A stretch of DNA of 64,000 bases from Thraustochytrium sp. TN22 (lineage: Eukaryota; Sar; Bigyra; Thraustochytrida; Thraustochytriidae): contig JABLUY010000109.1 of NCBI GenBank assembly GCA_013306675.1, positions 51,738 to 115,737 of the forward strand, read 5' to 3'. The notes under the pieces are model-generated. The model had not been told where the DNA came from. It saw nothing but the letters and a program-made list of their open reading frames with translations, and did not search any database. Position numbers and translations under genes: made by a program. Positions 1-64,000 of the stretch are shown piece after piece. The stretch's first letter is position 1. Each line of letters begins with the position of its first letter.

Positions 1-1354
1 TGCGCACGAGGAGCCAGAGGACGTCGAGACTGGGCTCCGCGTCGGTAAGCGCCCTGACAGGCTGAGGCGGCAAGGCGGCGTTGCGCGTGAGGTGGGACGC
101 GACCTGGGCAGCGAGGTCGGCAGCGTCAGCGACGGGAAGCACGCGCGGACCGGCGGGCTCGAGGGCGGCAGAGCCCTGGAGGACGAGCGCGCAACCCGCG
201 TGGAGCGGCTCGTGCGTGTTGTGTGCAGCCTTGAAGTGGCTGGCGGGCAGCGAGCCGCCCACAAAGGCGACGTCGACCATTGCGTAGAGCTCTGGCAAGA
301 GGCCAAGCGAGTCGACCAGGAGGATGGTGGAAGCCTGCGTCGCGGCGTGGCGATCGGCGGGGCTGAGCGAGGCGAGCGCGCTCAGGCGCTGCACGGCAAC
401 GTTTCGACCGCGCGGAAGCGCGCGGCGCAGCGCCGCCAGCACGAGCTCGCAACGCTCCGGGTGACGAGGCGCCAGGACGGTGAGCGGAGCGCTTCCGAGG
501 CGGCCATCGAGTAAGAGGTGCGCGCGGGCGATCTCGACCTCCTCGTCGGCGTGCGTGGAGCCCGCAACCCATGCGCGGCGGCGCAGGTCTTGCACGGGTT
601 CCAAGACGTGCTGCACGCGCGAGTTGGCGCGCTGTGGCGCACGGTGCAGCATCTTGAGGTCCACCACGGCCGCCACGGCGCGCGACCCGCGGGGCAGCGC
701 AGACTCGATGCGCGCCCTGTCGTCCTTGGAGCGCGGCACGACGAGCGCAAAGCTCGAGAGCATGGAGGCGAGGAGCGCGCGGCCAGGGGCCAGGAGCTGC
801 CACCTCGCCAGGGAGCGCGGCGACAGGCGGGCGTTGACGAGGGCAGCGGGCGTGCCGCGCTCGTGCAGCTCGAGCAGCGTGCAGGGCCAGAGCTCGGACT
901 CGACCCAGAGCGCGGCGGCCGGCTGCCAGGCGTCGAGGAAGCCGCGTACGCGGCCAGGCAGGTCGACGGGCGCCAGCCCAAAGCTGACGGCGTCGCGCAC
1001 GTCGTCGGCCAGGCGCGCGGGCACCACGGCCAGCGCCGACGCGGAGCTGCACGTCATGACCACCCTCGCCCTTTCGTGGCCGCCTGCGTCGGCCTCGCGC
1101 ACCAGGCGCTCCACGAGCGGCAGCACGGCGAGGCCCTCGCCGACGGAGGCCGCGTGCACCCAGGTCACGCGGTGCTCGGGCCGCCTCGAGCCTGGCCTCG
1201 GCTCGCGTGCCAGCTCCCGCGCGCGGTCCTCGCTCACGCCGGCCGCCAGCAGCCGCAGCCTGCCGCGCCGCGCGCGCACCAGCTGCGCCACGGCGCCGGC
1301 GCCGGCGGCCTCCAGGGCGCCGGCCGCCGCGCGCCACCAGCGCCACCACCTCAT
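1..1354 (-). CDS. KDTA: 3-deoxy-D-manno-octulosonic-acid (Kdo) transferase, KdtA/WaaA-like, GT30 (partial, runs off left edge)
   Basis: Translating the minus strand from the ATG at 1354 gives 451 residues open to the window edge. The protein has the hallmark GT30 block WVHAASVGEG at residues 65-74, ESELWP near 155, AGSTHADEEVE and APRHPER in the second half, a FVGGSL block near 364, and HNTHEP matching the family's HNxxEP motif. Family knowledge: KdtA transfers Kdo from CMP-Kdo, onto lipid A in bacteria; plants carry a mitochondrial homologue. Bacterial enzymes are about 425 residues, so only the extreme C-terminus should be missing. The next in-frame upstream stop is a TGA near 1436, and 1354 is the first ATG after it. 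The N-terminus is Trp/Arg rich (MRWWRWW) and could be a membrane anchor or organelle-targeting region. The gene is divergent from DPH3 across a 249-bp spacer. The family call is firm; the substrate and compartment in this organism are inference. Confidence 0.88.
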   Translation of the reverse strand, partial: MRWWRWWRAAAGALEAAGAGAVAQLVRARRGRLRLLAAGVSEDRARELAREPRPGSRRPEHRVTWVHAASVGEGLAVLPLVERLVREADAGGHERARVVMTCSSASALAVVPARLADDVRDAVSFGLAPVDLPGRVRGFLDAWQPAAALWVESELWPCTLLELHERGTPAALVNARLSPRSLARWQLLAPGRALLASMLSSFALVVPRSKDDRARIESALPRGSRAVAAVVDLKMLHRAPQRANSRVQHVLEPVQDLRRRAWVAGSTHADEEVEIARAHLLLDGRLGSAPLTVLAPRHPERCELVLAALRRALPRGRNVAVQRLSALASLSPADRHAATQASTILLVDSLGLLPELYAMVDVAFVGGSLPASHFKAAHNTHEPLHAGCALVLQGSAALEPAGPRVLPVADAADLAAQVASHLTRNAALPPQPVRALTDAEPSLDVLWLLVR

Positions 1355-1603
1355 CGCCGCCCGCCCCGCCGCCCCGGGGCCCGCGGCGCGCGCGCGGCCG
1401 CCGCGTCGGACGCCGCTCGCCCGCGCGCGCGCCCCTCACCCGCGCGCCATGGCGCTCTGCGCGCCGCTGGCGGTCATGGCGATGGCCGCCGCCATGGCCA
1501 CGGACCAGACACTGCAGACCACCAACCACGGGGCGAGGCTCGCGCCCGGCAGCGGCGGCAGCGGCGGCGGCAGCGGCGGGAGGAGGAGGAGGAGGAGGAG
1601 AAG

Positions 1604-2068
1604 ATGGCGGCGTGGGACGACGTGGCGCTGGACGCCATGACCTTCGCCGAGGCGGAGGACGCGTACACGTACCCGTGTCCGTGCGGCGACGACTTCTTCA
1701 TTACAGTGGACGACCTGCTGGGCGCCGAAGACCTGGCGCCCTGCCCGAGCTGCTCGCTCCTTTTGCGCGTCGTGTACGACCCTGAGGAGTTCCTGGCGGC
1801 CATGGAGCTCGAGGAGGAAACGGCCGAGGCGCTCGAGGCCGCGACGCCGGCCCCGGACGGCTCTGCGACGGAATTGGTGGACGCCACGGACGCCAAGGAG
1901 GCCGAGGCGGCTGCTGTCACCGTTGCCGAGGAGACGCAGACGCAAGCACAGGACCAGGACCAGGACCAGGACCAGGACCAGGAGGTGTCTGCGATGGCGA
2001 GCGTTATGGCGAAGCTTGAGGTGGACGCGGACGGGCGGCCACGGGATGTGGACGTGCTGGACACCTAA
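1604..2068 (+). CDS. DPH3: Diphthamide biosynthesis protein 3 (DPH3), CSL zinc finger, with long acidic tail
   Basis: The protein has 154 residues. The CSL-type zinc-finger core runs from about residue 21 to 58, with Cys25, Cys27, Cys47 and Cys50 and the surrounding YPCPCGDDF and CPSCSLLLRV blocks. Family knowledge: DPH3 is the small iron/zinc-binding electron donor for the DPH1-DPH2 radical enzyme that begins diphthamide synthesis on elongation factor 2, and it also partners with Elongator. Usual length is about 80-90 residues. Here a roughly 90-residue acidic, Ala/Glu-rich C-terminal extension follows, with an Asp-Gln repeat (positions about 1951-1982 of the DNA) made by a 6-bp unit. The start was chosen at 1604 because conserved sequence begins a few residues later and the upstream reading is the antisense of the Kdo transferase gene. 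Its 3' end faces the GAF gene with 111 bp between. Confidence 0.92.
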   Translation: MAAWDDVALDAMTFAEAEDAYTYPCPCGDDFFITVDDLLGAEDLAPCPSCSLLLRVVYDPEEFLAAMELEEETAEALEAATPAPDGSATELVDATDAKEAEAAAVTVAEETQTQAQDQDQDQDQDQEVSAMASVMAKLEVDADGRPRDVDVLDT

Positions 2069-2179
2069 CTGAGAAGCTTTCTTAGTAGCTTGCTGTTTGA
2101 GCAATCGGTCTCAGGCGAGCGAGCGTTCATCTGTGCGATAGTGTGGGTTACAACATACATTCATCAACGTTAGTTACTC

Positions 2180-4681
2180 TTAGGTGGCAGGGTCGATGCG
2201 GGCGAGCTGGATGGCGAGAGCAATCTGTGGAGCGAGGTCCTGCGCGATGGACTCGACGTGAGCCGGGGAGGCGAATGGAAGCCAGGGCATGGAGACCTGC
2301 ATGACGCCGAGGACGGCGGCGTCGGCGACGGCGGTGCGGGGCCGCACAATGAGCGTGGAGACGAGCGCGAGACCGTCAGTCTCGAGGTCGATGTTGGCGT
2401 TGAAGCGCGGGTCATTGTAGGGGTCCTCGAGGCGCAGCGGCGCGGCGCTGGCGCCAGCAGCGACGAGGTCGCCCGCGAGGCCCGCGTTAGCGGCGCAGGA
2501 GCTGCGCACCATGTGGTCCCAGTCGTCCGACTCATAGTGCAGCGAGGAGTAGGACTTGACCGGGACCCAGTGCAAGGAGGCGAGGGCGGTGGCGGAGGAA
2601 GCGGGGCGCAGTGCGAAAATGCGGCAGCGGCGCGCGCCGGGCGTGGCCGCAACGACCTGGTGCTCGAGGCGACGCAGGAGCTCAACCTTGGCGGGTTCAC
2701 CTTTGCGTGCCTCGGGTGGCACAGAGAGTTTGGCGAGGATGTCGTGCGGGAAATGTAGAAGGGCCTGCAGCGCGTGGTCGCGCGAGCGCACCACCTGGAT
2801 GGCGCGCAGGTTGTCGAGCACCCAGACGGCGGCATGACCGAGAAGGCTGAGTGCCAGGGTCTGGCTGTCGGAGAAGACTCGCCGGGACACGGACTGCGAA
2901 CGCGAGGCGGACTTGGAGAGCTGAAGCACGGCGACGGGCACGGCGCCTTCCTCAGAACCGTCCTCGCGAGACGTGATCTCCCTTGCGGCTGCCGCGGCCG
3001 CGTGTGCGGCAGACCGGCGGAAGAGCGGGATGGTGGCAAGGCTCTGACGCGTGAAGCTCTCGCCGCCCTGGGCGGCGGCGGCGAACTCGCGCGAGGACCC
3101 GAGGTGGTCGACCTTGGCGTTGTAGTGAAGGCCGGGTTGGTCGCAGAGCGTGCAGTTGTTGAGCACGACACAGCGGCCGGTGCGCGCAACGTGGCCCGCG
3201 ATCCCGCTCGAGGCCTCGTCGGCGAAGCTGAAGGTGACCTCGCTGCCGTTGCGCGCGCTGCGCGTCCACATGGTCTGGGCCTCGGAGTCGAGGACCCAGA
3301 GCGTGACGTGTTTGACGCCTGGCGCGAAGGCGCGGCAGGCCTCGCCAACGCGCGCGAAGAAGTCGACGAGGGCGGCGGGCCCGGTGGGCGGCGCCGCCTG
3401 GACGCCACTCTTGAGGGCGGCGCCACCAGCGCCAGCGCCAGCGCCAACGAGAGAGGCCTCAGGCGCGTACTGCGAGAGGTGAAAGAGCTCGTTGGCGCAA
3501 CCCTGCAGATTGTGCACGAGCTCGATGAGGTGGCGCGCCTGGGACCGGGAGAAGTTCTGCGCCCGCTTCACGGCGCGGGACATGCGCTCCTCCTCATCAT
3601 CGACAGCGGCGGCGGCGTCTGTGCCATCGGCGTCGTCGGCGAGCACCGCGCGCGCCGGGCGCGTGCGTGGTAGGCCCACCTTTGTGTACAGCTGGCGAAG
3701 GAGCAAGAGCATGGTGTCCGGGCGTTCGCGACCGTGGGTGCTGTCGGCGTCCTCCTCCTCGTCACTGGCGGCCATGTCTTCCTCGACGATGGCAGACTCG
3801 GCGGCGGCCAGCAGCGTCTCATGGTGGATTCCATCCTCAGAGGGCGAGGCCGCGCCGGCGCCTGGAGCGGCGGCAGAAAGTCCCGCCGCGCCGGCGATGG
3901 TGGACCGCCGCTTCGCCATGGAGGTGCGCGTGTTGGCCCCAGTCGGGCCCGTGGCCGCGGTCGCCATGGAGGCGCGCGCGAGGTGCGCTGGCGGGACATG
4001 GGAGGAGCTGCTGCTTCCAGCGAGGTCACTGAGCGTGGCGGTGCTCTCCTCCTTGGCGAAGCGATGCTGGAAGGCCAACTCCCGCAGGTCGCGGTCCATG
4101 TTGTCACAGGTACGCTGGAGCAGCACGAGCTGCTTCTCGGCGGCCTGCGCGCGGACGAGTGCCTCGTTGCGCTCGGCGGTCAACGCCTGCAGTGCGCGCT
4201 TGAAAGCAAGATCGTGCGAGCCGCCCCAGTCCAGCTTGGTGCGCGCGCGTACGCGCGCACGGCGCAAGCTGTCATCCTCGACGCGCGAGCCAGGCCCATG
4301 GTCAGCGCCGCCGGCCGCAGGGCTAGACGCGGCGAGCGCGTCGACAAGCTTCTCGCTGCGTAGCGAGGCCTTGGTGACACGAGTCTCAAGATTTCGCACG
4401 AGCGCTGCGTGGTCGTTGGCCTCGCCGCGCAGGCGCGACACCTCATGAAGTAGGACGTCATTTTCGCGGCGTAGACGCTCGTTTTTTGCGGCGAGCGCCT
4501 CGGCGTCCGCCTCGCGACGCAGTTGATCCCGACGCGCGATTCTTGACACGTGCAACAGCGGCTGCGCCGACGGCGCGGCGTGCGCCCGACTGATGGCGGC
4601 GAGAGCTTGCGGCTTCGCGTGCGGCGTTGTGCCCGGCAGCGTAGGCGCTGACCCGCACTGCTTGAGGTTCGCGCCCGACAT
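2180..4681 (-). CDS. Tandem GAF-domain protein with N-terminal coiled coils
   Basis: The protein has 833 residues from the ATG at 4681. Residues 50-110 and 160-215 are heptad-like coiled coils rich in Arg, Glu and Leu. A Ser/acidic linker follows. A first GAF domain spans about 440-600 and includes SSGIAGHVARTGRCVVLNN. A second GAF spans about 630-825 and includes DPYNDPRFNANID and STLIVRPR, the pattern typical of cyclic-nucleotide phosphodiesterase and adenylyl-cyclase GAFs. No phosphodiesterase, kinase or cyclase catalytic domain follows, because the gene stops right after GAF-B. Family knowledge: such GAF pairs bind cGMP, cAMP or other small ligands and often dimerise; the ligand here is unknown. 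An upstream in-frame extension to 4927 was rejected because it crosses a 20-bp tandem repeat that does not preserve frame. The role as a stand-alone cyclic-nucleotide sensor or scaffold is inference. Confidence 0.85.
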   Translation of the reverse strand: MSGANLKQCGSAPTLPGTTPHAKPQALAAISRAHAAPSAQPLLHVSRIARRDQLRREADAEALAAKNERLRRENDVLLHEVSRLRGEANDHAALVRNLETRVTKASLRSEKLVDALAASSPAAGGADHGPGSRVEDDSLRRARVRARTKLDWGGSHDLAFKRALQALTAERNEALVRAQAAEKQLVLLQRTCDNMDRDLRELAFQHRFAKEESTATLSDLAGSSSSSHVPPAHLARASMATAATGPTGANTRTSMAKRRSTIAGAAGLSAAAPGAGAASPSEDGIHHETLLAAAESAIVEEDMAASDEEEDADSTHGRERPDTMLLLLRQLYTKVGLPRTRPARAVLADDADGTDAAAAVDDEEERMSRAVKRAQNFSRSQARHLIELVHNLQGCANELFHLSQYAPEASLVGAGAGAGGAALKSGVQAAPPTGPAALVDFFARVGEACRAFAPGVKHVTLWVLDSEAQTMWTRSARNGSEVTFSFADEASSGIAGHVARTGRCVVLNNCTLCDQPGLHYNAKVDHLGSSREFAAAAQGGESFTRQSLATIPLFRRSAAHAAAAAAREITSREDGSEEGAVPVAVLQLSKSASRSQSVSRRVFSDSQTLALSLLGHAAVWVLDNLRAIQVVRSRDHALQALLHFPHDILAKLSVPPEARKGEPAKVELLRRLEHQVVAATPGARRCRIFALRPASSATALASLHWVPVKSYSSLHYESDDWDHMVRSSCAANAGLAGDLVAAGASAAPLRLEDPYNDPRFNANIDLETDGLALVSTLIVRPRTAVADAAVLGVMQVSMPWLPFASPAHVESIAQDLAPQIALAIQLARIDPAT

Positions 4682-5368
4682 GCTCGCCGGCGGGGATGGC
4701 GGCGGCGCCGGCGGCGGCGACCGATTGAGACGCCGCGTGCGATGACTGTCGATGCGATACCGCCTGCGCTGCGGCCTGCGATGCCGCCTGAATGAAGGCG
4801 ATGCCGCCTGAACGAAGGCGATGCCGCCTGAACGAAGGCGATGCCGCCTGAAGGGGCTGCGTGCGCCTCGGACGAACTGGGGCGAAGCCAGCCAGTGTGC
4901 TTGAGGGCACCAGATGCTGTGACTCAAAACAAAGACTCTGTAATTGGTTCGCCAATGCTCACTGTCAAGATCAAGGTTTTACTCTGCGCAACGGACCTCT
5001 GCGAGCGGGGACCGGGTCCCCGCAGGCTACTCGCAAGATGGTACGCACGGTCACTGCAACCACAAGCAGGCCTTTCACTGACAGTCACGCTTACAGGCAC
5101 CGAGAGAACCACTGCAGGCTCTTTTAGCTCTTCAAGTTGCTGGCTGGCGAGCCACGAGTCCGACTTGCGCATCAGTGGCGTGGCAAATCAACGAAAGTAG
5201 AAACATAGTCATTGCATTCAGGGGTCAAAAGAGTTGGTGACAGTATGCTGCATGCGACCGTGCGAGGCAGGGCAAAACTTTTGGTGGCCAAAACAATCAC
5301 TCGATGGTGTTGCAGAGTGTACGTCACTGGTCCACTGGCATCGCGTTGCCGCAAATGTCAAAGAAATG
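4682..5368. other. Spacer between GAF and C2H2 genes, with a 20-bp tandem repeat
   Basis: This 687-bp stretch holds the 5' flank of the GAF gene and the 3' flank of the C2H2 gene, both on the minus strand. It has lower GC than the other spacers and contains the 20-bp repeat at 4781-4853. I see no coding region in it. Confidence 0.6.
4781..4853. repeat. 20-bp tandem repeat, 3.6 copies, upstream of the GAF gene
   Basis: The unit ATGCCGCCTGAACGAAGGCG is repeated at 4781, 4801, 4821 and 4841. The first copy differs by one base and the last is truncated. A 20-bp period shifts the reading frame, so the array is probably non-coding leader or promoter sequence about 100 bp upstream of the ATG at 4681. 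Confidence 0.9.
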
Positions 5369-7520
5369 TCAGGCTCGATGAGAAGCGCGACTCGTATTAC
5401 CATCATCACCATCTTTTTGGTCATCACAGCGGTCGCTGCTCGCAAGAAGAGTCTGAGGTGGCCTTGCGGAGGCTGAAGTTGAGGAGGAGGAGGAGGAGGA
5501 AGAGGACGCAATGGCAGGAGCCTGCGTTTGCAACAGGAGTCTGTTAATGTCGGGCGGAGCAGCCACGGGCGAGCCTCTGGGGAGCGAGTCATCGCGCATG
5601 GAGAGCGGCGAGGGCGGAAAGGGCGAGCCCGGGGAAGACTGCTGGCAGTCGAGGTCGTTGGGGGCGGGTGAAGGCGTGGAGTCGCAGTCCTTGCTGTTGC
5701 CAGCGCGCACGGCGCAACCGTACTTGGACTGGCGGTGCTTTTTCAGGTGCGCCTTTTGGCCAAAGGAGCTGCCGCAGACGGAGCAGCGATGCGGGCGTGA
5801 CTTGGCGTGCACGGTCTTGATGTGCTTGGTGAGCGCAGACTTTTCTCCAAAGCGCTTGGAGCAAAGCTCGCAAGCGTGCGTCTTGATGCCCATGTGCACG
5901 GTCTTGATGTGCGTCTGCAGGTGCTGCTTGTAGCCGAAGGGCTTGGCGCAGATGTCGCAGACAAAGCCATCATTGGTGCGTTCGATGGGACGAAGCGCCT
6001 GGAGCCTGTCGACAGTGTCGGGCGTCATATACGGGATGTGGCTGAGGTTGTTGCGCGAGCCGACCACGGAGATGAGCGCGTCGAGCGAGATGCCCTGTGA
6101 GACGAGATGCCGCCAGAACTGGGCGTTGCCATCGGCCAGCTGAGCGCCGGACTCTCCCTCGCCGGGCCGGGGTGCCAAGCCAGAGATCTCCTCTCGGGCA
6201 CGTTTGCGACCGCCTGGGCTCGTGGCTTGTGGTGCCAGTCGCCGATCGTGCACAGCCGCCGCCGCCGTCGCCGCCGTCGCCGCCGCCACAGCAGCAGGAG
6301 CAGCAGCAGCGGTTGCGGAGGTGGTGTTTGGCAACGTAGGCGGCGGGTCGATGGGGCGATTTGTGAGGGCTGAGAGCAAGGCGATTGGGTTTGCCACCAC
6401 GTTTTGCAGCTGTGCGAGCATCTCGTGGCCGATACCGGCTAGAGGTCGGGGCGACTCGCCCGAGGTGACGGCAGAGGCTGCCGCAGCGCTGATGAGCTTC
6501 GCATGAGTGTCGGAGGGCTCCGGGGTGTTGAATGCAGCTCGCTGCGGGCTGAAGAGGTGCGGCATGGACGCGGACGCGGAGGCGGAGGCAGAGGCAGACG
6601 TCGAGGCGGAGGCGGAGGCTGGGACGGGCATCGAAGCGGGACCAAGCACCGAGTCACGCACGGTAGAGGATGAACCGGAAAGCGCCGCTCCGGTTGAACC
6701 AGTCGAACCGGTTGAACCGTGCACCGGCAGCAGCATGGCCTCTAAGGCTTGCTGTTGCGCTGGTGTGAGCACGAGGTGGCCCGAATCGTGATGAAAGAAG
6801 CCTTGCTGATCCTGCAGGTGCTCGTGCTGGAGCTGCTGCCCCTGGAGCTGCTGCAGCTGTTGCTGTTGCTGTTGTTGTTGCTGCTGATTTAGGGCTGACG
6901 ACGGCGGTGGTGTCAGCTGGATGCCAAGAAACTGGGCAAGCGCCGCGAGCTCTGGTGGGTGCCGCGCCGTCTGAGGTGGGTGTGTCTGCTGGGGTGGCTG
7001 AAATTGCAGCTGGTGCTGCTCCAGGTGCTGCTGCTGGCCTGCCGCCGCGAGTGGCGACAGACGAAGGAAGGGATGAAGGCTGGGTGCCTTGGCTGCCGTG
7101 AGCGCGTGCGGCCGGTTCTCTTGCTGAAGCCGTGGCTGCTGTAGGTGCTGCTGAACTTGCTGGTGTAGGTGTTGGTGGCCCGCCAGGTACGCGCGTAGTA
7201 GCGCATCCTCGTAGCCGGCAGCACCGGATGGCTGGGGCTGGGTTTGCTGCGTTGTTGTCGGCTGTCGTGAGGACTGGTGAAATTGTGCCCGGTGCCGGCT
7301 GTTGTGGTTGCCAAAAGTGTCATCGAAAGGGCTCGGGCCTTGTCGCATGTGGACCTGCATTGAGCGCAGGTCGTGCGCCGCAAGCTCCTGCTGCCGCTCG
7401 CGCTGCTCTTGCTCCTGGGGCTGGTGCTGGTCTTCGACCCCGCGCGCCGCGGGCGACAGTGGCGTTGGCAGCGGCAAGGGCTGCCACGTGCCGCCGAACT
7501 CGCGCTTGGCGGCGGCTGCC

Positions 7521-7562
<42 letters not shown>

Positions 7563-7780
7563 CCTGCTGCGTTCGCCGGGGCGCCTTGGCTGTGCGCCGC
7601 GCGGGGGTCGCGGTTTTGGTTTTGCTCGCCCTGGTGCTGCTGCCACTGCTGCTGCCCTCGGTTCACCTCGGCCTCGTACGCCCCGGCACGCGTAGCCTGC
7701 AAACTGTCCGATGGACGCCTCCGCAGTCTGCGCAGGATGTGGCTCTGGTTCACGCCCGGGCCGCGCGGGTCAGATGCCAT
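5369..7780 (-). CDS. C2H2 zinc-finger protein with polyglutamine, polyalanine and Ser/Ala tracts
   Basis: The protein has 803 residues from the ATG at 7780. About residues 605-690 hold three C2H2 fingers: CDICAKPFGYKQHLQTH, then CELCSKRFGEKSALTKH, then CSVCGSSFGQKAHLKKH. The third ends HxxxxxxC, so its last ligand may be Cys or a shifted residue. TVH/MG-type linkers join the first two fingers. The rest is low complexity: a polyAla run of about 16 residues near residue 80, many Gln/His stretches and an 11-Gln run near residue 300, Ala-Ser repeats near 400-415, and Ser runs near the C-terminus. This composition fits a nuclear DNA-binding transcription regulator with long activation-type regions. 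The target is unknown. Upstream in-frame sequence to 8125 lacks conserved features, and 7780 gives the more ordinary N-terminus. Confidence 0.8.
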
Positions 7781-10040
7781 ACGCCGCCCCTGCCTCGGCC
7801 TGAAAAAGGACGCAAGCGTATGGCCGCGTGGCGTACACCGGCCGCGAATTGCGCGCTTTGCTTTGCCTTGCTTTGCTCGAGCGCGGTGTCGGTCTGGCAG
7901 GGCGGGCGGGCGGGCAGCCGGTCGTTGGTGGCGGGACGCCTCGCTGCGCAAGGCCTGGCGCTGCCTCTTGCTGCAGGCAGGGCAGTGCCGGCGGCAGGCA
8001 GGCAGCCCAGCCAGGCGTCGGCGCCTGCACGGCCACCTTCCCTCTACTCCTACGTACGACCCGTACCGGACCGCACCGTCCGAGTCGGGGATGCGCGCCT
8101 GGCTCCGGATGGTCGCCGCCACCACCGGCCACAGCCTGACGGCGCGGCGCGGCGCGGCTCCCCGTCGCTGGGTGACGGGAACGCCGCTGCGCTGCTGCCT
8201 CCGCTTGCTGTCGACGCCGCACGTACGCTGACGAGGCGCCTGCGCCGGAGGGTGGAGCTGAGGCGCCGTGGCGACAGCTTCGAGGCTCCGAGCTCAGAAG
8301 TCTACCGTGCTACGCTGCGCTGTGCTGTAGTCGCGAGCTTCGCCTTGATCCCTCACACGCAGCTCGCCTGCCAAGCTAGCCAAGCTAGCTAGCTAGCTAC
8401 CTGCGTTCTCGCCACCCAGGCTCCGTCTGTTAGTCTGGCCGAGGCGCCGGAAGGCGCCTCCGCCTGAACCGCACAAATCCAGTCCCTCTTGCGGCTTCCT
8501 GGGAAGCGAAGGTGTCTCGCTCGCCTTGCCTCGCCTCGACTCTCGACTCGTCGAGGCGAGTCGAATCGCCTCGACTCGACTCGCCAGCCTTCCCGACTCG
8601 CGCGCTTCTCGCTCCCTCGCTCGCGCTCTGACTGCAGGTTCGCTGGCGCACGCTCCACTCGCTCTCGCTCTCGCTCTCGCTCTGGCTGGCTGCCCGATCG
8701 ATCGCTCGCCGCCACCTGCCTGCCACCACCAACACCTTTGCTCGGAGATTGTCTGCGCGCCGCGTATGTGCGCTGCTGCGGACGAAATCCCCGCGTGGCT
8801 GCCGCCGCGCCTCGGCGCGCGACTCAGCACGGCGCAGCGCGACGGCGCGCGCCTTGGTTGGTCGCTGCGCTGCTCGCTTTCCGAGGCGCTCAACTCGTCT
8901 CGCCGGGTACCTTCGTCGCTTCCGACACTGCTTCGCCGCGGGGCCCGTGCTGCTGTGCCGTGCTGCGCCGCGCCGCGCTGCGCCCGCGCGGTGCAGCTGC
9001 GAGGCTCTTGCGGTGGCTGCGGCCGCGGTGGCGGTGGCGCTCGCCTCCCTCCGGCAACGCCCTGCTCCGCTGCAGCAGGAGCAGCAGCAGCGGCAGCAGC
9101 TGCAGCCAGCTTTCGCGCGACCCGGGCGGCGCAAGCTAAGCTTAACAGCTTATGCAGGCAGCCCGGCGCTGACGCGCGAGCCGCCTCGGCACTCGCGCAA
9201 TTCGCCGCGCGGCCGCCGCCGTTGGCGGCCGACCGACCACGATTGATGATTGGTTTACCGGCCGGCGTGGCTGGCCGCGAGCGATCAGCTTGGGCAGGCC
9301 CTGACCTCCTTCCTTCGCGCCCGCTGCCTACCTTGGCACGCCTTGGCACCCTCCGCCCCTTGAATGACCTAGGAAAGTAGTACAAAGTACCCCTGGCCCT
9401 TGTGGCGTGGACTTGCGTGCTCACGCCTGCGGGCCACAGCGTGCCAGTTTTCGAACCGGGAGGTGCTCGGGCTGCGCGCCTGGGCTGCTGCTCGCCTGGC
9501 TGCGCGAACCAGCCCGGCACGCCACAGCTTTGTGCTGCGCGGCGCGGAGCCCCCCGCCCGGAGCCCCCGCCCCGCCCCCGACGGCTCGGAGCGCGCGGAG
9601 CGCCTCCAGAGACTGCCTGCTCGGGCGGGCGGTCGCGCGGCTTCCAGCGCGCGAACGCACGCGGCGCGCGAAGGAGAGGGCGGGAGGCAGAGGAGCGAGG
9701 CCGCGAGCTCGTGCGGCCGTGACCGTGGCTGTCCCAACGGTGTCGACAGGGTTTCGTGCTGTGGGCCCTCAGCTCAGGCGGCTGTGGTGGGCTGGGCCCT
9801 ACGCACCCGAACCGAACCCCAAGTCGCGACCAGCTGTCGGACCGCCCGCTGGGTGCGCTGCGAATCTGCGACCGCGCCTACGCTCGCCGTGCTCTTGATC
9901 AGTCCACCAACCTGCCAAGGAAGGCGGTCGCCAGACTCAACCACGTCGCGTCGCGAGGCGTCGCAATGCCTGCCACGCTCGCTCGCGGGCCGCACCTCGG
10001 GGCCACAGGCCGTTAGTTGCCAAACACCGCCCGCTTGCCG

Positions 10041-10091
10041 CCCCTCCCTCCCTCCCTCCCTCCCTCCCTCCCTCCCTCCCTCCCTCCCTCC
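10041..10091. repeat. TCCC microsatellite
   Basis: About twelve uninterrupted TCCC units form an extreme strand-asymmetric polypyrimidine tract. Confidence 0.95.
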
Positions 10092-10093
10092 TG

Positions 10094-10133
10094 CACGCTG
10101 CGCCACGCTGCGCCACGCTGCGCCACGCTGCGC
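10094..10133. repeat. 10-bp tandem repeat, four copies
   Basis: The unit CACGCTGCGC is repeated four times exactly, immediately beside the TCCC array. Confidence 0.95.
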
Positions 10134-12540
10134 TAGCTCGCTCGTTCGCCGCTTCGCGCACGGCCAGGGCCGCGCTCCGCCCGTCGACGGCGCGGAGGGC
10201 GCGTGCGCGCGCGGCTCGCAGTCGCGCGGCGCGTGGCAACGGCGCGGCGCCCGGCACCTGGCTCCGCGCTGCGCGAGGACCTCTACTCCGTCGCCAGGAG
10301 CGCGTGAGCTGCCGCCCGATACAGACGCAGTCCGAGATTGACGGCGACTGCGACGGCGAGATCGCAGCCAGCAGCGACAGCGAGCTTGCAGCCGGCACTC
10401 GCTCCCTCGATTACTCGCGCAACGCGATCGCGGCCAGGAGCACGCGCTGGTCGGCCCGTCCGTCTAACGCTGCGCCTGATCGCGAGTTGTTACCTAGCTC
10501 AACGCGGCCCGTCAACGGAAGGTAGGTATGCCAATGCTATGCTTGGCCGGCTGGCGGCTAGAGGCAAGTGGAACAGCTCGGGCTCGAACTCGCTGCCGCA
10601 AGGCTGCGCGCGAGCCGCGTCGCCTCGCGTCGCCTCGCGTCGCGTCGCGCCGCGATACCTTGGTGACAGGCGCGGCTGCTTCTTCCTGCAGCCGCTCGTG
10701 AAGCAACCAAGCAGACTCGCGAGTCTCGACTCGCCGCCTCGGCTCGCGCCACCTCGGCCACCGCCGTCGCCGCGTCTCGCGTTGCACGTTGCACGACTCG
10801 CCCCGCGTCAGCACAGCGTTGTACGACGGCTCAGCTCGCCTCGGCTCAATGGCCAGCACTGCGCCTGGTCTTGGGAATCTCGCTCAGCCTGGCGTGCTCG
10901 CTCACTGCAGCTCGCCTCGCCCCGCCCCGCTCTAGCTAGCTAGCTAGCTATACGTCGGCGTCGGGCAGCTCGAGCAGCTCACCCCCGTTGCGTTCGCGGC
11001 AGCGCGACCCGCCTTGCCTGGACGTCGCTTGCGCAGCCTGCGCCTCGCCGCTAAGCTGCGAAGCGCTCCCCTGACTGCCGTGCCCTGCGTCCAGGAGCCG
11101 AGCAGCCTCCACTCTGACGGCGCTGCAGCGCCTTGCCGGCGCCGTCGCCCTCGTCGCTGTGCCACAGCCGCTCCGGCGGCGAGTTGGAGGTCTACAGGCG
11201 TCGCAGACTCTCAGCCAGCTGCTTGCTAGCTCCTCGCTTGCAGCACCGTGGCTGGCAGCAAGTCATTCAATCCTAGCGGCGAGAGCATCGACGACTCCTC
11301 GACCGGCCGCGGCTGCCAGGAGCTTCGCAAGACTCAAGTGATCAGCGAGCGCGCAGGAGGCCGAACGAAACAACTGCAGAATTCGCGCAGGACTCTGCCA
11401 GTGTCGACCGCCGCCAATCGACTGATGATCGACCGCGCTGGACTCGGACCATCAACAGTCAGACCGGCGGCGGGCTATGATACAAGCGGCGTTGAGCCGT
11501 GCCACGCCTTTCCTTTTTAGCCCCTCGATTGGCGGTCGTGGCGACGGCTTGACATGTCTTCTAGGCTAGGTGCTGTGAGACAACCTAGGCGCTGTGAGAC
11601 CTTGCCTCGGAGAGTTTTGCAAGGTTCGCTCGCTCGCTCCGAGTCGCCAAGCAATGCAAGCACGCCTCGCTCGCGCGCGTGCAAGCTTTTCCCTCCGACA
11701 CGGGGTGGCGGCCTTGACTCGCTGCGACGCTGGCGAGGCTCGAGTCGAGAGGCCCACGAAAGGTGGGACACTCGGTCATGCCAGTGCCATGTCATGTCAT
11801 GACACTTCATGCCATCATGTCACTGGCGGCCGCCTCTGACAACGCCTGACTCGCGTGCTGGACGCTGCAGTGAGCTGGCGGCTGCCAGTGGCATCCGTCT
11901 TTGCAAGCCAAGCCATCCAGCCTCTCGCTCAGGAGGCCCAGCAAGGAGCCACAGCCTCGCCAGCCTGGTCGTCTGCGGCCAGCAGCGGAACGAAACGATC
12001 GGCGAGGACAGCTCCGGCAGCTCCGAGTCTCCCCGGCCAAGCTGGAACGCTTCTTCCTCCTGCATCTTACTGTTAGTCGCCCTCGAAGAGGCTCGAACGG
12101 CGCGCATTTATGCAGTGCACCCCATCCTTCCACACGCCCGCGATCGCTGCGTACCTCTGTTGTGCCCTCGCCGGCGCGCGCGAGTCTTCGCCTTCGCACG
12201 GCTTCTTACCGCTGGCCGCTGCGCACGCCGCGTGCGAGCTTCACAAGAGCGTGAGCGAGTCTTTGCATGCTTGATTGCTGCCGCCGCCTCGCCAATGTCA
12301 AGCACTGCGGCAACTTGAGGCGGCGGTTGGCCAAGTCCGAGTCGGAGTCGGGGGGGGGGGGGTACTCGCTCAGAAAACGCCAGCAGCGACCGCGGCCAAG
12401 CGAGCCTCAGCTCGCTGCCACATATCAAAGCTCATTTCCGAGAGGCCGTCAACTCACGACTCGGTACGGCGATCCGTCTCCCGGTCGCTCGGTCCAACCC
12501 TCGCTCGCGCGCGCGGTGACGGCACGCTCGCGCGCTCGCT

Positions 12541-12720
12541 CGCGTGCCGCGCGCGAGGCGAGCTGTCGCGCCGCGAGTCCTGCTGGTTCTTGCCGTGGTG
12601 CACGCCCGCAAGTCGGCCGTGATGGCCGAAATCACGCACGAGCTGCTCGCCATCCACGGCAGCCTGGACTCGGAGCCGCGAGGCGCCCGCGGGGACGACA
12701 ACGGCGCAGGCTCAGATCTG
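12541..12720 (+). other. Possible exon or coding remnant
   Basis: One plus-strand frame reads with balanced amino-acid composition, including VLLVLAVVHARKSAVM and then MAEITHELLAIHGSLD from the ATG at 12621. This is unlike the Arg-rich noise around it. It fades into Gly/Pro-rich sequence and has no recognised homology. It could be a first exon, a decayed gene fragment or chance. Confidence 0.2.
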
Positions 12721-13226
12721 CCGCCGCCAGGCCCCGGGCTCCACCTTCGTTTCATTCAACGTTGGTTGCCTTTGGTTGTTGCTTCTGCTCGTTGCTTCTG
12801 CTCGGAGACAGAGGGAGAGAGAGAGCGTGCGCACGCGCGATGGGAAGAGAGAGCGTGTAATCGGCGCGGCGCCGCGGCATTTGCGCCAGCCCAGCCATCA
12901 TGAACAAGTCGGAGCTTGGCAGATGCCGGTGGCAGCGGGCCAGCAGTGGCCGCACGGGCGCACGGTGCAAGTTGAAGTTGCGACCAAGCGCCGGACCGTC
13001 CTGAGTCAGGATCCCAAGGCTTGGCCGCAGCAGGCCGGAAGGACCTCGGCCGGCCGGCGCATCGACAGCCTGCCCCAGTGCTAGCACCGTACGGCGCAGT
13101 GGCGCACGCGAGCCAGCTGCGAGCGCGAGCGAGCGGGTGCTCTAGCTTAGGCTAGAGAGAGCTGCGACGTCGACTCACATAGGCGGTCGCGCACGATTGC
13201 CAAGGTAGCTCCCTCTAGCCGCTCAT

Positions 13227-13254
13227 TCGCTCGCTCGCTCGCTCGCTCGCTCGC
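13227..13254. repeat. CTCG microsatellite
   Basis: Seven TCGC/CTCG units occur in a row. The same unit recurs in shorter runs across the spacers of this window. Confidence 0.9.
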
Positions 13255-13309
13255 CCGCCTGGCCGGCTGACTTGACTCGGACCGGCTAGCAGACCGGCAC
13301 TGCAGGCTG

Positions 13310-13650
13310 GTCGGCCGGCTGGCCGAGCTGATGATCACCCACTGGCAGCAGTGTGCGGCTCGAGGTCAGCCGCGATTTGCCTGGCCAACTTGAAGTCGAG
13401 TTGGAGGCATCGCCACGTTGGCAGCAGGCTGCTTTGCGGGGCAGCCGCGATGAGATCCCCCCACCGTGACCTCACATCAGCGTCAGTCATCCATGTCAGG
13501 ATCAGGATGTCCTGTTAGACGTCGCCAGGACGTCGCCAGACCTACCCGTCTGGCTTGGCAGGGCCGCTAGCGGGCCGGCCGGCTGGCCGAGCTGCCATGA
13601 TCGCCTAGCACGGCTCCACGCCAGCCACGATTTCCCTGACCAAGTCGACC
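13310..13650. repeat. Diverged direct repeat pair, about 262 bp apart
   Basis: GGCCGGCTGGCCGAGCTG followed by ATGATC and then a CGCGATTT/CACGATTT block with CCTG and CAA-TTGAAGTCG/CAAGTCGAC occurs near 13310-13400. It recurs with mismatches near 13573-13650. The similarity is patchy, which suggests an old tandem duplication. Confidence 0.45.
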
Positions 13651-14879
13651 GCGATTCTCAGCGTTGGAGCTGCTCTGCGAGGACAGACCCGATCAGACTT
13701 CGCGAAGCAACAAACGTGACCCCGCCTAACAGTAAGCTAGCTTGGGATGTCCGCCAGTGGCAGACCTAGCAGATCGTTCAAGGTGGCCGGCCTAAAGATC
13801 GATACCTCGCTCTGAGCCAGGGTTCGCGACCCACTGCACTGGCACTACATAGTACCGTGCATCTCGGTCAGTCACGCGATGCAGACGCACCAGCCCGTGC
13901 ATGACTGACGCCCTACCACTCCTACCCTGCCAGTGGTCAGGTTCCCGGGCTTGTAGCCTTGTGCGTCGACCCGGACCTCCGAGTCCGAGTCACAGTCCGA
14001 GTCCTGTCCGAGTCGGCGCCGGAGGCACGGCGCAGCCGCCACCCGCGCAGGCGAGCGTCGTGTTGTTAGCGCAAGCCAGCCCGCCAGCCCGCCGAGGCAG
14101 CTGGCCCAATGGAAGGAAGGTAGCGCCACGGTGGTAAAAGCTCAGGGAGCTCAGTTGCGACGAAAAGCGGCGACGCGTTGTGTGTCGGATGATGCCACGT
14201 GCCTGCATCGTAGTTAAGGCCTACATTTTAGCGTAGCGAGTGCGCAAATCTCGCAATTGCAGCGACAGTGGCTCAGCAAGCTCGTTGGAGGAGAGACGGC
14301 AGTCAGGGAGGGATCTGGACTGGGATCCTCAAGGGCCACCGCGTCCTCAGGCTGGCAACTGGCTCGGACTGTCGCAGATTGCGACGCAGCCGCAGCCTTG
14401 AATTTTATCTACCAGGTACCTGGCATCTTTGACTCGCTGCGCAATACGTTGCGGGAATGAAGCTGGGGCTCGAGGTGCCTTGGCGTACCTCGAGGTGTCG
14501 GGCGCGCCGCGCGCCTCAATGTGTATCAGCAATGTTAGGTCGTGCGCGCGCTGTCCAGCGAAAGTTCGCTTCGAGCCAAGGCAAGGCAGAGCCGACGCTT
14601 GTGCCGGTCGATGGTCCCGCCACGATCCCTCGCTTGCACAGATCACTAAGAAGATCGATTGATCGGTTGATAGTCATCAATCACACAGAATACAGGCCGC
14701 CCAGCCGCCATCGTGGGTGGAGGGCGCCAATGTCGAAGTTCTACTTTTGGCTCGCGCGCGAAAACCTGCAATGCGGCCGGTTCGCATCACATCATCATCA
14801 TCATCATCGTCATCACCACCTCTCTGAGAGCTTTTGCTTGCGACGCGCGCACCGCTCCGACATCGCTCCCAGACCCGAC

Positions 14880-15929
14880 TCAGATCTGGATAGCGAGGTC
14901 GTTGACATCAAAATTGGGCGTCGAGGAGAGCGTGCGGGCGTGCACAAAGCCGTCCTGGTTCTCCTTGGACTTGCGACCCTTGCCGCCCTTGCCGCCCTTG
15001 CGATGAGGCCGTGATCCGCTGCCGCGCGAACTGATGGAGGTGGACGCGGTCGTGGCACCGGCGCTCTGCTGAGAATACTCGTCATCCGAAAAGGAAGTGG
15101 CGATGGAGGTGCGCACGCCCGAGCCAAAGGACGACGTGCGCCGTCCCACCGCGGGACCCGACGACGAGCACGCCGTGGGCATCTCGCCACGCGTCAGGCG
15201 GCGAATCGCCTTGGCAATGACCAGCGTCTGGATCTCGCTCAGCTTCATGACGCGCCGCAGGGAGAGGTGCGTCAGGTGCGGCAGCAGCGTGCCGTTGACC
15301 GCGTGCTCACGGAATACGTCGTCCAGGTGGCCCAGGTTGATGTCCTCCAGCCAGCCGCGCACCTGGAGCGGGCCCCAATCCAAAAAGTTTGTCGGGTCCT
15401 GGTGGTACCCCACGTCGCGCGCGCGCTGCACCGCATACCACAGGCTGTCCAGCACGAGCTCCGACTCGCCCAGCTCGCCCACGTGCAGGCGCGCCGCGAA
15501 CTCGGCCTTGGTCAGACGGAACAGCACACTGCCGTGCACCGCAGCGCTGTGGAAGCGCCCTACCAGCTGCTCCAGCCCGCGCATCGCCAGCCACTGCAGC
15601 ACGCCCGTGCAGTTCCATTCCCACTGCGTGTAGTCGATCATCTTCTGCTTCAGATCTACGAGCGCCAGCCGCAGCGAAACCTCGTGCAAAGGGTTGCTTA
15701 GGCCCAGACACCTCTCAAACTGGTCTCGTCGCAGATCCAGCAGCGTGGGCCCGTCCACACCATTCTCCAGAAACCGCGGAACATATTCGGCCAGCCCCAG
15801 CAGGCTAAGCCACGAGGCCACCATGGGCGCCGTCCAAACCACCGCTTGACTGTCGTATCCACTGTGGCGCGACCTCGACACGGAGGTTGTCGCCGCGTTC
15901 ACGAGCGGCTGGCTCAGCCCGCACCCCAT
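14880..15929 (-). CDS. Triple-SAM-domain protein with N-terminal Met-Gly-Cys lipidation signal
   Basis: The protein has 349 residues from the ATG at 15929. It begins MGCGLSQP, a candidate N-myristoylation site at Gly2 with a palmitoylatable Cys3. This implies membrane attachment and supports the chosen start over an upstream in-frame codon. Three consecutive SAM-like domains follow at about 31-95 (WTAPMVASWLSLLGL), 101-165 (WNCTGVLQWLAMRGL) and 184-250 (WGPLQVRGWLEDINL). The C-terminal 100 residues are Ser/Thr-rich with a Lys/Gly-rich stretch near 320. Family knowledge: three SAM repeats in a row are the layout of the liprin family, which builds scaffolds, but the liprin coiled coil is absent. 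A membrane-tethered oligomerising scaffold is inference. Confidence 0.8.
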   Translation of the reverse strand: MGCGLSQPLVNAATTSVSRSRHSGYDSQAVVWTAPMVASWLSLLGLAEYVPRFLENGVDGPTLLDLRRDQFERCLGLSNPLHEVSLRLALVDLKQKMIDYTQWEWNCTGVLQWLAMRGLEQLVGRFHSAAVHGSVLFRLTKAEFAARLHVGELGESELVLDSLWYAVQRARDVGYHQDPTNFLDWGPLQVRGWLEDINLGHLDDVFREHAVNGTLLPHLTHLSLRRVMKLSEIQTLVIAKAIRRLTRGEMPTACSSSGPAVGRRTSSFGSGVRTSIATSFSDDEYSQQSAGATTASTSISSRGSGSRPHRKGGKGGKGRKSKENQDGFVHARTLSSTPNFDVNDLAIQI

Positions 15930-17691
15930 CTTGATTGATTTGTTCGGGCGAGGGCGAGAGAGCGAGAGAGCGAGAGTTAGGCAGACCACGCGTCTTGCGG
16001 CGCCGCGCGGGGCTCGCCCTCTTCGCCGGCCACGGCCGTGGCCGCCGGCCGCTGTACTCTGATTGCTGCCGCCTGCAGCACTGCAGCCTCCTCACGACCC
16101 GCGTGCGTGTCTTGCCTTGCAGCAAGCGAGGAAAAGAGGAAAAGGAGAGCTCAGCAACCGGGAGCCGGCCGACTGCCTGGCCGCCTGGCTGCCCGGCTGG
16201 CCAGCCGGCTGCTTGCACCGTGTCGCGCGAACCACTCTCTCCGAGTCGGACTCGACAGCGAGCTCCAGCTCCAGCACGAGCACCAGGTCCAGCGCCTTCT
16301 GCTGCAAGGTGGAGACACTCGTCGTCACCTCTCGCGCGTGCGAGACGCGCGCGTGCGAGCCGCGTCAGAGATTTGGCTGGCTGGCTGGCTGGCCGGCTGG
16401 CTGGCTGGCCGGCTGGCGCGGCGACGTGAGGCGAGCCAACTAGCTGTTTGTTTGGCGGTCGGCAAGCTTGCTCGCTGCCTAACTCTGACTGGCTGACCGC
16501 GCGACCTGATGCGCGCGTCGCCGCGCCGCCCGTGCCGGCACGCAGGGAGGACTGCTGCCACGCGAGCACGCGACGCAGGCAGGCAGGGAGACAGGCAAGC
16601 AGGCGCCCGGGTGGGGCAAGCCTGCACCGCGAAGAGGAAGCGCAGCCGCGCAGAACCACCGCGAGCGAGGGTATTTGAGCGCCGGCATCGACAGTTTCAA
16701 CCGGGTGTGTACTGGCGCGCACCTCTACTCGGTTCGGATTTGCGGACTTTCCTCGCCTTTTACCGGCGCGCGCCACTCGACTCGAGGCACGCCTGTCTGG
16801 GATTTAGGCTGGCTTTCGGACGCTCGGGCGCTCGTGCGCTCGGCGTCGGGCGCTCTTGCTCCATCACGCCGCTGATAACTTACTGCTTAGTCATCATCAG
16901 TGTCGTCGCGCCTTTGCTTTTGCGTCACGGCTCGCTCGCGCGCGACCGACTAGAAGTCAGAACCATGGGCCACGACGGGCAGGCACTGGCATGATGACCC
17001 GGGGGAAGGCAATATTCATCTTGGATCATCGGGCATGCAGGGCGTGCGCGGGCGGAGATTGTGCCTCCGTCAGGGCAGCTTTGTGCGGCAGTCCTGATCT
17101 CCATGACGAATTCGAGAACTCGCAGTCAAGGGGAGGCACAATGGCGTGTGCCCGCCTTGGGACGAGCCAAACTCTTTGGTCCGCTTCCGCGGCGGTGCGA
17201 GTGCAGTAGTGTAGCACCGACGATGACTTCATCATGGTGAGACGCGGCGCAATGCAGAGCTGTCACTCTGCGTCGGACGGCATGATCTGACATGACCTGT
17301 GACATGACCTGGCAGCTCGGAATGACATGACCTGGTAGCTGTCTTTTTTCCTTCACGAGTGAACGGTTTGATGAACGCCGGTTTGATGAACGCCGCTCGT
17401 TCGTTCCATCATCTCGTCATGTGGCGCACGTGGCGTTTGCCAGTGGTGATGGATTCGCGCGCTGTGCGCTCGCTCAAGCTCGCTTGCGCTCGGTGGAATG
17501 GCTCAAGGCTCGGTCGGTGGAGCGACGACGTCGACGTGCAGCTGCCAGCCGCGTGCGTGCGAGCGAGCGAGCGAGCAAGCAAGCAAGCAAACAAACGCTC
17601 CGATCGATCGCTCGGCCCGCGCGCGGCGGCGCAGCGCAGCGTGGCCTAGCGCAGCGCGGCCTCGCGCAGCGCAGCGAAGAGACGCGGCGCC
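15930..17691. other. Divergent spacer between SAM and 5'-nucleotidase genes
   Basis: This 1.76-kb spacer contains the divergent 5' flanks of the two genes, GGCT repeats at 16374-16416, three GACATGACCTG copies near 17287-17340, and a small plus-strand open frame at 16991-17209 (72 codons) with no recognised similarity. I see no other gene in it. Confidence 0.55.
16374..16416. repeat. GGCT tandem repeat with GGCC interruptions
   Basis: About ten tetranucleotide units of GGCT/GGCC occur in succession. Confidence 0.9.
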
Positions 17692-19431
17692 ATGGTGCTG
17701 TCGTCGAGCGCCGGGCTGCTGCGGCGGCTGGCGCGGTCGGGCGAAAAGGCGGCGGGCGGGGTGTCCGTGGAGAGCCTGATGCGCATGTACAAGGGCCTGC
17801 GCGACGATGACTTCCGGCGGGCGCTGCGCGACGCGAGCAAGCAGAACGACTCGGCGGACGAGGAGTCGTTCTCGCCACGCGAGATTTTTGCCAATAGCGA
17901 GATCCACATGGACGAGATCGAGGCCATCGGCTTCGACTATGACTTTACGCTGGCCTCCTACCGGACAGAGCTGCAGGACTTGATCTTCCGCAAGGCGCGC
18001 GACCACCTGGTGACGGCGCGGCGGTACCCGGAGGCGCTGCGGTCGCAGCTTCACTACGACCCGTCCTTCGCTATCCGCGGGCTCACCTTCGACACGGAGC
18101 GCGGCCTCCTGTACAAGATGGACCCGAGCTTCCGCGTCGACCTGACGAGCGTCTTCCGCGGGCGGCAGCGCCTGGACCGCGAGAGCGCACTCGAGGCGCT
18201 GGGGGGGCGCCCGCACATGCGGCGCGCAGCGCGCACGGACTCCCTGCGCGGCATCTTCGACCTGTTTAGCCTGGCCGAGGCCTGCCTGCTGTCCGACGTG
18301 ACCGAGTACTTCTTTAGCAACGAGCTCGAGTTCTCGCCGGCAGCGATCTACCAGGACGTCTCGTCCTCCATCGCCTTCGTGCACCGCAGCGGCCTCATGC
18401 ACCGCAACGTCATGGCGGACATGGACACCTATCTCAAGCCCAACCCGAAGCTGCGCCAGTTGCTCGAGGAGCTCAACGCCTCAGGCGTGCATCCCTTCGT
18501 GCTGTCCAACTCTAGCTTCGACTACGTCGACGCCGGCATGCGCTTCCTGTGCGGCGACGACTGGATGTCGCTCTTCCGCGTCGTGGCCTGCGAGGCCGAG
18601 AAGCCCGCCTTTTATTCCTCGAGCAACCCGTTCCGCCAGATCGACCTCGAGTCCGCCGCCTCCGTCGGCGCCGCCGCCGCCACCGACCCGCCCACGCACC
18701 AGCACCCGCAGCACCGCCGCATCAACTGGTCCGCCGTCGACCGCCTCGACGCGGGCAAGGCCTACGTCAAGGGCAATGTCGACGACCTCATGCGCATGAC
18801 CGGCTGGAACGGCTCCAAGGTCCTCTACATCGGCGACCACCTCTTCGCAGACCTGCGCACCCCGGCGCGCTACCACGGCTGGTGGACCGGGGCCATCATC
18901 CGCGAGCTCGAGCACGAGATCAAGGTTGAGCGCACTGCCGACTACGAGCTGCTCTCGCTCAAGATGCAGTTCATCGAGGAGCTCATGCGCCGCATCCAGT
19001 GGTCCATCCCCGAGGATCCCAACGCCACGTCCGTGCTGCACCACCTCGATCTCCTCGACCGTGACCGGGCTCGCATCCGCGCCAACATGAACGAGCTCAT
19101 CAACCCCAACTTTGGCTCCGTCTTCACCGCCGCCTCGCACTCGCCTTCGCTATTCTCTTCCTTCATGACCCGCTACGTTGACCTCTACACCTCGCGCCTC
19201 GAGAACCTCCTCGACTATGGCATCCCGGACTATCGCTTCTTCCCGCGCAAGAAGCGCACACTGCCGCACGACACCAACTTTCGCTCTGAGGCCATCACCC
19301 GCGTCCTCGAGACTGCCTTGCGCCGCTCCGTGCGCAAGCGCGACGTCGTCCTCCGCCCCGAGCTCTCCTTTTCTGACTCCGACGAGATTCCTTCTGGCCC
19401 CACTGGGGCTAGTACTCCGCCAGTCCGTTAG
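17692..19431 (+). CDS. HAD-superfamily IG-type 5'-nucleotidase (NT5DC/cytosolic purine 5'-nucleotidase-like)
   Basis: The protein has 579 residues. The HAD nucleophile motif is FDYDFTLASY at residues 81-90, with Asp82 and Asp84 as nucleophile and acid/base. Motif II corresponds to FVLSNSSFDYVDAGMRFL. The metal-binding motif YIGDHLFADLR has its Asp at 382. Length and motif order match NT5C2 (561 residues) and the NT5DC proteins (about 520-550). Family knowledge: NT5C2 dephosphorylates IMP and GMP; the NT5DC members have uncertain substrates. The DYDFTLA spelling is closer to the NT5DC branch. The first 20 residues (MVLSSSAGLLRRLARSGEKA) look amphipathic and basic, so mitochondrial targeting is possible. 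The start is the first ATG in a GCC-ATGG context. I see no introns. Confidence 0.88.
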   Translation: MVLSSSAGLLRRLARSGEKAAGGVSVESLMRMYKGLRDDDFRRALRDASKQNDSADEESFSPREIFANSEIHMDEIEAIGFDYDFTLASYRTELQDLIFRKARDHLVTARRYPEALRSQLHYDPSFAIRGLTFDTERGLLYKMDPSFRVDLTSVFRGRQRLDRESALEALGGRPHMRRAARTDSLRGIFDLFSLAEACLLSDVTEYFFSNELEFSPAAIYQDVSSSIAFVHRSGLMHRNVMADMDTYLKPNPKLRQLLEELNASGVHPFVLSNSSFDYVDAGMRFLCGDDWMSLFRVVACEAEKPAFYSSSNPFRQIDLESAASVGAAAATDPPTHQHPQHRRINWSAVDRLDAGKAYVKGNVDDLMRMTGWNGSKVLYIGDHLFADLRTPARYHGWWTGAIIRELEHEIKVERTADYELLSLKMQFIEELMRRIQWSIPEDPNATSVLHHLDLLDRDRARIRANMNELINPNFGSVFTAASHSPSLFSSFMTRYVDLYTSRLENLLDYGIPDYRFFPRKKRTLPHDTNFRSEAITRVLETALRRSVRKRDVVLRPELSFSDSDEIPSGPTGASTPPVR

Positions 19432-19622
19432 TTTCTTGGCCAGAGCGCGAAAGGCCAAGAAGTGCACTGCAAGCAGAGCGCGCGCACGAACCACGATCTA
19501 AGCAACGAAGAGCAAGCAACGAAGAGCAAGCAATGCGTCAGCGAGTATTTCAACTCAGGGCGCATGAGCAATGATTTCTGTATTTCAACACTGATGCCAC
19601 CGAGCGCGGTGCGCTGCGACAA

Positions 19623-19707
19623 GCCTGGCGACGGGCCTGAGCGCCTGGCGACGAGCCTGAGCCTAAGCGCCTGGCGACGAGCCTAAGCTTGAGCGCCTGG
19701 CGAGAAG
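19623..19707. repeat. Imperfect tandem repeat, unit about 20-26 bp
   Basis: GCCTGGCGACGAGCCTGAGC-like units begin at 19623, 19643, 19669 and 19695. Confidence 0.8.
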
Positions 19708-20349
19708 CATTTAATCGCGGTTCCGATTTCGACAGGCATTCCGATACATCATTCAAGTGGCGTTCAGGTTCTCGCCAACCGCGACCTGATTTTCATACCT
19801 TGCCAGTGCACCCACGCCTAGCCCTCGGTCCTCCTTCTCTCTCTCCCTCTTTCTCTCTCTCGCCGCGGCGCTCCGCTCGGCGCTGCGCAACCCTGCTCCA
19901 GCCACCGAGAGAACGCACGAGAGAACCGTCGCCGTTAAGTCCTTGCAATATCACAGTGGTGCGCGCAGTCTACCTACCCGACCCCGCGTCTCCTCACTCT
20001 CCTCAATATTCTTTTATCTCCGGTCTTCTACGAGCCGCACTTGCAAACCACTGAGTTCTCCCGAGGGGCGCTCAGGTTTGTCAATTTGTGTGGCGCTCGG
20101 TCGCGGGGGAAAAATAATTAAATATCACCGAGGGGAGAGGCGGAGCGCAAAAGGGCCGGAGGAACCCCGCCGCCCCCCTAACATTTGAAACCCGCGGGGG
20201 GGGCGCACACTGCGCGTCCGAGGGGGAAAAGAGCCCAGTGGAGCGCCGCGCCGAGGCAATAGCAGGGGGCCGCCGTCGCGACGGCCGCAGTCGCGCAACT
20301 CCGGCGCCAGCCCGCGCTTGCCGCGCTCGCGGCCGCCGCCGCCGTCAGC

Positions 20350-20350
<1 letters not shown>

Positions 20351-20387
<37 letters not shown>
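20351..20387. repeat. TCG/CCG trinucleotide run
   Basis: About ten TCG units are followed by CCG units in the RAD51 5' flank. Confidence 0.9.
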
Positions 20388-20388
<1 letters not shown>

Positions 20389-20644
20389 CTCGCGCCCGCG
20401 TCGCGCTCCGCCTCCAGCAGGCGCATTCGGGCTCGCTCGGGGTCGCGCTTGCGGGCGTGCTCGCGCTCGCGCGCGTGGCCGTGCTCGTGCTCGTGCTCGC
20501 GCTCGCGCTCGCGCTCAGGCGGCCGCGGTCGAGCGCGGCGTGAAACGCGCGGCTCGGCGCGGCGCGGCCCGCCTCGGCCCGGCCCGGCCCGGCCCGAGCC
20601 GAGCGCGCGCGGCGCGCGGCTCGGCGCGCGCGCTAACCACCACC

Positions 20645-21679
20645 ATGGCGGCGGCGGCGCTGGAGGCGGATGAGCAGGAGAACTATGTGAGCAACCAGAT
20701 GGAGGGCGAGGAGGACGAGGCGGGCCCGCAGCTTGTGGAGACGCTGGAGCACCACGGGATCAGCGCGACGGACGTGAAGAAGCTCAAGGAGGCGGGCTTC
20801 CATACGGTGGAGTCGGTGGCGTGGTCGACGCTGCGCAACCTGTGCGAGGTCAAGGGCGTGAGCGAGAACAAGGCGACCAAGATCCAGCAGGCGGCGCAGA
20901 AGCTGCTGCCGATGGGGTTCGTGACGGCCACGGAGCACCTCAAGATGCGGCAGGACACCATCATGCTGTCGACGGGCAGCAAGGACCTGGACCAGCTGCT
21001 GGGCGGCGGCATCGAGACTGGGTCCATTACGGAGCTGTACGGCGAGTTCCGCACGGGTAAGACGCAGCTGTGCCACACGCTTTGCGTGACGTGCCAGCTC
21101 CCCACGTCGCAGGGCGGCGGCGAGGGCAAGGCCATCGTGATCGACACCGAGGGCACCTTCCGCAGCGAGAACCTGACCAAGATCGCCGAGCGCTTCGGGC
21201 TGAGCGTCGAGGATGTCCTGGACAATGTGGCCGTGGCGCGCGCGCAGAACTCTGAGCACCAGATGCAACTGCTCGCGCAGGCCTCGGCCATGATGGCCGA
21301 GAGCCGCTACGCGCTCATTATCGTCGACAGCGCCACGGCGCTCTTCCGCACCGACTACCAGGGCCGTGGCGAGCTCGCCGAGCGCCAGCAGTGCTTGGCG
21401 CAGTTCATGCGCCAGCTGCAGCGCCTTGCCAACGAATACGGCGTGGCCGTCGTCATCACCAATCAGGTCGTTGCCAGCCCTGACTCGGGCGTTTTCGCAG
21501 GCGACTCGATGCGCCCAATTGGCGGCAACATCATCGCGCACGCCTCGCAGACGCGTCTCAAGCTACGCAAGGGCCGCGGCGAGACGCGTATCTGCAAGGT
21601 CATCGACTCGCCCACGCTCCCCGAGGCCGACGCAACCTTTGCTATCACTGGTGCTGGCATCGCTGACGCCGCCGACTAA
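20645..21679 (+). CDS. RAD51: DNA repair recombinase RAD51
   Basis: The protein has 344 residues. The N-terminal helix-hairpin-helix DNA-binding domain spans about 30-95. The RecA core carries Walker A GEFRTGKT at 133-140 and Walker B LIIVDS near 224-229, with loop-L2 and C-terminal blocks [11 protein letters not shown] and [15 protein letters not shown]51 and DMC1 were separated by [13 protein letters not shown] and GNIIAHAS, which follow RAD51 rather than DMC1. Length is close to human RAD51 (339). Family knowledge: RAD51 forms the strand-exchange filament on single-stranded DNA in homologous recombination. The start at 20645 sits in a CACCATGG context, 15-20 residues before conserved sequence. 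There is no intron. The last 18 codons and the 3' flank are repeated directly downstream. Confidence 0.96.
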
Positions 21680-22115
21680 GTAAGGCTTGATAAGAATGGA
21701 ATGGAATTATAGCAAGACGACGACGAGACTTGTACCGGGTACCTCTGCTTGGTACGTGTTTGAGTTGGAACTTTTTCGCGCGCGGCCTGAAGCAAGCATC
21801 GGCCCGCCTCGACTGAAATGCAATATAAAGGCTGCTTGCCCTCTTGCGTTGTCCGTTGTGTTGTCTCGGCCGACGTAACCTTTGTTATCACTGGTGCTGG
21901 CATCGCTGACGCCGCCGACGAAGTAAGGCTTGATAAGAATGGATTGCAAGACGACGACGAGACTTGTACCGGGTACCTCTGCTTTGTACGTGTTTGAGAT
22001 GGAACTTTTTCGCGCGCGGCCTAGCCGCTATACTACTAACTAGAGGCTGAAGCAAGCATCGGCCCGCCTCGACGGAAATGCAATTTAAAATAGGAAGGCT
22101 GCTTGCCCAATCGCA
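21625..22115 (+). repeat. Tandem duplication of the RAD51 3' end and 3' flank (period about 243 bp)
   Basis: Copy 1 (21625-21867) contains the last 18 codons of RAD51, the stop and about 190 bp of 3' flank. Copy 2 (21868 to about 22115) repeats this with a few substitutions and small indels. In copy 2 the stop TAA has become GAA within GCCGACGAAGTAAGG, so the duplicated tail would read on for about 26 codons. The duplicated coding tail differs at only two bases before the stop, and both flanks include the shared block GACTTGTACCGGGTACCTCT. Copy 2 is a pseudo-3' end unless it is used as an alternative terminal exon. Confidence 0.93.
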
Positions 22116-22595
22116 TCTCGCGTTGCCTTTGTCCTTGCTTGTGGCGTGGCCTCTACTAGTCTCTGCCCTCTGGCATCTGGCATGGCCTCTGGACTCTGGC
22201 ATGGCCTCTGACCTCCGGCCTCAGGGCCTCTCGTCTCAGGGCCTCAGGGCCTCTAGCATGGCCTCTAGTAGTAGCAGGCTATCCGCCCTTCAACTGGAAC
22301 CTCGGGGTCGCCGTTGAAAAAAAATAAAATGGGGCGGCCCACCGCGGCGAGGACGCACCAGGGGCATCTTGACCGCCGCGCCGAGACCGCGCCAAATCCG
22401 GCCTCTCCGTGGGTCTGGCCTAAACAGTTTTTGAAAAGGCCTATCAAACGTGTTCCTTCTGCTTCTGACCGCCAACCAGACTGGCGGGGCGGCGGGCGGC
22501 GTGCGGGGCGGCGTGCGGCGTGCGGCAGAGCGCGCGTGTGGCGCGCGCGTAGGCGCGTAGCGTGAAGCGCACAGGAGTGACTTCAAAGCGCATTG

Positions 22596-25500
22596 ATGAG
22601 GTGGGGCTCATGCGACTGCAAGAAGGGGCCGTGCCCGAGCTGTCCGGAGGAGTGCAGGGTCCACTGCTCGAGCTGCCTCCCGGCTGACGGCCCGAGGAAG
22701 CGAGGCCGGCCACGAGGCTCAAGCCAGAAGGGCAAAAGGGTCAAGGTACGAGCCTCGACCCTGCGAGGCGCAGCTCCGGCTAAGGGCACCCTCGCAGAAG
22801 TCGCGGAGCATCAAGAACTCGTCGTCCCACGCGAGGAGGAGACCATCGCCACGCTGCGGACCGTGCGCAGCCTCTTCCACCAGTTCGGCATGCCAGAGAC
22901 TTCCTTGCATACCATTCCTGCCTCCGCTTTGCGGAAGCTCGGCAGGTCTGGGATGGACTCCTAGAAGTGGTCGCGTCTCGTCGGCTTGTGCAGATCGATC
23001 GCCAACCAGACTGCTGCTATCGTCTGCGGCGGGTGCGACGAGGCCACCACGCAGCTCATCGAGGACACCAGCCTGGCGATGCTCAAGTCAATCAAGGCCA
23101 AGCCTGTCTCGGACGAGGCCTCTGTCGCGATTGTGCAGAGCCTGATCGTGGTGGCCTTCAAGGCCCCCAAGGCGTCGCTGGAGCGGCGCGCGACGCGGGC
23201 CGCGCTGGCATCGGGCATGAACCGCTTCGAGATCGCTCGGGCTGCGTCAGAGATCCTCGGCGAGGACGTCCGTCCGTGGCATGACTCGTCTCACCAAAAA
23301 GCCCTCGACGACCTGGACGCTCTTGTGAGCACCGGCCGGTTGCAAACGACGAAGTACTCTCGCCAAAACTTCAATCCAGATGTGGTGCTCGATGCCATGG
23401 CCTTCTTTCTGGACGACAGCAACGTGAGCCTGCTCAGCTGGGGCACCAAAACAATTCAGCTGAGCTCGACTGAGACGGTGAAGATCCCGGCACTGGTGAG
23501 GAAGCGCACTCGCAGGCGCCTGATCGACGACTACCACAACTACTTCCGCGAGTCTCAGACTCGGAGTACACCTGGCGGCTCAGATGGTGCGTACGCTGCG
23601 TCAGGAGCCGCGCATCCCCCCTCTCGGGGCGGCCACGCGCGAGAAGAGCAACTCAACGACGTGCGTCTTCAGGGCGGCGACGCTGAGCCCCTCGAGCTGA
23701 GCGGTTCTCCAGGGGTGGGCGACACACTGCACGCCGTCGGAGATGCCCCAGCCGTCCACGCCAGCGGCGGCGCCACTATCCACGAGGCGCGTCCCCGGCT
23801 TGTCGGCCGGACCTTGTGCTACGAAATGCTGAAGGCAATCACCACCGGCGAGAAGCGCGCGCTCACGGCGGTCAACTACATGATGGGTGAGCTCATCTAC
23901 GACAACTTCGTGCGGATTGAGGAGATAATCCAGCAGTATACCGCGCCGAACGAGAGAAAGACCCTCTCCTACCTTGCAATGCTCGCGTCCAACTTTCTCA
24001 AGACGCAGTACATCCTGCACGTCGTCCGTGATGACGACGAGGTTTGCACGCACGGCTTGTCGTATGCTCTCGCTCGGCCGGATCCAGGCACGCAGAAGAA
24101 GATGACGATGGCCTGCAACGGCTGCAAATTCGTGCCATACTTCTTCGACCTGCTGCGCAAGTCCGTGCAGGCCGCCGACATTCGCTACAGCGACGAGTTT
24201 GACGCGGAGCACGCTCTCAGCGCAGTCAGGCGCTGTGAGAAGCTGACTCGCCTCTGGCGGGGCCAGTGTGCACGTGTCGCCAACCAGCGGCTTCGCATCA
24301 GCCACATCGAGGGGGAGATGAGGAGAAACGCGGAGGAGAACAAGTGGGAGAAGCCGCGCGAGGTCATCGTGGTGATGGACTTCAAGATGAAGTTCCAGCC
24401 GATCTACTACCGCCAGAAATCGGTCGAGCACTTCGGCAAGCGTGGCATCTCATGGCACGGCTTCATGGTGATGTTCTTCGTCTACGATCCCGTCAAGAAG
24501 CGCGTCAACGAAGAGCCAGAGCTGGTCTATCTGGATCAGATTCTCGAGACGGACAACCTGCAAAATGGCATCACAGTCGCCGCGCTCCTCGAGCTTTTCC
24601 TCCTTCAGCTCAAGGTTTACCCGGCTTTCGATCAGGTGGAGTCGGTCACGATGCAGAGTGACAACGCAAAGTGCTACCACGCGAGCACGCTCATTGCTTC
24701 GATGCCGTACATCTCCCTGGCCACCGGCGTCAACATCCGCCGCTACCTCCACACCGAGTCGTGCGATGGCAAGTGCTCCATCGACGCGCATTTCGCGAAC
24801 GCCATGCGTCACGTGAACAAGTACGTGGCGGAAGGCCACAACGTCACGGCGCCCAGAGAGCTCTTTCGAGCGCTCACATCCGCGCGCGGGATCGACAACA
24901 CCTTCGTGCAGCTCGTCGACATCGATCGTGCGATGCTGGGCCGCAGAATGGAGCGCTACGCAAACCTCCTTGCTGCGGTCGGGCGCGTATCGCGACAGAA
25001 CGAAATCGAGTTCTGCGCAATGCCTGATGGCGAGCATGCGGGCAGAGCTTCTTTGAACCCCGAAGATCCCTTCTCATGGGCCGGAGTCTTCGAGCTGCAA
25101 ACCTGGGAGTACTCGAAAATCGGCACGGCCGTTGTCTTCGAGCTGGACGGGCGCACACAGACCGTCAAGCTCACGCGCGGCGACGTGCGCGACATCAACG
25201 CCGACGACACTCCTGGCAACAACGGCGGCAACAACGACGACAGTGAGGATGACGACGAGAACAGCCCGATAGTAAGCTCTTCCAGCGCAGAGCCTCTTTT
25301 TGCCCGCGCCGGCCTTACATGTTTTGGCGCCGCTGCGACTGGTGCAGACGTACCATCCCTCCTCAGGCACGAGGAGCGCATCAGGAGGGAGCGCATGAAC
25401 AGCGCGCAGCAGTCAGTAAACGGTCTGCAGGCAACGTCCCTCGCTCGCCATGTGGAGAGTGTGGAGCTACAAGCAGACTCCTGCGATGGAGACGACGACG

Positions 25501-27023
25501 ACGACGGCGACTCGAACGACAGCTCAGGCAGCGAATCCGACGATGAAACCGGCAGCAAGAGCGGTAGTTCAACTGGCCCCGGACATGTCGGCCCTGGAGC
25601 CACGCACGAGGCACCTCGCCGCCGCGACCTGGTTGCCTTCGCCGTTAGAAACGTGGAGGCGGTACTGAACAAAGCTGGCATTGAGATCCGTGACGGCAAC
25701 GGCGAAATGCGCGAGTATGAAGACGCAGCTAACTTCGATGCGAGCGCTTCCTTCGAAGCTCCAGGCTTTGCGCGGCGGCCCAAGGTGGGCTATCGCACCG
25801 GTTCGACGCTTGCTGGCCACTACCGAGTCGCTCTTGCACAGATGTTTGCTGCGGAACAGGGGACCGGGATTAAAGTCTCCGCCCCGACGATGCTGGAGCG
25901 CCTCCGCACGAGCTTTCCGCACGACATGAACATGCTCTCGGAGAAGGACGTCAAGGGAGAGATCAACAGGTTCCTCGGCTGGCGCAACACCGCGCGTGAG
26001 AAGGGTCTTCCGGCGCCTGACTACGTCGCTCGGGCGCGGGAGCTAAAGGACGTCTTCCCAAGCGAATACATCGACTTCATCGAGGACCTGCTCAGGCAAG
26101 ACATGGACTGCATGCCCAGCGAGGCGCTCGCGAAGGCCACGGAGCACTTTCAGGGAACGGCGCTTGCGCTCGTCCCGGACATCTTGTCTGTTTTCAGGAC
26201 GAGATTCCAGATGGCCAAGAAGAGTAACAAGAATCGCCTGGGCGCTCTGCCTGGAACCCGTGGTTGCGGCGCTTCGCAGGTGAAGGGCGTTTTCAAAGAC
26301 TTCGCCGTCAGGATGATGATGGCGGACGGAGCGGCTACGCCCGCCGTGGTCTGGGATGCGATGGTCGGGCACTTCGGCACAGCCTCCGCAACCGACCCGG
26401 GGGCTAAGGAGCTGCCGGCTGATGCGCCGAGCAAGGAGAAGCTCCTTCGGTTCGTGTCGAACTGGCGAAGCAACAACAAGGCCAAGCTGGGGCCGTTGCC
26501 GGCACCAGATTCGAATCGTGCAGACTCGGACAGCTTTGGCCCGGACAGCTCTGACTCGGCCAGCGAACTTGCACAGAATGCCAGACGCGGCGCTTCGCAG
26601 GTGAAGGGCGTTTTCAAAGACTTCGCCGTCAAGATGATGATGGCGGACGGAGAGGCTACGCCCGCCGTGGTCTGGGATGCGATGGTCGAGCACTTCGGCA
26701 CAGCCTCGGCAACCGACCCGGGGGCTAAGGAGCTGCCGGCTGATGCGCCGAGCAAGGAGAAGCTCCTTCGGTTCGTGTCGAACTGGCGAAGCAACAACAA
26801 GGCCAAGCTGGGGTCGTTGCCGGCACCAGATTCGAATCGTGCAGACTCGGACAGCTTTGGCCCGGACAGCTCTGACTCGGCCAGCGCACTTGCACAGGAT
26901 GCCGCCGAGACGTCAAGGCCGCGAGCCCTACGCAAGCCCAGGGCCTGTCATCATCGGAGCGCCATCATCGAGTCCCCGTGCTCGTCACCGGAGTCGCAGG
27001 ACTCACCAAGGGCCTCTATCTAG
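22596..27023 (+). CDS. DDE-type transposase-like protein (one inferred 48-nt intron)
   Basis: The first exon (22596-22945) encodes a Cys-rich segment (CDCKKGPCPSCPEECRVHCSSC-like, residues about 6-27) and an AT-hook-like RKRGRPRGS. The frame is then broken by TAG at 22962. A GT-AG intron at 22946-22993 restores it, giving LRKLGR joined to SIANQ and a 1459-residue protein; no ATG begins the downstream frame near 22986, which supports splicing. The catalytic region has VVMDFKMKF (Asp codon 24378), QSDNAKCY (Asp codon 24660) and HTESCDGKCSIDAHF (Glu codon 24756, Asp codons 24765 and 24783). The spacing is about 93 and 31-40 residues, the pattern of an RNase-H-fold transposase. An acidic region follows, then two copies of a 107-residue C-terminal module. 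I cannot name the superfamily. It may be recently active, since no other lesion is seen. Confidence 0.72.
22946..22993 (+). other. Inferred 48-nt GT-AG intron in the transposase gene
   Basis: CAG|GTCTGG at the 5' side and TTGTGCAG| at the 3' side flank a stretch holding the only in-frame stop. The length is a multiple of three, and removing it joins two otherwise continuous coding segments. The alternative is a nonsense mutation splitting the gene. Confidence 0.55.
26267..26908 (+). repeat. 321-bp (107-codon) in-frame tandem duplication at the transposase C-terminus
   Basis: Two copies start at 26267 and 26588 with very few differences. Each encodes GASQVKGVFKDFAV, MMMADG, HFGTASATDPGAKEL and DSSDSAS blocks. 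The near identity implies a recent duplication. Confidence 0.95.
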
Positions 27024-27466
27024 CGTCCAAGAGGTCTTCAAGACGCTTCAAGACGCCCGCGGCCGCGTGCCTGCGCGGGTCCAGTGCGCGGGTCCCCCGT
27101 GCAGGGGTCCTCGAGGTGTCCCCGTACACACCCCTCTACCCCCATATAGCTGCTATCAAATACTAGACACAAATCAAATTGACCATTCGCAAGCGAATCA
27201 CAGCAATCAAACCTAATGGGGATACATTTCTATGCATGCTCAGTCGATTCCAAGCATCACTTCGCGCATTCCGTTCGCCGTCGATTTTAGAATCAGAAGT
27301 GAGGCGACCCCTCTATTAGAGCGTCCGCCAGTCTTAGGACGGACAGCCTGGTAGCTACTGATAGCTAGCTAGCTAGCTAGCTAGTAGCTAATAAAGCTAG
27401 AGCCTCGAGTGTCGAGCCTGTGGTGCAGCTTGGCAAGTTCGGCTCGCACGTTTGTCCGTGGCACAG
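27024..27466. other. Element right flank and spacer with TAGC repeats
   Basis: This 443-bp spacer holds the AT-richer right end of the transposon, a (TAGC)n run at about 27360-27384 and an AATAAA at 27390. I see no gene in it. Confidence 0.6.
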
Positions 27467-29494
27467 CTACCGGAGTGGAGGGAGTGAAAGCAGGGTCGGG
27501 AATTGATCCGTGACATCTTGAAAGGAAGCAAGCGACCTCAAACCTTCGCCCTCGCGACCCTGACTCTGCATACAGTAGCGAAGGACAACTTGTGCGCCGT
27601 CGCCGCGCTCCTGAATAAGATGGCCCCACACTGGCTCCCCATGCAGGAGACGCGCGCTGAGGCCCCAAATAAGGGGGGGGTCCTCATTTTCGCCGCGCAT
27701 GCGCTGTCGCGCGCTCTCGCCAGAGCGGTGCAGCGACTTGAAAACCCATAGCGCGTAGAGCGGCAGTTGGTGCAAATAGAGCGACGTACCCTGCAGACTG
27801 CGGCTCATGAGGTGCTCGAGGGTAGGGTCCACGTTGAGCCACGTAAAGGGCCGTCCGTCAAAGGTGGAATGCCGCAGCGTTGCGTTGTATGTCTGGCGGT
27901 CCGGCAGCATGTGATAGTTTGGCGGGCAGATGAAGGAGTCCGTGAAGCGGAAGTCCTGCTGGTCTACGCGATCGTTGTAAAAGGCGCGTATCCTTTGGTC
28001 GTGAAGGAGTTGCAGCGCAATACTTTGATAAAAAGCAAAGCCGGATTGGGGCACCTGACAGAGCGACTCGTACACGTCATACACGTTGGCGAGATCGTCG
28101 CTGGCAGAATTGCCCGGCACGTAGGTGATTTCGGGCGGCTGGGAGCTTCCGTGCTCAATGGGCCGCTCTGAAAACGGGTGCTGCGGCGCCGGCACGCCCG
28201 GCCCCACGACAAGGGCGACATCCGGCAAGCCGTGGTGCGAGGGCGCAGCGGGATAAAGGACTTGCTCATGTTGAAACGACGGCGGCGGCGCCAGCTGCGG
28301 CGGATGTGGGACGGCGCCCATGAAAGAGGCCGATGCGCCAGTGCTCCCCGCACCATACGCGCCAGCCGCCTCACCCGCCGACCCGCTCACGTCGCTCGCC
28401 GCGGCCTGCTGCAATGGCGGTGTCGAGCTGTGGCCCGTAGCCTCCTCGGCATCGTCCGTTTTGCTCGAGCTGCTCATGGCCCTGAGCACTGGGCGCGGCG
28501 CGGCGCTCCGCGAGACGCGCCGTTTCGCGCTCGCGCTTGCGCCGGCCTCGTCTTCGTCGTCGCCCTCGCCGGCCTCGTTGCGACGCGACTTGGCCTGCCT
28601 ACCGCGTGCACGCCTGGGCTCGCCGCCGCCGGTGGTGTCCTTGGCGCCCCTGGCGCCCCTGGCGCCCCTGGCGCCCCGGGCGCCCCTGGCGCCCCTGGCG
28701 CCCCGGGTCTTGGGCTTGGGTGCGGCTGTGTCGTTGACGCTGGCGGCCGCCGTGCCGCCCCGCCCGCGCGTCCGAGTCGACGAACGGCCCCGCGAGGTCC
28801 TCCTGCCGGCGCCCCGCTCCACGCGGGGGTCCTTGGCATCGTCGTCGCGGGCCCTTTCGCCGCCTGCGTGGTCCTCCTTCTCGAGGTACCCGCCCTGTTC
28901 TTCGTAGTTGTAGCCCTCGCCTTCATTCTCGTCGTCGTCGTCGGCAGCGTCGGCGTCGGCTTCGGCGTCGGCGTCGGCGTCGGCGTCGTCGTTGTTGTCG
29001 TTGTTATTGTTTCCGTCGTTGTCGTTGTCGTTGTCATTGTCGTTGTCGTTGTCGGCGTCGGCGTCGTCCGCCGGCGCGGGAAGAGAGGATTTGGAAGACG
29101 AGGACGCGGCGGCACTCGTACTGCTGCCGGACTGCGACTCGTGGAAGCCCTTTATCCTCCAGCCGCGCTGGCCGATGTTGGCGGAGGAGTCCTGCGCGAA
29201 ACAGGGCCAGACGCCGACCTGGCGCAGGTGCGTGAGCAGGTCGCGCTCTACGTGCGGCTTAAAGGGCTTGCAGCGGTTGCTGCCCGTGACGATGGTCTTG
29301 ACGGCGTCCTTGAAGGCGCGCGGGCAGTCCTTGGGCCTGACCTTGCGCGTGCTGAGCCAATCCTCGTAGCACGCTCGGCTCAGCACTCCCGAGGCGTCCA
29401 CCTCGTCGTCCTCGCCGATCCTCACGTGGCGCATGAAGACCTCGAACGAGGTGGTGCCGGGGGCGGCGCCTTCGGCGCCCTCGTTGTCGTCCAT
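27467..29494 (-). CDS. Unrecognised 675-residue protein with acidic Asp/Asn repeats and a Gly-Ala-Arg tract
   Basis: I do not recognise the family. Residues about 15-120 form a compact, well-composed region (FEVFMRHVRIGEDDE, CYEDWLSTRKVRPKDCPRAF, LLTHLRQVGVWPCF) that looks like a folded domain of roughly 100 residues. Residues about 145-200 are Asp/Asn/Ala repeats from GTC/GTT trinucleotides. About 225-320 are Arg/Gly rich with a seven-fold GAR repeat. A Ser/Pro/Ala linker follows. Residues about 460-675 form a second ordered region (VYDVYESLCQVPQSGFAFYQ, FTDSFICPPNYHMLPDRQTY, YLHQLPLYALWVFKSL). The basic Arg-Gly stretch would allow nucleic-acid binding and nuclear location, which is inference. 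The ATG at 29494 is in a good context and no introns are needed. Confidence 0.78.
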   Translation of the reverse strand: MDDNEGAEGAAPGTTSFEVFMRHVRIGEDDEVDASGVLSRACYEDWLSTRKVRPKDCPRAFKDAVKTIVTGSNRCKPFKPHVERDLLTHLRQVGVWPCFAQDSSANIGQRGWRIKGFHESQSGSSTSAAASSSSKSSLPAPADDADADNDNDNDNDNDNDGNNNNDNNDDADADADAEADADAADDDDENEGEGYNYEEQGGYLEKEDHAGGERARDDDAKDPRVERGAGRRTSRGRSSTRTRGRGGTAAASVNDTAAPKPKTRGARGARGARGARGARGARGAKDTTGGGEPRRARGRQAKSRRNEAGEGDDEDEAGASASAKRRVSRSAAPRPVLRAMSSSSKTDDAEEATGHSSTPPLQQAAASDVSGSAGEAAGAYGAGSTGASASFMGAVPHPPQLAPPPSFQHEQVLYPAAPSHHGLPDVALVVGPGVPAPQHPFSERPIEHGSSQPPEITYVPGNSASDDLANVYDVYESLCQVPQSGFAFYQSIALQLLHDQRIRAFYNDRVDQQDFRFTDSFICPPNYHMLPDRQTYNATLRHSTFDGRPFTWLNVDPTLEHLMSRSLQGTSLYLHQLPLYALWVFKSLHRSGESARQRMRGENEDPPLIWGLSARLLHGEPVWGHLIQERGDGAQVVLRYCMQSQGREGEGLRSLASFQDVTDQFPTLLSLPPLR

Positions 29495-32031
29495 CCTCCC
29501 GGCCCGTCGCGGGCTTCGCTGCGGCCGCCGTGGGCCCCGTCTGCGCGTGTGCGGGCGTCCCGCGCTGCGTCCCGGGCGCGCCCCCGCTTTCCGCGGCGCT
29601 GGGCGCCGCTCTGCGCCGCTCTGCGGCTGCCTGCCCGCCTTGCCTTTCTGCGCTGCGCTGCGCTGCGCTGCGCTGCGCTGTACGTGGGGGGGCTCACCCC
29701 CTGCAGCGAGCCGAGCGAGCCTACCTGCTGCCGCCCAGCCTCACCTCGCTCCCTGCCAGTGCGCCTGCTTCGCGGCTGCCCGAGGCCCGCGGGCCCTGGC
29801 CGGCGCCGGCCGCCCCGCGCACGAGCGCTTGCACGGGCGCGCGCGCTCCGCCCTGGCCTGGCCTCGCCGGGCCTCGTCGCCGCGCTCCGCGCCACCCGCT
29901 GCGCTGCCGCCGGCGCCGGCGTCGACCGAGTTGGTTGACCGCGCCGCGGCGGCGGCCTCCCGCGGCCCAGCTACGCGCGCCTCTCTCTCTCTTCCAGCGG
30001 CCCGGAAGTGAGACGAGACGAGACGAGACGAGCACGGCGCCGACGGCGACGGCGACGGCCGCGACGGCCACGGTCCGCGCGCCGCCCTGCCTGCCTGCCT
30101 GCCTGCACCGCGGCCGCTCCGCGCGCCAGCCAGCCCGCCTCGCCGGCGTCTCTCGCCTCGCCTCGCCCCCGCGCGGCGGCCGCCGGCCTGCCTGCCAGCG
30201 CGCGCCGCGCCCGCCCGACGGACCGGCGTGGCCGCGGCCTGGCCCTGGTCGGCCTCGCCTCGAGCGCCCCGCCCGCGCCGCGCCGTGTCCTCTGCCCGCC
30301 GCCGCCGCGCGCGCCGCCGCGCCGGCCCGTTCTGCCGCCGCGCCGCCGCCTCCCCGCTCCGCGCCGCGCCAAGCGCGCTTTCCGCGCTCCGCTCGAGCCT
30401 CGCCTCGCCTCGCCTCGCCTCGCGCGGCGCGCGCTGCTCCCCCTGGGCCTGCGGCGCCGCGCCGCGCCCAGGGTCCCCGCCGCCTCGTTCCATCTTCCCG
30501 CCCGCCCGCCCGGCAGCGCCTGCCTGCAGTGCCGTGCCTGCTGCGCGGCGCCGCTGGCCAGCGCGGCGGCGCGCGCGCGCGGCGCGCGGCGGCCGCGGGC
30601 GCGCGGCGGCCGCGGGCGCGCGGCCGGCGGGCTGCCGCGCGGCTGGCGCCCGCCGCGCCCCGGGAGGCCGCCGGCGCCGGCGGCGGGAGGGAGGGAGGGA
30701 GGGAGCCTGGCTCGGCCCGGTGACGCGCGCGGACAGCGGCACGATAGCGCGCGAGAGAGAGGGAGAGGCGAGCGCGGCGGGCGCGGCGAGGGAGGGAGGA
30801 GGAGGCGCGCGCGCGGGCAGGCGGACGGAGCGCGCGGGAGGCGGGGAGGCGAGGCGAGGCGAGGAGGCGAGGCGAGGCGAGGCGAGGCGAGGCGAGCCGG
30901 GGCGGTGCGGCGCGGGTTCCGGCTGACCACCGCTTGTGGTAGGCGCGCATGGCCGGAGATCGCTCGGTGCACAGGATGCACTCCCGCGCGCCTAACTGCG
31001 GCAAGGCGCTCGCTCAGCTGCAAGTTGAAGTTGGACTTGAAGCCGCAGCTCGGCTCGGGCTCAGGCTCAGCGCGCGCCGTCAGGCCCGGGGCTCGCGCCC
31101 TGGCCTCGCGGCCGCGCCTTGCCCGCGCCGGCCGGCTTACCGCGCCGCGCCGCGCCAGGGGCCCTCCAGGGTGGGAAGGAGGGCGCCGCGCGCGCCGCGG
31201 CCGCGCCGCCGCCGCGCCCCGACTCCCGAGTCCGAGAGCCTGACTGTTTGTGTTACTTTGTACCAGCAAGAAAAAGAAGACTTCGGAAGGAGCCGCCCTT
31301 TGGGCCTTCGGCCAGTTTAGTCGACTCGAGCCTCGAGGCGCACGAGCATCACGGACTCGAGACTTGCGCGAGGAAGATTGCGGCGGCGTGTGGCAGCCGG
31401 GTCCGGGCAAGGCGGGCCCGGCCGCGAGGGGCGCGTTAAGCCGGCGGACTCGAGCGAGCGGGAGGCCTCGGAGAGGACGGGCCCGGAGACGGCGGCGCGG
31501 CGGCGGGCGGCGTGCGCCAGCCTGCAGTGGCCGGACCTGCGACGGCGGTCACGGCGCCGCCGGGCCAGCCAGCGAGCGGCCGGGGCGGCGGGCCGAGGCA
31601 GAGGCCCAACGCGCGAGGCGAGGCGAGGCGAGGCCGCCGGCTGGGCTGCGCGGAGCGGAGCGGAGCGGAGCTGGCGGGCGGGGAGCTGGATGGCAGGAGC
31701 TGGATGGCAGGCAGGCCGAGGCTCGGATGGCTGGCAGGCCGAGGCTCGGATGACTGGCAGGCCGAGGCTGGAGGCTGAGCCTTGAGGAGATCAAATGGCG
31801 CAAGCGAATGCTACGATCTGGCGCTGATACCTACCTGCCAACCCAGACGGACGCGGGCTGGCCGGGCTGCTAGCTAGCTCTAGCTGGGTAGCTACGCTAG
31901 CTCTAGCCAGCAGCCAGCAGCGCCGCAGCCCAACCAAGCGTGGGCAGCCTCGCAGCCTCGAAGATCATTGACGATGGAACCAACTTGAACACAGTGTTAC
32001 CAACAGGGCAGGGCCATTCAGGGCAAGCGCA
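29495..32031. other. 2.5-kb extremely GC-rich spacer
   Basis: This stretch contains CGCTG repeats (about 29650-29680), GACGA repeats (30011-30032), CTCGC/GCGAG repeats (30403-30424, 30850-30897, 31610-31635) and long CpG runs. Large open frames on both strands here are compositionally biased Arg/Ala/Pro sequence and are not credible genes. Between 31676 and 31760 a GGCTCGGATG-type unit recurs. Confidence 0.6.
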
Positions 32032-33780
32032 TCACTGCAGCAGGGGCGGCGCGGCACCCCCAGTTTTGGCGGAAAGGACCGTGGCTGCGGAGGAGGAGGA
32101 GGAGGAAGAGGAGGTAGCCGCGGGGGCGACCGACTCAGGAACTGCAGAGCCGCCTCCGGACTCGGAGGCGCCTCCGCCGCCAGCCAGCGGCGGCGGGTCC
32201 ACGTAGCCGGCCGGGCGCAGCGGGTCGTCGGCGTTTAGCGCGCCCGAGGCTTCCAGCGCCTGCACGTCCTCGCTCGTTCGCAAATGCACGCGGCGCAAGT
32301 GCGACTTGAGGTTGGACTTATGACTCGAACGCTTCCCGCAGACAGGGCACTTGAAGGGCGCCAGCCGCTGGTGCACGGTGCGGAAGTGGTTGAGGAGGTT
32401 GCTGCGCTGCGAGAAGCGCCGCGCGCACGCGGTGCACGCGAATGGCTTCTGGCCCTCGTGCACGGTCGCCAGATGCACGGTGAGGCTCTTGCGCTCCGAA
32501 AACTCCTTGCCGCACCGCTCGCACTTGTGGTCGCGCTTCTTGGCGTGCACGTTGCGCACGTGCACGTTCAGCGTCTCCGGCAGCGCGAACGTCTTGGAGC
32601 ACTGGTCGCACCGGTAGTCGCGCCGGTTCTGGTGGATCGTCCGCATGTGCCGGTTCAGGTGCGACTGGTTCGAGAAGAGCTTGTCGCACTGCGTGCACGG
32701 GTGCTGAGCCAGTCGCTTCGCCGGGTGCTCCAGGTTCACGTGCTTGGCCAGGTCCTTGTCGGTCGCGAACGTCTTGCCGCACTCCTCGCACAAGTTCGAG
32801 TGCTCGAGCCGGATGTGCGGGATGAGCACCGCCCTGCTCGGCACGCTCATGCTACACACCGGGCACGTCATCGGCCCTTCCTCACCACGCCCGTCTTCGC
32901 TGCGCAGCAGCTGCTCCTCCAGCTCGTCCGCGGTTTGCACGCGGGGCACCATCGGGGCGTCCGCGTCGCGCCGCCCGACGGCGCCGAACGCCATGCGCTG
33001 CGACCCTGCGCGCTGCTGCATCGACTGCATTGTCGGCACATGCTGCTGCTGCAGCAGCAGCTGCTGCGTTGTCGCGGCCGACGTTGCGGACGAAATGTTG
33101 GCATTCATTGCCTGATGTCGCAGCGCCTGAATGCCGCTGCTCCCAGCGCCGCCGGCATGCAGCTCGTACGCGCCTGCGGCATGCGGGACATGCGGGGCCA
33201 GCGCGGCCTCGCCCTCGCCGGCCAGCGGCGCGCCCGCGCCCGCGCCGGCGCCCGCGCCCGCGCCCGCGTCCTCGAGGGCCCCGCTGGACTGCAACTGCCG
33301 GGGGTCCTGCTGCAATCCAGGCGGCACCACGCGGAGATGCATGTGACCTGCGTCCATCATGTGATGCGTGCCGAGCCCGAGGCCCGCCTCGTGCGCCATG
33401 CCAAGCCCGTGCCCGCCCGAGCTCTGCAGTTCGCGCTGCCGTTGCGCCTCGTGGCTCGCCAGCTCCCCGTCACCCAAGCCGCTGCCCTCCAGGCCCAGCC
33501 GGTGCGCCAGCGCGCCGTCCAGCGCGGACCCGCCGCGGCCGTCGCCCACGCGCGCGCGCTTCGTCGCACCGCCCGCGTTCGCGCGCCCGTGCTCGCTTGC
33601 GTCGTGGCCGAGCGTCTCCTGCTGCAGCTGCTGCTGCTCCATCCCAAGCGCGAGCAGCCCGTGTCCGTGCGCGCCGCCGCCAGAGCTGGCGCTGGCAGCG
33701 CCGGCAGCGCCGCTGCCGTCGGCGCCGCTCCCGCCCGCGCCGGGCCCGTACGCACCGGGCTGGCTGCGCTTGCGGGTCAT
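32032..33780 (-). CDS. Seven-finger C2H2 zinc-finger protein
   Basis: The protein has 582 residues from the ATG at 33780; the codon 18 bases further upstream is GTG, not ATG. About residues 300-500 carry seven consecutive C2H2 fingers, for example CEECGKTFATDKDLAKH, CTQCDKLFSNQSHLNRH, CDQCSKTFALPETLNVH and CERCGKEFSERKSLTVH. The first (CPVCSMSVPSRAVLIPH) and last (CPVCGKRSSHKSNLKSH) are also intact. Most end in HxxxH followed by short linkers. The N-terminal 290 residues are Gly/Ala/Gln/His-rich and disordered-looking, and the C-terminal 80 are Gly/Ser/Pro rich with a Ser run. A sequence-specific DNA-binding transcription factor is the natural reading; its targets are unknown. It differs from the other C2H2 gene of this window in finger number and linkers. 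Confidence 0.87.
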   Translation of the reverse strand: MTRKRSQPGAYGPGAGGSGADGSGAAGAASASSGGGAHGHGLLALGMEQQQLQQETLGHDASEHGRANAGGATKRARVGDGRGGSALDGALAHRLGLEGSGLGDGELASHEAQRQRELQSSGGHGLGMAHEAGLGLGTHHMMDAGHMHLRVVPPGLQQDPRQLQSSGALEDAGAGAGAGAGAGAPLAGEGEAALAPHVPHAAGAYELHAGGAGSSGIQALRHQAMNANISSATSAATTQQLLLQQQHVPTMQSMQQRAGSQRMAFGAVGRRDADAPMVPRVQTADELEEQLLRSEDGRGEEGPMTCPVCSMSVPSRAVLIPHIRLEHSNLCEECGKTFATDKDLAKHVNLEHPAKRLAQHPCTQCDKLFSNQSHLNRHMRTIHQNRRDYRCDQCSKTFALPETLNVHVRNVHAKKRDHKCERCGKEFSERKSLTVHLATVHEGQKPFACTACARRFSQRSNLLNHFRTVHQRLAPFKCPVCGKRSSHKSNLKSHLRRVHLRTSEDVQALEASGALNADDPLRPAGYVDPPPLAGGGGASESGGGSAVPESVAPAATSSSSSSSSAATVLSAKTGGAAPPLLQ

Positions 33781-34224
33781 GCTCTTGTTGATCTGCACCT
33801 CCAGCTGGCCGCTCTCTCATCAGGCTGGACAACTTTTTTCTTTCTTCGTTGCGAGTAGGCCGAAGGCTAACCACCACCGCTGCAGGCGGCCACGGTGAAC
33901 AGCCCACAGACGAGAAGAGCCACCGCCACCTTCTTGAACGTGTGCTTTCTCTCCGAGCAAAGCCCACGCACGAGTCTGACTGTGACGCTTCATTGAAGAT
34001 TGTCCCTACCCGACATGAAGAGCCCCAACGCAAGTCTTCGCACCGCACTGCGGGCTCTGCTTTTTCGATACCAGGTCGAAGCGCGCGCCCATCGGAGCTT
34101 GAGCTGCGAAGGACCACGTCTTCGCTCGATCAACCAATTCCTCGCTCGAGCAAGCAGTCCGACAGTCTCTCTTTCCCTCTTCCTCTACTAGGCGTAGGCA
34201 TAACATAAGAAAGTTGGGTCCAGA
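33781..34224. other. Spacer between seven-finger C2H2 and ELMO genes
   Basis: This 444-bp stretch is the 5' flank of the zinc-finger gene and the 3' flank of the ELMO gene, with lower GC than most spacers. I see no gene in it. Confidence 0.55.
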
Positions 34225-35235
34225 TCATGAGTTTGCGGCGTAGAGGCGACGACGCACGTTGGCCTCGAAGCGCGCAACATGCGTGTTGAACTGCATAATG
34301 TTGCGGTCGCTGACACGCCAGGTTCGCGAGAAAAACTCACGGAAATAATGGCCAAACTGCTCGGCGAAGACGGCCACGGCACGTGCGTGGAGGTCCGCGG
34401 ACGAGTCGTCCTTGATGACGCTGGGCAGGTCGTCGTTGTCCTCGCGCTCAAGCGCGTCGCCGGCGACGCGGATGGCAAAGAAGAGGTGGTCGAGCTGGCG
34501 CGTCTCGAACATGCGTAGCGTGGAGGTCGCCAAGTTGATGCCGGTAATGGCAAAACCGAGCTCTTCGTACAGGTTGAGGATGAGCCGCGCGGCGTCCTGA
34601 TAGCGCTCCACGAAGTGCACCAGGGCCTCGAGCGCGAGCAGGCCCATGCCGCGAAAGTCCGAGCCGGGCTGCGAGCCCTGGAAGCCGATGCGCTTCCACG
34701 CATCGCCGCGCGGCGGCTTCTCGCCAGGCAGCAAGCCGCGCCAGAGCCGCTGCAGCAGGTCGGCGTGCGCCGGGAGATCGGCGTCAAAGGCCGTGAGCCG
34801 TGACCGCTCCAGCTCGGCCAGAAAGGCGTTCGCCTTGCGCAGGTCCGCCAAGCACCGCTGCAGATGGCGCCTGCGCGCCGCGCCCGCAGGCATGCGCTTC
34901 ATGTCCATGATGTTGGTCGCCACGCTAGCCACGTCAAAGGTCTCGCTCGTCTGCACGTACACGACCTGGTGCACGTTCCGCAGCTGCTGCGTGAGCTGCA
35001 GGCTCGTGCCTACGGCTCGCGACATGCGCACCGAGTGCGCGCTCTCGCCGTCCAAGATACGCTGCACCTCGCAGCGCCCCGTCACCTGGTGCAGCACCCA
35101 CTTGAGCACGCGTCGCTCCAGCGACCATCGCGGGTCGTACGAGGCCAGCGCCAGCGACGTCTCGGCCGACGGCCGCCCCAGCGCCGTCACGAAGCTACGC
35201 ACGGGCTGCAGCTCGCCGCGCGGCTTCGTCGCCAT
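34225..35235 (-). CDS. ELMO/CED-12 domain protein
   Basis: The protein has 336 residues from the ATG at 35235. The ELMO signature lies around residues 180-215: WKRIGFQGSQPGSDFRGMGL followed by LLALEALVHF. The helical region then continues to about 265. Family knowledge: stand-alone ELMOD proteins act as GTPase-activating proteins for ARF/ARL small GTPases through an Arg in the WxxxGFQ-(x)n-DFRG block, which is present here (Arg in DFRG). Full-length ELMO proteins that work with DOCK are about 700 residues, so this is the short ELMOD-like type. The N-terminal 80 residues are not recognised. Upstream in-frame sequence is Ala/Arg repeat from a GCGCGGC microsatellite and was excluded. Confidence 0.9.
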   Translation of the reverse strand: MATKPRGELQPVRSFVTALGRPSAETSLALASYDPRWSLERRVLKWVLHQVTGRCEVQRILDGESAHSVRMSRAVGTSLQLTQQLRNVHQVVYVQTSETFDVASVATNIMDMKRMPAGAARRRHLQRCLADLRKANAFLAELERSRLTAFDADLPAHADLLQRLWRGLLPGEKPPRGDAWKRIGFQGSQPGSDFRGMGLLALEALVHFVERYQDAARLILNLYEELGFAITGINLATSTLRMFETRQLDHLFFAIRVAGDALEREDNDDLPSVIKDDSSADLHARAVAVFAEQFGHYFREFFSRTWRVSDRNIMQFNTHVARFEANVRRRLYAANS

Positions 35236-35860
35236 CGTACCTGCGTGCTGAGCAGCGCGGCGCGGTGCGGCGCGGCGCGGTGCGGCGCGGCGCGGCACGG
35301 CACGGCACAGCGCGGCGCGGCGCGGCGCGGCGCGGCGTCGTCGGCGCCCTCGCCTTTGCTGCCTGAGCCTGCCTAGCCTGCCTGTGCGCAGCCCCCGCTG
35401 ACTTGGGGTTCTGCCCGCGTGGCTCGCTTGCGTCCGAGTCCGAGTCCGAGTCCAAGGCCGAGTCGGTACTGCCCAAGCCAGCTCGCTTGGGAGCTCTACC
35501 CTAGCTAGCTGGCTGGCTGTGGCCGTGACCGCTCCGCGCGCGCCGCTGCTCGGGGACGAGCGCCGCCACGCCCGCGCGCCACGGCGCAGGCTTCAAGTGA
35601 GCTCGCGCGCCTCATGAGTCATCACTGCGCATCCTGCGGCTTCTTCGTCCTCGCAGTCAGCCTCCTCAGACACAGCTTGCCAGCCGCCATCATGACCAGT
35701 CACTGCAGAGACGAGTTCTACGCACAGTCATCGCGCAGCGCGCGCGAGCGCAGCCCTAAGCTGCTAAGCAGCGTGGCAAACTTGAACTCCTCCGAGGCCA
35801 TGGCCAGCAGCGGCCAGCAGCGGCCAGCAGCGCTCATGAGCCATGACCACTCTTTGCAAG

Positions 35861-35912
35861 TCTTGCGCTCGAGTCTTGCGCTCGAGTCTTGCGCTCGAGT
35901 CTTGCGCTCGAG
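35861..35912. repeat. 13-bp tandem repeat, four copies
   Basis: The unit TCTTGCGCTCGAG is repeated four times; each unit contains an XhoI-type palindrome CTCGAG. Confidence 0.93.
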
Positions 35913-36943
35913 CCTGCGAAGCCAAGTTCGCCCACGAGGCAACGAGCCGTGCGCAGGCCGAGGCCAGCAAGCTGACGTGGAGCCGGCAGCCGAGGCGAAC
36001 CGAGGCAAGAAGCCGCCCGGCCCGCCCGCCGGCGAGGCAGGCAAGCCGAGGCGCCCCGCCGGTCTACGCGCCCATGCGCGCCGTCACCCCGCGCTCGTAC
36101 CACCACTCCATTGCATTTCGAATTTCAAATCTGGCGCCACGCCAGGCCGAGCAAATTCAAATCTCACCTCCAAGCCAAAGCCAGCCTGACAGTGAGGCTG
36201 CCTCCGCAGTGGCCGCCACCGCCGCCGCCGCTCGCGCGTGCTTCCGGCGCGCGCGACCCGGCGTCCCTCGCCCGCGGCGCGGCGCGGCACGCGGCGCACG
36301 GCGCTGGCCTGGCCTGCCAGTGCAGCGGTGATGGTAGCCCGCGCACACCCGGCGGGTCTCGGCGGCGCGGCGCCGTCGCCGCCCTGCCGCGCGAGCCCGT
36401 CGGCGCCGGCGCCCGTTCTTCAAGTCCACGCGGAGCGAGCTCCGGGAGCGCCGGCGGGCGGGAGCGAGGCTCCGCTCCGCTCCGCTTCGGCGGCGGCGGC
36501 GGCGGCGGCGGCGGCGTTGGTGACGACAGCGGCGGCGCGGCGAGAAGGAGCGCGTGGCCCGAAGCGCCCCAAGCGGATAGGCCTGCGCACGCACGTGCCG
36601 TGTAGTTTCCGGCCGTGCCCCCGCGGGGAATCATGGCAGCGCCGAGGGGGTTCCGACGAAGTCAACTAATATGGCGGCAGGGCAGAAGGTTTCACCGATG
36701 GGGGCAGGAGGGGAGGCGAGCGCTCGGCGCGCGGAGGACATGTGGCGCCTGAGCTCAGGCTGAGAGAGGGAGCGACGGGGCGGCCGGGGCAGACGCCCTT
36801 GGAGGCCGCTCCCGCGCGCGCGGGAGGCGCGGCGGCGGCGTGGCGGCGCTGCGCGGCGGCCGGCGGCGCGGGCCCGGCCTGCGGCGGCGGCGCAGCGGCG
36901 GCGCTGCGCAAGCGGATCCAGCATCGGCCGCGGCGCGCCAGCG

Positions 36944-37001
36944 TCAACTCAACTCAACTCAGCTCGACTCGACTCGACTCGACTCGACTCAACTCAACTC
37001 G
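36944..37001. repeat. Pentanucleotide CTCAA/CTCGA array
   Basis: About eleven five-base units alternate in blocks between CTCAA and CTCGA, about 370 bp upstream of the cyclase start. Confidence 0.93.
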
Positions 37002-37096
37002 ACCCGGCGCGCGCGCGCGCGCGCGCGCGTGCGCGGAGTGCGCCAGGGGGCGCGCAGCGCGAGGGGGGCGGCGGAGGCCCGCCGCGCGAGGCGCGC

Positions 37097-37127
<31 letters not shown>

Positions 37128-37180
37128 TAGACGCACGTACGAAAAGGGGCGGGCGACGGCGGTGTCCAGGACTCCCTGGG

Positions 37181-37218
<38 letters not shown>
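37181..37218. repeat. TC dinucleotide microsatellite
   Basis: About eighteen TC units occur in the probable 5' leader or promoter of the cyclase gene, followed by further CTCT/CGCG runs to 37280. Confidence 0.95.
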
Positions 37219-37220
<2 letters not shown>

Positions 37221-37368
37221 GCGCGCGCGCGCGGCGCTCTCGCTCTCTCTCTCTCTTAGTCTCTCTCTTTCGCGCGCGCGGAGGCGCGAGCGCGGGCGCG
37301 AGCGCGGGCGCGGGGCCAGGCGCGGACGGCGGACGGCGGCAGGTCTGCCGGCGCGGTGAGAAGGCAAG

Positions 37369-40300
37369 ATGAAGGAGCTGGATGCGCTGCAGTTTTACCT
37401 GCCGGCGGTGGTGGCGCAGCACATTGCAAGGTGCCCGCGCGACACGGACGGGCCGTGGCGACCGCCGACGCAGAACTACGACAACATCGTGTGTCTGTTT
37501 GCGGACGTGAGCGGGTTCACGTCGCTGACGGAGAGGCTGTGCGAGCTGGGCCCGGACGGACTGGAGGAGCTGTCGGCGAACCTGAACAAGTTCGTGACGC
37601 AGATCGTCAAGACGGTGAGCAAAAGTGGCGGCGACGTGCTCAAGTTTGCCGGTGACGCGGTGATCGCGCTCTGGCCGGAGCCAGAGCGCGATGACATGAA
37701 CGAGTACACGCAGCGCGTGCAGCGCGCGGTGCAGTGCGCCGTGGACATCCAGCTGCGGCTGTACAAGTTCAACTTTAGCGTGTACGAAAAGGACACGGAG
37801 TTCCGCGACATCGAGACGCTCCCGGATGGGACGCTGGCGCCGCGCGAGAAGTTCGACCTGCAGGCGAAGCTGGGGCTCGGATCAGGCGACCTGAGCATTA
37901 TGCACCTGGGCGGCCACGGCGACCTGATCCAGCGCGAGCGCTTCGAGTACGTGGCGCTCGGGTCGGCGCTCATGGAGGCCATCGACAGCGAGAACTCGGC
38001 GCACCCCGGCGAGGTCGTGGTGAGCGCCGACGTCTGGTCCATGGTGGGCGACCTCTTCGTGCCAGAGAAGAAGCTGCCGAACGGCCGCGTCATCGTCAAG
38101 GAGTGGCGCAACGACCGCCGCGTGCCGTGGAAGACGTACGAGCGGTCCCTCCAGGAGAACGCCGAGACGGAGCGCAAGCTGTGGAAGTATGTGCCCAATG
38201 CCGTCATGCCGTACCTGCTGGAGACCAACGACGAGTTCTGGGCGCCTGAGCTGCGCACCGTCACCACGCTCTTCTTCAACCTCGGCATCAACATCCCGGA
38301 GCTCAACCGCGGCCAGCACTCGGAGATCCTCGCCGAGGTCTTTTACGAGATCCAGGGCGTCATTCTTGCCTACGAGGGCACCATCAACAAGTTCCTCGTC
38401 GACGACAAGGGCGCCACGCTCATCGCCGTCTTCGGCCTGCCGCCCTTTGCGCACGAGGACGACCCGCTGCGCGGCGTGCTCAGCGGCCTCAAGGTTCTTT
38501 ACAGCCTCTCGCGTCACAAGCTCCAGGGCGCCGTCGGCATCTCCACCGGACTCGCCTTTTGCGGCATCATCGGCCACGCCACCGGCAACCGCCGCGAGTA
38601 CTCGGTCATCGGCGACTCGGTCAACCTCGCCGCCCGCCTCATGCAGAACGCGCAGGACCGCAAAAGCACCATCCTTGTGGACCGCACCACCAAGCGCCGC
38701 CTCAAGGACACCTCTCTCGAGTTCATTCCGGTCGATGTCCAGGTCAAGGGTAAGCGCGACCCGGTGCAGTGCTACCAGATCAGCGCCTCCACGGCCGCGC
38801 AAGAGGCGCCCTCGTCGCAGCTCGCGCGCCTCGGCGAGCTGCGCCACTACAACGTTGTCGTCTCCGACATGCACAGGCAGAAATCGCGCAAGCGCTTCTC
38901 GCTCACACCCGTCTCCACGCCCGTGGAGATGCGCGCCCTCGAGGCGGAGCAGGTGCACCGCCTCAATGACACGAGCCGCTTCTTCCAGCGCAAGCTCCTC
39001 AAGGCGCGCGCGCACGCGGCGCACGTCAACGCCGCCAGTGCTGGCGCCGCCTCGGCGCAGGAGCAGCAGGAGCAGCAGCACCAAGCGGACCTCATCAGCG
39101 CCAACCGCAGCTTTCAGGCTTCCCGGGGTAGCGCCGGCCGCGGCCGCGGGGGCGGCCGCGGCGGCAGCAGCCCCGCCAAGTACGACGACCAGGCCGACGC
39201 CGCTGCTGACGACGATGGCATCGTCGGCGCCGAGGACGTCAAGCTCGCGCGCGTGCGCTACCGCAACAGGACCGAGGAGGTCGAGACCACCATTCCGTAC
39301 ACCGAGGGCCGCATGCAGACCGTGCTGGATCTCACCGAGGCCGCCATCGCGCGCCTCATCAACAAGGGCTTTATCGATTCCGAGGCCTCCGACCCGGCCT
39401 TTTACGAGCTCCTGCTCGTGCGCGATGCCGAGCGCTCCACGCTGCAGCCCGAGCGCCGCCTCGACACGTTGCCCTTTTCCAGCACCGAGATCCTCAGCAT
39501 GATCCTCATCAAGTTCGAGTCACGCCGCGAGATGGCGCCCTTGCAGGACGGGCCTGACGTGCACGGCTCCGAGTTTATTCGCGATCGCCTCGTCGCGCTG
39601 CAGGAGGACGTCTTCGCCGGCAACGGCGCGCGCATCGTGCTGCTCGACGGCGACCACGGCGTCGGCAAGACGCATCTCGTCGAGAACTTCCTCCTGAGCA
39701 CCGACGGCGCCGTCTACGAAGAGGGCGAGGCCGTTTTTGCCTACGCGCGAGGCAACCCCTTCGAGACTGGCCGCCAGGCGCGCCCCTTCTCGGTCTGGTC
39801 GCAGCTCCTCGACGAGCTCATGGAGCTCCCCGAGGCCGAGGCCGGCAAGACCTCGCGCGAAGACACGATCCGCAGCGCCATCAAGACCGCGCGCCGTATC
39901 TTCGGCGTCGCCACGGTTCCCATCACCATCGAGGCCAACCTGCACCTGCTCAACCGCATCATCCACACGCGCTTTCCGGGCGCCGCTCTCGAGGCCGACG
40001 ACGACGAGACCACCGCCACCGACGAGGTTGCGCCTGTGCTCGAGGCGCGCACCTCCTCACTCGGCGGGGGCTTCGGCTTCCGCAGCGCCGCCGCCGCTGC
40101 TGGCTCGGCCGCTGCCAAGCACACCAAGAAGACGCGCGGCCTCGCCAAGTCCAAGACCGTCACGGGCCCGGACGGCAAGCCCACGCGCGTGCGCGCGCTG
40201 GGCGTGCTCTGGGGCGCGAACGACGGAGCCGAGGAGGCCGTCCTCGATGACGGCGGTCCGCCCGCTGGCACCGCCGCGCTCACGGTGCGCGCCGCCCGCG

Positions 40301-42756
40301 CCGGGAGCTCTGCCGCGCCACCCGGCGCCGGCGGCAAGTCTTCCTTCCGCTCGTCGCTCATCCGCCGCCTCTCACGCAGGTCCATCGCGGCGCGCATGTC
40401 GGGCGTCGACGCCTTCGTCACGGACCCTGACTACCGCACGCTCATCAGCATTCTGGCGGCCGTGCTGGGCGGTCTCGCCACGCGCATCCCGCTCATTATC
40501 GTGGTGGACGAGAGCCAGTACCTGGACACTTTCTCGCTGCTCGTCTTTGAGGAGCTCGCCGACAAGTGGACCAAGAGCAACATGTTCATCGTGCTCATGC
40601 GCCGCCTCACCCGCATCGAGCGTTCCGTCCTGCTGCAGACTGGCAGCGCGCTCAGGGTCGCGCCGAACAACCGCGTCTCCATGTTTCGCCCGACGCCCAT
40701 CAAGATGCAGGCCACACTCAAGTCCCACCTACAGGCGCGCACCTCGCAAGCGGACGAGCTCGAGACCGCTTCGCTTCTGCACGAGCGCATCAAGGCCATG
40801 AAGAGCGTCGAGCACCTCGAGCTAGTCGCCCGCGCGCACAACACCTTTGACATCGTCTGCAACTTCGCCAACGTCGAGCGCGCGCCCGAGTCTCTCATCG
40901 ACTTCCTCCGCGCCAAGACCAAGGGCAACCCGCTCTACATCGTCGACGCTGTCAGCCACTACATCGACATCGGCCTGCTCGAGCGCCACAACTCGCCGGA
41001 GCGCGAGCTCGTCTTCCCCGACGAGGAGTTTGACCGCCTCAACAACATCCACTCCGTGCCCATTCCGCTGCACGTTGAGGCCATCGTCGGCTCGCTCATC
41101 GACAAGATGACGCTCGTCCAGCAGCTCATCATCAAGGTCGCCGCCATCATCGGTGACGTTTTCACGCGCAGCCTCGTGCGCGAGATCTTCCCCGTGCAGG
41201 AGTTCAAGGACGAAGTCGTCAACGAGGGCTTCCAGGAGCTCATCGACTCGGGCGTCATCATCTATGAGCGCCGCGACCAGGCCATTGGCGAGAGCGACGT
41301 CGAGAAGGACCAGGTCAGCCACCGCTTCGAATCCGGCTGGATGGTCGAGATTCTGCGCCACCGCATGCTCAACAAGCAGAAGATGAAGCTCAACATGAAG
41401 AAGAAGCGCTTCCAGCAGAGCTGGGACGACCAGCAGAAGCGCAACGCTTTGCGCGCAGCCAAGGGCAAGCTCGAGATCCAGTACCAGGGCTTCTTGCAGA
41501 TCCGCAAGGAGAACGCGCGCAACATCATGAACCCGTGGAAGCCGCGCTGGTGCCATTTGCAGGGCCGCGAGCTCATCCAGTATCACGACCAGGACGAGGC
41601 CAAGCGCCTTGAGGTCATCATCCTCGAGGGCTCCTCTGAGGTCTCCATTGACCCGGTGGGCTACTTTGGCTTCGAGGGCAAGCTCGCCTCCGGCAACGGC
41701 CCGGCCTCTCTCTTCTGCTTCACCATCCGCACCAGTCGCTGGGAGAAAAAGGGCAAGATCCGCGGCGACGCGCGCACCTTCACGCTCGGCTGCGAGAACG
41801 AGGACGAGCGCGTCCAGTGGGTCTTCAAGGTGCAGTACCAGATCGACCTCCTGCGCATCCAGGAGGAGGACGACCATCACCCCAGCGATAGCGGCAGCGA
41901 GGCTGCCCCGCACCGCGAGCTGCCCACCATGCGCAGCAAGCAGTTCTCCATCCACGAGGAGGTCGACTTCGAGAATGAGGCCCCGCTTCTCGACGATGAG
42001 CCCGGCCCGCCCTCCGAAATCGCTCCCGAACCGGTCGGCCGCGGGCGCCACAAGGGCAACGTCCTCAAGGCCGTCTTTAGCGCCGCGGCGCGCAGCTCCG
42101 ACGCCGGCTTGCTCCATGGCAAGAAGCACCGCGGCTCCAAGAAGAAGTCCGGTGCCGCCGCCGCCGCTGCTGCGCAGTCGGGCACGGACATCCGCTGGGG
42201 TCTCGAGATCAGCCACATGTCCATGGAGGACTGGAGTACGATTACCGTTCAGGAGCACCTTGCACTCTTCTGGGCAGAGATGGAGGCTCCCAATGGGTCC
42301 CGCGTCGCGCCCGCCATTCCCAACCACGACTACAACATGTACCTCGACTTCCCCAAGCTCGCGCTCGTCTCCCGCAACTCGCTCGGCCAGATTGACGGCT
42401 ACCTGCTCGGCAAGACGCGCACGCGAAACCAGCGCACGCTTGAGGGCGTCATTCACGCCTGTGCCGTGCTGCCCTGGGCGCGCCGCGCGCACGTCGGTAC
42501 CAAGCTCTTCACGCAGTTCTTCGTCTTTTGCCGCACCCTCGGCTGCCGCCACGTTCGCTGCGAGGTCAACCGCGACCTCCTCGTCCCCATTGCCTTTTTG
42601 CGCTCGCTCGGCTTCGAAGAGGACGAGCGCCACGAGCAGCTCGTCGGTCGCCTCGCCAAAGACGCCAGGATCCTCGCCTTCAAGAAGGACCTCGACGCCA
42701 GCGACGATGACGAGGACCTCGAGTTTGTCAACCCCATGCACGAGGGCAGGCGTTAG
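37369..42756 (+). CDS. Soluble-adenylyl-cyclase-type protein fused to PH and GNAT-like domains
   Basis: The protein has 1795 residues. The C1 class III cyclase domain (about 36-210) has metal Asp46 in LFADVSGFTSL and Asp96 in LKFAGDAVIALW, with Lys92. The C2 domain (about 290-475) has FFNLGIN where a metal Asp would sit, INKFLVDDKG, GIIGH and SVNLAAR. This C1/C2 arrangement matches mammalian soluble adenylyl cyclase (ADCY10), where C1 holds the metal Asps and C2 supplies Asn/Arg. An ATPase region follows, with P-loop GDHGVGKT near 763 and Walker B LIIVVDESQYLD near 1041. A PH domain spans about 1368-1500 (GFLQIRKENARN, KPRWCHLQG). Residues about 1605-1775 match a GNAT fold (GVIHACAVLPWARRAHVGTK, IAFLRSLGFEED). 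Family knowledge: sAC makes cAMP and responds to bicarbonate and calcium. PH and GNAT additions are not part of ADCY10. Acetyl-CoA binding and the acetyl acceptor are inference. Confidence 0.9.
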   Translation: MKELDALQFYLPAVVAQHIARCPRDTDGPWRPPTQNYDNIVCLFADVSGFTSLTERLCELGPDGLEELSANLNKFVTQIVKTVSKSGGDVLKFAGDAVIALWPEPERDDMNEYTQRVQRAVQCAVDIQLRLYKFNFSVYEKDTEFRDIETLPDGTLAPREKFDLQAKLGLGSGDLSIMHLGGHGDLIQRERFEYVALGSALMEAIDSENSAHPGEVVVSADVWSMVGDLFVPEKKLPNGRVIVKEWRNDRRVPWKTYERSLQENAETERKLWKYVPNAVMPYLLETNDEFWAPELRTVTTLFFNLGINIPELNRGQHSEILAEVFYEIQGVILAYEGTINKFLVDDKGATLIAVFGLPPFAHEDDPLRGVLSGLKVLYSLSRHKLQGAVGISTGLAFCGIIGHATGNRREYSVIGDSVNLAARLMQNAQDRKSTILVDRTTKRRLKDTSLEFIPVDVQVKGKRDPVQCYQISASTAAQEAPSSQLARLGELRHYNVVVSDMHRQKSRKRFSLTPVSTPVEMRALEAEQVHRLNDTSRFFQRKLLKARAHAAHVNAASAGAASAQEQQEQQHQADLISANRSFQASRGSAGRGRGGGRGGSSPAKYDDQADAAADDDGIVGAEDVKLARVRYRNRTEEVETTIPYTEGRMQTVLDLTEAAIARLINKGFIDSEASDPAFYELLLVRDAERSTLQPERRLDTLPFSSTEILSMILIKFESRREMAPLQDGPDVHGSEFIRDRLVALQEDVFAGNGARIVLLDGDHGVGKTHLVENFLLSTDGAVYEEGEAVFAYARGNPFETGRQARPFSVWSQLLDELMELPEAEAGKTSREDTIRSAIKTARRIFGVATVPITIEANLHLLNRIIHTRFPGAALEADDDETTATDEVAPVLEARTSSLGGGFGFRSAAAAAGSAAAKHTKKTRGLAKSKTVTGPDGKPTRVRALGVLWGANDGAEEAVLDDGGPPAGTAALTVRAARAGSSAAPPGAGGKSSFRSSLIRRLSRRSIAARMSGVDAFVTDPDYRTLISILAAVLGGLATRIPLIIVVDESQYLDTFSLLVFEELADKWTKSNMFIVLMRRLTRIERSVLLQTGSALRVAPNNRVSMFRPTPIKMQATLKSHLQARTSQADELETASLLHERIKAMKSVEHLELVARAHNTFDIVCNFANVERAPESLIDFLRAKTKGNPLYIVDAVSHYIDIGLLERHNSPERELVFPDEEFDRLNNIHSVPIPLHVEAIVGSLIDKMTLVQQLIIKVAAIIGDVFTRSLVREIFPVQEFKDEVVNEGFQELIDSGVIIYERRDQAIGESDVEKDQVSHRFESGWMVEILRHRMLNKQKMKLNMKKKRFQQSWDDQQKRNALRAAKGKLEIQYQGFLQIRKENARNIMNPWKPRWCHLQGRELIQYHDQDEAKRLEVIILEGSSEVSIDPVGYFGFEGKLASGNGPASLFCFTIRTSRWEKKGKIRGDARTFTLGCENEDERVQWVFKVQYQIDLLRIQEEDDHHPSDSGSEAAPHRELPTMRSKQFSIHEEVDFENEAPLLDDEPGPPSEIAPEPVGRGRHKGNVLKAVFSAAARSSDAGLLHGKKHRGSKKKSGAAAAAAAQSGTDIRWGLEISHMSMEDWSTITVQEHLALFWAEMEAPNGSRVAPAIPNHDYNMYLDFPKLALVSRNSLGQIDGYLLGKTRTRNQRTLEGVIHACAVLPWARRAHVGTKLFTQFFVFCRTLGCRHVRCEVNRDLLVPIAFLRSLGFEEDERHEQLVGRLAKDARILAFKKDLDASDDDEDLEFVNPMHEGRR

Positions 42757-42890
42757 GCAAGGACGAGCGCCGCGAGCAGCTCGTTGGCCGTCTCGCCAAG
42801 GACGCCAGACTCTCTGCCTTCAAGAAGGATCTCCTCGCCGGCAACGACGACGAGGATCTCGGGATTGTGAACCCCCATGCACCAAAGCGA
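42622..42890 (+). repeat. Tandem duplication of the cyclase gene 3' end (period 140 bp)
   Basis: GACGAGCGCC-CGAGCAGCTCGT begins at 42622 inside the gene and again at 42762, just past the stop. About 120 bp align with roughly 15-20% differences, including AAGAAGGA and GTGAACCCCCATGCAC matching the gene's last codons. Copy 2 is out of use behind the stop and is a decayed remnant. Confidence 0.93.
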
Positions 42891-43249
42891 AGCCTTCGGC
42901 AAAGATTCTCACTCACAGCCGCCGGCCTCGTCGCGATTTCACACGACTTAACTGCCAGCTTCAGCTACTACAAGCTGGCGTTGCTTCCTGGCGCGTTCTC
43001 CCTTTTTCATTCTCTTTTGCGTTCCTCTTCCACGAGAACGTGTCGTCTGCTGTTGTCATTTGATTCATGTTTCCAGAAAAGCCTTTCTACCTTGGTTGAC
43101 TCTTTTCCTCAAAAGCCTGTGCGGTGAGGCGCGGCCAGCAGCGGTGGAGGCAAAGGAGGCGCAGCTGTCGTAAGAAGTCTTGCTGTTGGATATGACAGGG
43201 AAGTGGACGTGCGCTTGGCATCTCTCTCTCTCTCTCGGCAATCTTTTCG
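42757..43249. other. Convergent 3' spacer
   Basis: The two large genes on either side converge here. Apart from the duplicated 3' fragment of the cyclase gene, I see nothing coding. Confidence 0.6.
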
Positions 43250-46200
43250 TCACGCGAATGGTCTCTCCCACACGGACTCGCCCGTGGCATGATTGTAGAA
43301 ATACGCCAATCCTTGGGCGTCATCCCAAAACTCTTCCCAACCGGCAGGAAGGGCGCTCGATTCCTCTGCAGCGGCAGAGACCTGGCCCATCTCCTTGGCC
43401 TGCGTCCTTGCGGAAGCAGCAGGAGCAGCAGCAGCCGTGGGCATGTCACGAAGCGACGCCAGCAGATCTTCTGCGTCGCCCTCTTTCTCGTTTGCCATGT
43501 CTTCAGAAAGACGACGACGCGTTGCGAGGCGAGAGATGCCAGAAAACTTGCGCCGCAAGCGCTCCTGCGTGACTGGGTCGATGTAGTCGTCGCGCTTCTC
43601 GGCGATAAAGTCCATGGTGGTTGCCATGACTTGGCCAAGCTTGCCACCCACCTTCTCTTGAAGCGCAGCGCGGTCCGTGCGGCTTGCCTTGACGATGCCC
43701 TCCTGCGCCAAATTGAGACGCCCGAGCGTGAAGGCAGCCGTTTCCAGCGACGGCTCGCCCACGTAGGGGGCATCCAAATAAACGCGAAGCGTGCATGCCT
43801 GGAAACCCTTGGGCGCGGCCTTCTTCTTCTTTTTGATGTTCGCGTTTTTGCTCGCGTCGTCATCGTCATCGTCACCAGCCTTGTCCTTGTCCTTGTCCCT
43901 GTCCTTGTCCTTGACCTTTTTCTTCCTCTTCTTCTTCTTGTTGTTGGACTTCTCACCGGCGCTGCCCTTGTCGTCTGTGACTGCCCAAGGGTCCACCTCC
44001 TGGCGCTTGCGGAGTTTCTCCTCCCTGAGCTTCGCGACGGTGTCTTCCGGCTTGCCCTCGTCGACATTTGGGTCTCGCTCGCCCACCCGCTTGACGAGGA
44101 AGTGCTGCCGGTCAAGGCGGATGCAGTCGCCGTCGCTCACGAGTGCACGCCACTCTTCCAGCACATCGATGAAGTAAACCTCCTCCGCCTCGTCCTCCTC
44201 CTTGTTCATCTCTTCGTCGTCATCGCCAGTGTCTCTGTGTTCACCGTTGCCCTTCTCGCTCAGCCTGGGGATCTTGACAGGGCCTGGGAGGCGGTCTCCG
44301 TGCGGCAGTGCCACGCCCGCAGCGACGGCAGCGCGGCCCAGTGCAGTTCCCTTCCAACCCATGCGCTTGCGCTCCTTGGTCTCCTCGTCGTCCGTCTCAA
44401 AGATGGGCGCTGCGCCCACGAGCGCCTTGAGTCGATTGGTAAGTTTCTTGCGCTCCGCCATGTCGTGCTTGACGAGGATCCAGTGGTCACGCTGGCGACG
44501 GCGCTCGGCACGCAGCATCTCCTTGCCCACGGCTCGACCCTTGCGGCCGCGGTAGACGGCCTGCAGCCTGAGAGCGGCCGTCTCCATGGCGTCCACCTCG
44601 GCCTGCTTCTTGGCAGCCTTGAGGCGTTCCGCCTCGGCCGCCTGGCGCTTCTTGCGCCGTACGGCGTCCTCACGCTTGGCGAGAGCTACCGAGTAGTACG
44701 GGAGCGGCCGGAAGTTGTGCAGGCGCCGGTTGCCCTTGCGGTGCAGGCCCTTGAGGCAGCGTGCGCAGAGATCGTCGCCGCACTCCTCGCAGCGCCAGCG
44801 CACGGCACGCGCCTCGCAGTCCACGCACACCTTGACCTTGGGCTCCCACTTGTGCCGGGACATGGCGGCTTGCTCCTCGGAGGGCTCCTCGCACACCGGC
44901 TCGTCCTGCCACGGCGGCGCCACGAAGTGCACCATCTCGAAGCACGTACAGCAGAAGCCGCGGCGGCACGTCGTGCACATGCGGGTCGTGGCCTGGAAGC
45001 TGCACTCCGTGCACAGCTCCACGGGCTCCGACGTGTGCGCGGCGGCCTCGCCGTGATGCTCCTGGCGATGGCAGTCCGCGCAGAACGGGTCGGCACAGTC
45101 CAGGCATTGGACGATCGCTGGCTCGCTGCGACACCGGCCGCACTTGACGACGAACTCGTCGTCCTTCTGCGGCATGACGATGCTCACTTCGGGCTCAAGC
45201 GACCCGAGCAACTTTGGCTTGGTCCACGAACTCTCGTCCGTCTGCGTGTTGTACCAGTACGGATCGCCAGTCTCGGCGTCGATGCACTTTTGCACGCACC
45301 TGCGCATGAGCGCGCGGACGGCCTTGCGGGTCGCGTGCATGCGCCAGACGGCCTGGATGCGCACACTGGCCTCGCGGCGCCGCTTGGCCTCTTGCTCGCG
45401 GGCGCGCTGCTCTCGCACGCGGTCTAGCACGCTTCGGCTCGCCACGCCGCGGAAGCGTCTCTGCACCATGACGGCGGCCCACTCCATGCGCGCCTTGGCC
45501 CTCTGCTGCAACGCATCGCGGTGCGCAGCTGCAAAGTCGGCGCGCCACACGTGTTCGTGCAGGACGCGGAGCGCCAAACCGCGGCGACCGCGGTGCCGAC
45601 GGTACGCGAAGCTCGAGACGGCCTCCTCGCGGATGGCCACCTCGGCGGCGCGATCTTGCTCCTTGCGCGCCTGGCGCTGCGCACGCGCCTCCTCCGGGCT
45701 CTGCGCTGGTCCACGTCGAGCCGCCTTGTCCTCGGCGGCGCGCTCCACCAGTACGCGCTCCTTGTACTCGCGCACACGCGCCTCAGTGGCCTCGTCCACG
45801 TAAAGGTGCATGGCGAGCAGCACGAGCGCGTCCCTGAACTCCGGAAAGCCTAGCATGCGGCTGTCCGCCTTCTTGGCCCTGGCGAAGATCAGGTCCACCG
45901 TCTGCCGGGTGACCTGGCCCAGGCCGGGCGCCGTGGCCACCATCTTGGCGAAACGCTCGCCCGAGAGCTGCGCCTGCGGCTCGGCCAGCGCCACGAAGAG
46001 GGCGCGCAGCTCGCCGCCGCCCTTGGCGCTGTTCAAGAAGCCTGCGTGTAGCAGCAGCCGGTAGCCCTCGGCCTGGCGCGCCAGCAGCGTCTCGATGGCG
46101 CCCTGCTGGCGCAGCTCGTACCAGGTGCGCTCCTGCTCCAGGCGCTCGCGGTACCGCTTGCGCCACAGGTAGCGGCCCACCGCGCGCTGCACGACGAGCG

Positions 46201-48631
46201 CCGCCGCCGTCTGCACGCGGCGCTCCTCGCGGTACAGGGCCACCATGGCGCGCGCGAGACGGCCGCGCCACCGCCGCTGCACGCGGCAGGCCGCCTTGTG
46301 GCGCTCCAGCACCAGCATGAAGTGCCTGCGCCCGAGCCGCGCACGGTACTTGGCCTGGAGGAGGGCCGCGGCGCGGTCCCGCGCCAGGTTCTCCAGGCGC
46401 TGCCGCTCGCGCCTGCCGCGCCAGCGCGCCTGCAGCTTGAGCGCCGCAGCGCGGACCTGGTCGCGCTGCAGCTTGCTGACCGCGTGCGCCTGCGCCGCGC
46501 GCCTGCGTCGTACGCGTCGCCGCGCGCGCTGGCCACGCCAGACCTTTTGGATGCGCAGCGCAGCGCGCTGCCGCCGCGACTGCATGAAGGGGTCCACTTG
46601 CTTGCGCACCGCGTGCAGCACCCTGCGATTCTGCGTGAGGTTGATGGTGCGGCCCAGCACCTCCACGGTGCGGTCCTGCATTTTCTCCACCCGCAGCTCG
46701 TCGCGCCGGCGGCGCGCCTCCTCGGCGGCCTCGCGCATCGCGGCGAGCCGCCGTCTCACGTGCCTTGTGCGAAAGTGCTTCTGCACCATGGTGGCGGCCG
46801 CCGCCTCGCGCGCCTCCTGCTCCAGCTTGAGGGCGATGGCGCGCTTCAGCTGCATGCGAGCGCGGACGCCGCGCCAGAACGTCTGCACGCGGATTGCGGC
46901 CCGCCGCTTCATGACCGTCACCATGGACCGCGTGAACCACAGCCGCTGCAGAGACCGCCACCAAGTCTGCATGAGTGCGGCGGCGCCGATGCGCACGAGC
47001 CGCGCTTCGATCGCAGCCTGCGCCGCTGCGGCGGCGCGCTCCTTCGCCTCCACGGCCCTGATTTTGCGCAGCAGCTTGGCGTGCACGCGCGCGACGTGGC
47101 CCCTGAACACGCGCTGTACCTGCGTCGCGCAGGCCTGGCGATGCGCCTCCGCCGCGCGCAGGGCCAGCGTAATGACGCGGCTCCTGCGCGCCCGCCATGC
47201 GCACTGCACGCAGACCGCCGCGGCGAGCTCCGCGCGCAGACCCGCCAGCTCGCGCCGGGCCAGGTACGCGCGAAAGGCCCGCTGGAACGACCGCGGCGCC
47301 TCGCTGCGCATCTGCACGAGCGCGGCGAGGGACGTCTCGCGTCGCGCCAGCTGCAGGCCCCGCTGCTCGGCCCGCGCCGCCAGCTCTACGTTGCACTGTG
47401 ACCGCGCCAAGAGCCCTTGAATGCGCCGAGCCGCCGCGTGCTGCTCCTCCACGCGCAGCGCCTCGGTCGCAGCCCGCCACTTGTCCCAGCTCGGCACCAG
47501 CACGGCACGCTGGTACCGCCGTAGGATGCGGGCCAGCTTGCGCTGCAGCTTGCCATGGTCCTTGCGCGCAGCGGCCGACACGAGGTGCTTGAGCCGCTGC
47601 TCAAAGAGAGCAGTCGAGGGGACCAGTGCGGACACCTCGCGAATGAGCCCGCCGAGGCGAGCCCGGGCGGCCTCCACGGCCACCTCGGCCCCACGCAGGT
47701 CCTTGCGCATCATCTTGCCGCTCTCGTCCAGGTCCGACTCTTGGTTGCCCTTGTCAACACGTCGCTGCCGCTGACGCTGCCGCTGCCGTTGCCGCTGCCG
47801 TGGGCGCTTTCGCGGCTCCGTGGGGCGTGAGACACCCTGTGGCCCTGTGTCGGGCGGCAGCGTCACCTTGCTGAGCGCGCTCGCGCCGGCGTAAGGCTCC
47901 CCTGACCGTGGGGACGTCTCCTCCACCATGTCCAGCGCCTTGCTACGAGACTCTTGCCACAGTCGCGCGTATAGGCTGCGAGGCTGGTCCGCATCGCCTA
48001 GGTCGCGAGCGACGTCCATGCTCCCTAGACGCTCGTCCAGGGCCGCCAGGTGGGCGAGCTCCTCGGGCCCAGGCCGCGGCAGCCGGTCGATGCGCTTCCG
48101 GGTACGCGGCGTGATGGTACTCAGCACCGGCGCCTGCATCGGTGGCGCGCGGCGGACCCACTTTCGTTCAGCATTCGGGTCCACACCCATGGCGCGCGGC
48201 GCCAGCTTGCGCAGCCTCGACATGACTGCCTGTGGGCCCTCGGGCGTCAAATGGTCTTCGTCGGCGCTCTCGGCCTCTCCAACGGCGCTTGGCGGCGGGC
48301 CCTGGTTCGCGTCCACAAGTGCCGCGACGTCGCGCAGGACCTCGGCCACCTCCGGGAGCTCCCTTCGCAAGCCGCCGGCGCGCCTGGGCAGGTCCACGAA
48401 GCTGTCTTCATCGCTCAGGTCCGCCTCTGCGATCTCATCACGAGCCTTGGGTGCCTGCTCGAGCGGCGCGAGCGGTACCTCCGGCTTGTCGCTGGCCGCC
48501 TCGCCGGCGAGGTCCTTGCGCTGCCGCTTGCGGCCGTGCTCAAAGGACCGGAGTACGCGCCTCGTCGTGCCTAGCTCGTTCGCGCCGGCAGCCGCGGCCT
48601 CGGCCTTGGCCTCAACCTCGGGGCCGTCCAT
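43250..48631 (-). CDS. Giant IQ-motif protein with TPPP/p25-alpha-like segment, WW domains and B-box-type zinc fingers
   Basis: The protein has 1793 residues from the ATG at 48631. Residues about 410-1090 carry many IQ-like calmodulin-binding repeats (for example AALRIQKVWRGQRARRR, AALKLQARWRGRRERQR). Within this, about 873-945 resemble a p25-alpha/TPPP EF-hand-like unit ending IFARAKKADSRMLGFPEFRDAL. A WW-like domain lies near 1115-1140 (GDPYWYNTQTDESSWTKP). Residues about 1150-1310 hold repeated B-box-type zinc-binding units (CGRCRSEPAIVQCLDC, CTECSFQATTRMCTTC, CVDCEARAVRWRCEEC). A Lys/Asp-rich stretch is near 1560-1600, and a second WW domain closes the protein (LPAGWEEFWDD to GESVWERPF). 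Family knowledge: IQ binds calmodulin, WW binds Pro motifs, p25-alpha binds tubulin. A microtubule or axonemal scaffold is inference. Upstream in-frame codons to 48967 were excluded as CpG repeat. Confidence 0.85.
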   Translation of the reverse strand: MDGPEVEAKAEAAAAGANELGTTRRVLRSFEHGRKRQRKDLAGEAASDKPEVPLAPLEQAPKARDEIAEADLSDEDSFVDLPRRAGGLRRELPEVAEVLRDVAALVDANQGPPPSAVGEAESADEDHLTPEGPQAVMSRLRKLAPRAMGVDPNAERKWVRRAPPMQAPVLSTITPRTRKRIDRLPRPGPEELAHLAALDERLGSMDVARDLGDADQPRSLYARLWQESRSKALDMVEETSPRSGEPYAGASALSKVTLPPDTGPQGVSRPTEPRKRPRQRQRQRQRQRQRRVDKGNQESDLDESGKMMRKDLRGAEVAVEAARARLGGLIREVSALVPSTALFEQRLKHLVSAAARKDHGKLQRKLARILRRYQRAVLVPSWDKWRAATEALRVEEQHAAARRIQGLLARSQCNVELAARAEQRGLQLARRETSLAALVQMRSEAPRSFQRAFRAYLARRELAGLRAELAAAVCVQCAWRARRSRVITLALRAAEAHRQACATQVQRVFRGHVARVHAKLLRKIRAVEAKERAAAAAQAAIEARLVRIGAAALMQTWWRSLQRLWFTRSMVTVMKRRAAIRVQTFWRGVRARMQLKRAIALKLEQEAREAAAATMVQKHFRTRHVRRRLAAMREAAEEARRRRDELRVEKMQDRTVEVLGRTINLTQNRRVLHAVRKQVDPFMQSRRQRAALRIQKVWRGQRARRRVRRRRAAQAHAVSKLQRDQVRAAALKLQARWRGRRERQRLENLARDRAAALLQAKYRARLGRRHFMLVLERHKAACRVQRRWRGRLARAMVALYREERRVQTAAALVVQRAVGRYLWRKRYRERLEQERTWYELRQQGAIETLLARQAEGYRLLLHAGFLNSAKGGGELRALFVALAEPQAQLSGERFAKMVATAPGLGQVTRQTVDLIFARAKKADSRMLGFPEFRDALVLLAMHLYVDEATEARVREYKERVLVERAAEDKAARRGPAQSPEEARAQRQARKEQDRAAEVAIREEAVSSFAYRRHRGRRGLALRVLHEHVWRADFAAAHRDALQQRAKARMEWAAVMVQRRFRGVASRSVLDRVREQRAREQEAKRRREASVRIQAVWRMHATRKAVRALMRRCVQKCIDAETGDPYWYNTQTDESSWTKPKLLGSLEPEVSIVMPQKDDEFVVKCGRCRSEPAIVQCLDCADPFCADCHRQEHHGEAAAHTSEPVELCTECSFQATTRMCTTCRRGFCCTCFEMVHFVAPPWQDEPVCEEPSEEQAAMSRHKWEPKVKVCVDCEARAVRWRCEECGDDLCARCLKGLHRKGNRRLHNFRPLPYYSVALAKREDAVRRKKRQAAEAERLKAAKKQAEVDAMETAALRLQAVYRGRKGRAVGKEMLRAERRRQRDHWILVKHDMAERKKLTNRLKALVGAAPIFETDDEETKERKRMGWKGTALGRAAVAAGVALPHGDRLPGPVKIPRLSEKGNGEHRDTGDDDEEMNKEEDEAEEVYFIDVLEEWRALVSDGDCIRLDRQHFLVKRVGERDPNVDEGKPEDTVAKLREEKLRKRQEVDPWAVTDDKGSAGEKSNNKKKKRKKKVKDKDRDKDKDKAGDDDDDDASKNANIKKKKKAAPKGFQACTLRVYLDAPYVGEPSLETAAFTLGRLNLAQEGIVKASRTDRAALQEKVGGKLGQVMATTMDFIAEKRDDYIDPVTQERLRRKFSGISRLATRRRLSEDMANEKEGDAEDLLASLRDMPTAAAAPAASARTQAKEMGQVSAAAEESSALPAGWEEFWDDAQGLAYFYNHATGESVWERPFA

Positions 48632-49092
48632 GACGGCCTGTCGGCGCACGAGAGCGCGCAATGGCCTCGCGCACGCCCACCTGAACGCGCGTGCGCGCGC
48701 GCGTGCGCGCGCGCGCGCAAGTGCGGCGAGCGCGTGAGCTCCGTCAACCAGAGTCGCCGGCAACCCCGCAAGATGATGCTGCGACGAGCCGTTGTGGAGA
48801 ACACCACAAACAAGTTGGGTGTGCGAAAATTGCACTGCCAGTGCCAGTGAGCCTCTGTTGTGCAACCACGACCATGGACTTTGCCAGCTACTACACTTTG
48901 GCTGGCTGTGGACTTGCACGCGCTCTCGTCTGTATGCTGCTCTACGATCGTACAGGAGCGGGGGCACGCGCGAGCTTGATCTTTCTTTGCGTCACGGCGT
49001 GACGTAGAGCGCCGCCGCAAAAAGAAAGAGCATAGGCCCCTCCTCCTTGGCGACGTCGCGGCGGGCGTGAGGGCCGGCGAGGCGCAGAGAGG
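48632..49092. promoter_or_regulatory. Short divergent spacer between two IQ-protein genes
   Basis: These 461 bp separate the start codons of two oppositely transcribed genes that both encode IQ-motif proteins. A (GCGC)n run lies at about 48692-48720, next to the left gene. No TATA-like element stands out. A shared bidirectional promoter is inferred from the geometry. Confidence 0.45.
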
Positions 49093-52000
49093 ATGAGGCC
49101 GCCGGATGACCAGGAGGATCAGCAGCAGCAGGAGGATGAGCAGGACGAAGACGAAGACGAAGACTTTGTGCCGTTCTGGATGGAGGACTCTTCGTCGCGG
49201 TCTGACGACGGGAACGACGAGGACAGGGAGGACGGGGAGAAGAACGAGGACGCGTCGACGCGTGGCGACGTAGCTTCAAGCGATGAAGGTCTCGTGGGGC
49301 GAAAGAGCGAGGACGCCGAGGTTAAATCGCGCTCCAGCGCGGGCAGCAGCGAGACCTCGTCCAAGACGCCCGTGGTGAAAGTAAAGGTGCCACAGACCCA
49401 AGCGCGAAAGAGCACAGCCAGGCGCGCGGGGCGGCGCAAGACGAAGGCACGCAAGAAGTCAATCGACGGGACGGACGTGCTAGGCGCCCTGGTGCAGTTT
49501 CAAAAGACGTTTCGGAGGTATGAGGCGATCAAGACGCAAGCGAAGCTGGACGGGGCCGCCTGCCGCGTGCAGCGGCAGGCCAGGCGGTATCTGGCCCGCG
49601 CACGCTTGCCAGCGCGGTGCGCGCAGCACAAGGGCCTTCGTGTACAGCGCGTGAGGGCGTTATTGCGCGGCTTTGCGGTGAGCTCGAATGAGGCTCGGTA
49701 CCGCCAAGAAGCGTATCAGGGCTTGCTGCTTGCGCTGTCGCGCGACCTGACGCTGCAGGACGTGCTATGCGAGGTGCTGACCGAGGACCAGCTGCAGGAC
49801 ATGCATGAGGACCTGTTCTCGCCCATCCGGTCGCTGCGCGTGTCGGCGGCGCGCTTCTTCTGCGAGATGGCGCACAACCACCTGGGCAACCAGCGGCTCC
49901 TGTGCCGGCTCAACGGACTGACAGTCGGCAACGTGCGACTCGTGGCGGTGACTGCGGAGTTTGAGCAGACCTACATGAACTGGTGCCGTGCCCACAACGC
50001 GCAGGTGACGTACGAGGGCACGGTTCGCTTCATTGAAGGCGTGGTCCGGACAGCGTCGGAGTTCTACGAGAGCATCCGGCACCTGGACAAGCCTTCAGCA
50101 CTCCGGCGTACGACCTTTACGTATCCCAAGGCGTACAGCGTGCAGGAGCTGGACCCGCACAAGCGACTGGTGGGCGTAGTGCTGTGCCCAAGCCCGAGGC
50201 CGCGGCTCCCGAACGCGGAGCGGCGGTGCGTCGTAGAGCTGCGCGAGGTCTTCCGGGAGGCGGCCAGCATGCACAGCAGCGCCGAGGCGGACTTTTTCGA
50301 CAGCCTGGTTCCATCGGTCCCGTACTATTCGCTGCTGGCGACCATCGGTCGGCGGCACCGCGCTGGCGAACTGTCGGCGATGCTGGAGTCGTTCTTCGCG
50401 AGCGGGAATATGCTGGAGCGCCTCCCGGAGCTGGGCAGAGCTGGCGCGCGGGGCGAGGATGCGAGCGGGGAGGAGGACGTCGTGGAAGACCTCTCGCAAA
50501 GCGCAGTTCTCTGCGCCGATGCGCTGCGCGAGGCGGCTCGGCGGGGCGCCACGGTCGTTTGGCACGCTGTGGCCAGCGCCGCGACGAGCTTCGTGACGGA
50601 GCGGCGCGTGCGTGAGCTGGGCGGTGCGGCCTTCGTGCAGTCGTTGCGCGAGTGCCTCTTGAGCGGGGCGATCCACGGCTTTCAGGGCACGGACTCGCGG
50701 CCGCTGTCGCAGGAGACGACGTGCGAGCGCTTCGTGCGGCGGATTGACCTGTGTCGCGCGCTCGCGCTCCTCGAGGCGCCTGCGGAGCTGCGGTGGGCGG
50801 TGCTTGGGCCTCTGACGCTGGAGGACCACTCTACGGCGCAGTGGCTCTCCGGGCACCTGGAGGCGAGGCGGGCCGGCTACCAGGTGCGGTCGCTGCTGGC
50901 GAACGCGGCGTCGCCCAACGCTGGGTCTGGGCTCGCGAGGGTGGCGGCGCGGCTGGGCCAGGGCGAGTGCAACCACGACTGGGTGTCCTGGCCCGAGGTC
51001 CTGGCGCACTGCCGCCGGGTCATGTACCACCAGGAGGAAGAGGAGGAGGAGGAGGAGGAGGAGGAGGAGGAGCGCAAGACGGAGGTTTTGGGCCAGATAC
51101 GGCCGCGGCGGCCCGTGGTGCCAACGCAGATCGGCGCGACGGCGCGGCGCGTGCACGTGCTGCAAAAGATGATGCGGCCGGCGTCGGCGGCGGGAGGGAG
51201 CCACAGCGTGGGTGCCGCGGCTGGCGTCCGGCCGCTCACGGAATGCATGGAGCAGGAGCTGTTGGCGCTGACGAAGGCGCTGGGGGCGGCGCTGCCGATT
51301 CTGAGCCCCGCGCACATTGGGCCTGCGCCGGTGGTCTCGCAGCGCATTGTGAAGCGGGACCCGGCCGAGGTGCAGGCGCGCGGCGAGGCCCGCAAGCGGG
51401 CTTCACGCGAGGCTCGCGTCGCAGCAGTTCGGCCCTCGGAGCCGAGGCCGGCGAGCGCCGGGCGAGGGCCCGGGCGGGCTGCCAGCTCGCCCCGACAACG
51501 CGTGGCGAAGCTGCGACGGGAAAAAGCGCTGGCCTTGAAGGAGCGCACGGAGGCGCGGCAGGAGGCGCTGCGCACCAAGATGGAGATTGTGTGGGCGCGC
51601 GAGGCCGCGGAGCGCGGGCTTCAAGCCCAGGAGCGGCTCCACGAGCTGTCGGCCTTGCGACACGAGGCGTATCAGGACACGGAGCGGCGCGTGGAGGCGG
51701 CACAGCAGCAACGCGAAGCGGACACGGAGCGACTGCGGCGCGTGGAGCCGGAGGACTCAACCCTGGCGCCGGACGAGTACCGCGAGCGCATGCACGAGTA
51801 TGACAACTACGTGCAGGTCCGCAACAAGCTGGTATTCTCGCGCAACCAGACCTCGGTGGCCAAGCCGGCGCATCTGCCGAGCTCCATCACGAGCATGGCG
51901 CACGAGGTGGCGCCGATGTGGGCGCTGTCGGAGATGCGGCGACCCCAGATTCGTCGCGCCAAGGAGAAGCGGCTCGTGGGTCCAGGCGGCAAGCCGCAGG

Positions 52001-52389
52001 CAGCGCCGGCCTCGCGAACGTCAGAGCTCCGTGTGGGTGGTTATTACATGAAGCGTCGCGACGTGGATGACATCATGGGCAAGGAGTTCACTTTGGACGA
52101 CATTCGCGAACTGTGCGCGCGCTTTGGGAACAGCGCTTTGACGGACCGGCGCATCGGGTTTCTGATCGCCGCGCACTTTTACACCAAGGACCGGGTTGAG
52201 GCGGCCATGGGGATCGACCTTGGCGCCCTGCGCGAGGACATGGTGGAGATTCTCGCGGATCTGCAGCGCAACGAGGTGCCCAAGGCGGTGGAGCTGCAGC
52301 AGCAGCAGCTGAGCAAGGGGCGGCGCTTTCGGCGGCCGTCCAGCGCCAGTGGAGACGTCACGTACGCCTCACATGTAGGCCTAACCTAG
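49093..52389 (+). CDS. Large IQ-motif/coiled-coil protein of unknown function
   Basis: The protein has 1098 residues. The first 75 residues are strongly acidic. Residues about 135-200 contain IQ-like repeats (LVQFQKTFRRYEAIK, AACRVQRQARRYLARAR, GLRVQRVRALLRGF). An ordered region of about 400 residues follows (RSLRVSAARFFCEMAHNHL, VELREVFREAASMHSS, YYSLLATIGRRHRAGEL), without a family I recognise. A run of about 13 Glu sits near 646-660. Residues about 810-890 are a charged coiled coil. The C-terminal 110 residues include GGYYMKRRDVDDIMG and FTLDDIRELCARFGNSALTD, an EF-hand-like or helical module. The upstream ATG at 49093 is followed directly by acidic sequence. Given its divergent partner, a flagellar or cytoskeletal role is plausible but is inference. 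Confidence 0.8.
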   Translation: MRPPDDQEDQQQQEDEQDEDEDEDFVPFWMEDSSSRSDDGNDEDREDGEKNEDASTRGDVASSDEGLVGRKSEDAEVKSRSSAGSSETSSKTPVVKVKVPQTQARKSTARRAGRRKTKARKKSIDGTDVLGALVQFQKTFRRYEAIKTQAKLDGAACRVQRQARRYLARARLPARCAQHKGLRVQRVRALLRGFAVSSNEARYRQEAYQGLLLALSRDLTLQDVLCEVLTEDQLQDMHEDLFSPIRSLRVSAARFFCEMAHNHLGNQRLLCRLNGLTVGNVRLVAVTAEFEQTYMNWCRAHNAQVTYEGTVRFIEGVVRTASEFYESIRHLDKPSALRRTTFTYPKAYSVQELDPHKRLVGVVLCPSPRPRLPNAERRCVVELREVFREAASMHSSAEADFFDSLVPSVPYYSLLATIGRRHRAGELSAMLESFFASGNMLERLPELGRAGARGEDASGEEDVVEDLSQSAVLCADALREAARRGATVVWHAVASAATSFVTERRVRELGGAAFVQSLRECLLSGAIHGFQGTDSRPLSQETTCERFVRRIDLCRALALLEAPAELRWAVLGPLTLEDHSTAQWLSGHLEARRAGYQVRSLLANAASPNAGSGLARVAARLGQGECNHDWVSWPEVLAHCRRVMYHQEEEEEEEEEEEEERKTEVLGQIRPRRPVVPTQIGATARRVHVLQKMMRPASAAGGSHSVGAAAGVRPLTECMEQELLALTKALGAALPILSPAHIGPAPVVSQRIVKRDPAEVQARGEARKRASREARVAAVRPSEPRPASAGRGPGRAASSPRQRVAKLRREKALALKERTEARQEALRTKMEIVWAREAAERGLQAQERLHELSALRHEAYQDTERRVEAAQQQREADTERLRRVEPEDSTLAPDEYRERMHEYDNYVQVRNKLVFSRNQTSVAKPAHLPSSITSMAHEVAPMWALSEMRRPQIRRAKEKRLVGPGGKPQAAPASRTSELRVGGYYMKRRDVDDIMGKEFTLDDIRELCARFGNSALTDRRIGFLIAAHFYTKDRVEAAMGIDLGALREDMVEILADLQRNEVPKAVELQQQQLSKGRRFRRPSSASGDVTYASHVGLT

Positions 52390-52455
52390 CTAATTAGCTA
52401 GAGCTTCAGCGTGAACTTGTATGTAGCTAATGGCCATCAATGGCTACCACTATCA

Positions 52456-54258
52456 TCAGAGATGGGACGAGGCGTCAAGGACGCGAAAGGTGGAGTGGAA
52501 CCAGCCCTTGCGGCCCAGGGCGCCGTCGGTGGTCTCGATGGCGACCTGCATGCCAAAGCAGGTGTCCGGGGAGTCGATGAAGGGGCGCATTTGGTCGAGG
52601 TCGGTGGCGACGGCGACGAAGCGCTGGCCTTGGCACGGCCCGGAGGTGATGTCACCGACGCAGACGACCGAGGAGGGCGGCGCGCCGTGCTTGGCGTGCA
52701 TGCGTGTGAAGGTGCGCACGATGCCGGTGCAGGAGCCCGGATTGGCGGCACAGACGCGAGGCGGGAAGTCCTTGCGGGCCTGCGCAAGGGCGGCTGCGGT
52801 GTCGGGGCGCTGCAGGCTGTGCGCCGGGGCCTTGGTGCTGTAGATGCCGATCGAGTGCTTGGAGACGACACCACCGTTGGCGGTGACGAGGCCGAAGGTG
52901 TCCGGGTCGGCGCGCAGCTGCTCGACCATGGCGACGATGCTGTGTGTGACGAAGTTGTTGCCGGGGCCGCCGTGGTACGGCAGGCCGCCGGTGACGGTGA
53001 GGCGGTGGGCGTCGCGCTCGATGTCGAGCACCTTGTCGATGCCCATCTCGCGGCAGGCAAGGCGCACGGCGACCGGGAAGCACGAGTAGACGTCGAAGTA
53101 CTTGATGTCGCGCATGGCGAGGCGCGCGCTGGCAAATGCGGCGTCCGCGGCGATCTTCATGCCGACGCACCGATCAAAGGAGGGTTTCTCGAGGACGCGA
53201 AGGGAGATGTCCTGACAGTCGGCACAGCCGTGCAGGAAGACCATCTTGTCCTGCGGCACACCGAGCTCGCGCGCGCGGTCCTCATCCATGACGAGCACGC
53301 CGGCAGCCTGGTTGACATCCATGACAGCACACATGAGCTTGGGATAAGGGAAGGCGACCATGCGGTTGTCCGCGGTAGGCGTGGCGATCTCCTCGGCGGA
53401 CCGCGGCGTCGGGAACCAGGCATGGTCCGCGTTACCTGGCGCAACGGCCACCTGGTTGTAGCCGGCGAAGAGGCGCGCGTTGCTCGCGCGGCGCTCCTCC
53501 TCGGACACACCGTCCGCGTGGCGCACGCCCTGCTCCATGAGCGCGTACGAGGGCGGCATCTCGGCCATGCCGTGGATGACATCCTGAATGTCGGACATTT
53601 TCATTTTCTTGCCAAGCACCGGGCTCAGCTCGGTCTCTGCGTCGCCCCAGTGCAGCACTTTGTCGGCCTCGCTGGTGCGCGCGTCGGGCCGGCGGCGCAG
53701 GCCGCGCTTCTGGGCCTGCACCAGCGTATCGATGGCCTCCGCGCCTGCGATGAGCGCGCTGCGGATCTCCCCGCGCGCGATGCGCTCCGCCGCCTCGTTC
53801 ACGCACATTTGCGGCGAGTTGCCACCCACCGGGCTCTTGATGAGGTCCTCTGCCTTGACGCCGTCCAGGCCCAGCTCGCGCGCCAGGTCCTTGGACGGGT
53901 GCTTGTACGCCGGCGTCTCCTTGCGTGGCAGCCTGAACTCGCCCAGCATGTCAATGAAGTACACGGCCTCCACCGCGCCGCCCTGCACGCCGGCGTCCGC
54001 CAGCGCTCGCCGCGCCGCCTCTGCGCTCAGCTGCACGGGGTCATGCGCCTCGTCCAGCACCTCGGGCCTGCGCTCCGTCACACGCCCCACGCCCACGACC
54101 ACTGCGCGGCCCATCTTGCCTGCCGCGACGTCCGGCTTGCGTGCGCGCGCCTTGCCTTCGCTCTGCGCTGCGCTGCGCCTCTTTCGGTTTGGGCTTTGCT
54201 CGCTCTTCGCCGCTCTTCTGCTGGGTCTGCGTGCGCTTGTCCGCCACGGGCGCGTCAT
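52456..54258 (-). CDS. Thiolase-like protein (SCP2-thiolase/TLP type) lacking the canonical nucleophilic Cys
   Basis: The protein has 600 residues from the ATG at 54258, or 552 if the ATG at 54114 (MGRAVVVGVG) is used. The thiolase fold is clear: VVVGVGRVTERRPEVLD at the start of the core, AGAEAIDTLVQAQ, DVYSCFPVAVRLACREMGI, and TGGLPYHGGPGNNF near residue 430. Where thiolases carry the acyl-accepting Cys, this protein has VGGNSPQMCVNEAAERI. The usual active-site His and second Cys blocks are replaced by YSCFP and GGPGNN, as in thiolase-like proteins of bacteria and protists. Family knowledge: such proteins bind CoA, but their reactions are poorly defined. The C-terminus is SHL, a variant peroxisomal PTS1. 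The 48-residue basic N-terminus could instead be a targeting peptide. The 3' end lies only 66 bp from that of the IQ gene. Confidence 0.85.
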   Translation of the reverse strand: MTRPWRTSARRPSRRAAKSEQSPNRKRRSAAQSEGKARARKPDVAAGKMGRAVVVGVGRVTERRPEVLDEAHDPVQLSAEAARRALADAGVQGGAVEAVYFIDMLGEFRLPRKETPAYKHPSKDLARELGLDGVKAEDLIKSPVGGNSPQMCVNEAAERIARGEIRSALIAGAEAIDTLVQAQKRGLRRRPDARTSEADKVLHWGDAETELSPVLGKKMKMSDIQDVIHGMAEMPPSYALMEQGVRHADGVSEEERRASNARLFAGYNQVAVAPGNADHAWFPTPRSAEEIATPTADNRMVAFPYPKLMCAVMDVNQAAGVLVMDEDRARELGVPQDKMVFLHGCADCQDISLRVLEKPSFDRCVGMKIAADAAFASARLAMRDIKYFDVYSCFPVAVRLACREMGIDKVLDIERDAHRLTVTGGLPYHGGPGNNFVTHSIVAMVEQLRADPDTFGLVTANGGVVSKHSIGIYSTKAPAHSLQRPDTAAALAQARKDFPPRVCAANPGSCTGIVRTFTRMHAKHGAPPSSVVCVGDITSGPCQGQRFVAVATDLDQMRPFIDSPDTCFGMQVAIETTDGALGRKGWFHSTFRVLDASSHL

Positions 54259-55105
54259 GCGAGCACTGGGTCCTATCCTGGTCCGAGGAGTCCTTCTTGT
54301 TCATGTTCACTCAGAGAAGGACCGTGACTCACTGGCACTGGCAGCTCTGAGCCGGAGGGAGAGCGAGGAGAGGCATGAGCGAGAGGCAGCTGCAGGAGGT
54401 CGCCAAGAGAGGCCTGAAGGGCAAGGCCAACGAGCAAGAGGGGGAGAGCCACTGCAGGCGCCCAGGCCACAGGGCCCGGCCTCTTCAGAGACTCGGTACC
54501 AGTGCGCAACGAGGCGACGCGAGCTTCGTCGCTAGTAGCTAGGGGACAAGGCAGCTCGCTTCGGCTTTGTCAGCCAGCTCTCTTCGGCCGCAAGACGCGA
54601 GGACTGAGGTCGGCCTACCTAAGTTTCTGGCGACGAACAAAGCGACGAACAAAGCAACGACAAAGCGACGAACAAAGCGACGAACGAAGCGACGAACAAA
54701 GGGACGAACAAAGCTCGTTGGTTGCCAAGCACGCAGCGAAATGCAAAGTCGGCCTCGCGCGCATGAAGCGACGGCCGGGTGGTAATCGATCAAACGTAAG
54801 TCATAGCAAACGTGTCAGGCTACGGCAACATGATTTCCGCAGTGCGTGCAGCGGCCCGATGCGGCGGCAACATTATGATCATCATGATGGCGGCGAAGCT
54901 GATCAGACAGTGTTTTTGGTTGACAGGCAGTGTGAGAGCACGGCGAGGTTCGAGACCGGCGTGTCCTCGCAGACTCGCAACGCGCGGCGGCTGCGCGGCA
55001 GCAGCGCGGCGGCGGCGGCGACGGCTACGGCGGCGGGGAGGAGGCGTGTCGTGCGCACGAACGAGCCCGGGCGCGCCCGAGCGGCAGCGGGTCAGCCCGC
55101 CCGCC
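54259..55105. other. Divergent spacer between thiolase-like and Sec14-like genes
   Basis: This 847-bp spacer contains the 12-bp array at 54631-54714 and GGC runs near the Sec14 start. A GGTTCGAGACC string at 54946 resembles a tRNA B box but has no matching stem (see the rejected list). I see no gene in it. Confidence 0.55.
54631..54714. repeat. 12-bp tandem repeat, about seven copies
   Basis: The unit GACGAACAAAGC recurs with small changes from 54631 to 54714. Confidence 0.93.
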
Positions 55106-56802
55106 ATGGCGGCCCTGGGCGAGGAGGCGGGCCTGGCGATGGCGCGAACAGCGCTGCTACAGGCGCTGGAGCGCGGCGTGGGTGCGCAGGGCGGCGCGGC
55201 AGCGGCGGCGCAGCTGCAGCTGCGGTACGCGTCGGAAGCGCGCGAGTCGCTGCTGACGAGGTTTCTGCAGGCCTGCGAAGATGACGTGGACGAGGCCACG
55301 GCGCTGTTGGTGGCCGACCTGCGCTGGCGCGAGACGGTGGACATGGAGCGCCTCGTGCAGCAGCGGCCGGCGGAACTGCTGGGCTGCGAGCCGGCGCTCG
55401 TGCTGAAGAAGTTCCTCTGCAAGGAATTTGGCACGGATCGCGCGGGCCGGCCCGTGCTGTACTATCTGGCGCGCAGCATGGACGCAAGTGGCAGTAGGTT
55501 TGACCTCTGGGAGACTCTGCGCGAGGACGCGAGAACTGACGTTGGCGCGCGGCTCGGACAGTCTTGGAGCTGACGACGTCCAAGGGCTTTTTGCTGTACC
55601 AGGCGTGGCTGCGCGAGACGGCACTGCGGCGGTGGCGACTGCGGCGAGCGGCGGCGAGCAGCAGGGCGGCGGCGCCCCTGTTCACGGCGGTGGTGGACCT
55701 ACGCGGCGCGCGGCTGGCGCAGGCAGACGGAAACTTCTACGCTCTGATCCGCGTGCTGGCGGAGCTGGACCAGCGGCACTTTCCCGGCCTGCTGGGCCAA
55801 GTTCTGATCGTGAATGCACCGCTCTTCTTTGCGGTGGTGTGGAAGGTGGTGCGCAAGTCCCTGAGCGCGCGGCTCGTGCAAAAAATCACAGTGGTGGGCT
55901 CGGATCCAAAGCAGGTGGGCGCAGTGCTGAGCGCGCACGTGGCGCGCGAGCAACTCCCGAGTGAGCTGCACGGGCTGGGCGGCTCGCTGGAGTGGCATGA
56001 GCTGGCCAGCGAGTCGCTGGACCGCTTCGTGAAGTCGGAATCTCAGGCCGCCGACGAGACGGACGAGGAGGACGAAGAGGACGAAGAGGACGAGGAAGAC
56101 GAATTGCAGGTGGCGGCGGAGGAGGCTGGGTCGAGCGCGGAGGCGGAGTCGGAGGCGGGCGAGACCGCTCTGGAGGGGGGCGCGCCGCGGACGCCGCCGC
56201 TGACACGCGAGCCGTCCGCAGCGTCGATGGCCGCCAGCGAGGGCGAGGTAGACCCAGGGACGTGCTTGCCGCCGCACGTGGCGGCGCTGGTGTACGACCG
56301 CAGCGAGCCGGCGCGCGCCGGCTTGCGCACGGAGCTGCTGCGCGCGATCGAGACGGTGCTGGCGGAGAAGGAAAGCTTCGAGGAGATGGCGCTCGAAGAG
56401 CGCGCGCGTCTGCGGCGGCGTTTGCGGGACCTACAGGCGGCCGGTGCCCGCGGCGAAGAGGGCGAGGCAGCCGTGACTCGGAGCAGCTCGAGCAGCAGTA
56501 GCAATAGCAGTATCAGTAGCAGCCAGGCAGGGGACGCGGCGCAGGTGCGCGCGGTCAAGGCCGGGCTGCAGGAGCGCGTGCAGGCGATGCAGGCGCAGCT
56601 GCAGGCGGCGCGTGAGGAGCGCGAGGCGCACGCGCGCGCAGTCATGTTTGCGCGCAACTTTATCGAGCAGGAGGCCTCCAAGCGAGAGCAGGACCGTGCA
56701 GACCAGGAGCGGGCGCTGGAGCAGCAGCGCGAGGACCTGGCGCGGTCGGTGGCCGACCTTCGTCTGGAGGTGGCCGCGTTGCGGCGACGGCAGCAGTCAT
56801 GA
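55106..56802 (+). CDS. CRAL-TRIO/Sec14-like lipid-transfer protein with coiled-coil C-terminus (one inferred 68-nt intron)
   Basis: Exon 1 (55106-55493) encodes a CRAL-TRIO N-terminal helical region (SLLTRFLQACEDDVDEATAL) and the start of the lipid-binding domain (DRAGRPVLYYLARSM). Exon 2 (55562-56802) continues with FTAVVDLRGARLAQADGNF, DQRHFPGLLGQVLIVNAPLF, and the gate-helix and strand region ending LPSELHGLGG. Joining CA|GTAGGT at 55494 to GGACAG| at 55561 keeps the frame (codon ATC) and yields 542 residues. Without splicing the domain is broken by a stop at 55571. Residues about 300-330 are poly Asp/Glu. The last 100 residues are a heptad-rich coiled coil. Family knowledge: Sec14 proteins bind phosphatidylinositol and other lipids and present them to kinases or membranes. 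The ligand here is unknown. Confidence 0.85.
55494..55561 (+). other. Inferred 68-nt intron in the Sec14-like gene
   Basis: The intron begins GTAGGTTTGACC and ends GGCTCGGACAG. Its length is not a multiple of three, and its removal is needed to join the two halves of the CRAL-TRIO domain. An alternative donor at 55488 (GTGGCA) also keeps frame. Confidence 0.75.
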
Positions 56803-57097
56803 GCAAGCAGCGATCGCGATCGTGAGTTGAAGGACCCAGGGCGGTGGTGTGTTTCCGTTTGGAGGACTTGGAGGCAAGCGACACAACAACGGGAGATGCG
56901 AACGCGAGTGTAAGCAAGCCAGCAAGCGAGCAAGCAAGCAAGCGAGCGAGCGAGCAGCGATCGTTGAGGCGTTGAGCTACGAGACCATTTGTAATGAATA
57001 ATAGGATGAAGATGAATGAAAGTAAGGTACCAGATAGGCTAGGCGCCAGCCACAGCTTTCTCTTTCCCTCTTTCTTTCCGGCTCGCGACGAGCTAGG
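56803..57097. other. Convergent 3' spacer
   Basis: These 295 bp contain GCAAGCAAGCGAGCGAGC tetranucleotide repeats near 56917-56957 and AT-richer sequence at 56990-57030. I see no gene in it. Confidence 0.6.
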
Positions 57098-57605
57098 TTA
57101 CGAGTGATTTGACAGAGCCCGAACGAGGGCGGGGTGCTGCGCAGCGGCACGATCACAGTCGACGGGCTTGGAGGAGACCGAAGAGTGTGCGAGCACGGAC
57201 GAGGAGGCCGAAGACGCAGTGGAGGCCTCGCTGATGGCGGAGGAGGGCGAGCTTGGCGAGTCGGGCGCATGTCGCGGCGAGAGCGCCGAGCCGCTTGCAC
57301 CGGGCGCAAGGGGCAGCTTGGCGGCTCGCTGCTCGCTGATGATGCGCAGGCCGTTCTTGATGGCCTGCATGAAGAGCAGGCTCTGCGCCTTTTCGGCCGG
57401 ATCCCAAGAGCAGGGGGCGCTGCGCGCGTCGCGGCGCACGAGGCGAGCCCGCTTGCGCACGGCGCCAGGCGCGGGCGCGAGGCGCGAGGCAGAATCCGGG
57501 GCTGAGGAGGATGGCGCCCCTGCTGCGGCTGCGGAAGAGGAAGCCAGCTGCGAGTTGTTGTTGGAGCGCGTACGCTTGAGGCCCTGGTGCATGTTGTGTT
57601 GTTGT

Positions 57606-57643
<38 letters not shown>

Positions 57644-58393
57644 CAGCGTGGGCGCCGAGGGGTGCTCAACGTCGGGCGCCACGACGCAAGGCGCGCCCGA
57701 GGCGTTGCCCGAGGCATCGGCGTCGGCGCTGGCGTCGACGCCGCGGCGCGAGGCTTCGAGGCGCAGGCCCTGGATGAGCTCGCGCGTGGCCATGAGATCC
57801 TCATTCAGGCGGGTCTGGTCGAGGCTCCTCACGCGGCGGTGCTGCATCGTGTGCGACGAGGTCGAGGGCTCCCGGCCGGCCCCCCCAGCCGGTCCGTCTG
57901 CGCCCACCATGGGCACCGAGAGCGGCGCTGCAGCGGCAGCGGCGGCCGCCGCTGCCACGGCGGCGGGCAGCCAACCGGAGACGACGGGCTGAGCGTCCCG
58001 GTTCTGCTGCTGTTGCCGCAGGTCCCGGCCCCCCAGGCCCTGGTCCTCTTCTTGCCGCCTCGAGGCGCCGCCGTCGTCGGCACCTTCCGCTGCAGGCTGG
58101 TGGGTCGCTCCGCTTGCCCGCCGGTCCTTCTCGCTAGGAAGAGGACCCGTGGCCACTGTGTGGCCCTCAGCGTCGACGCTGACAACAGCCGCGCTACTAG
58201 TAGTAACATGAGTAGGCACAAGGAGGCGCCGCCGCGGCCCAGCCGGCAGGACCTTGGCCCGCGCCTGCTGCGCCTGCATCTGGCTGGGCCGCTGCACGGG
58301 CCGCTTCGTGTCTCCGGCCGCGCCCGCCCCGCCCTCGTCCTTTCTCGCGCCGCGCTCGCGCAGCTGCCCCAGCTGCTGCTGCTGCGTCTCCAT
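57098..58393 (-). CDS. Q-rich low-complexity protein of unknown function
   Basis: The protein has 431 residues from the ATG at 58393 (METQQQQLG); the codon upstream is TTG. I do not recognise it. It contains a polyAla run of about 12 near residue 150, a polyGln run of about 17 near 255-272 followed by HNMHQ, Asn and Ser runs near 285-300, and Ser-rich tail sequence. The only ordered-looking pieces are around 190-215 (RVRSLDQTRLNEDLMATRELIQGLRLEAS) and 335-370 (WDPAEKAQSLLFMQAIKNGLRII), both amphipathic helices, with a basic cluster RKRARLVRR near 325 that could be a nuclear localisation signal. Composition resembles transcription co-regulators. The gene is real by its long frame and third-position pattern rather than by homology. 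Confidence 0.6.
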
Positions 58394-61300
58394 GCCGTCC
58401 AACCTGCTTCTTCGTCGCGAGCGCGCAAGACGAGCTAGCTAGCTAGCTAGCTAGCCCAACAGGCGGCCAGCTGTCGCGCGCTCCTGCCGGATCAGCCTGC
58501 CTGCCTACCGAGCCCGAGCCCGGGTCCGCGACCGCCGCCGCGCGAGCCTCCCCGCCGCGCCGCGCCCCTCGCGCCGCGCCCCTCGCGCCGCGCCGCGCCG
58601 CGCCGCGCCCCGCGCCCCGCGCCCCGGCCGGGGCGACCGCGCGCTCGCGCTTGGCGCTTTGCCTGCGCCCCGGTGGGTGGGCGGGCAGGTGGGCCGCGCG
58701 TCGGGCAGACAGAGAGCGAGGCCCAGGCTCGCGTACGGCGCCGGCGCGCGCGACGCGGAGCCGTGACCCGCGGCAGGCAGCCAGCCCGCCCGCCAGCCAG
58801 CCAGCCAGCCGGCCGGGCGGCCGGTCGCGCCGCGCCGTGCGGTGCCGTGCCGCGCCGATCCGCGCCGACCCGCGCCGACCCGGGTTGGTTGCTTCTGAAG
58901 GCCGGCCGCCTGCTGCTGGGCTGGCTGGCTCGCCCGCTCGCCACGCCTCGCCACGCCGTCCGCGTCGCTCTCCACGACGACGACGTCGCGAGCCACGAGC
59001 AGGACGAAGACGACGGCCGCGGCGAAGGAGAAGACCTTGAAGACCTGAAGAAGAAGGAGAAGAAGAAGGCCCGAAGCCGAGCCACGGGAGCGCGCTCGCT
59101 GCGCTGCGGTCAGGAGGCGCGGCCCGCGCCGGTGGTTGCGCTTTGCACGAGCTCGCGCGGCGGGAGGCGAGGCCGAGGCGAGGCGAGGCGAGCCTCGTCC
59201 TCACGGCGCGAGGAAGCGAGCGAGGATGGAAGCAAGGAAGGAAGAACCGGAGCTGAGCGGGTCACCGCGCGCCGGAAGAAGGAGGGCGCGGCGGCCAGGG
59301 AGCCGCCGCCGCCTGCCAGCTCGCTCGCCCGCCCGCACGCACGCCCGCACGCTCTGAGAATCGGCCTCGCTCTCGAGGCGCCCCGCCGCCGCGCGCTGCT
59401 GGCTGCCACGCCGCGCGCGCGCAAGCCGAGCCGAGCCGAGTCCAGCCGAGCCGCGCCGCGCCGCGCCGCGCCGAGCCGCGCCGCGCCGAGCGGGGCGAAG
59501 CGCTTCTGCGGCCAGCTAGCCGAGTCCTGCCGGCCGGCGATTTGAATTTGATTGAGTTTTGATTTGAATTTGAGATGACCTCCGAGTCCGCGCGGCGAGC
59601 GGCTGCGGCAAAGCGGCAGCTCGGCGCGGCGCGGCGCGGCGCGGCGCGGCGCGGCGCGGCGCAGCACGGCGCCGCACGGGAGCTCGCGTTCGCGCGGCTG
59701 TCTGGCTGGCAGCGCGCCAGGTCGCAGCCTGACTGGAAGGCTTGTGGAAGCCGTGCGGGCCCGGGCCTGGGCCGAGCGCTCTCGCTGCAGGCTGGTCTCC
59801 TCCGGCTGAGGCGCCGCCGACCTCCCAGGTAGCGTGCAGCGAGGTTGTCAGTGCGCGCGGGCGGCCAGGCGGGCAGGCGCTCGGCGCCGTCCGGCGGCGG
59901 TTCGAGCGCCGCCAGCGAGCCGCGCCAACGGCGGCCTCGCTGGCCGCCCAGCAGAGGATCGTGGAGTGCAGCAGTGCGGCCTGGGCCTCCGCAGCGCAGT
60001 GCAGCTAGCCAGCGCAGAGCAGCGCAGCGTAGCGCAGCGCAGCGGCCACGGCACCGAGAGAGAGCTCCTGCATGCACTACAGCAGGAGCTCGGAGGGAGC
60101 AAGCTTGGGCTGGCCCAGGCACTGGTCGGGAGCTCTGCTGGCAGCTGCCAGTTGCCATGGCCGCAGGCCCGCAGCCAACTTGTCGGGCGCGGGCCTGCCA
60201 GCCAGGCCCTGCCCCGGGCCTGGCCTCTCCGAGTGGTCGTTGTAGCGCGTCGTGTCACGGTGTCTGCCACGGTCAGTGAGCGAGCCTGTCTCGCGCCTCG
60301 CGAGCCTGTCTCGCGCCTCGCGAGCCTGTCGAGCTAGAGCTACTACCTCTAGAAGCCTAACGTTAGCTGTCTCGCGGCGCGTTCCGCTTCATCGTCGCCG
60401 TCGCCGTCGCCTTCGACTTCGAGAGCCTGGTGCCTCAGGGCCGCCGCTCGCCAGCCTGACAGTGAGGCTCGGCCACGCGCCAGCCAACTTGAACTGCGCC
60501 ACGCGCGACCGGCCAGGCGGACGGCTCAGCTAGCTGGCCGCTGGTGGCCGCTGTAGCTGGCTGCGTCGCAGTCTCGCTGAAGCTTGCGCCGCGCAACGCC
60601 GCGAGACGAAGCTGGCCAGCGGATTGCACCGCACTGCACTGCACTGCACTGCACTGCGCATTGCACCGCACCGCACTGCACTGCGCGGCGCCGCTTGACG
60701 GGCCTCGCCCTCCTCCGAGTCCTTCCTCAGGCTCTTCCTCGGTCATGCCGTTCGTCTCGTCCCGCGCAGCGTGCCACTGGCCGCACGGCCGCCGTGGCGT
60801 GCGACCCGCGACCTGGCTGTGGCCCGGCTGCCTGCCCGCCTGCCACAACGCACTGCAGCGCAAGCTTCCCGGCGGCGCCGTGGCGCGCTCATGTCCTCTC
60901 CTCTCCGCTGGTAGCCGCTGGCCTGGCCCAGAGTCCGTCTGCTCTCGGCCCGCCCCTCGCGGCCAGCCAGCGCCTGCTCGCGCGCCGCAGACTCCCGTGG
61001 CGGCGGCTGCCGCGCGCCGCTCCCGTCGGCCACGGCCAGGCCGGGTCGCCGGGTCGCCGGGTCGCCGGTCGCGGCGCGCGGCGGCACGGCTCCATGGCTC
61101 CCGCACGTCACGGCGATGGCACAGCGCCCGCCCGCCGCTCCAGGCCCGGCGCCGCGCGTGCAGAGCTTGTGAGCGGCGGCGCGCGAGCCACCACGCAATG
61201 GCAGCAAGAGTCACGGAGAGCTGCGACCGATTGCACGTTGCACTGCAGCGTTTAGCCAGCGGCGAGCTCCGCGCAGCCGCGGCAGCCCTTCAAGCTGAAG

Positions 61301-62159
61301 AGGGCGCTGCACCAGCCTTGCGCGCGCCGCCGGTGCTGGAGTCGCTTTCCTGCGAGACTCTCGTGCATCTATGTCCGCGTGGTACTCACATTCACACTCA
61401 TGATCACTCGTGCGGGGGAAGGGATAGGGGGGAACGTCAGAGCGTGTCAGTGGATGACCATGGTGACCCGCCACCAGGGGGCCTGTCTTGGCCGCGGACT
61501 CGGACAGCCTGATGAGCCCACCCATGGCCACGGCCACAGTAGCGTCCTGGCGCGGACGCCGCGATGCAGCTCCGAGTCCGAGTCTTGTCTTCTGCGCCGC
61601 GCAGCGCCGGCGGTTAGCTGCCAGGCAGCTAGCCTAGCTCATCATGATGTGCGGCGCCACCGCGGAAGGCTCTGCGGTAGGGGTCGTCGCCAGATCGTGG
61701 GCTCTGCCGTTGCTGCTCGGTCGCCTCGAAGCTTCAACCAAGCGCGAACTGCATCGAGCAGAGTTCGCTTCGATACGGCAGTCCCAGTCAGGTGTCTCTC
61801 TAGCTAGCTGGCAAGGCAGCGAGTGGCAGCCGAAGTGCAAGGCCGCCTGCGTAGGTGCCGACGCCACAAGGACTTGGGCGGTTTGGTCACTTTGCTCATA
61901 GGCGTCCGGCTGTAGACAACAAGCCTGCTCGCGGTGAGCATGGATGTCTTTAGCTCGGCGCTTCTCTCGCTCACTCGCTCGCTCAGCTTGGTGCCCTGCA
62001 GCGTGCTGCATCGCGTTATACAGAAGGAACACGGGAGCAAGCCACAACGTTTCGCTGCTAGCTAGCTAGCTCGTCAGTCTCAGCTGTTCGCCAGCGCTTG
62101 GCGTCGCTAACGTCGCTGCAACTGATGCTAACTGCTGCCGGCGGCGGTGCTGGCGTGTT
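58394..62159. other. Repeat-rich spacer of 3.8 kb
   Basis: The stretch begins with a CTAG array (58434-58455) and holds CGCGC/CCGCG runs (58560-58620), AGCC runs (58796-58812), GCCGA/CCGCG arrays (about 59430-59490), GGCGC arrays (59625-59665) and ACTGC repeats (60628-60660). Open frames are biased in composition. A plus-strand segment at about 61200-61380 (SGELRAAAAALQAEE) looks slightly protein-like but is unsupported. Confidence 0.55.
58434..58455. repeat. CTAG/TAGC microsatellite
   Basis: Five and a half CTAG units occur beside the start of the Q-rich gene. Similar runs lie near 8387, 10934, 27360, 31870 and 62050. Confidence 0.93.
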
Positions 62160-62236
62160 TGGCGATGACGATGCGAAAGTGGCCATCATCGACGACGCCG
62201 GCGGTAATGATGGCCACTTTCGCATCGTCATCGCCA
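62160..62236. repeat. Perfect 30-bp inverted repeat with 17-bp spacer
   Basis: The left arm 62160-62189 begins TGGCGATGACGATGCGAAAG and ends TGGCCATCAT. The right arm 62207-62236 is its exact reverse complement. Transcription from either strand would give a 30-bp perfect stem with a 17-nt loop. It lies at the distal end of the decayed helicase segment. Confidence 0.97.
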
Positions 62237-62239
62237 GAG

Positions 62240-63010
62240 GTGCTCTAGTTGGCGCAGATGAAGCAAGTGTGCTCGAGGTGGCTCGCAGCCCGATGCGGCT
62301 GATGCAGGCCTTGCACCGGGAGAGGTCTGACGGGCTCCAGGTGAGCTCGGCGAAGACCATGCGCGTCTCGGGCGTCATCTTGAGCTTCGTGGCGCAGCGC
62401 AGAGTTGGTGACGTGGTCAAGGAGGCCGTCCTCGGCGGCCGGCTTGAGCACGTCAGCCTGATGCTTGGCGGAAGAGCTGGTCCTGGGCGGCGGGTCGCTG
62501 TCGGGCGCGGACGCGAGGTCGTCGCACAGGAAATCGACGACCGGCGCGGCCTTGACCGCGCAGGTCTTGCGGAATATCTCGGTTGCGATGCCCTGGACCC
62601 GGTTGAGCGCGTTGCGGTCCTTGTCGACGCGGTCCAGCGCCTGCTAGAAGCGCCGCGCGCCCGCAGCTCCTTGAACGTGGTCGCGTGGGGCGCCTGCAGC
62701 ACGGTGAGCAAGCGCTGCACGGTGGGCAGGTCGTGCGCGCGGGGGTGCCCATGAGCTCCAAGGCATTCTCAGCGGTGGCCACGGGCTGCGCGAGCCGCGC
62801 GAAGCGCTGCGTCGTGGTCTCCATGTGCGCGTGGTTCTCGTCGCAGACGACCGTTTCCAAGTACTGCACACGGCCTAGACGTCGGCGGTCATGGTCTTAC
62901 ACGAGGCGATCTTGATGCCCGGCTCTCGCCATGCAAGGCTCGTAGCTGGCGTAGAGGTCGACACCGTCTCTTACGAACGTGCAGTGCTGCCCGTGTACGC
63001 AAGATCTCGT
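62240..63010 (-). pseudogene. Decayed SNF2-family (SMARCAL1/ZRANB3-like) helicase fragment
   Basis: Reading the minus strand from about 63010 downward, three frames together give recognisable SNF2 helicase blocks. These are VDLYASYEPCM (motif before Walker B), VVCDENHAHMETTTQRFARL (DExH-type Walker B), ENALELMGTPAR (LTGTP-like motif III), TFKELRARG, IFRKTCAVKAAPVVDFL (near 62515-62580, as in the SMARCAL1 linker before FAHH) and RMVFAELTWSPSDL followed by SRIG (near 62285-62375, motif VI region VFAELxWxPxxLxQAExRxHRIG). In-frame stops occur near 62883 and 62642, and at least three frameshifts separate the blocks. Motifs I and Ia are absent. The segment between CDDLAS and the motif VI region is shortened. 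Translation of a working protein is not possible from this locus. Confidence 0.65.
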
Positions 63011-64000
63011 TGGGCGGAGCTTGGTGCTGAGGTGACTCTCGCTCGCCGTCGGCCAATTGCTAGCAGCCGAGGCTCGCTCTGTGTCAGGTCTCTGTATTGC
63101 GTCCCAACTGGAGCATGAGCGGGCGAGCCGTAGTTTCGCTCCCTGGCACGTTTCGCTCAGGCTGCCTCAGTAGCTGGTACCCTCTCTCGGCCTTGAACTG
63201 CGATGTTCGCCGCCTGGATGATGCACGCCAGCAAACCCTGCACGCACGCCCCATCCCGCCCCTCCGCTCCTGCATCACAACGTCCATCCCATCCCAGCCG
63301 GCCGCGCAGACCCGACTGGACCACCCACACGTTTAGAGACGAGTCAGAGACGAGCGGCCGGGGCGCCGCCTCTCTCTCCGAGTCGCCAAGCTTATAAACT
63401 TACAAGTTGGCGAGCTGTTGTGAGCGCCGGCGGCCTCCGCGACGGTCGCGTTCAACACGTTGGGCGCGGCCACTGGCGCGGCCGAACTGGCAGGCGCCTG
63501 CCTCCGAGACTGGCGGCGGCGGCGGCGGCGGCGCGGGCGGCGGCGGCGGCGCGGTTTGGAGGCTGGCGGCGGCTGGTTGCCCGGGGTTTCCAGGCAGCTT
63601 CTCGCGGAGCCCCAGGCGCCGCAGCGGCCCGCAGGTCAAGGCTGCCTGAGCAAGGGAGCGCAGAGCGCAGCTTGCGCTCCCACGCTAAGCAGCGCCCCGC
63701 AGCGCGGAGCTGTGTGCTCTGTCGCGGCTGCTACGCGCTGCAGCCAGCAGCGCGCAAAGCGACGTGGAGCTGATGTTGGGGGGCGCCCCCCCAAGCGCAC
63801 GAACGCTGCTGCTTGCACAGCGGAGGCCCGGGGGGCCCACAGCGCCGCAGCGCCCCGCAGCCAGGGCAGCCTGGACGCCATGGCCAGCAGCGCCGAGCCG
63901 CGGCACCAAGCCGCCTGCCCGCCCGCCCGCCCGCCCGCCCGCTCGCCCGCCCGCCCGCCCGCTCGCTCGCTCGCGCCGCGCCGCAGAGCCCGGCCGCCCG
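63011..64000. other. Right-end spacer, repeat-rich
   Basis: I see no gene here. It holds GGC runs (63512-63552), a hairpin-like GGGGGGCGCCCCCC at about 63778-63791, and a CCCG/CTCG array (63917-63974). Confidence 0.55.
63917..63974. repeat. CCCG/CTCG tetranucleotide array
   Basis: About fourteen units of GCCC with GCTC interruptions occur at the right edge of the window. Confidence 0.93.

Follow-up and report, generated by a model that had tools for sequence, protein, structure and literature searches.

Comparison with described systems

Mammalian soluble adenylyl cyclase (ADCY10, sAC) carries a tandem of catalytic halves, C1 and C2, at its N terminus, and a STAND P-loop follows the cyclase (PMC12802110). 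Roles have been assigned in the human enzyme to residues D47, D99, K95, R176, T405, and R416 (PMC12250328, PMC12867704). Lys95 and Arg176 were reported to occur together in 100 of 100 mammalian sACs, while, apart from a few exceptions, a neutral residue replaces Lys95, Arg176 or both in sACs from outside the mammals; the two non-mammalian enzymes that were assayed responded to pH and not to bicarbonate (PMC12867704). The protein described here is encoded in the window, the whole 64,000-nucleotide stretch of Thraustochytrium sp. TN22 DNA that was analysed. It shares with ADCY10 the N-terminal C1/C2 tandem, the metal-binding aspartates, the equivalent of Lys95, the Asn and Arg of C2, and the P-loop behind the cyclase, but differs in the addition of C-terminal PH and GNAT domains, in Ile at the position of Arg176, and in Ser replacing Thr405.

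Fusion of a class III cyclase with a second enzyme is known from CAPE, a protein of Marchantia and other streptophytes that combines an adenylyl cyclase with a phosphodiesterase (PMC5159850, PMC8115329). In this respect CAPE resembles two other proteins of the same thraustochytrid genome, encoded on contigs C423 and C116, which join a cyclase to a class I phosphodiesterase (PDE). In CAPE, however, an N-terminal PDE precedes a C-terminal cyclase, whereas C423 and C116 carry the PDE at the C terminus, and the window protein has none; STAND, PH, and GNAT domains go unmentioned in the opening lines of the CAPE abstracts (PMC5159850, PMC8115329). The mycobacterial protein PatA/Rv0998, a cNMP-binding domain fused to a GNAT (PMC4964394), likewise unites cAMP and GNAT acetyltransferase in one polypeptide. 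It is described as sensing cAMP, whereas the window protein should make cAMP and has no cNMP-binding match. The GNAT fold itself is shared with YqjY-like acetyltransferases of Bacillota (PDB 1mk4) and with the N-terminal acetyltransferases Naa10/Ard1/RimI, which are separate proteins of roughly 150–240 aa, unlike the fused domain of the window protein. Whereas cyclase-PDE fusions and cAMP-sensing GNATs are thus known already, no protein that joins cAMP synthesis to a GNAT tail turned up in the literature searched, which does not prove its absence.

Open frame and domain composition

The frame at positions 37369–42756 of the forward strand runs from ATG to TAG through 1795 codons without an internal stop, so that the predicted product has 1795 aa. 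The GC content at the three codon positions was 0.65/0.42/0.91, and in all 30 blocks of 60 codons the third-position value stayed between 0.83 and 0.98. This includes the low-complexity linker between the PH and GNAT domains (41836–42192, +), where AlphaFold2 (AF2) block means were below 50 and the three blocks covering codons 1441–1620 had third-position GC of 0.85–0.95. Since third-position GC is high throughout, the linkers are unlike introns or intergenic gaps, and no signs of introns were seen on reading the sequence of the frame. As a chance model, 200 first-order Markov sequences of 64 kb were generated with the dinucleotide composition of the frame itself; the longest open run on one strand of each sequence was 501 codons at the median and never exceeded 840. 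The even third-position GC, together with a length beyond that of random runs, argues for a single coding sequence and against a chance join in GC-rich DNA.

Four Pfam families matched the whole protein above their curated cut-offs: Guanylate_cyc (8.5e-16, two stretches), AAA_16 (2.7e-11), PH (1.4e-9, residues 1371–1489), and Acetyltransf_1 (7.5e-6, residues 1673–1749). Pfam gave no PDE match in the protein and no cNMP_binding match at E up to 1. NCBIfam returned only RimI and AAC(6') matches, below cut-off. A first-pass annotation of the window had proposed one continuous 1795-codon frame with the order double cyclase, ATPase, PH, and GNAT. The frame is present exactly as claimed, and the order is borne out by Pfam, by codon GC, and by an AF2 model of the GNAT part. 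Both the GNAT fold and the fusion are well supported.

Cyclase pair

In a search against PDB, the closest solved structures to the cyclase were four ADCY10 sequences (9.6e-39 to 1.4e-38). The ADCY10 match consisted of three aligned stretches spanning C1 and C2, and the runner-up family was CyaB at 5.9e-13. Together with the two Guanylate_cyc stretches and the AAA_16 match, this confirms the earlier description of an ADCY10-like double cyclase with an ATPase. In the C1 half (37468–38040, +), D46, K92, and D96 correspond, by alignment to human ADCY10, to D47, K95, and D99 of the human enzyme. In C2 (38236–38784, +; Pfam match proper 38512–38784), S412, N419, and R423 are the equivalents of T405, N412, and R416, with Ser replacing Thr405 at the base-recognition position. 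For human N412, we assume a role at the C2 catalytic position. The two metal-binding aspartates and Lys92 of C1 and the Asn and Arg of C2, on which the first-pass annotation had based its view that the cyclase looks active, are all present and, as far as sequence can tell, support that view. By these residues, the catalytic set is complete at one composite C1/C2 site.

The column of the bicarbonate switch was placed by a register of Arg176 within the human sequence that we take as given. The window protein has Ile in this column, and Arg was absent from it in all six frames of the genome that were aligned. The Lys95 equivalent, K92, is kept, so the mammalian-type bicarbonate-regulated pair Lys95 and Arg176 is incomplete, with Lys only. 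Given this Ile and the pattern reported for non-mammalian sACs (PMC12867704), bicarbonate drive is not expected, and the cyclase is probably active without it. A single-sequence scan found no relatives of the cyclase part in viral contigs.

ATPase and PH domain

Behind the cyclase lies a STAND-type ATPase (AAA_16) with a C-terminal arm, at 39571–41388 (+). Its best Pfam stretch is 39571–39840 (residues 735–824), which as an isolated piece scores 1.1e-12, and the arm is our own reading of the sequence. The Walker A motif GDHGVGKT (39649–39672, +) and the Walker B motif VVDESQ (40501–40518, +) were read directly from the sequence.

The PH domain occupies residues 1371–1489 (41479–41835, +). Its profile score was 38.8 bits against a curated cut-off of 25.1, and the isolated piece gave 2.3e-11. 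By BLAST and alignment, it matches the PH domain of C423 and, weakly, that of C430, another frame of the same genome. Across the three PH domains, 13 columns are invariant, among them W29, K30, R32, and W123 (numbers of the first sequence); Trp123 is the late Trp of the C-terminal helix, identical in all three frames. The presence of a PH domain, claimed from the letters of the window, is upheld by the Pfam match and by this Trp. Sequence matches to PDB by phmmer were weak (3tfm, 0.0044; 5mr1, 0.016), and AF2 modelled this domain with low confidence, at block means of 24–54, so that the model of the PH was not used as evidence. Binding of lipids is a property of only a subset of PH domains; here, the domain is a probable docking module that may bind phosphoinositides, as the first-pass annotation had suggested.

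Related frames in the same genome

The genome (G000) comprises 37.9 Mb in 453 contigs, the window being part of contig C10. Matches to the window protein were found on 15 contigs. Tail domains were read with Pfam for four of the 14 contigs besides C10 (C423, C116, C430, and C99); for the other ten, a comparison of coordinates revealed no PH, GNAT, or PDE in the same frame as the window-protein match among the matches listed. The lengths given for C116, C430, and C99 are those of open frames, and that of C423 is counted from the first Met.

The C423 protein (loci L010, L026, and L066; 2650 aa) contains two cyclase stretches, AAA_16 just over cut-off, PH (1.6e-10), and PDEase_I (2e-81). By sequence, it would combine domains for cAMP synthesis and cAMP destruction within one polypeptide. 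A C2 domain considered after the PH domain of C423 had no Pfam support. C116 (loci L011 and L067; 2247 aa) has two cyclase stretches and a C-terminal PDEase_I (1.5e-48); Pfam found neither AAA_16 nor PH in it at E up to 0.01, and a 734-aa piece from its middle gave no PH at E up to 5. In C430 (loci L012 and L068; 1880 aa), AAA_16 and a PH match below cut-off (0.0013) were detected, and no tail enzyme was found. Its frame has no Guanylate_cyc match at 0.01, yet the cyclase region aligns with the window protein, with Ser at the position of the C1 Lys; C430 is perhaps a pseudo-cyclase. The C99 frame (1994 aa) encodes a cyclase, AAA_16, and a TPR below cut-off.

BLAST aligned residues 1230 to 1497 of the C10 protein with C423, across the ATPase-PH junction (1.8e-15), and gave two weak pieces over the ATPase-PH region of C430 (1.5e-4 and 0.001). 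In a tree of six cyclase cores, C10, C423, C116, and C430 were split from C99 and C399 with a support of 100/100; the branching among the former four was not resolved, C116 and C430 being long branches. Since C423 shares the cyclase, ATPase, and PH with C10, the PH domain belongs to the inherited chassis, and the three parts were most likely joined before the split of C10 and C423. The slot after the PH domain holds GNAT in C10 and a class I phosphodiesterase in C423. Because C116 has no AAA_16 or PH match, exchange of the tail on a full chassis is clear for C423 only. No cyclase frame with GNAT besides C10 was seen among the matches listed for this genome, nor was a close copy of the window GNAT found there by search and by comparison with 30 of 32 GNAT places; the GNAT fusion thus rests on one gene.

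GNAT domain

The GNAT domain covers approximately residues 1609–1795 (42193–42753, +; Pfam match proper 42385–42615). Its best match by sequence is YqjY, and Foldseek also placed the AF2 model of this part closest to YqjY (PDB 1mk4, 20% identity), while the best rows of VIA-align were NatA and Ard1 chains. The model matches solved GNATs, with a mixed sheet and an acetyl-CoA cleft as in the GNAT fold; its input alignment was composed of GNATs picked as relatives, which favours a GNAT outcome. Structure prediction had been named beforehand as the test that might refute the GNAT fold, and it came out in favour.

Bacterial relatives were collected from 131 pattern matches, of which 35 were confirmed and 30 aligned; L082, L085, L101, and L102 were left out as near copies and L107 as truncated. 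A second alignment included 18 of the 35 confirmed relatives, and four of nine matches served as plasmid seeds. The aligned bacterial rows have 20–27% identity to the window domain. Although YqjY-like GNATs of Bacillota are nearest, the search for relatives was seeded with Priestia and did not include a eukaryotic protein collection, and an origin by transfer from bacteria is not claimed. No GNAT relatives were found in viral contigs in a single-sequence scan.

The candidate acetyl-CoA pyrophosphate loop, R1705-R-A-H1708-V-G1710 (42481–42498, +), follows the consensus Q/R-x-x-G-x-G/A (PMC4964394) at R1705 and at the sixth position, G1710, while the fourth has His1708 instead of Gly. All 30 bacterial relatives keep Arg1705 and have Gly or Ala at the sixth position. 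The fourth is variable (Gly in 14, Asn in 12, His in three, and Gln in one), so the window loop is ordinary for its subgroup and His1708 is not decisive against an enzyme. By our own reading of the sequence, Glu1732 stands at the place of the RimI catalytic Glu and Leu1744 at that of the RimI Tyr, two positions of RimI that we take to be catalytic. Acetyltransferase catalysis by this domain is plausible.

Alternative explanations

The best reading of the data, and in our view a probable one, is that the locus is one real gene, whose 1795-residue product is an adenylyl cyclase gated by its ATPase and extended by a PH domain and an acetyltransferase tail. The GNAT domain may instead serve as a sensor of acetyl-CoA (or CoA) that changes how active the cyclase is or where it sits, so that the supply of carbon or lipid is read out as cAMP. 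His at the fourth loop position and Leu at the RimI Tyr place, with R1705 and G1710 kept, would suit a domain that binds its ligand without catalysis, and the presence of a gene resembling a polyunsaturated-fatty-acid synthase makes acetyl-CoA supply a likely central variable in this organism. However, 16 of the 30 bacterial relatives, whose activity was not established here, also have no fourth Gly, which points to ordinary variation within the subgroup, and GNATs with an atypical loop, one of them without an identified general acid, have been described (PMC4964394). We regard a sensor as rather unlikely.

Two further explanations would break up the protein itself. The locus might give more than one product, by a transcript or splicing event that stops before GNAT or by an internal start that yields a separate GNAT protein; mammalian ADCY10 offers a precedent in a truncated isoform produced by exon skipping (PMC12802110). 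This is improbable in view of the coding-type third-position GC of linker codons 1441–1620, the absence of an in-frame stop there, and the frames of C423 and C116, which are likewise unbroken from the cyclase to the tail enzyme. Still harder to maintain is an artefactual join, either a misassembled contig or a rearrangement that fused the GNAT of a neighbour to a decaying cyclase gene. A possible trace of such an event lies beyond the stop codon, at 42760–42875 (+), where self-comparison revealed an imperfect direct copy of the 3' end of the gene (42620–42735), 140 nt downstream and outside the frame. The copy is identical at 83% of 116 nt; ten of its 20 base differences are at third positions, and both values argue that it is not fresh. 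Over 38 codons, 17 differ (nine synonymously and eight not), leaving the same residue in 30 of 38. By its sequence, the copy suggests an old duplicate, perhaps once translated. Third-position GC is even along the frame, and no other GNAT copy was found as the source of a misjoin among the 30 of 32 GNAT places compared. Use of the downstream copy as an alternative 3' exon was also considered; it is unlikely, since the second copy is in another frame and no GT donor was seen by eye just before the first.

Proposed mechanism

If the locus is a single gene for a cyclase with an acetyltransferase tail, cAMP would be made at the single composite C1/C2 site, and the STAND module, by analogy with other STAND proteins, may set the output of the cyclase through ATP/ADP exchange. 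The PH domain probably anchors the protein at a membrane or a partner. GNAT could then move acetyl from acetyl-CoA onto a nearby protein, which might be the cyclase, an effector of cAMP, or a partner at the membrane, by which cAMP synthesis and acetylation would be placed at one spot. In C423, the phosphodiesterase in the slot of GNAT would destroy cAMP locally and limit its spread. A more general proposal, which we offer only tentatively and hold to be possible but doubtful, is a modular chassis of cyclase pair, STAND ATPase, and PH with varied enzymes in a C-terminal slot, a phosphodiesterase in the sister C423 and an acetyltransferase in the window protein; in this oil-accumulating protist, the membrane-placed polypeptide would write both cAMP and acetylation, or turn the level of acetyl-CoA into cAMP.

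cAMP and acetyl-CoA report on the energy and carbon state of the cell, and a link of cyclase and GNAT in one eukaryotic protein would, if true, provide a direct route between both. Such a link would bear on the control of oil production in a thraustochytrid. In addition, the frames with a GNAT tail, with a phosphodiesterase tail, and with no tail enzyme found form a natural domain-swap series in which the roles of STAND and PH in sAC-like proteins could be studied; in full-length ADCY10, the C-terminal regulatory domains are called predicted (PMC12802110).

Genomic context

Cyclic nucleotide signalling looks well developed in this genome, given 118 cNMP-binding matches at E up to 0.001, none of which is on C10 among the matches listed. 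On C55 (1271 aa) and C19 (1347 aa), cNMP-binding and PH matches have equal frame lengths, and each contig probably has one frame with both domains. On C45 (31931–35830), two frames with GNAT matches lie downstream of a phosphodiesterase frame, and all three are on one strand. Contig C124 (29160–32300) contains ten ACP matches with a spacing of 327 bases and near-identical scores within one 3044-aa frame; such a tandem of ACPs is the mark of the thraustochytrid polyunsaturated-fatty-acid synthase. Together with GC-rich DNA and long unbroken frames, it marks the genome as probably that of a thraustochytrid. In the window, the cyclase gene is followed by a convergent neighbour at 43250–48967 (−), a frame of 1905 aa in which WW, IQ, and B-box domains were matched.
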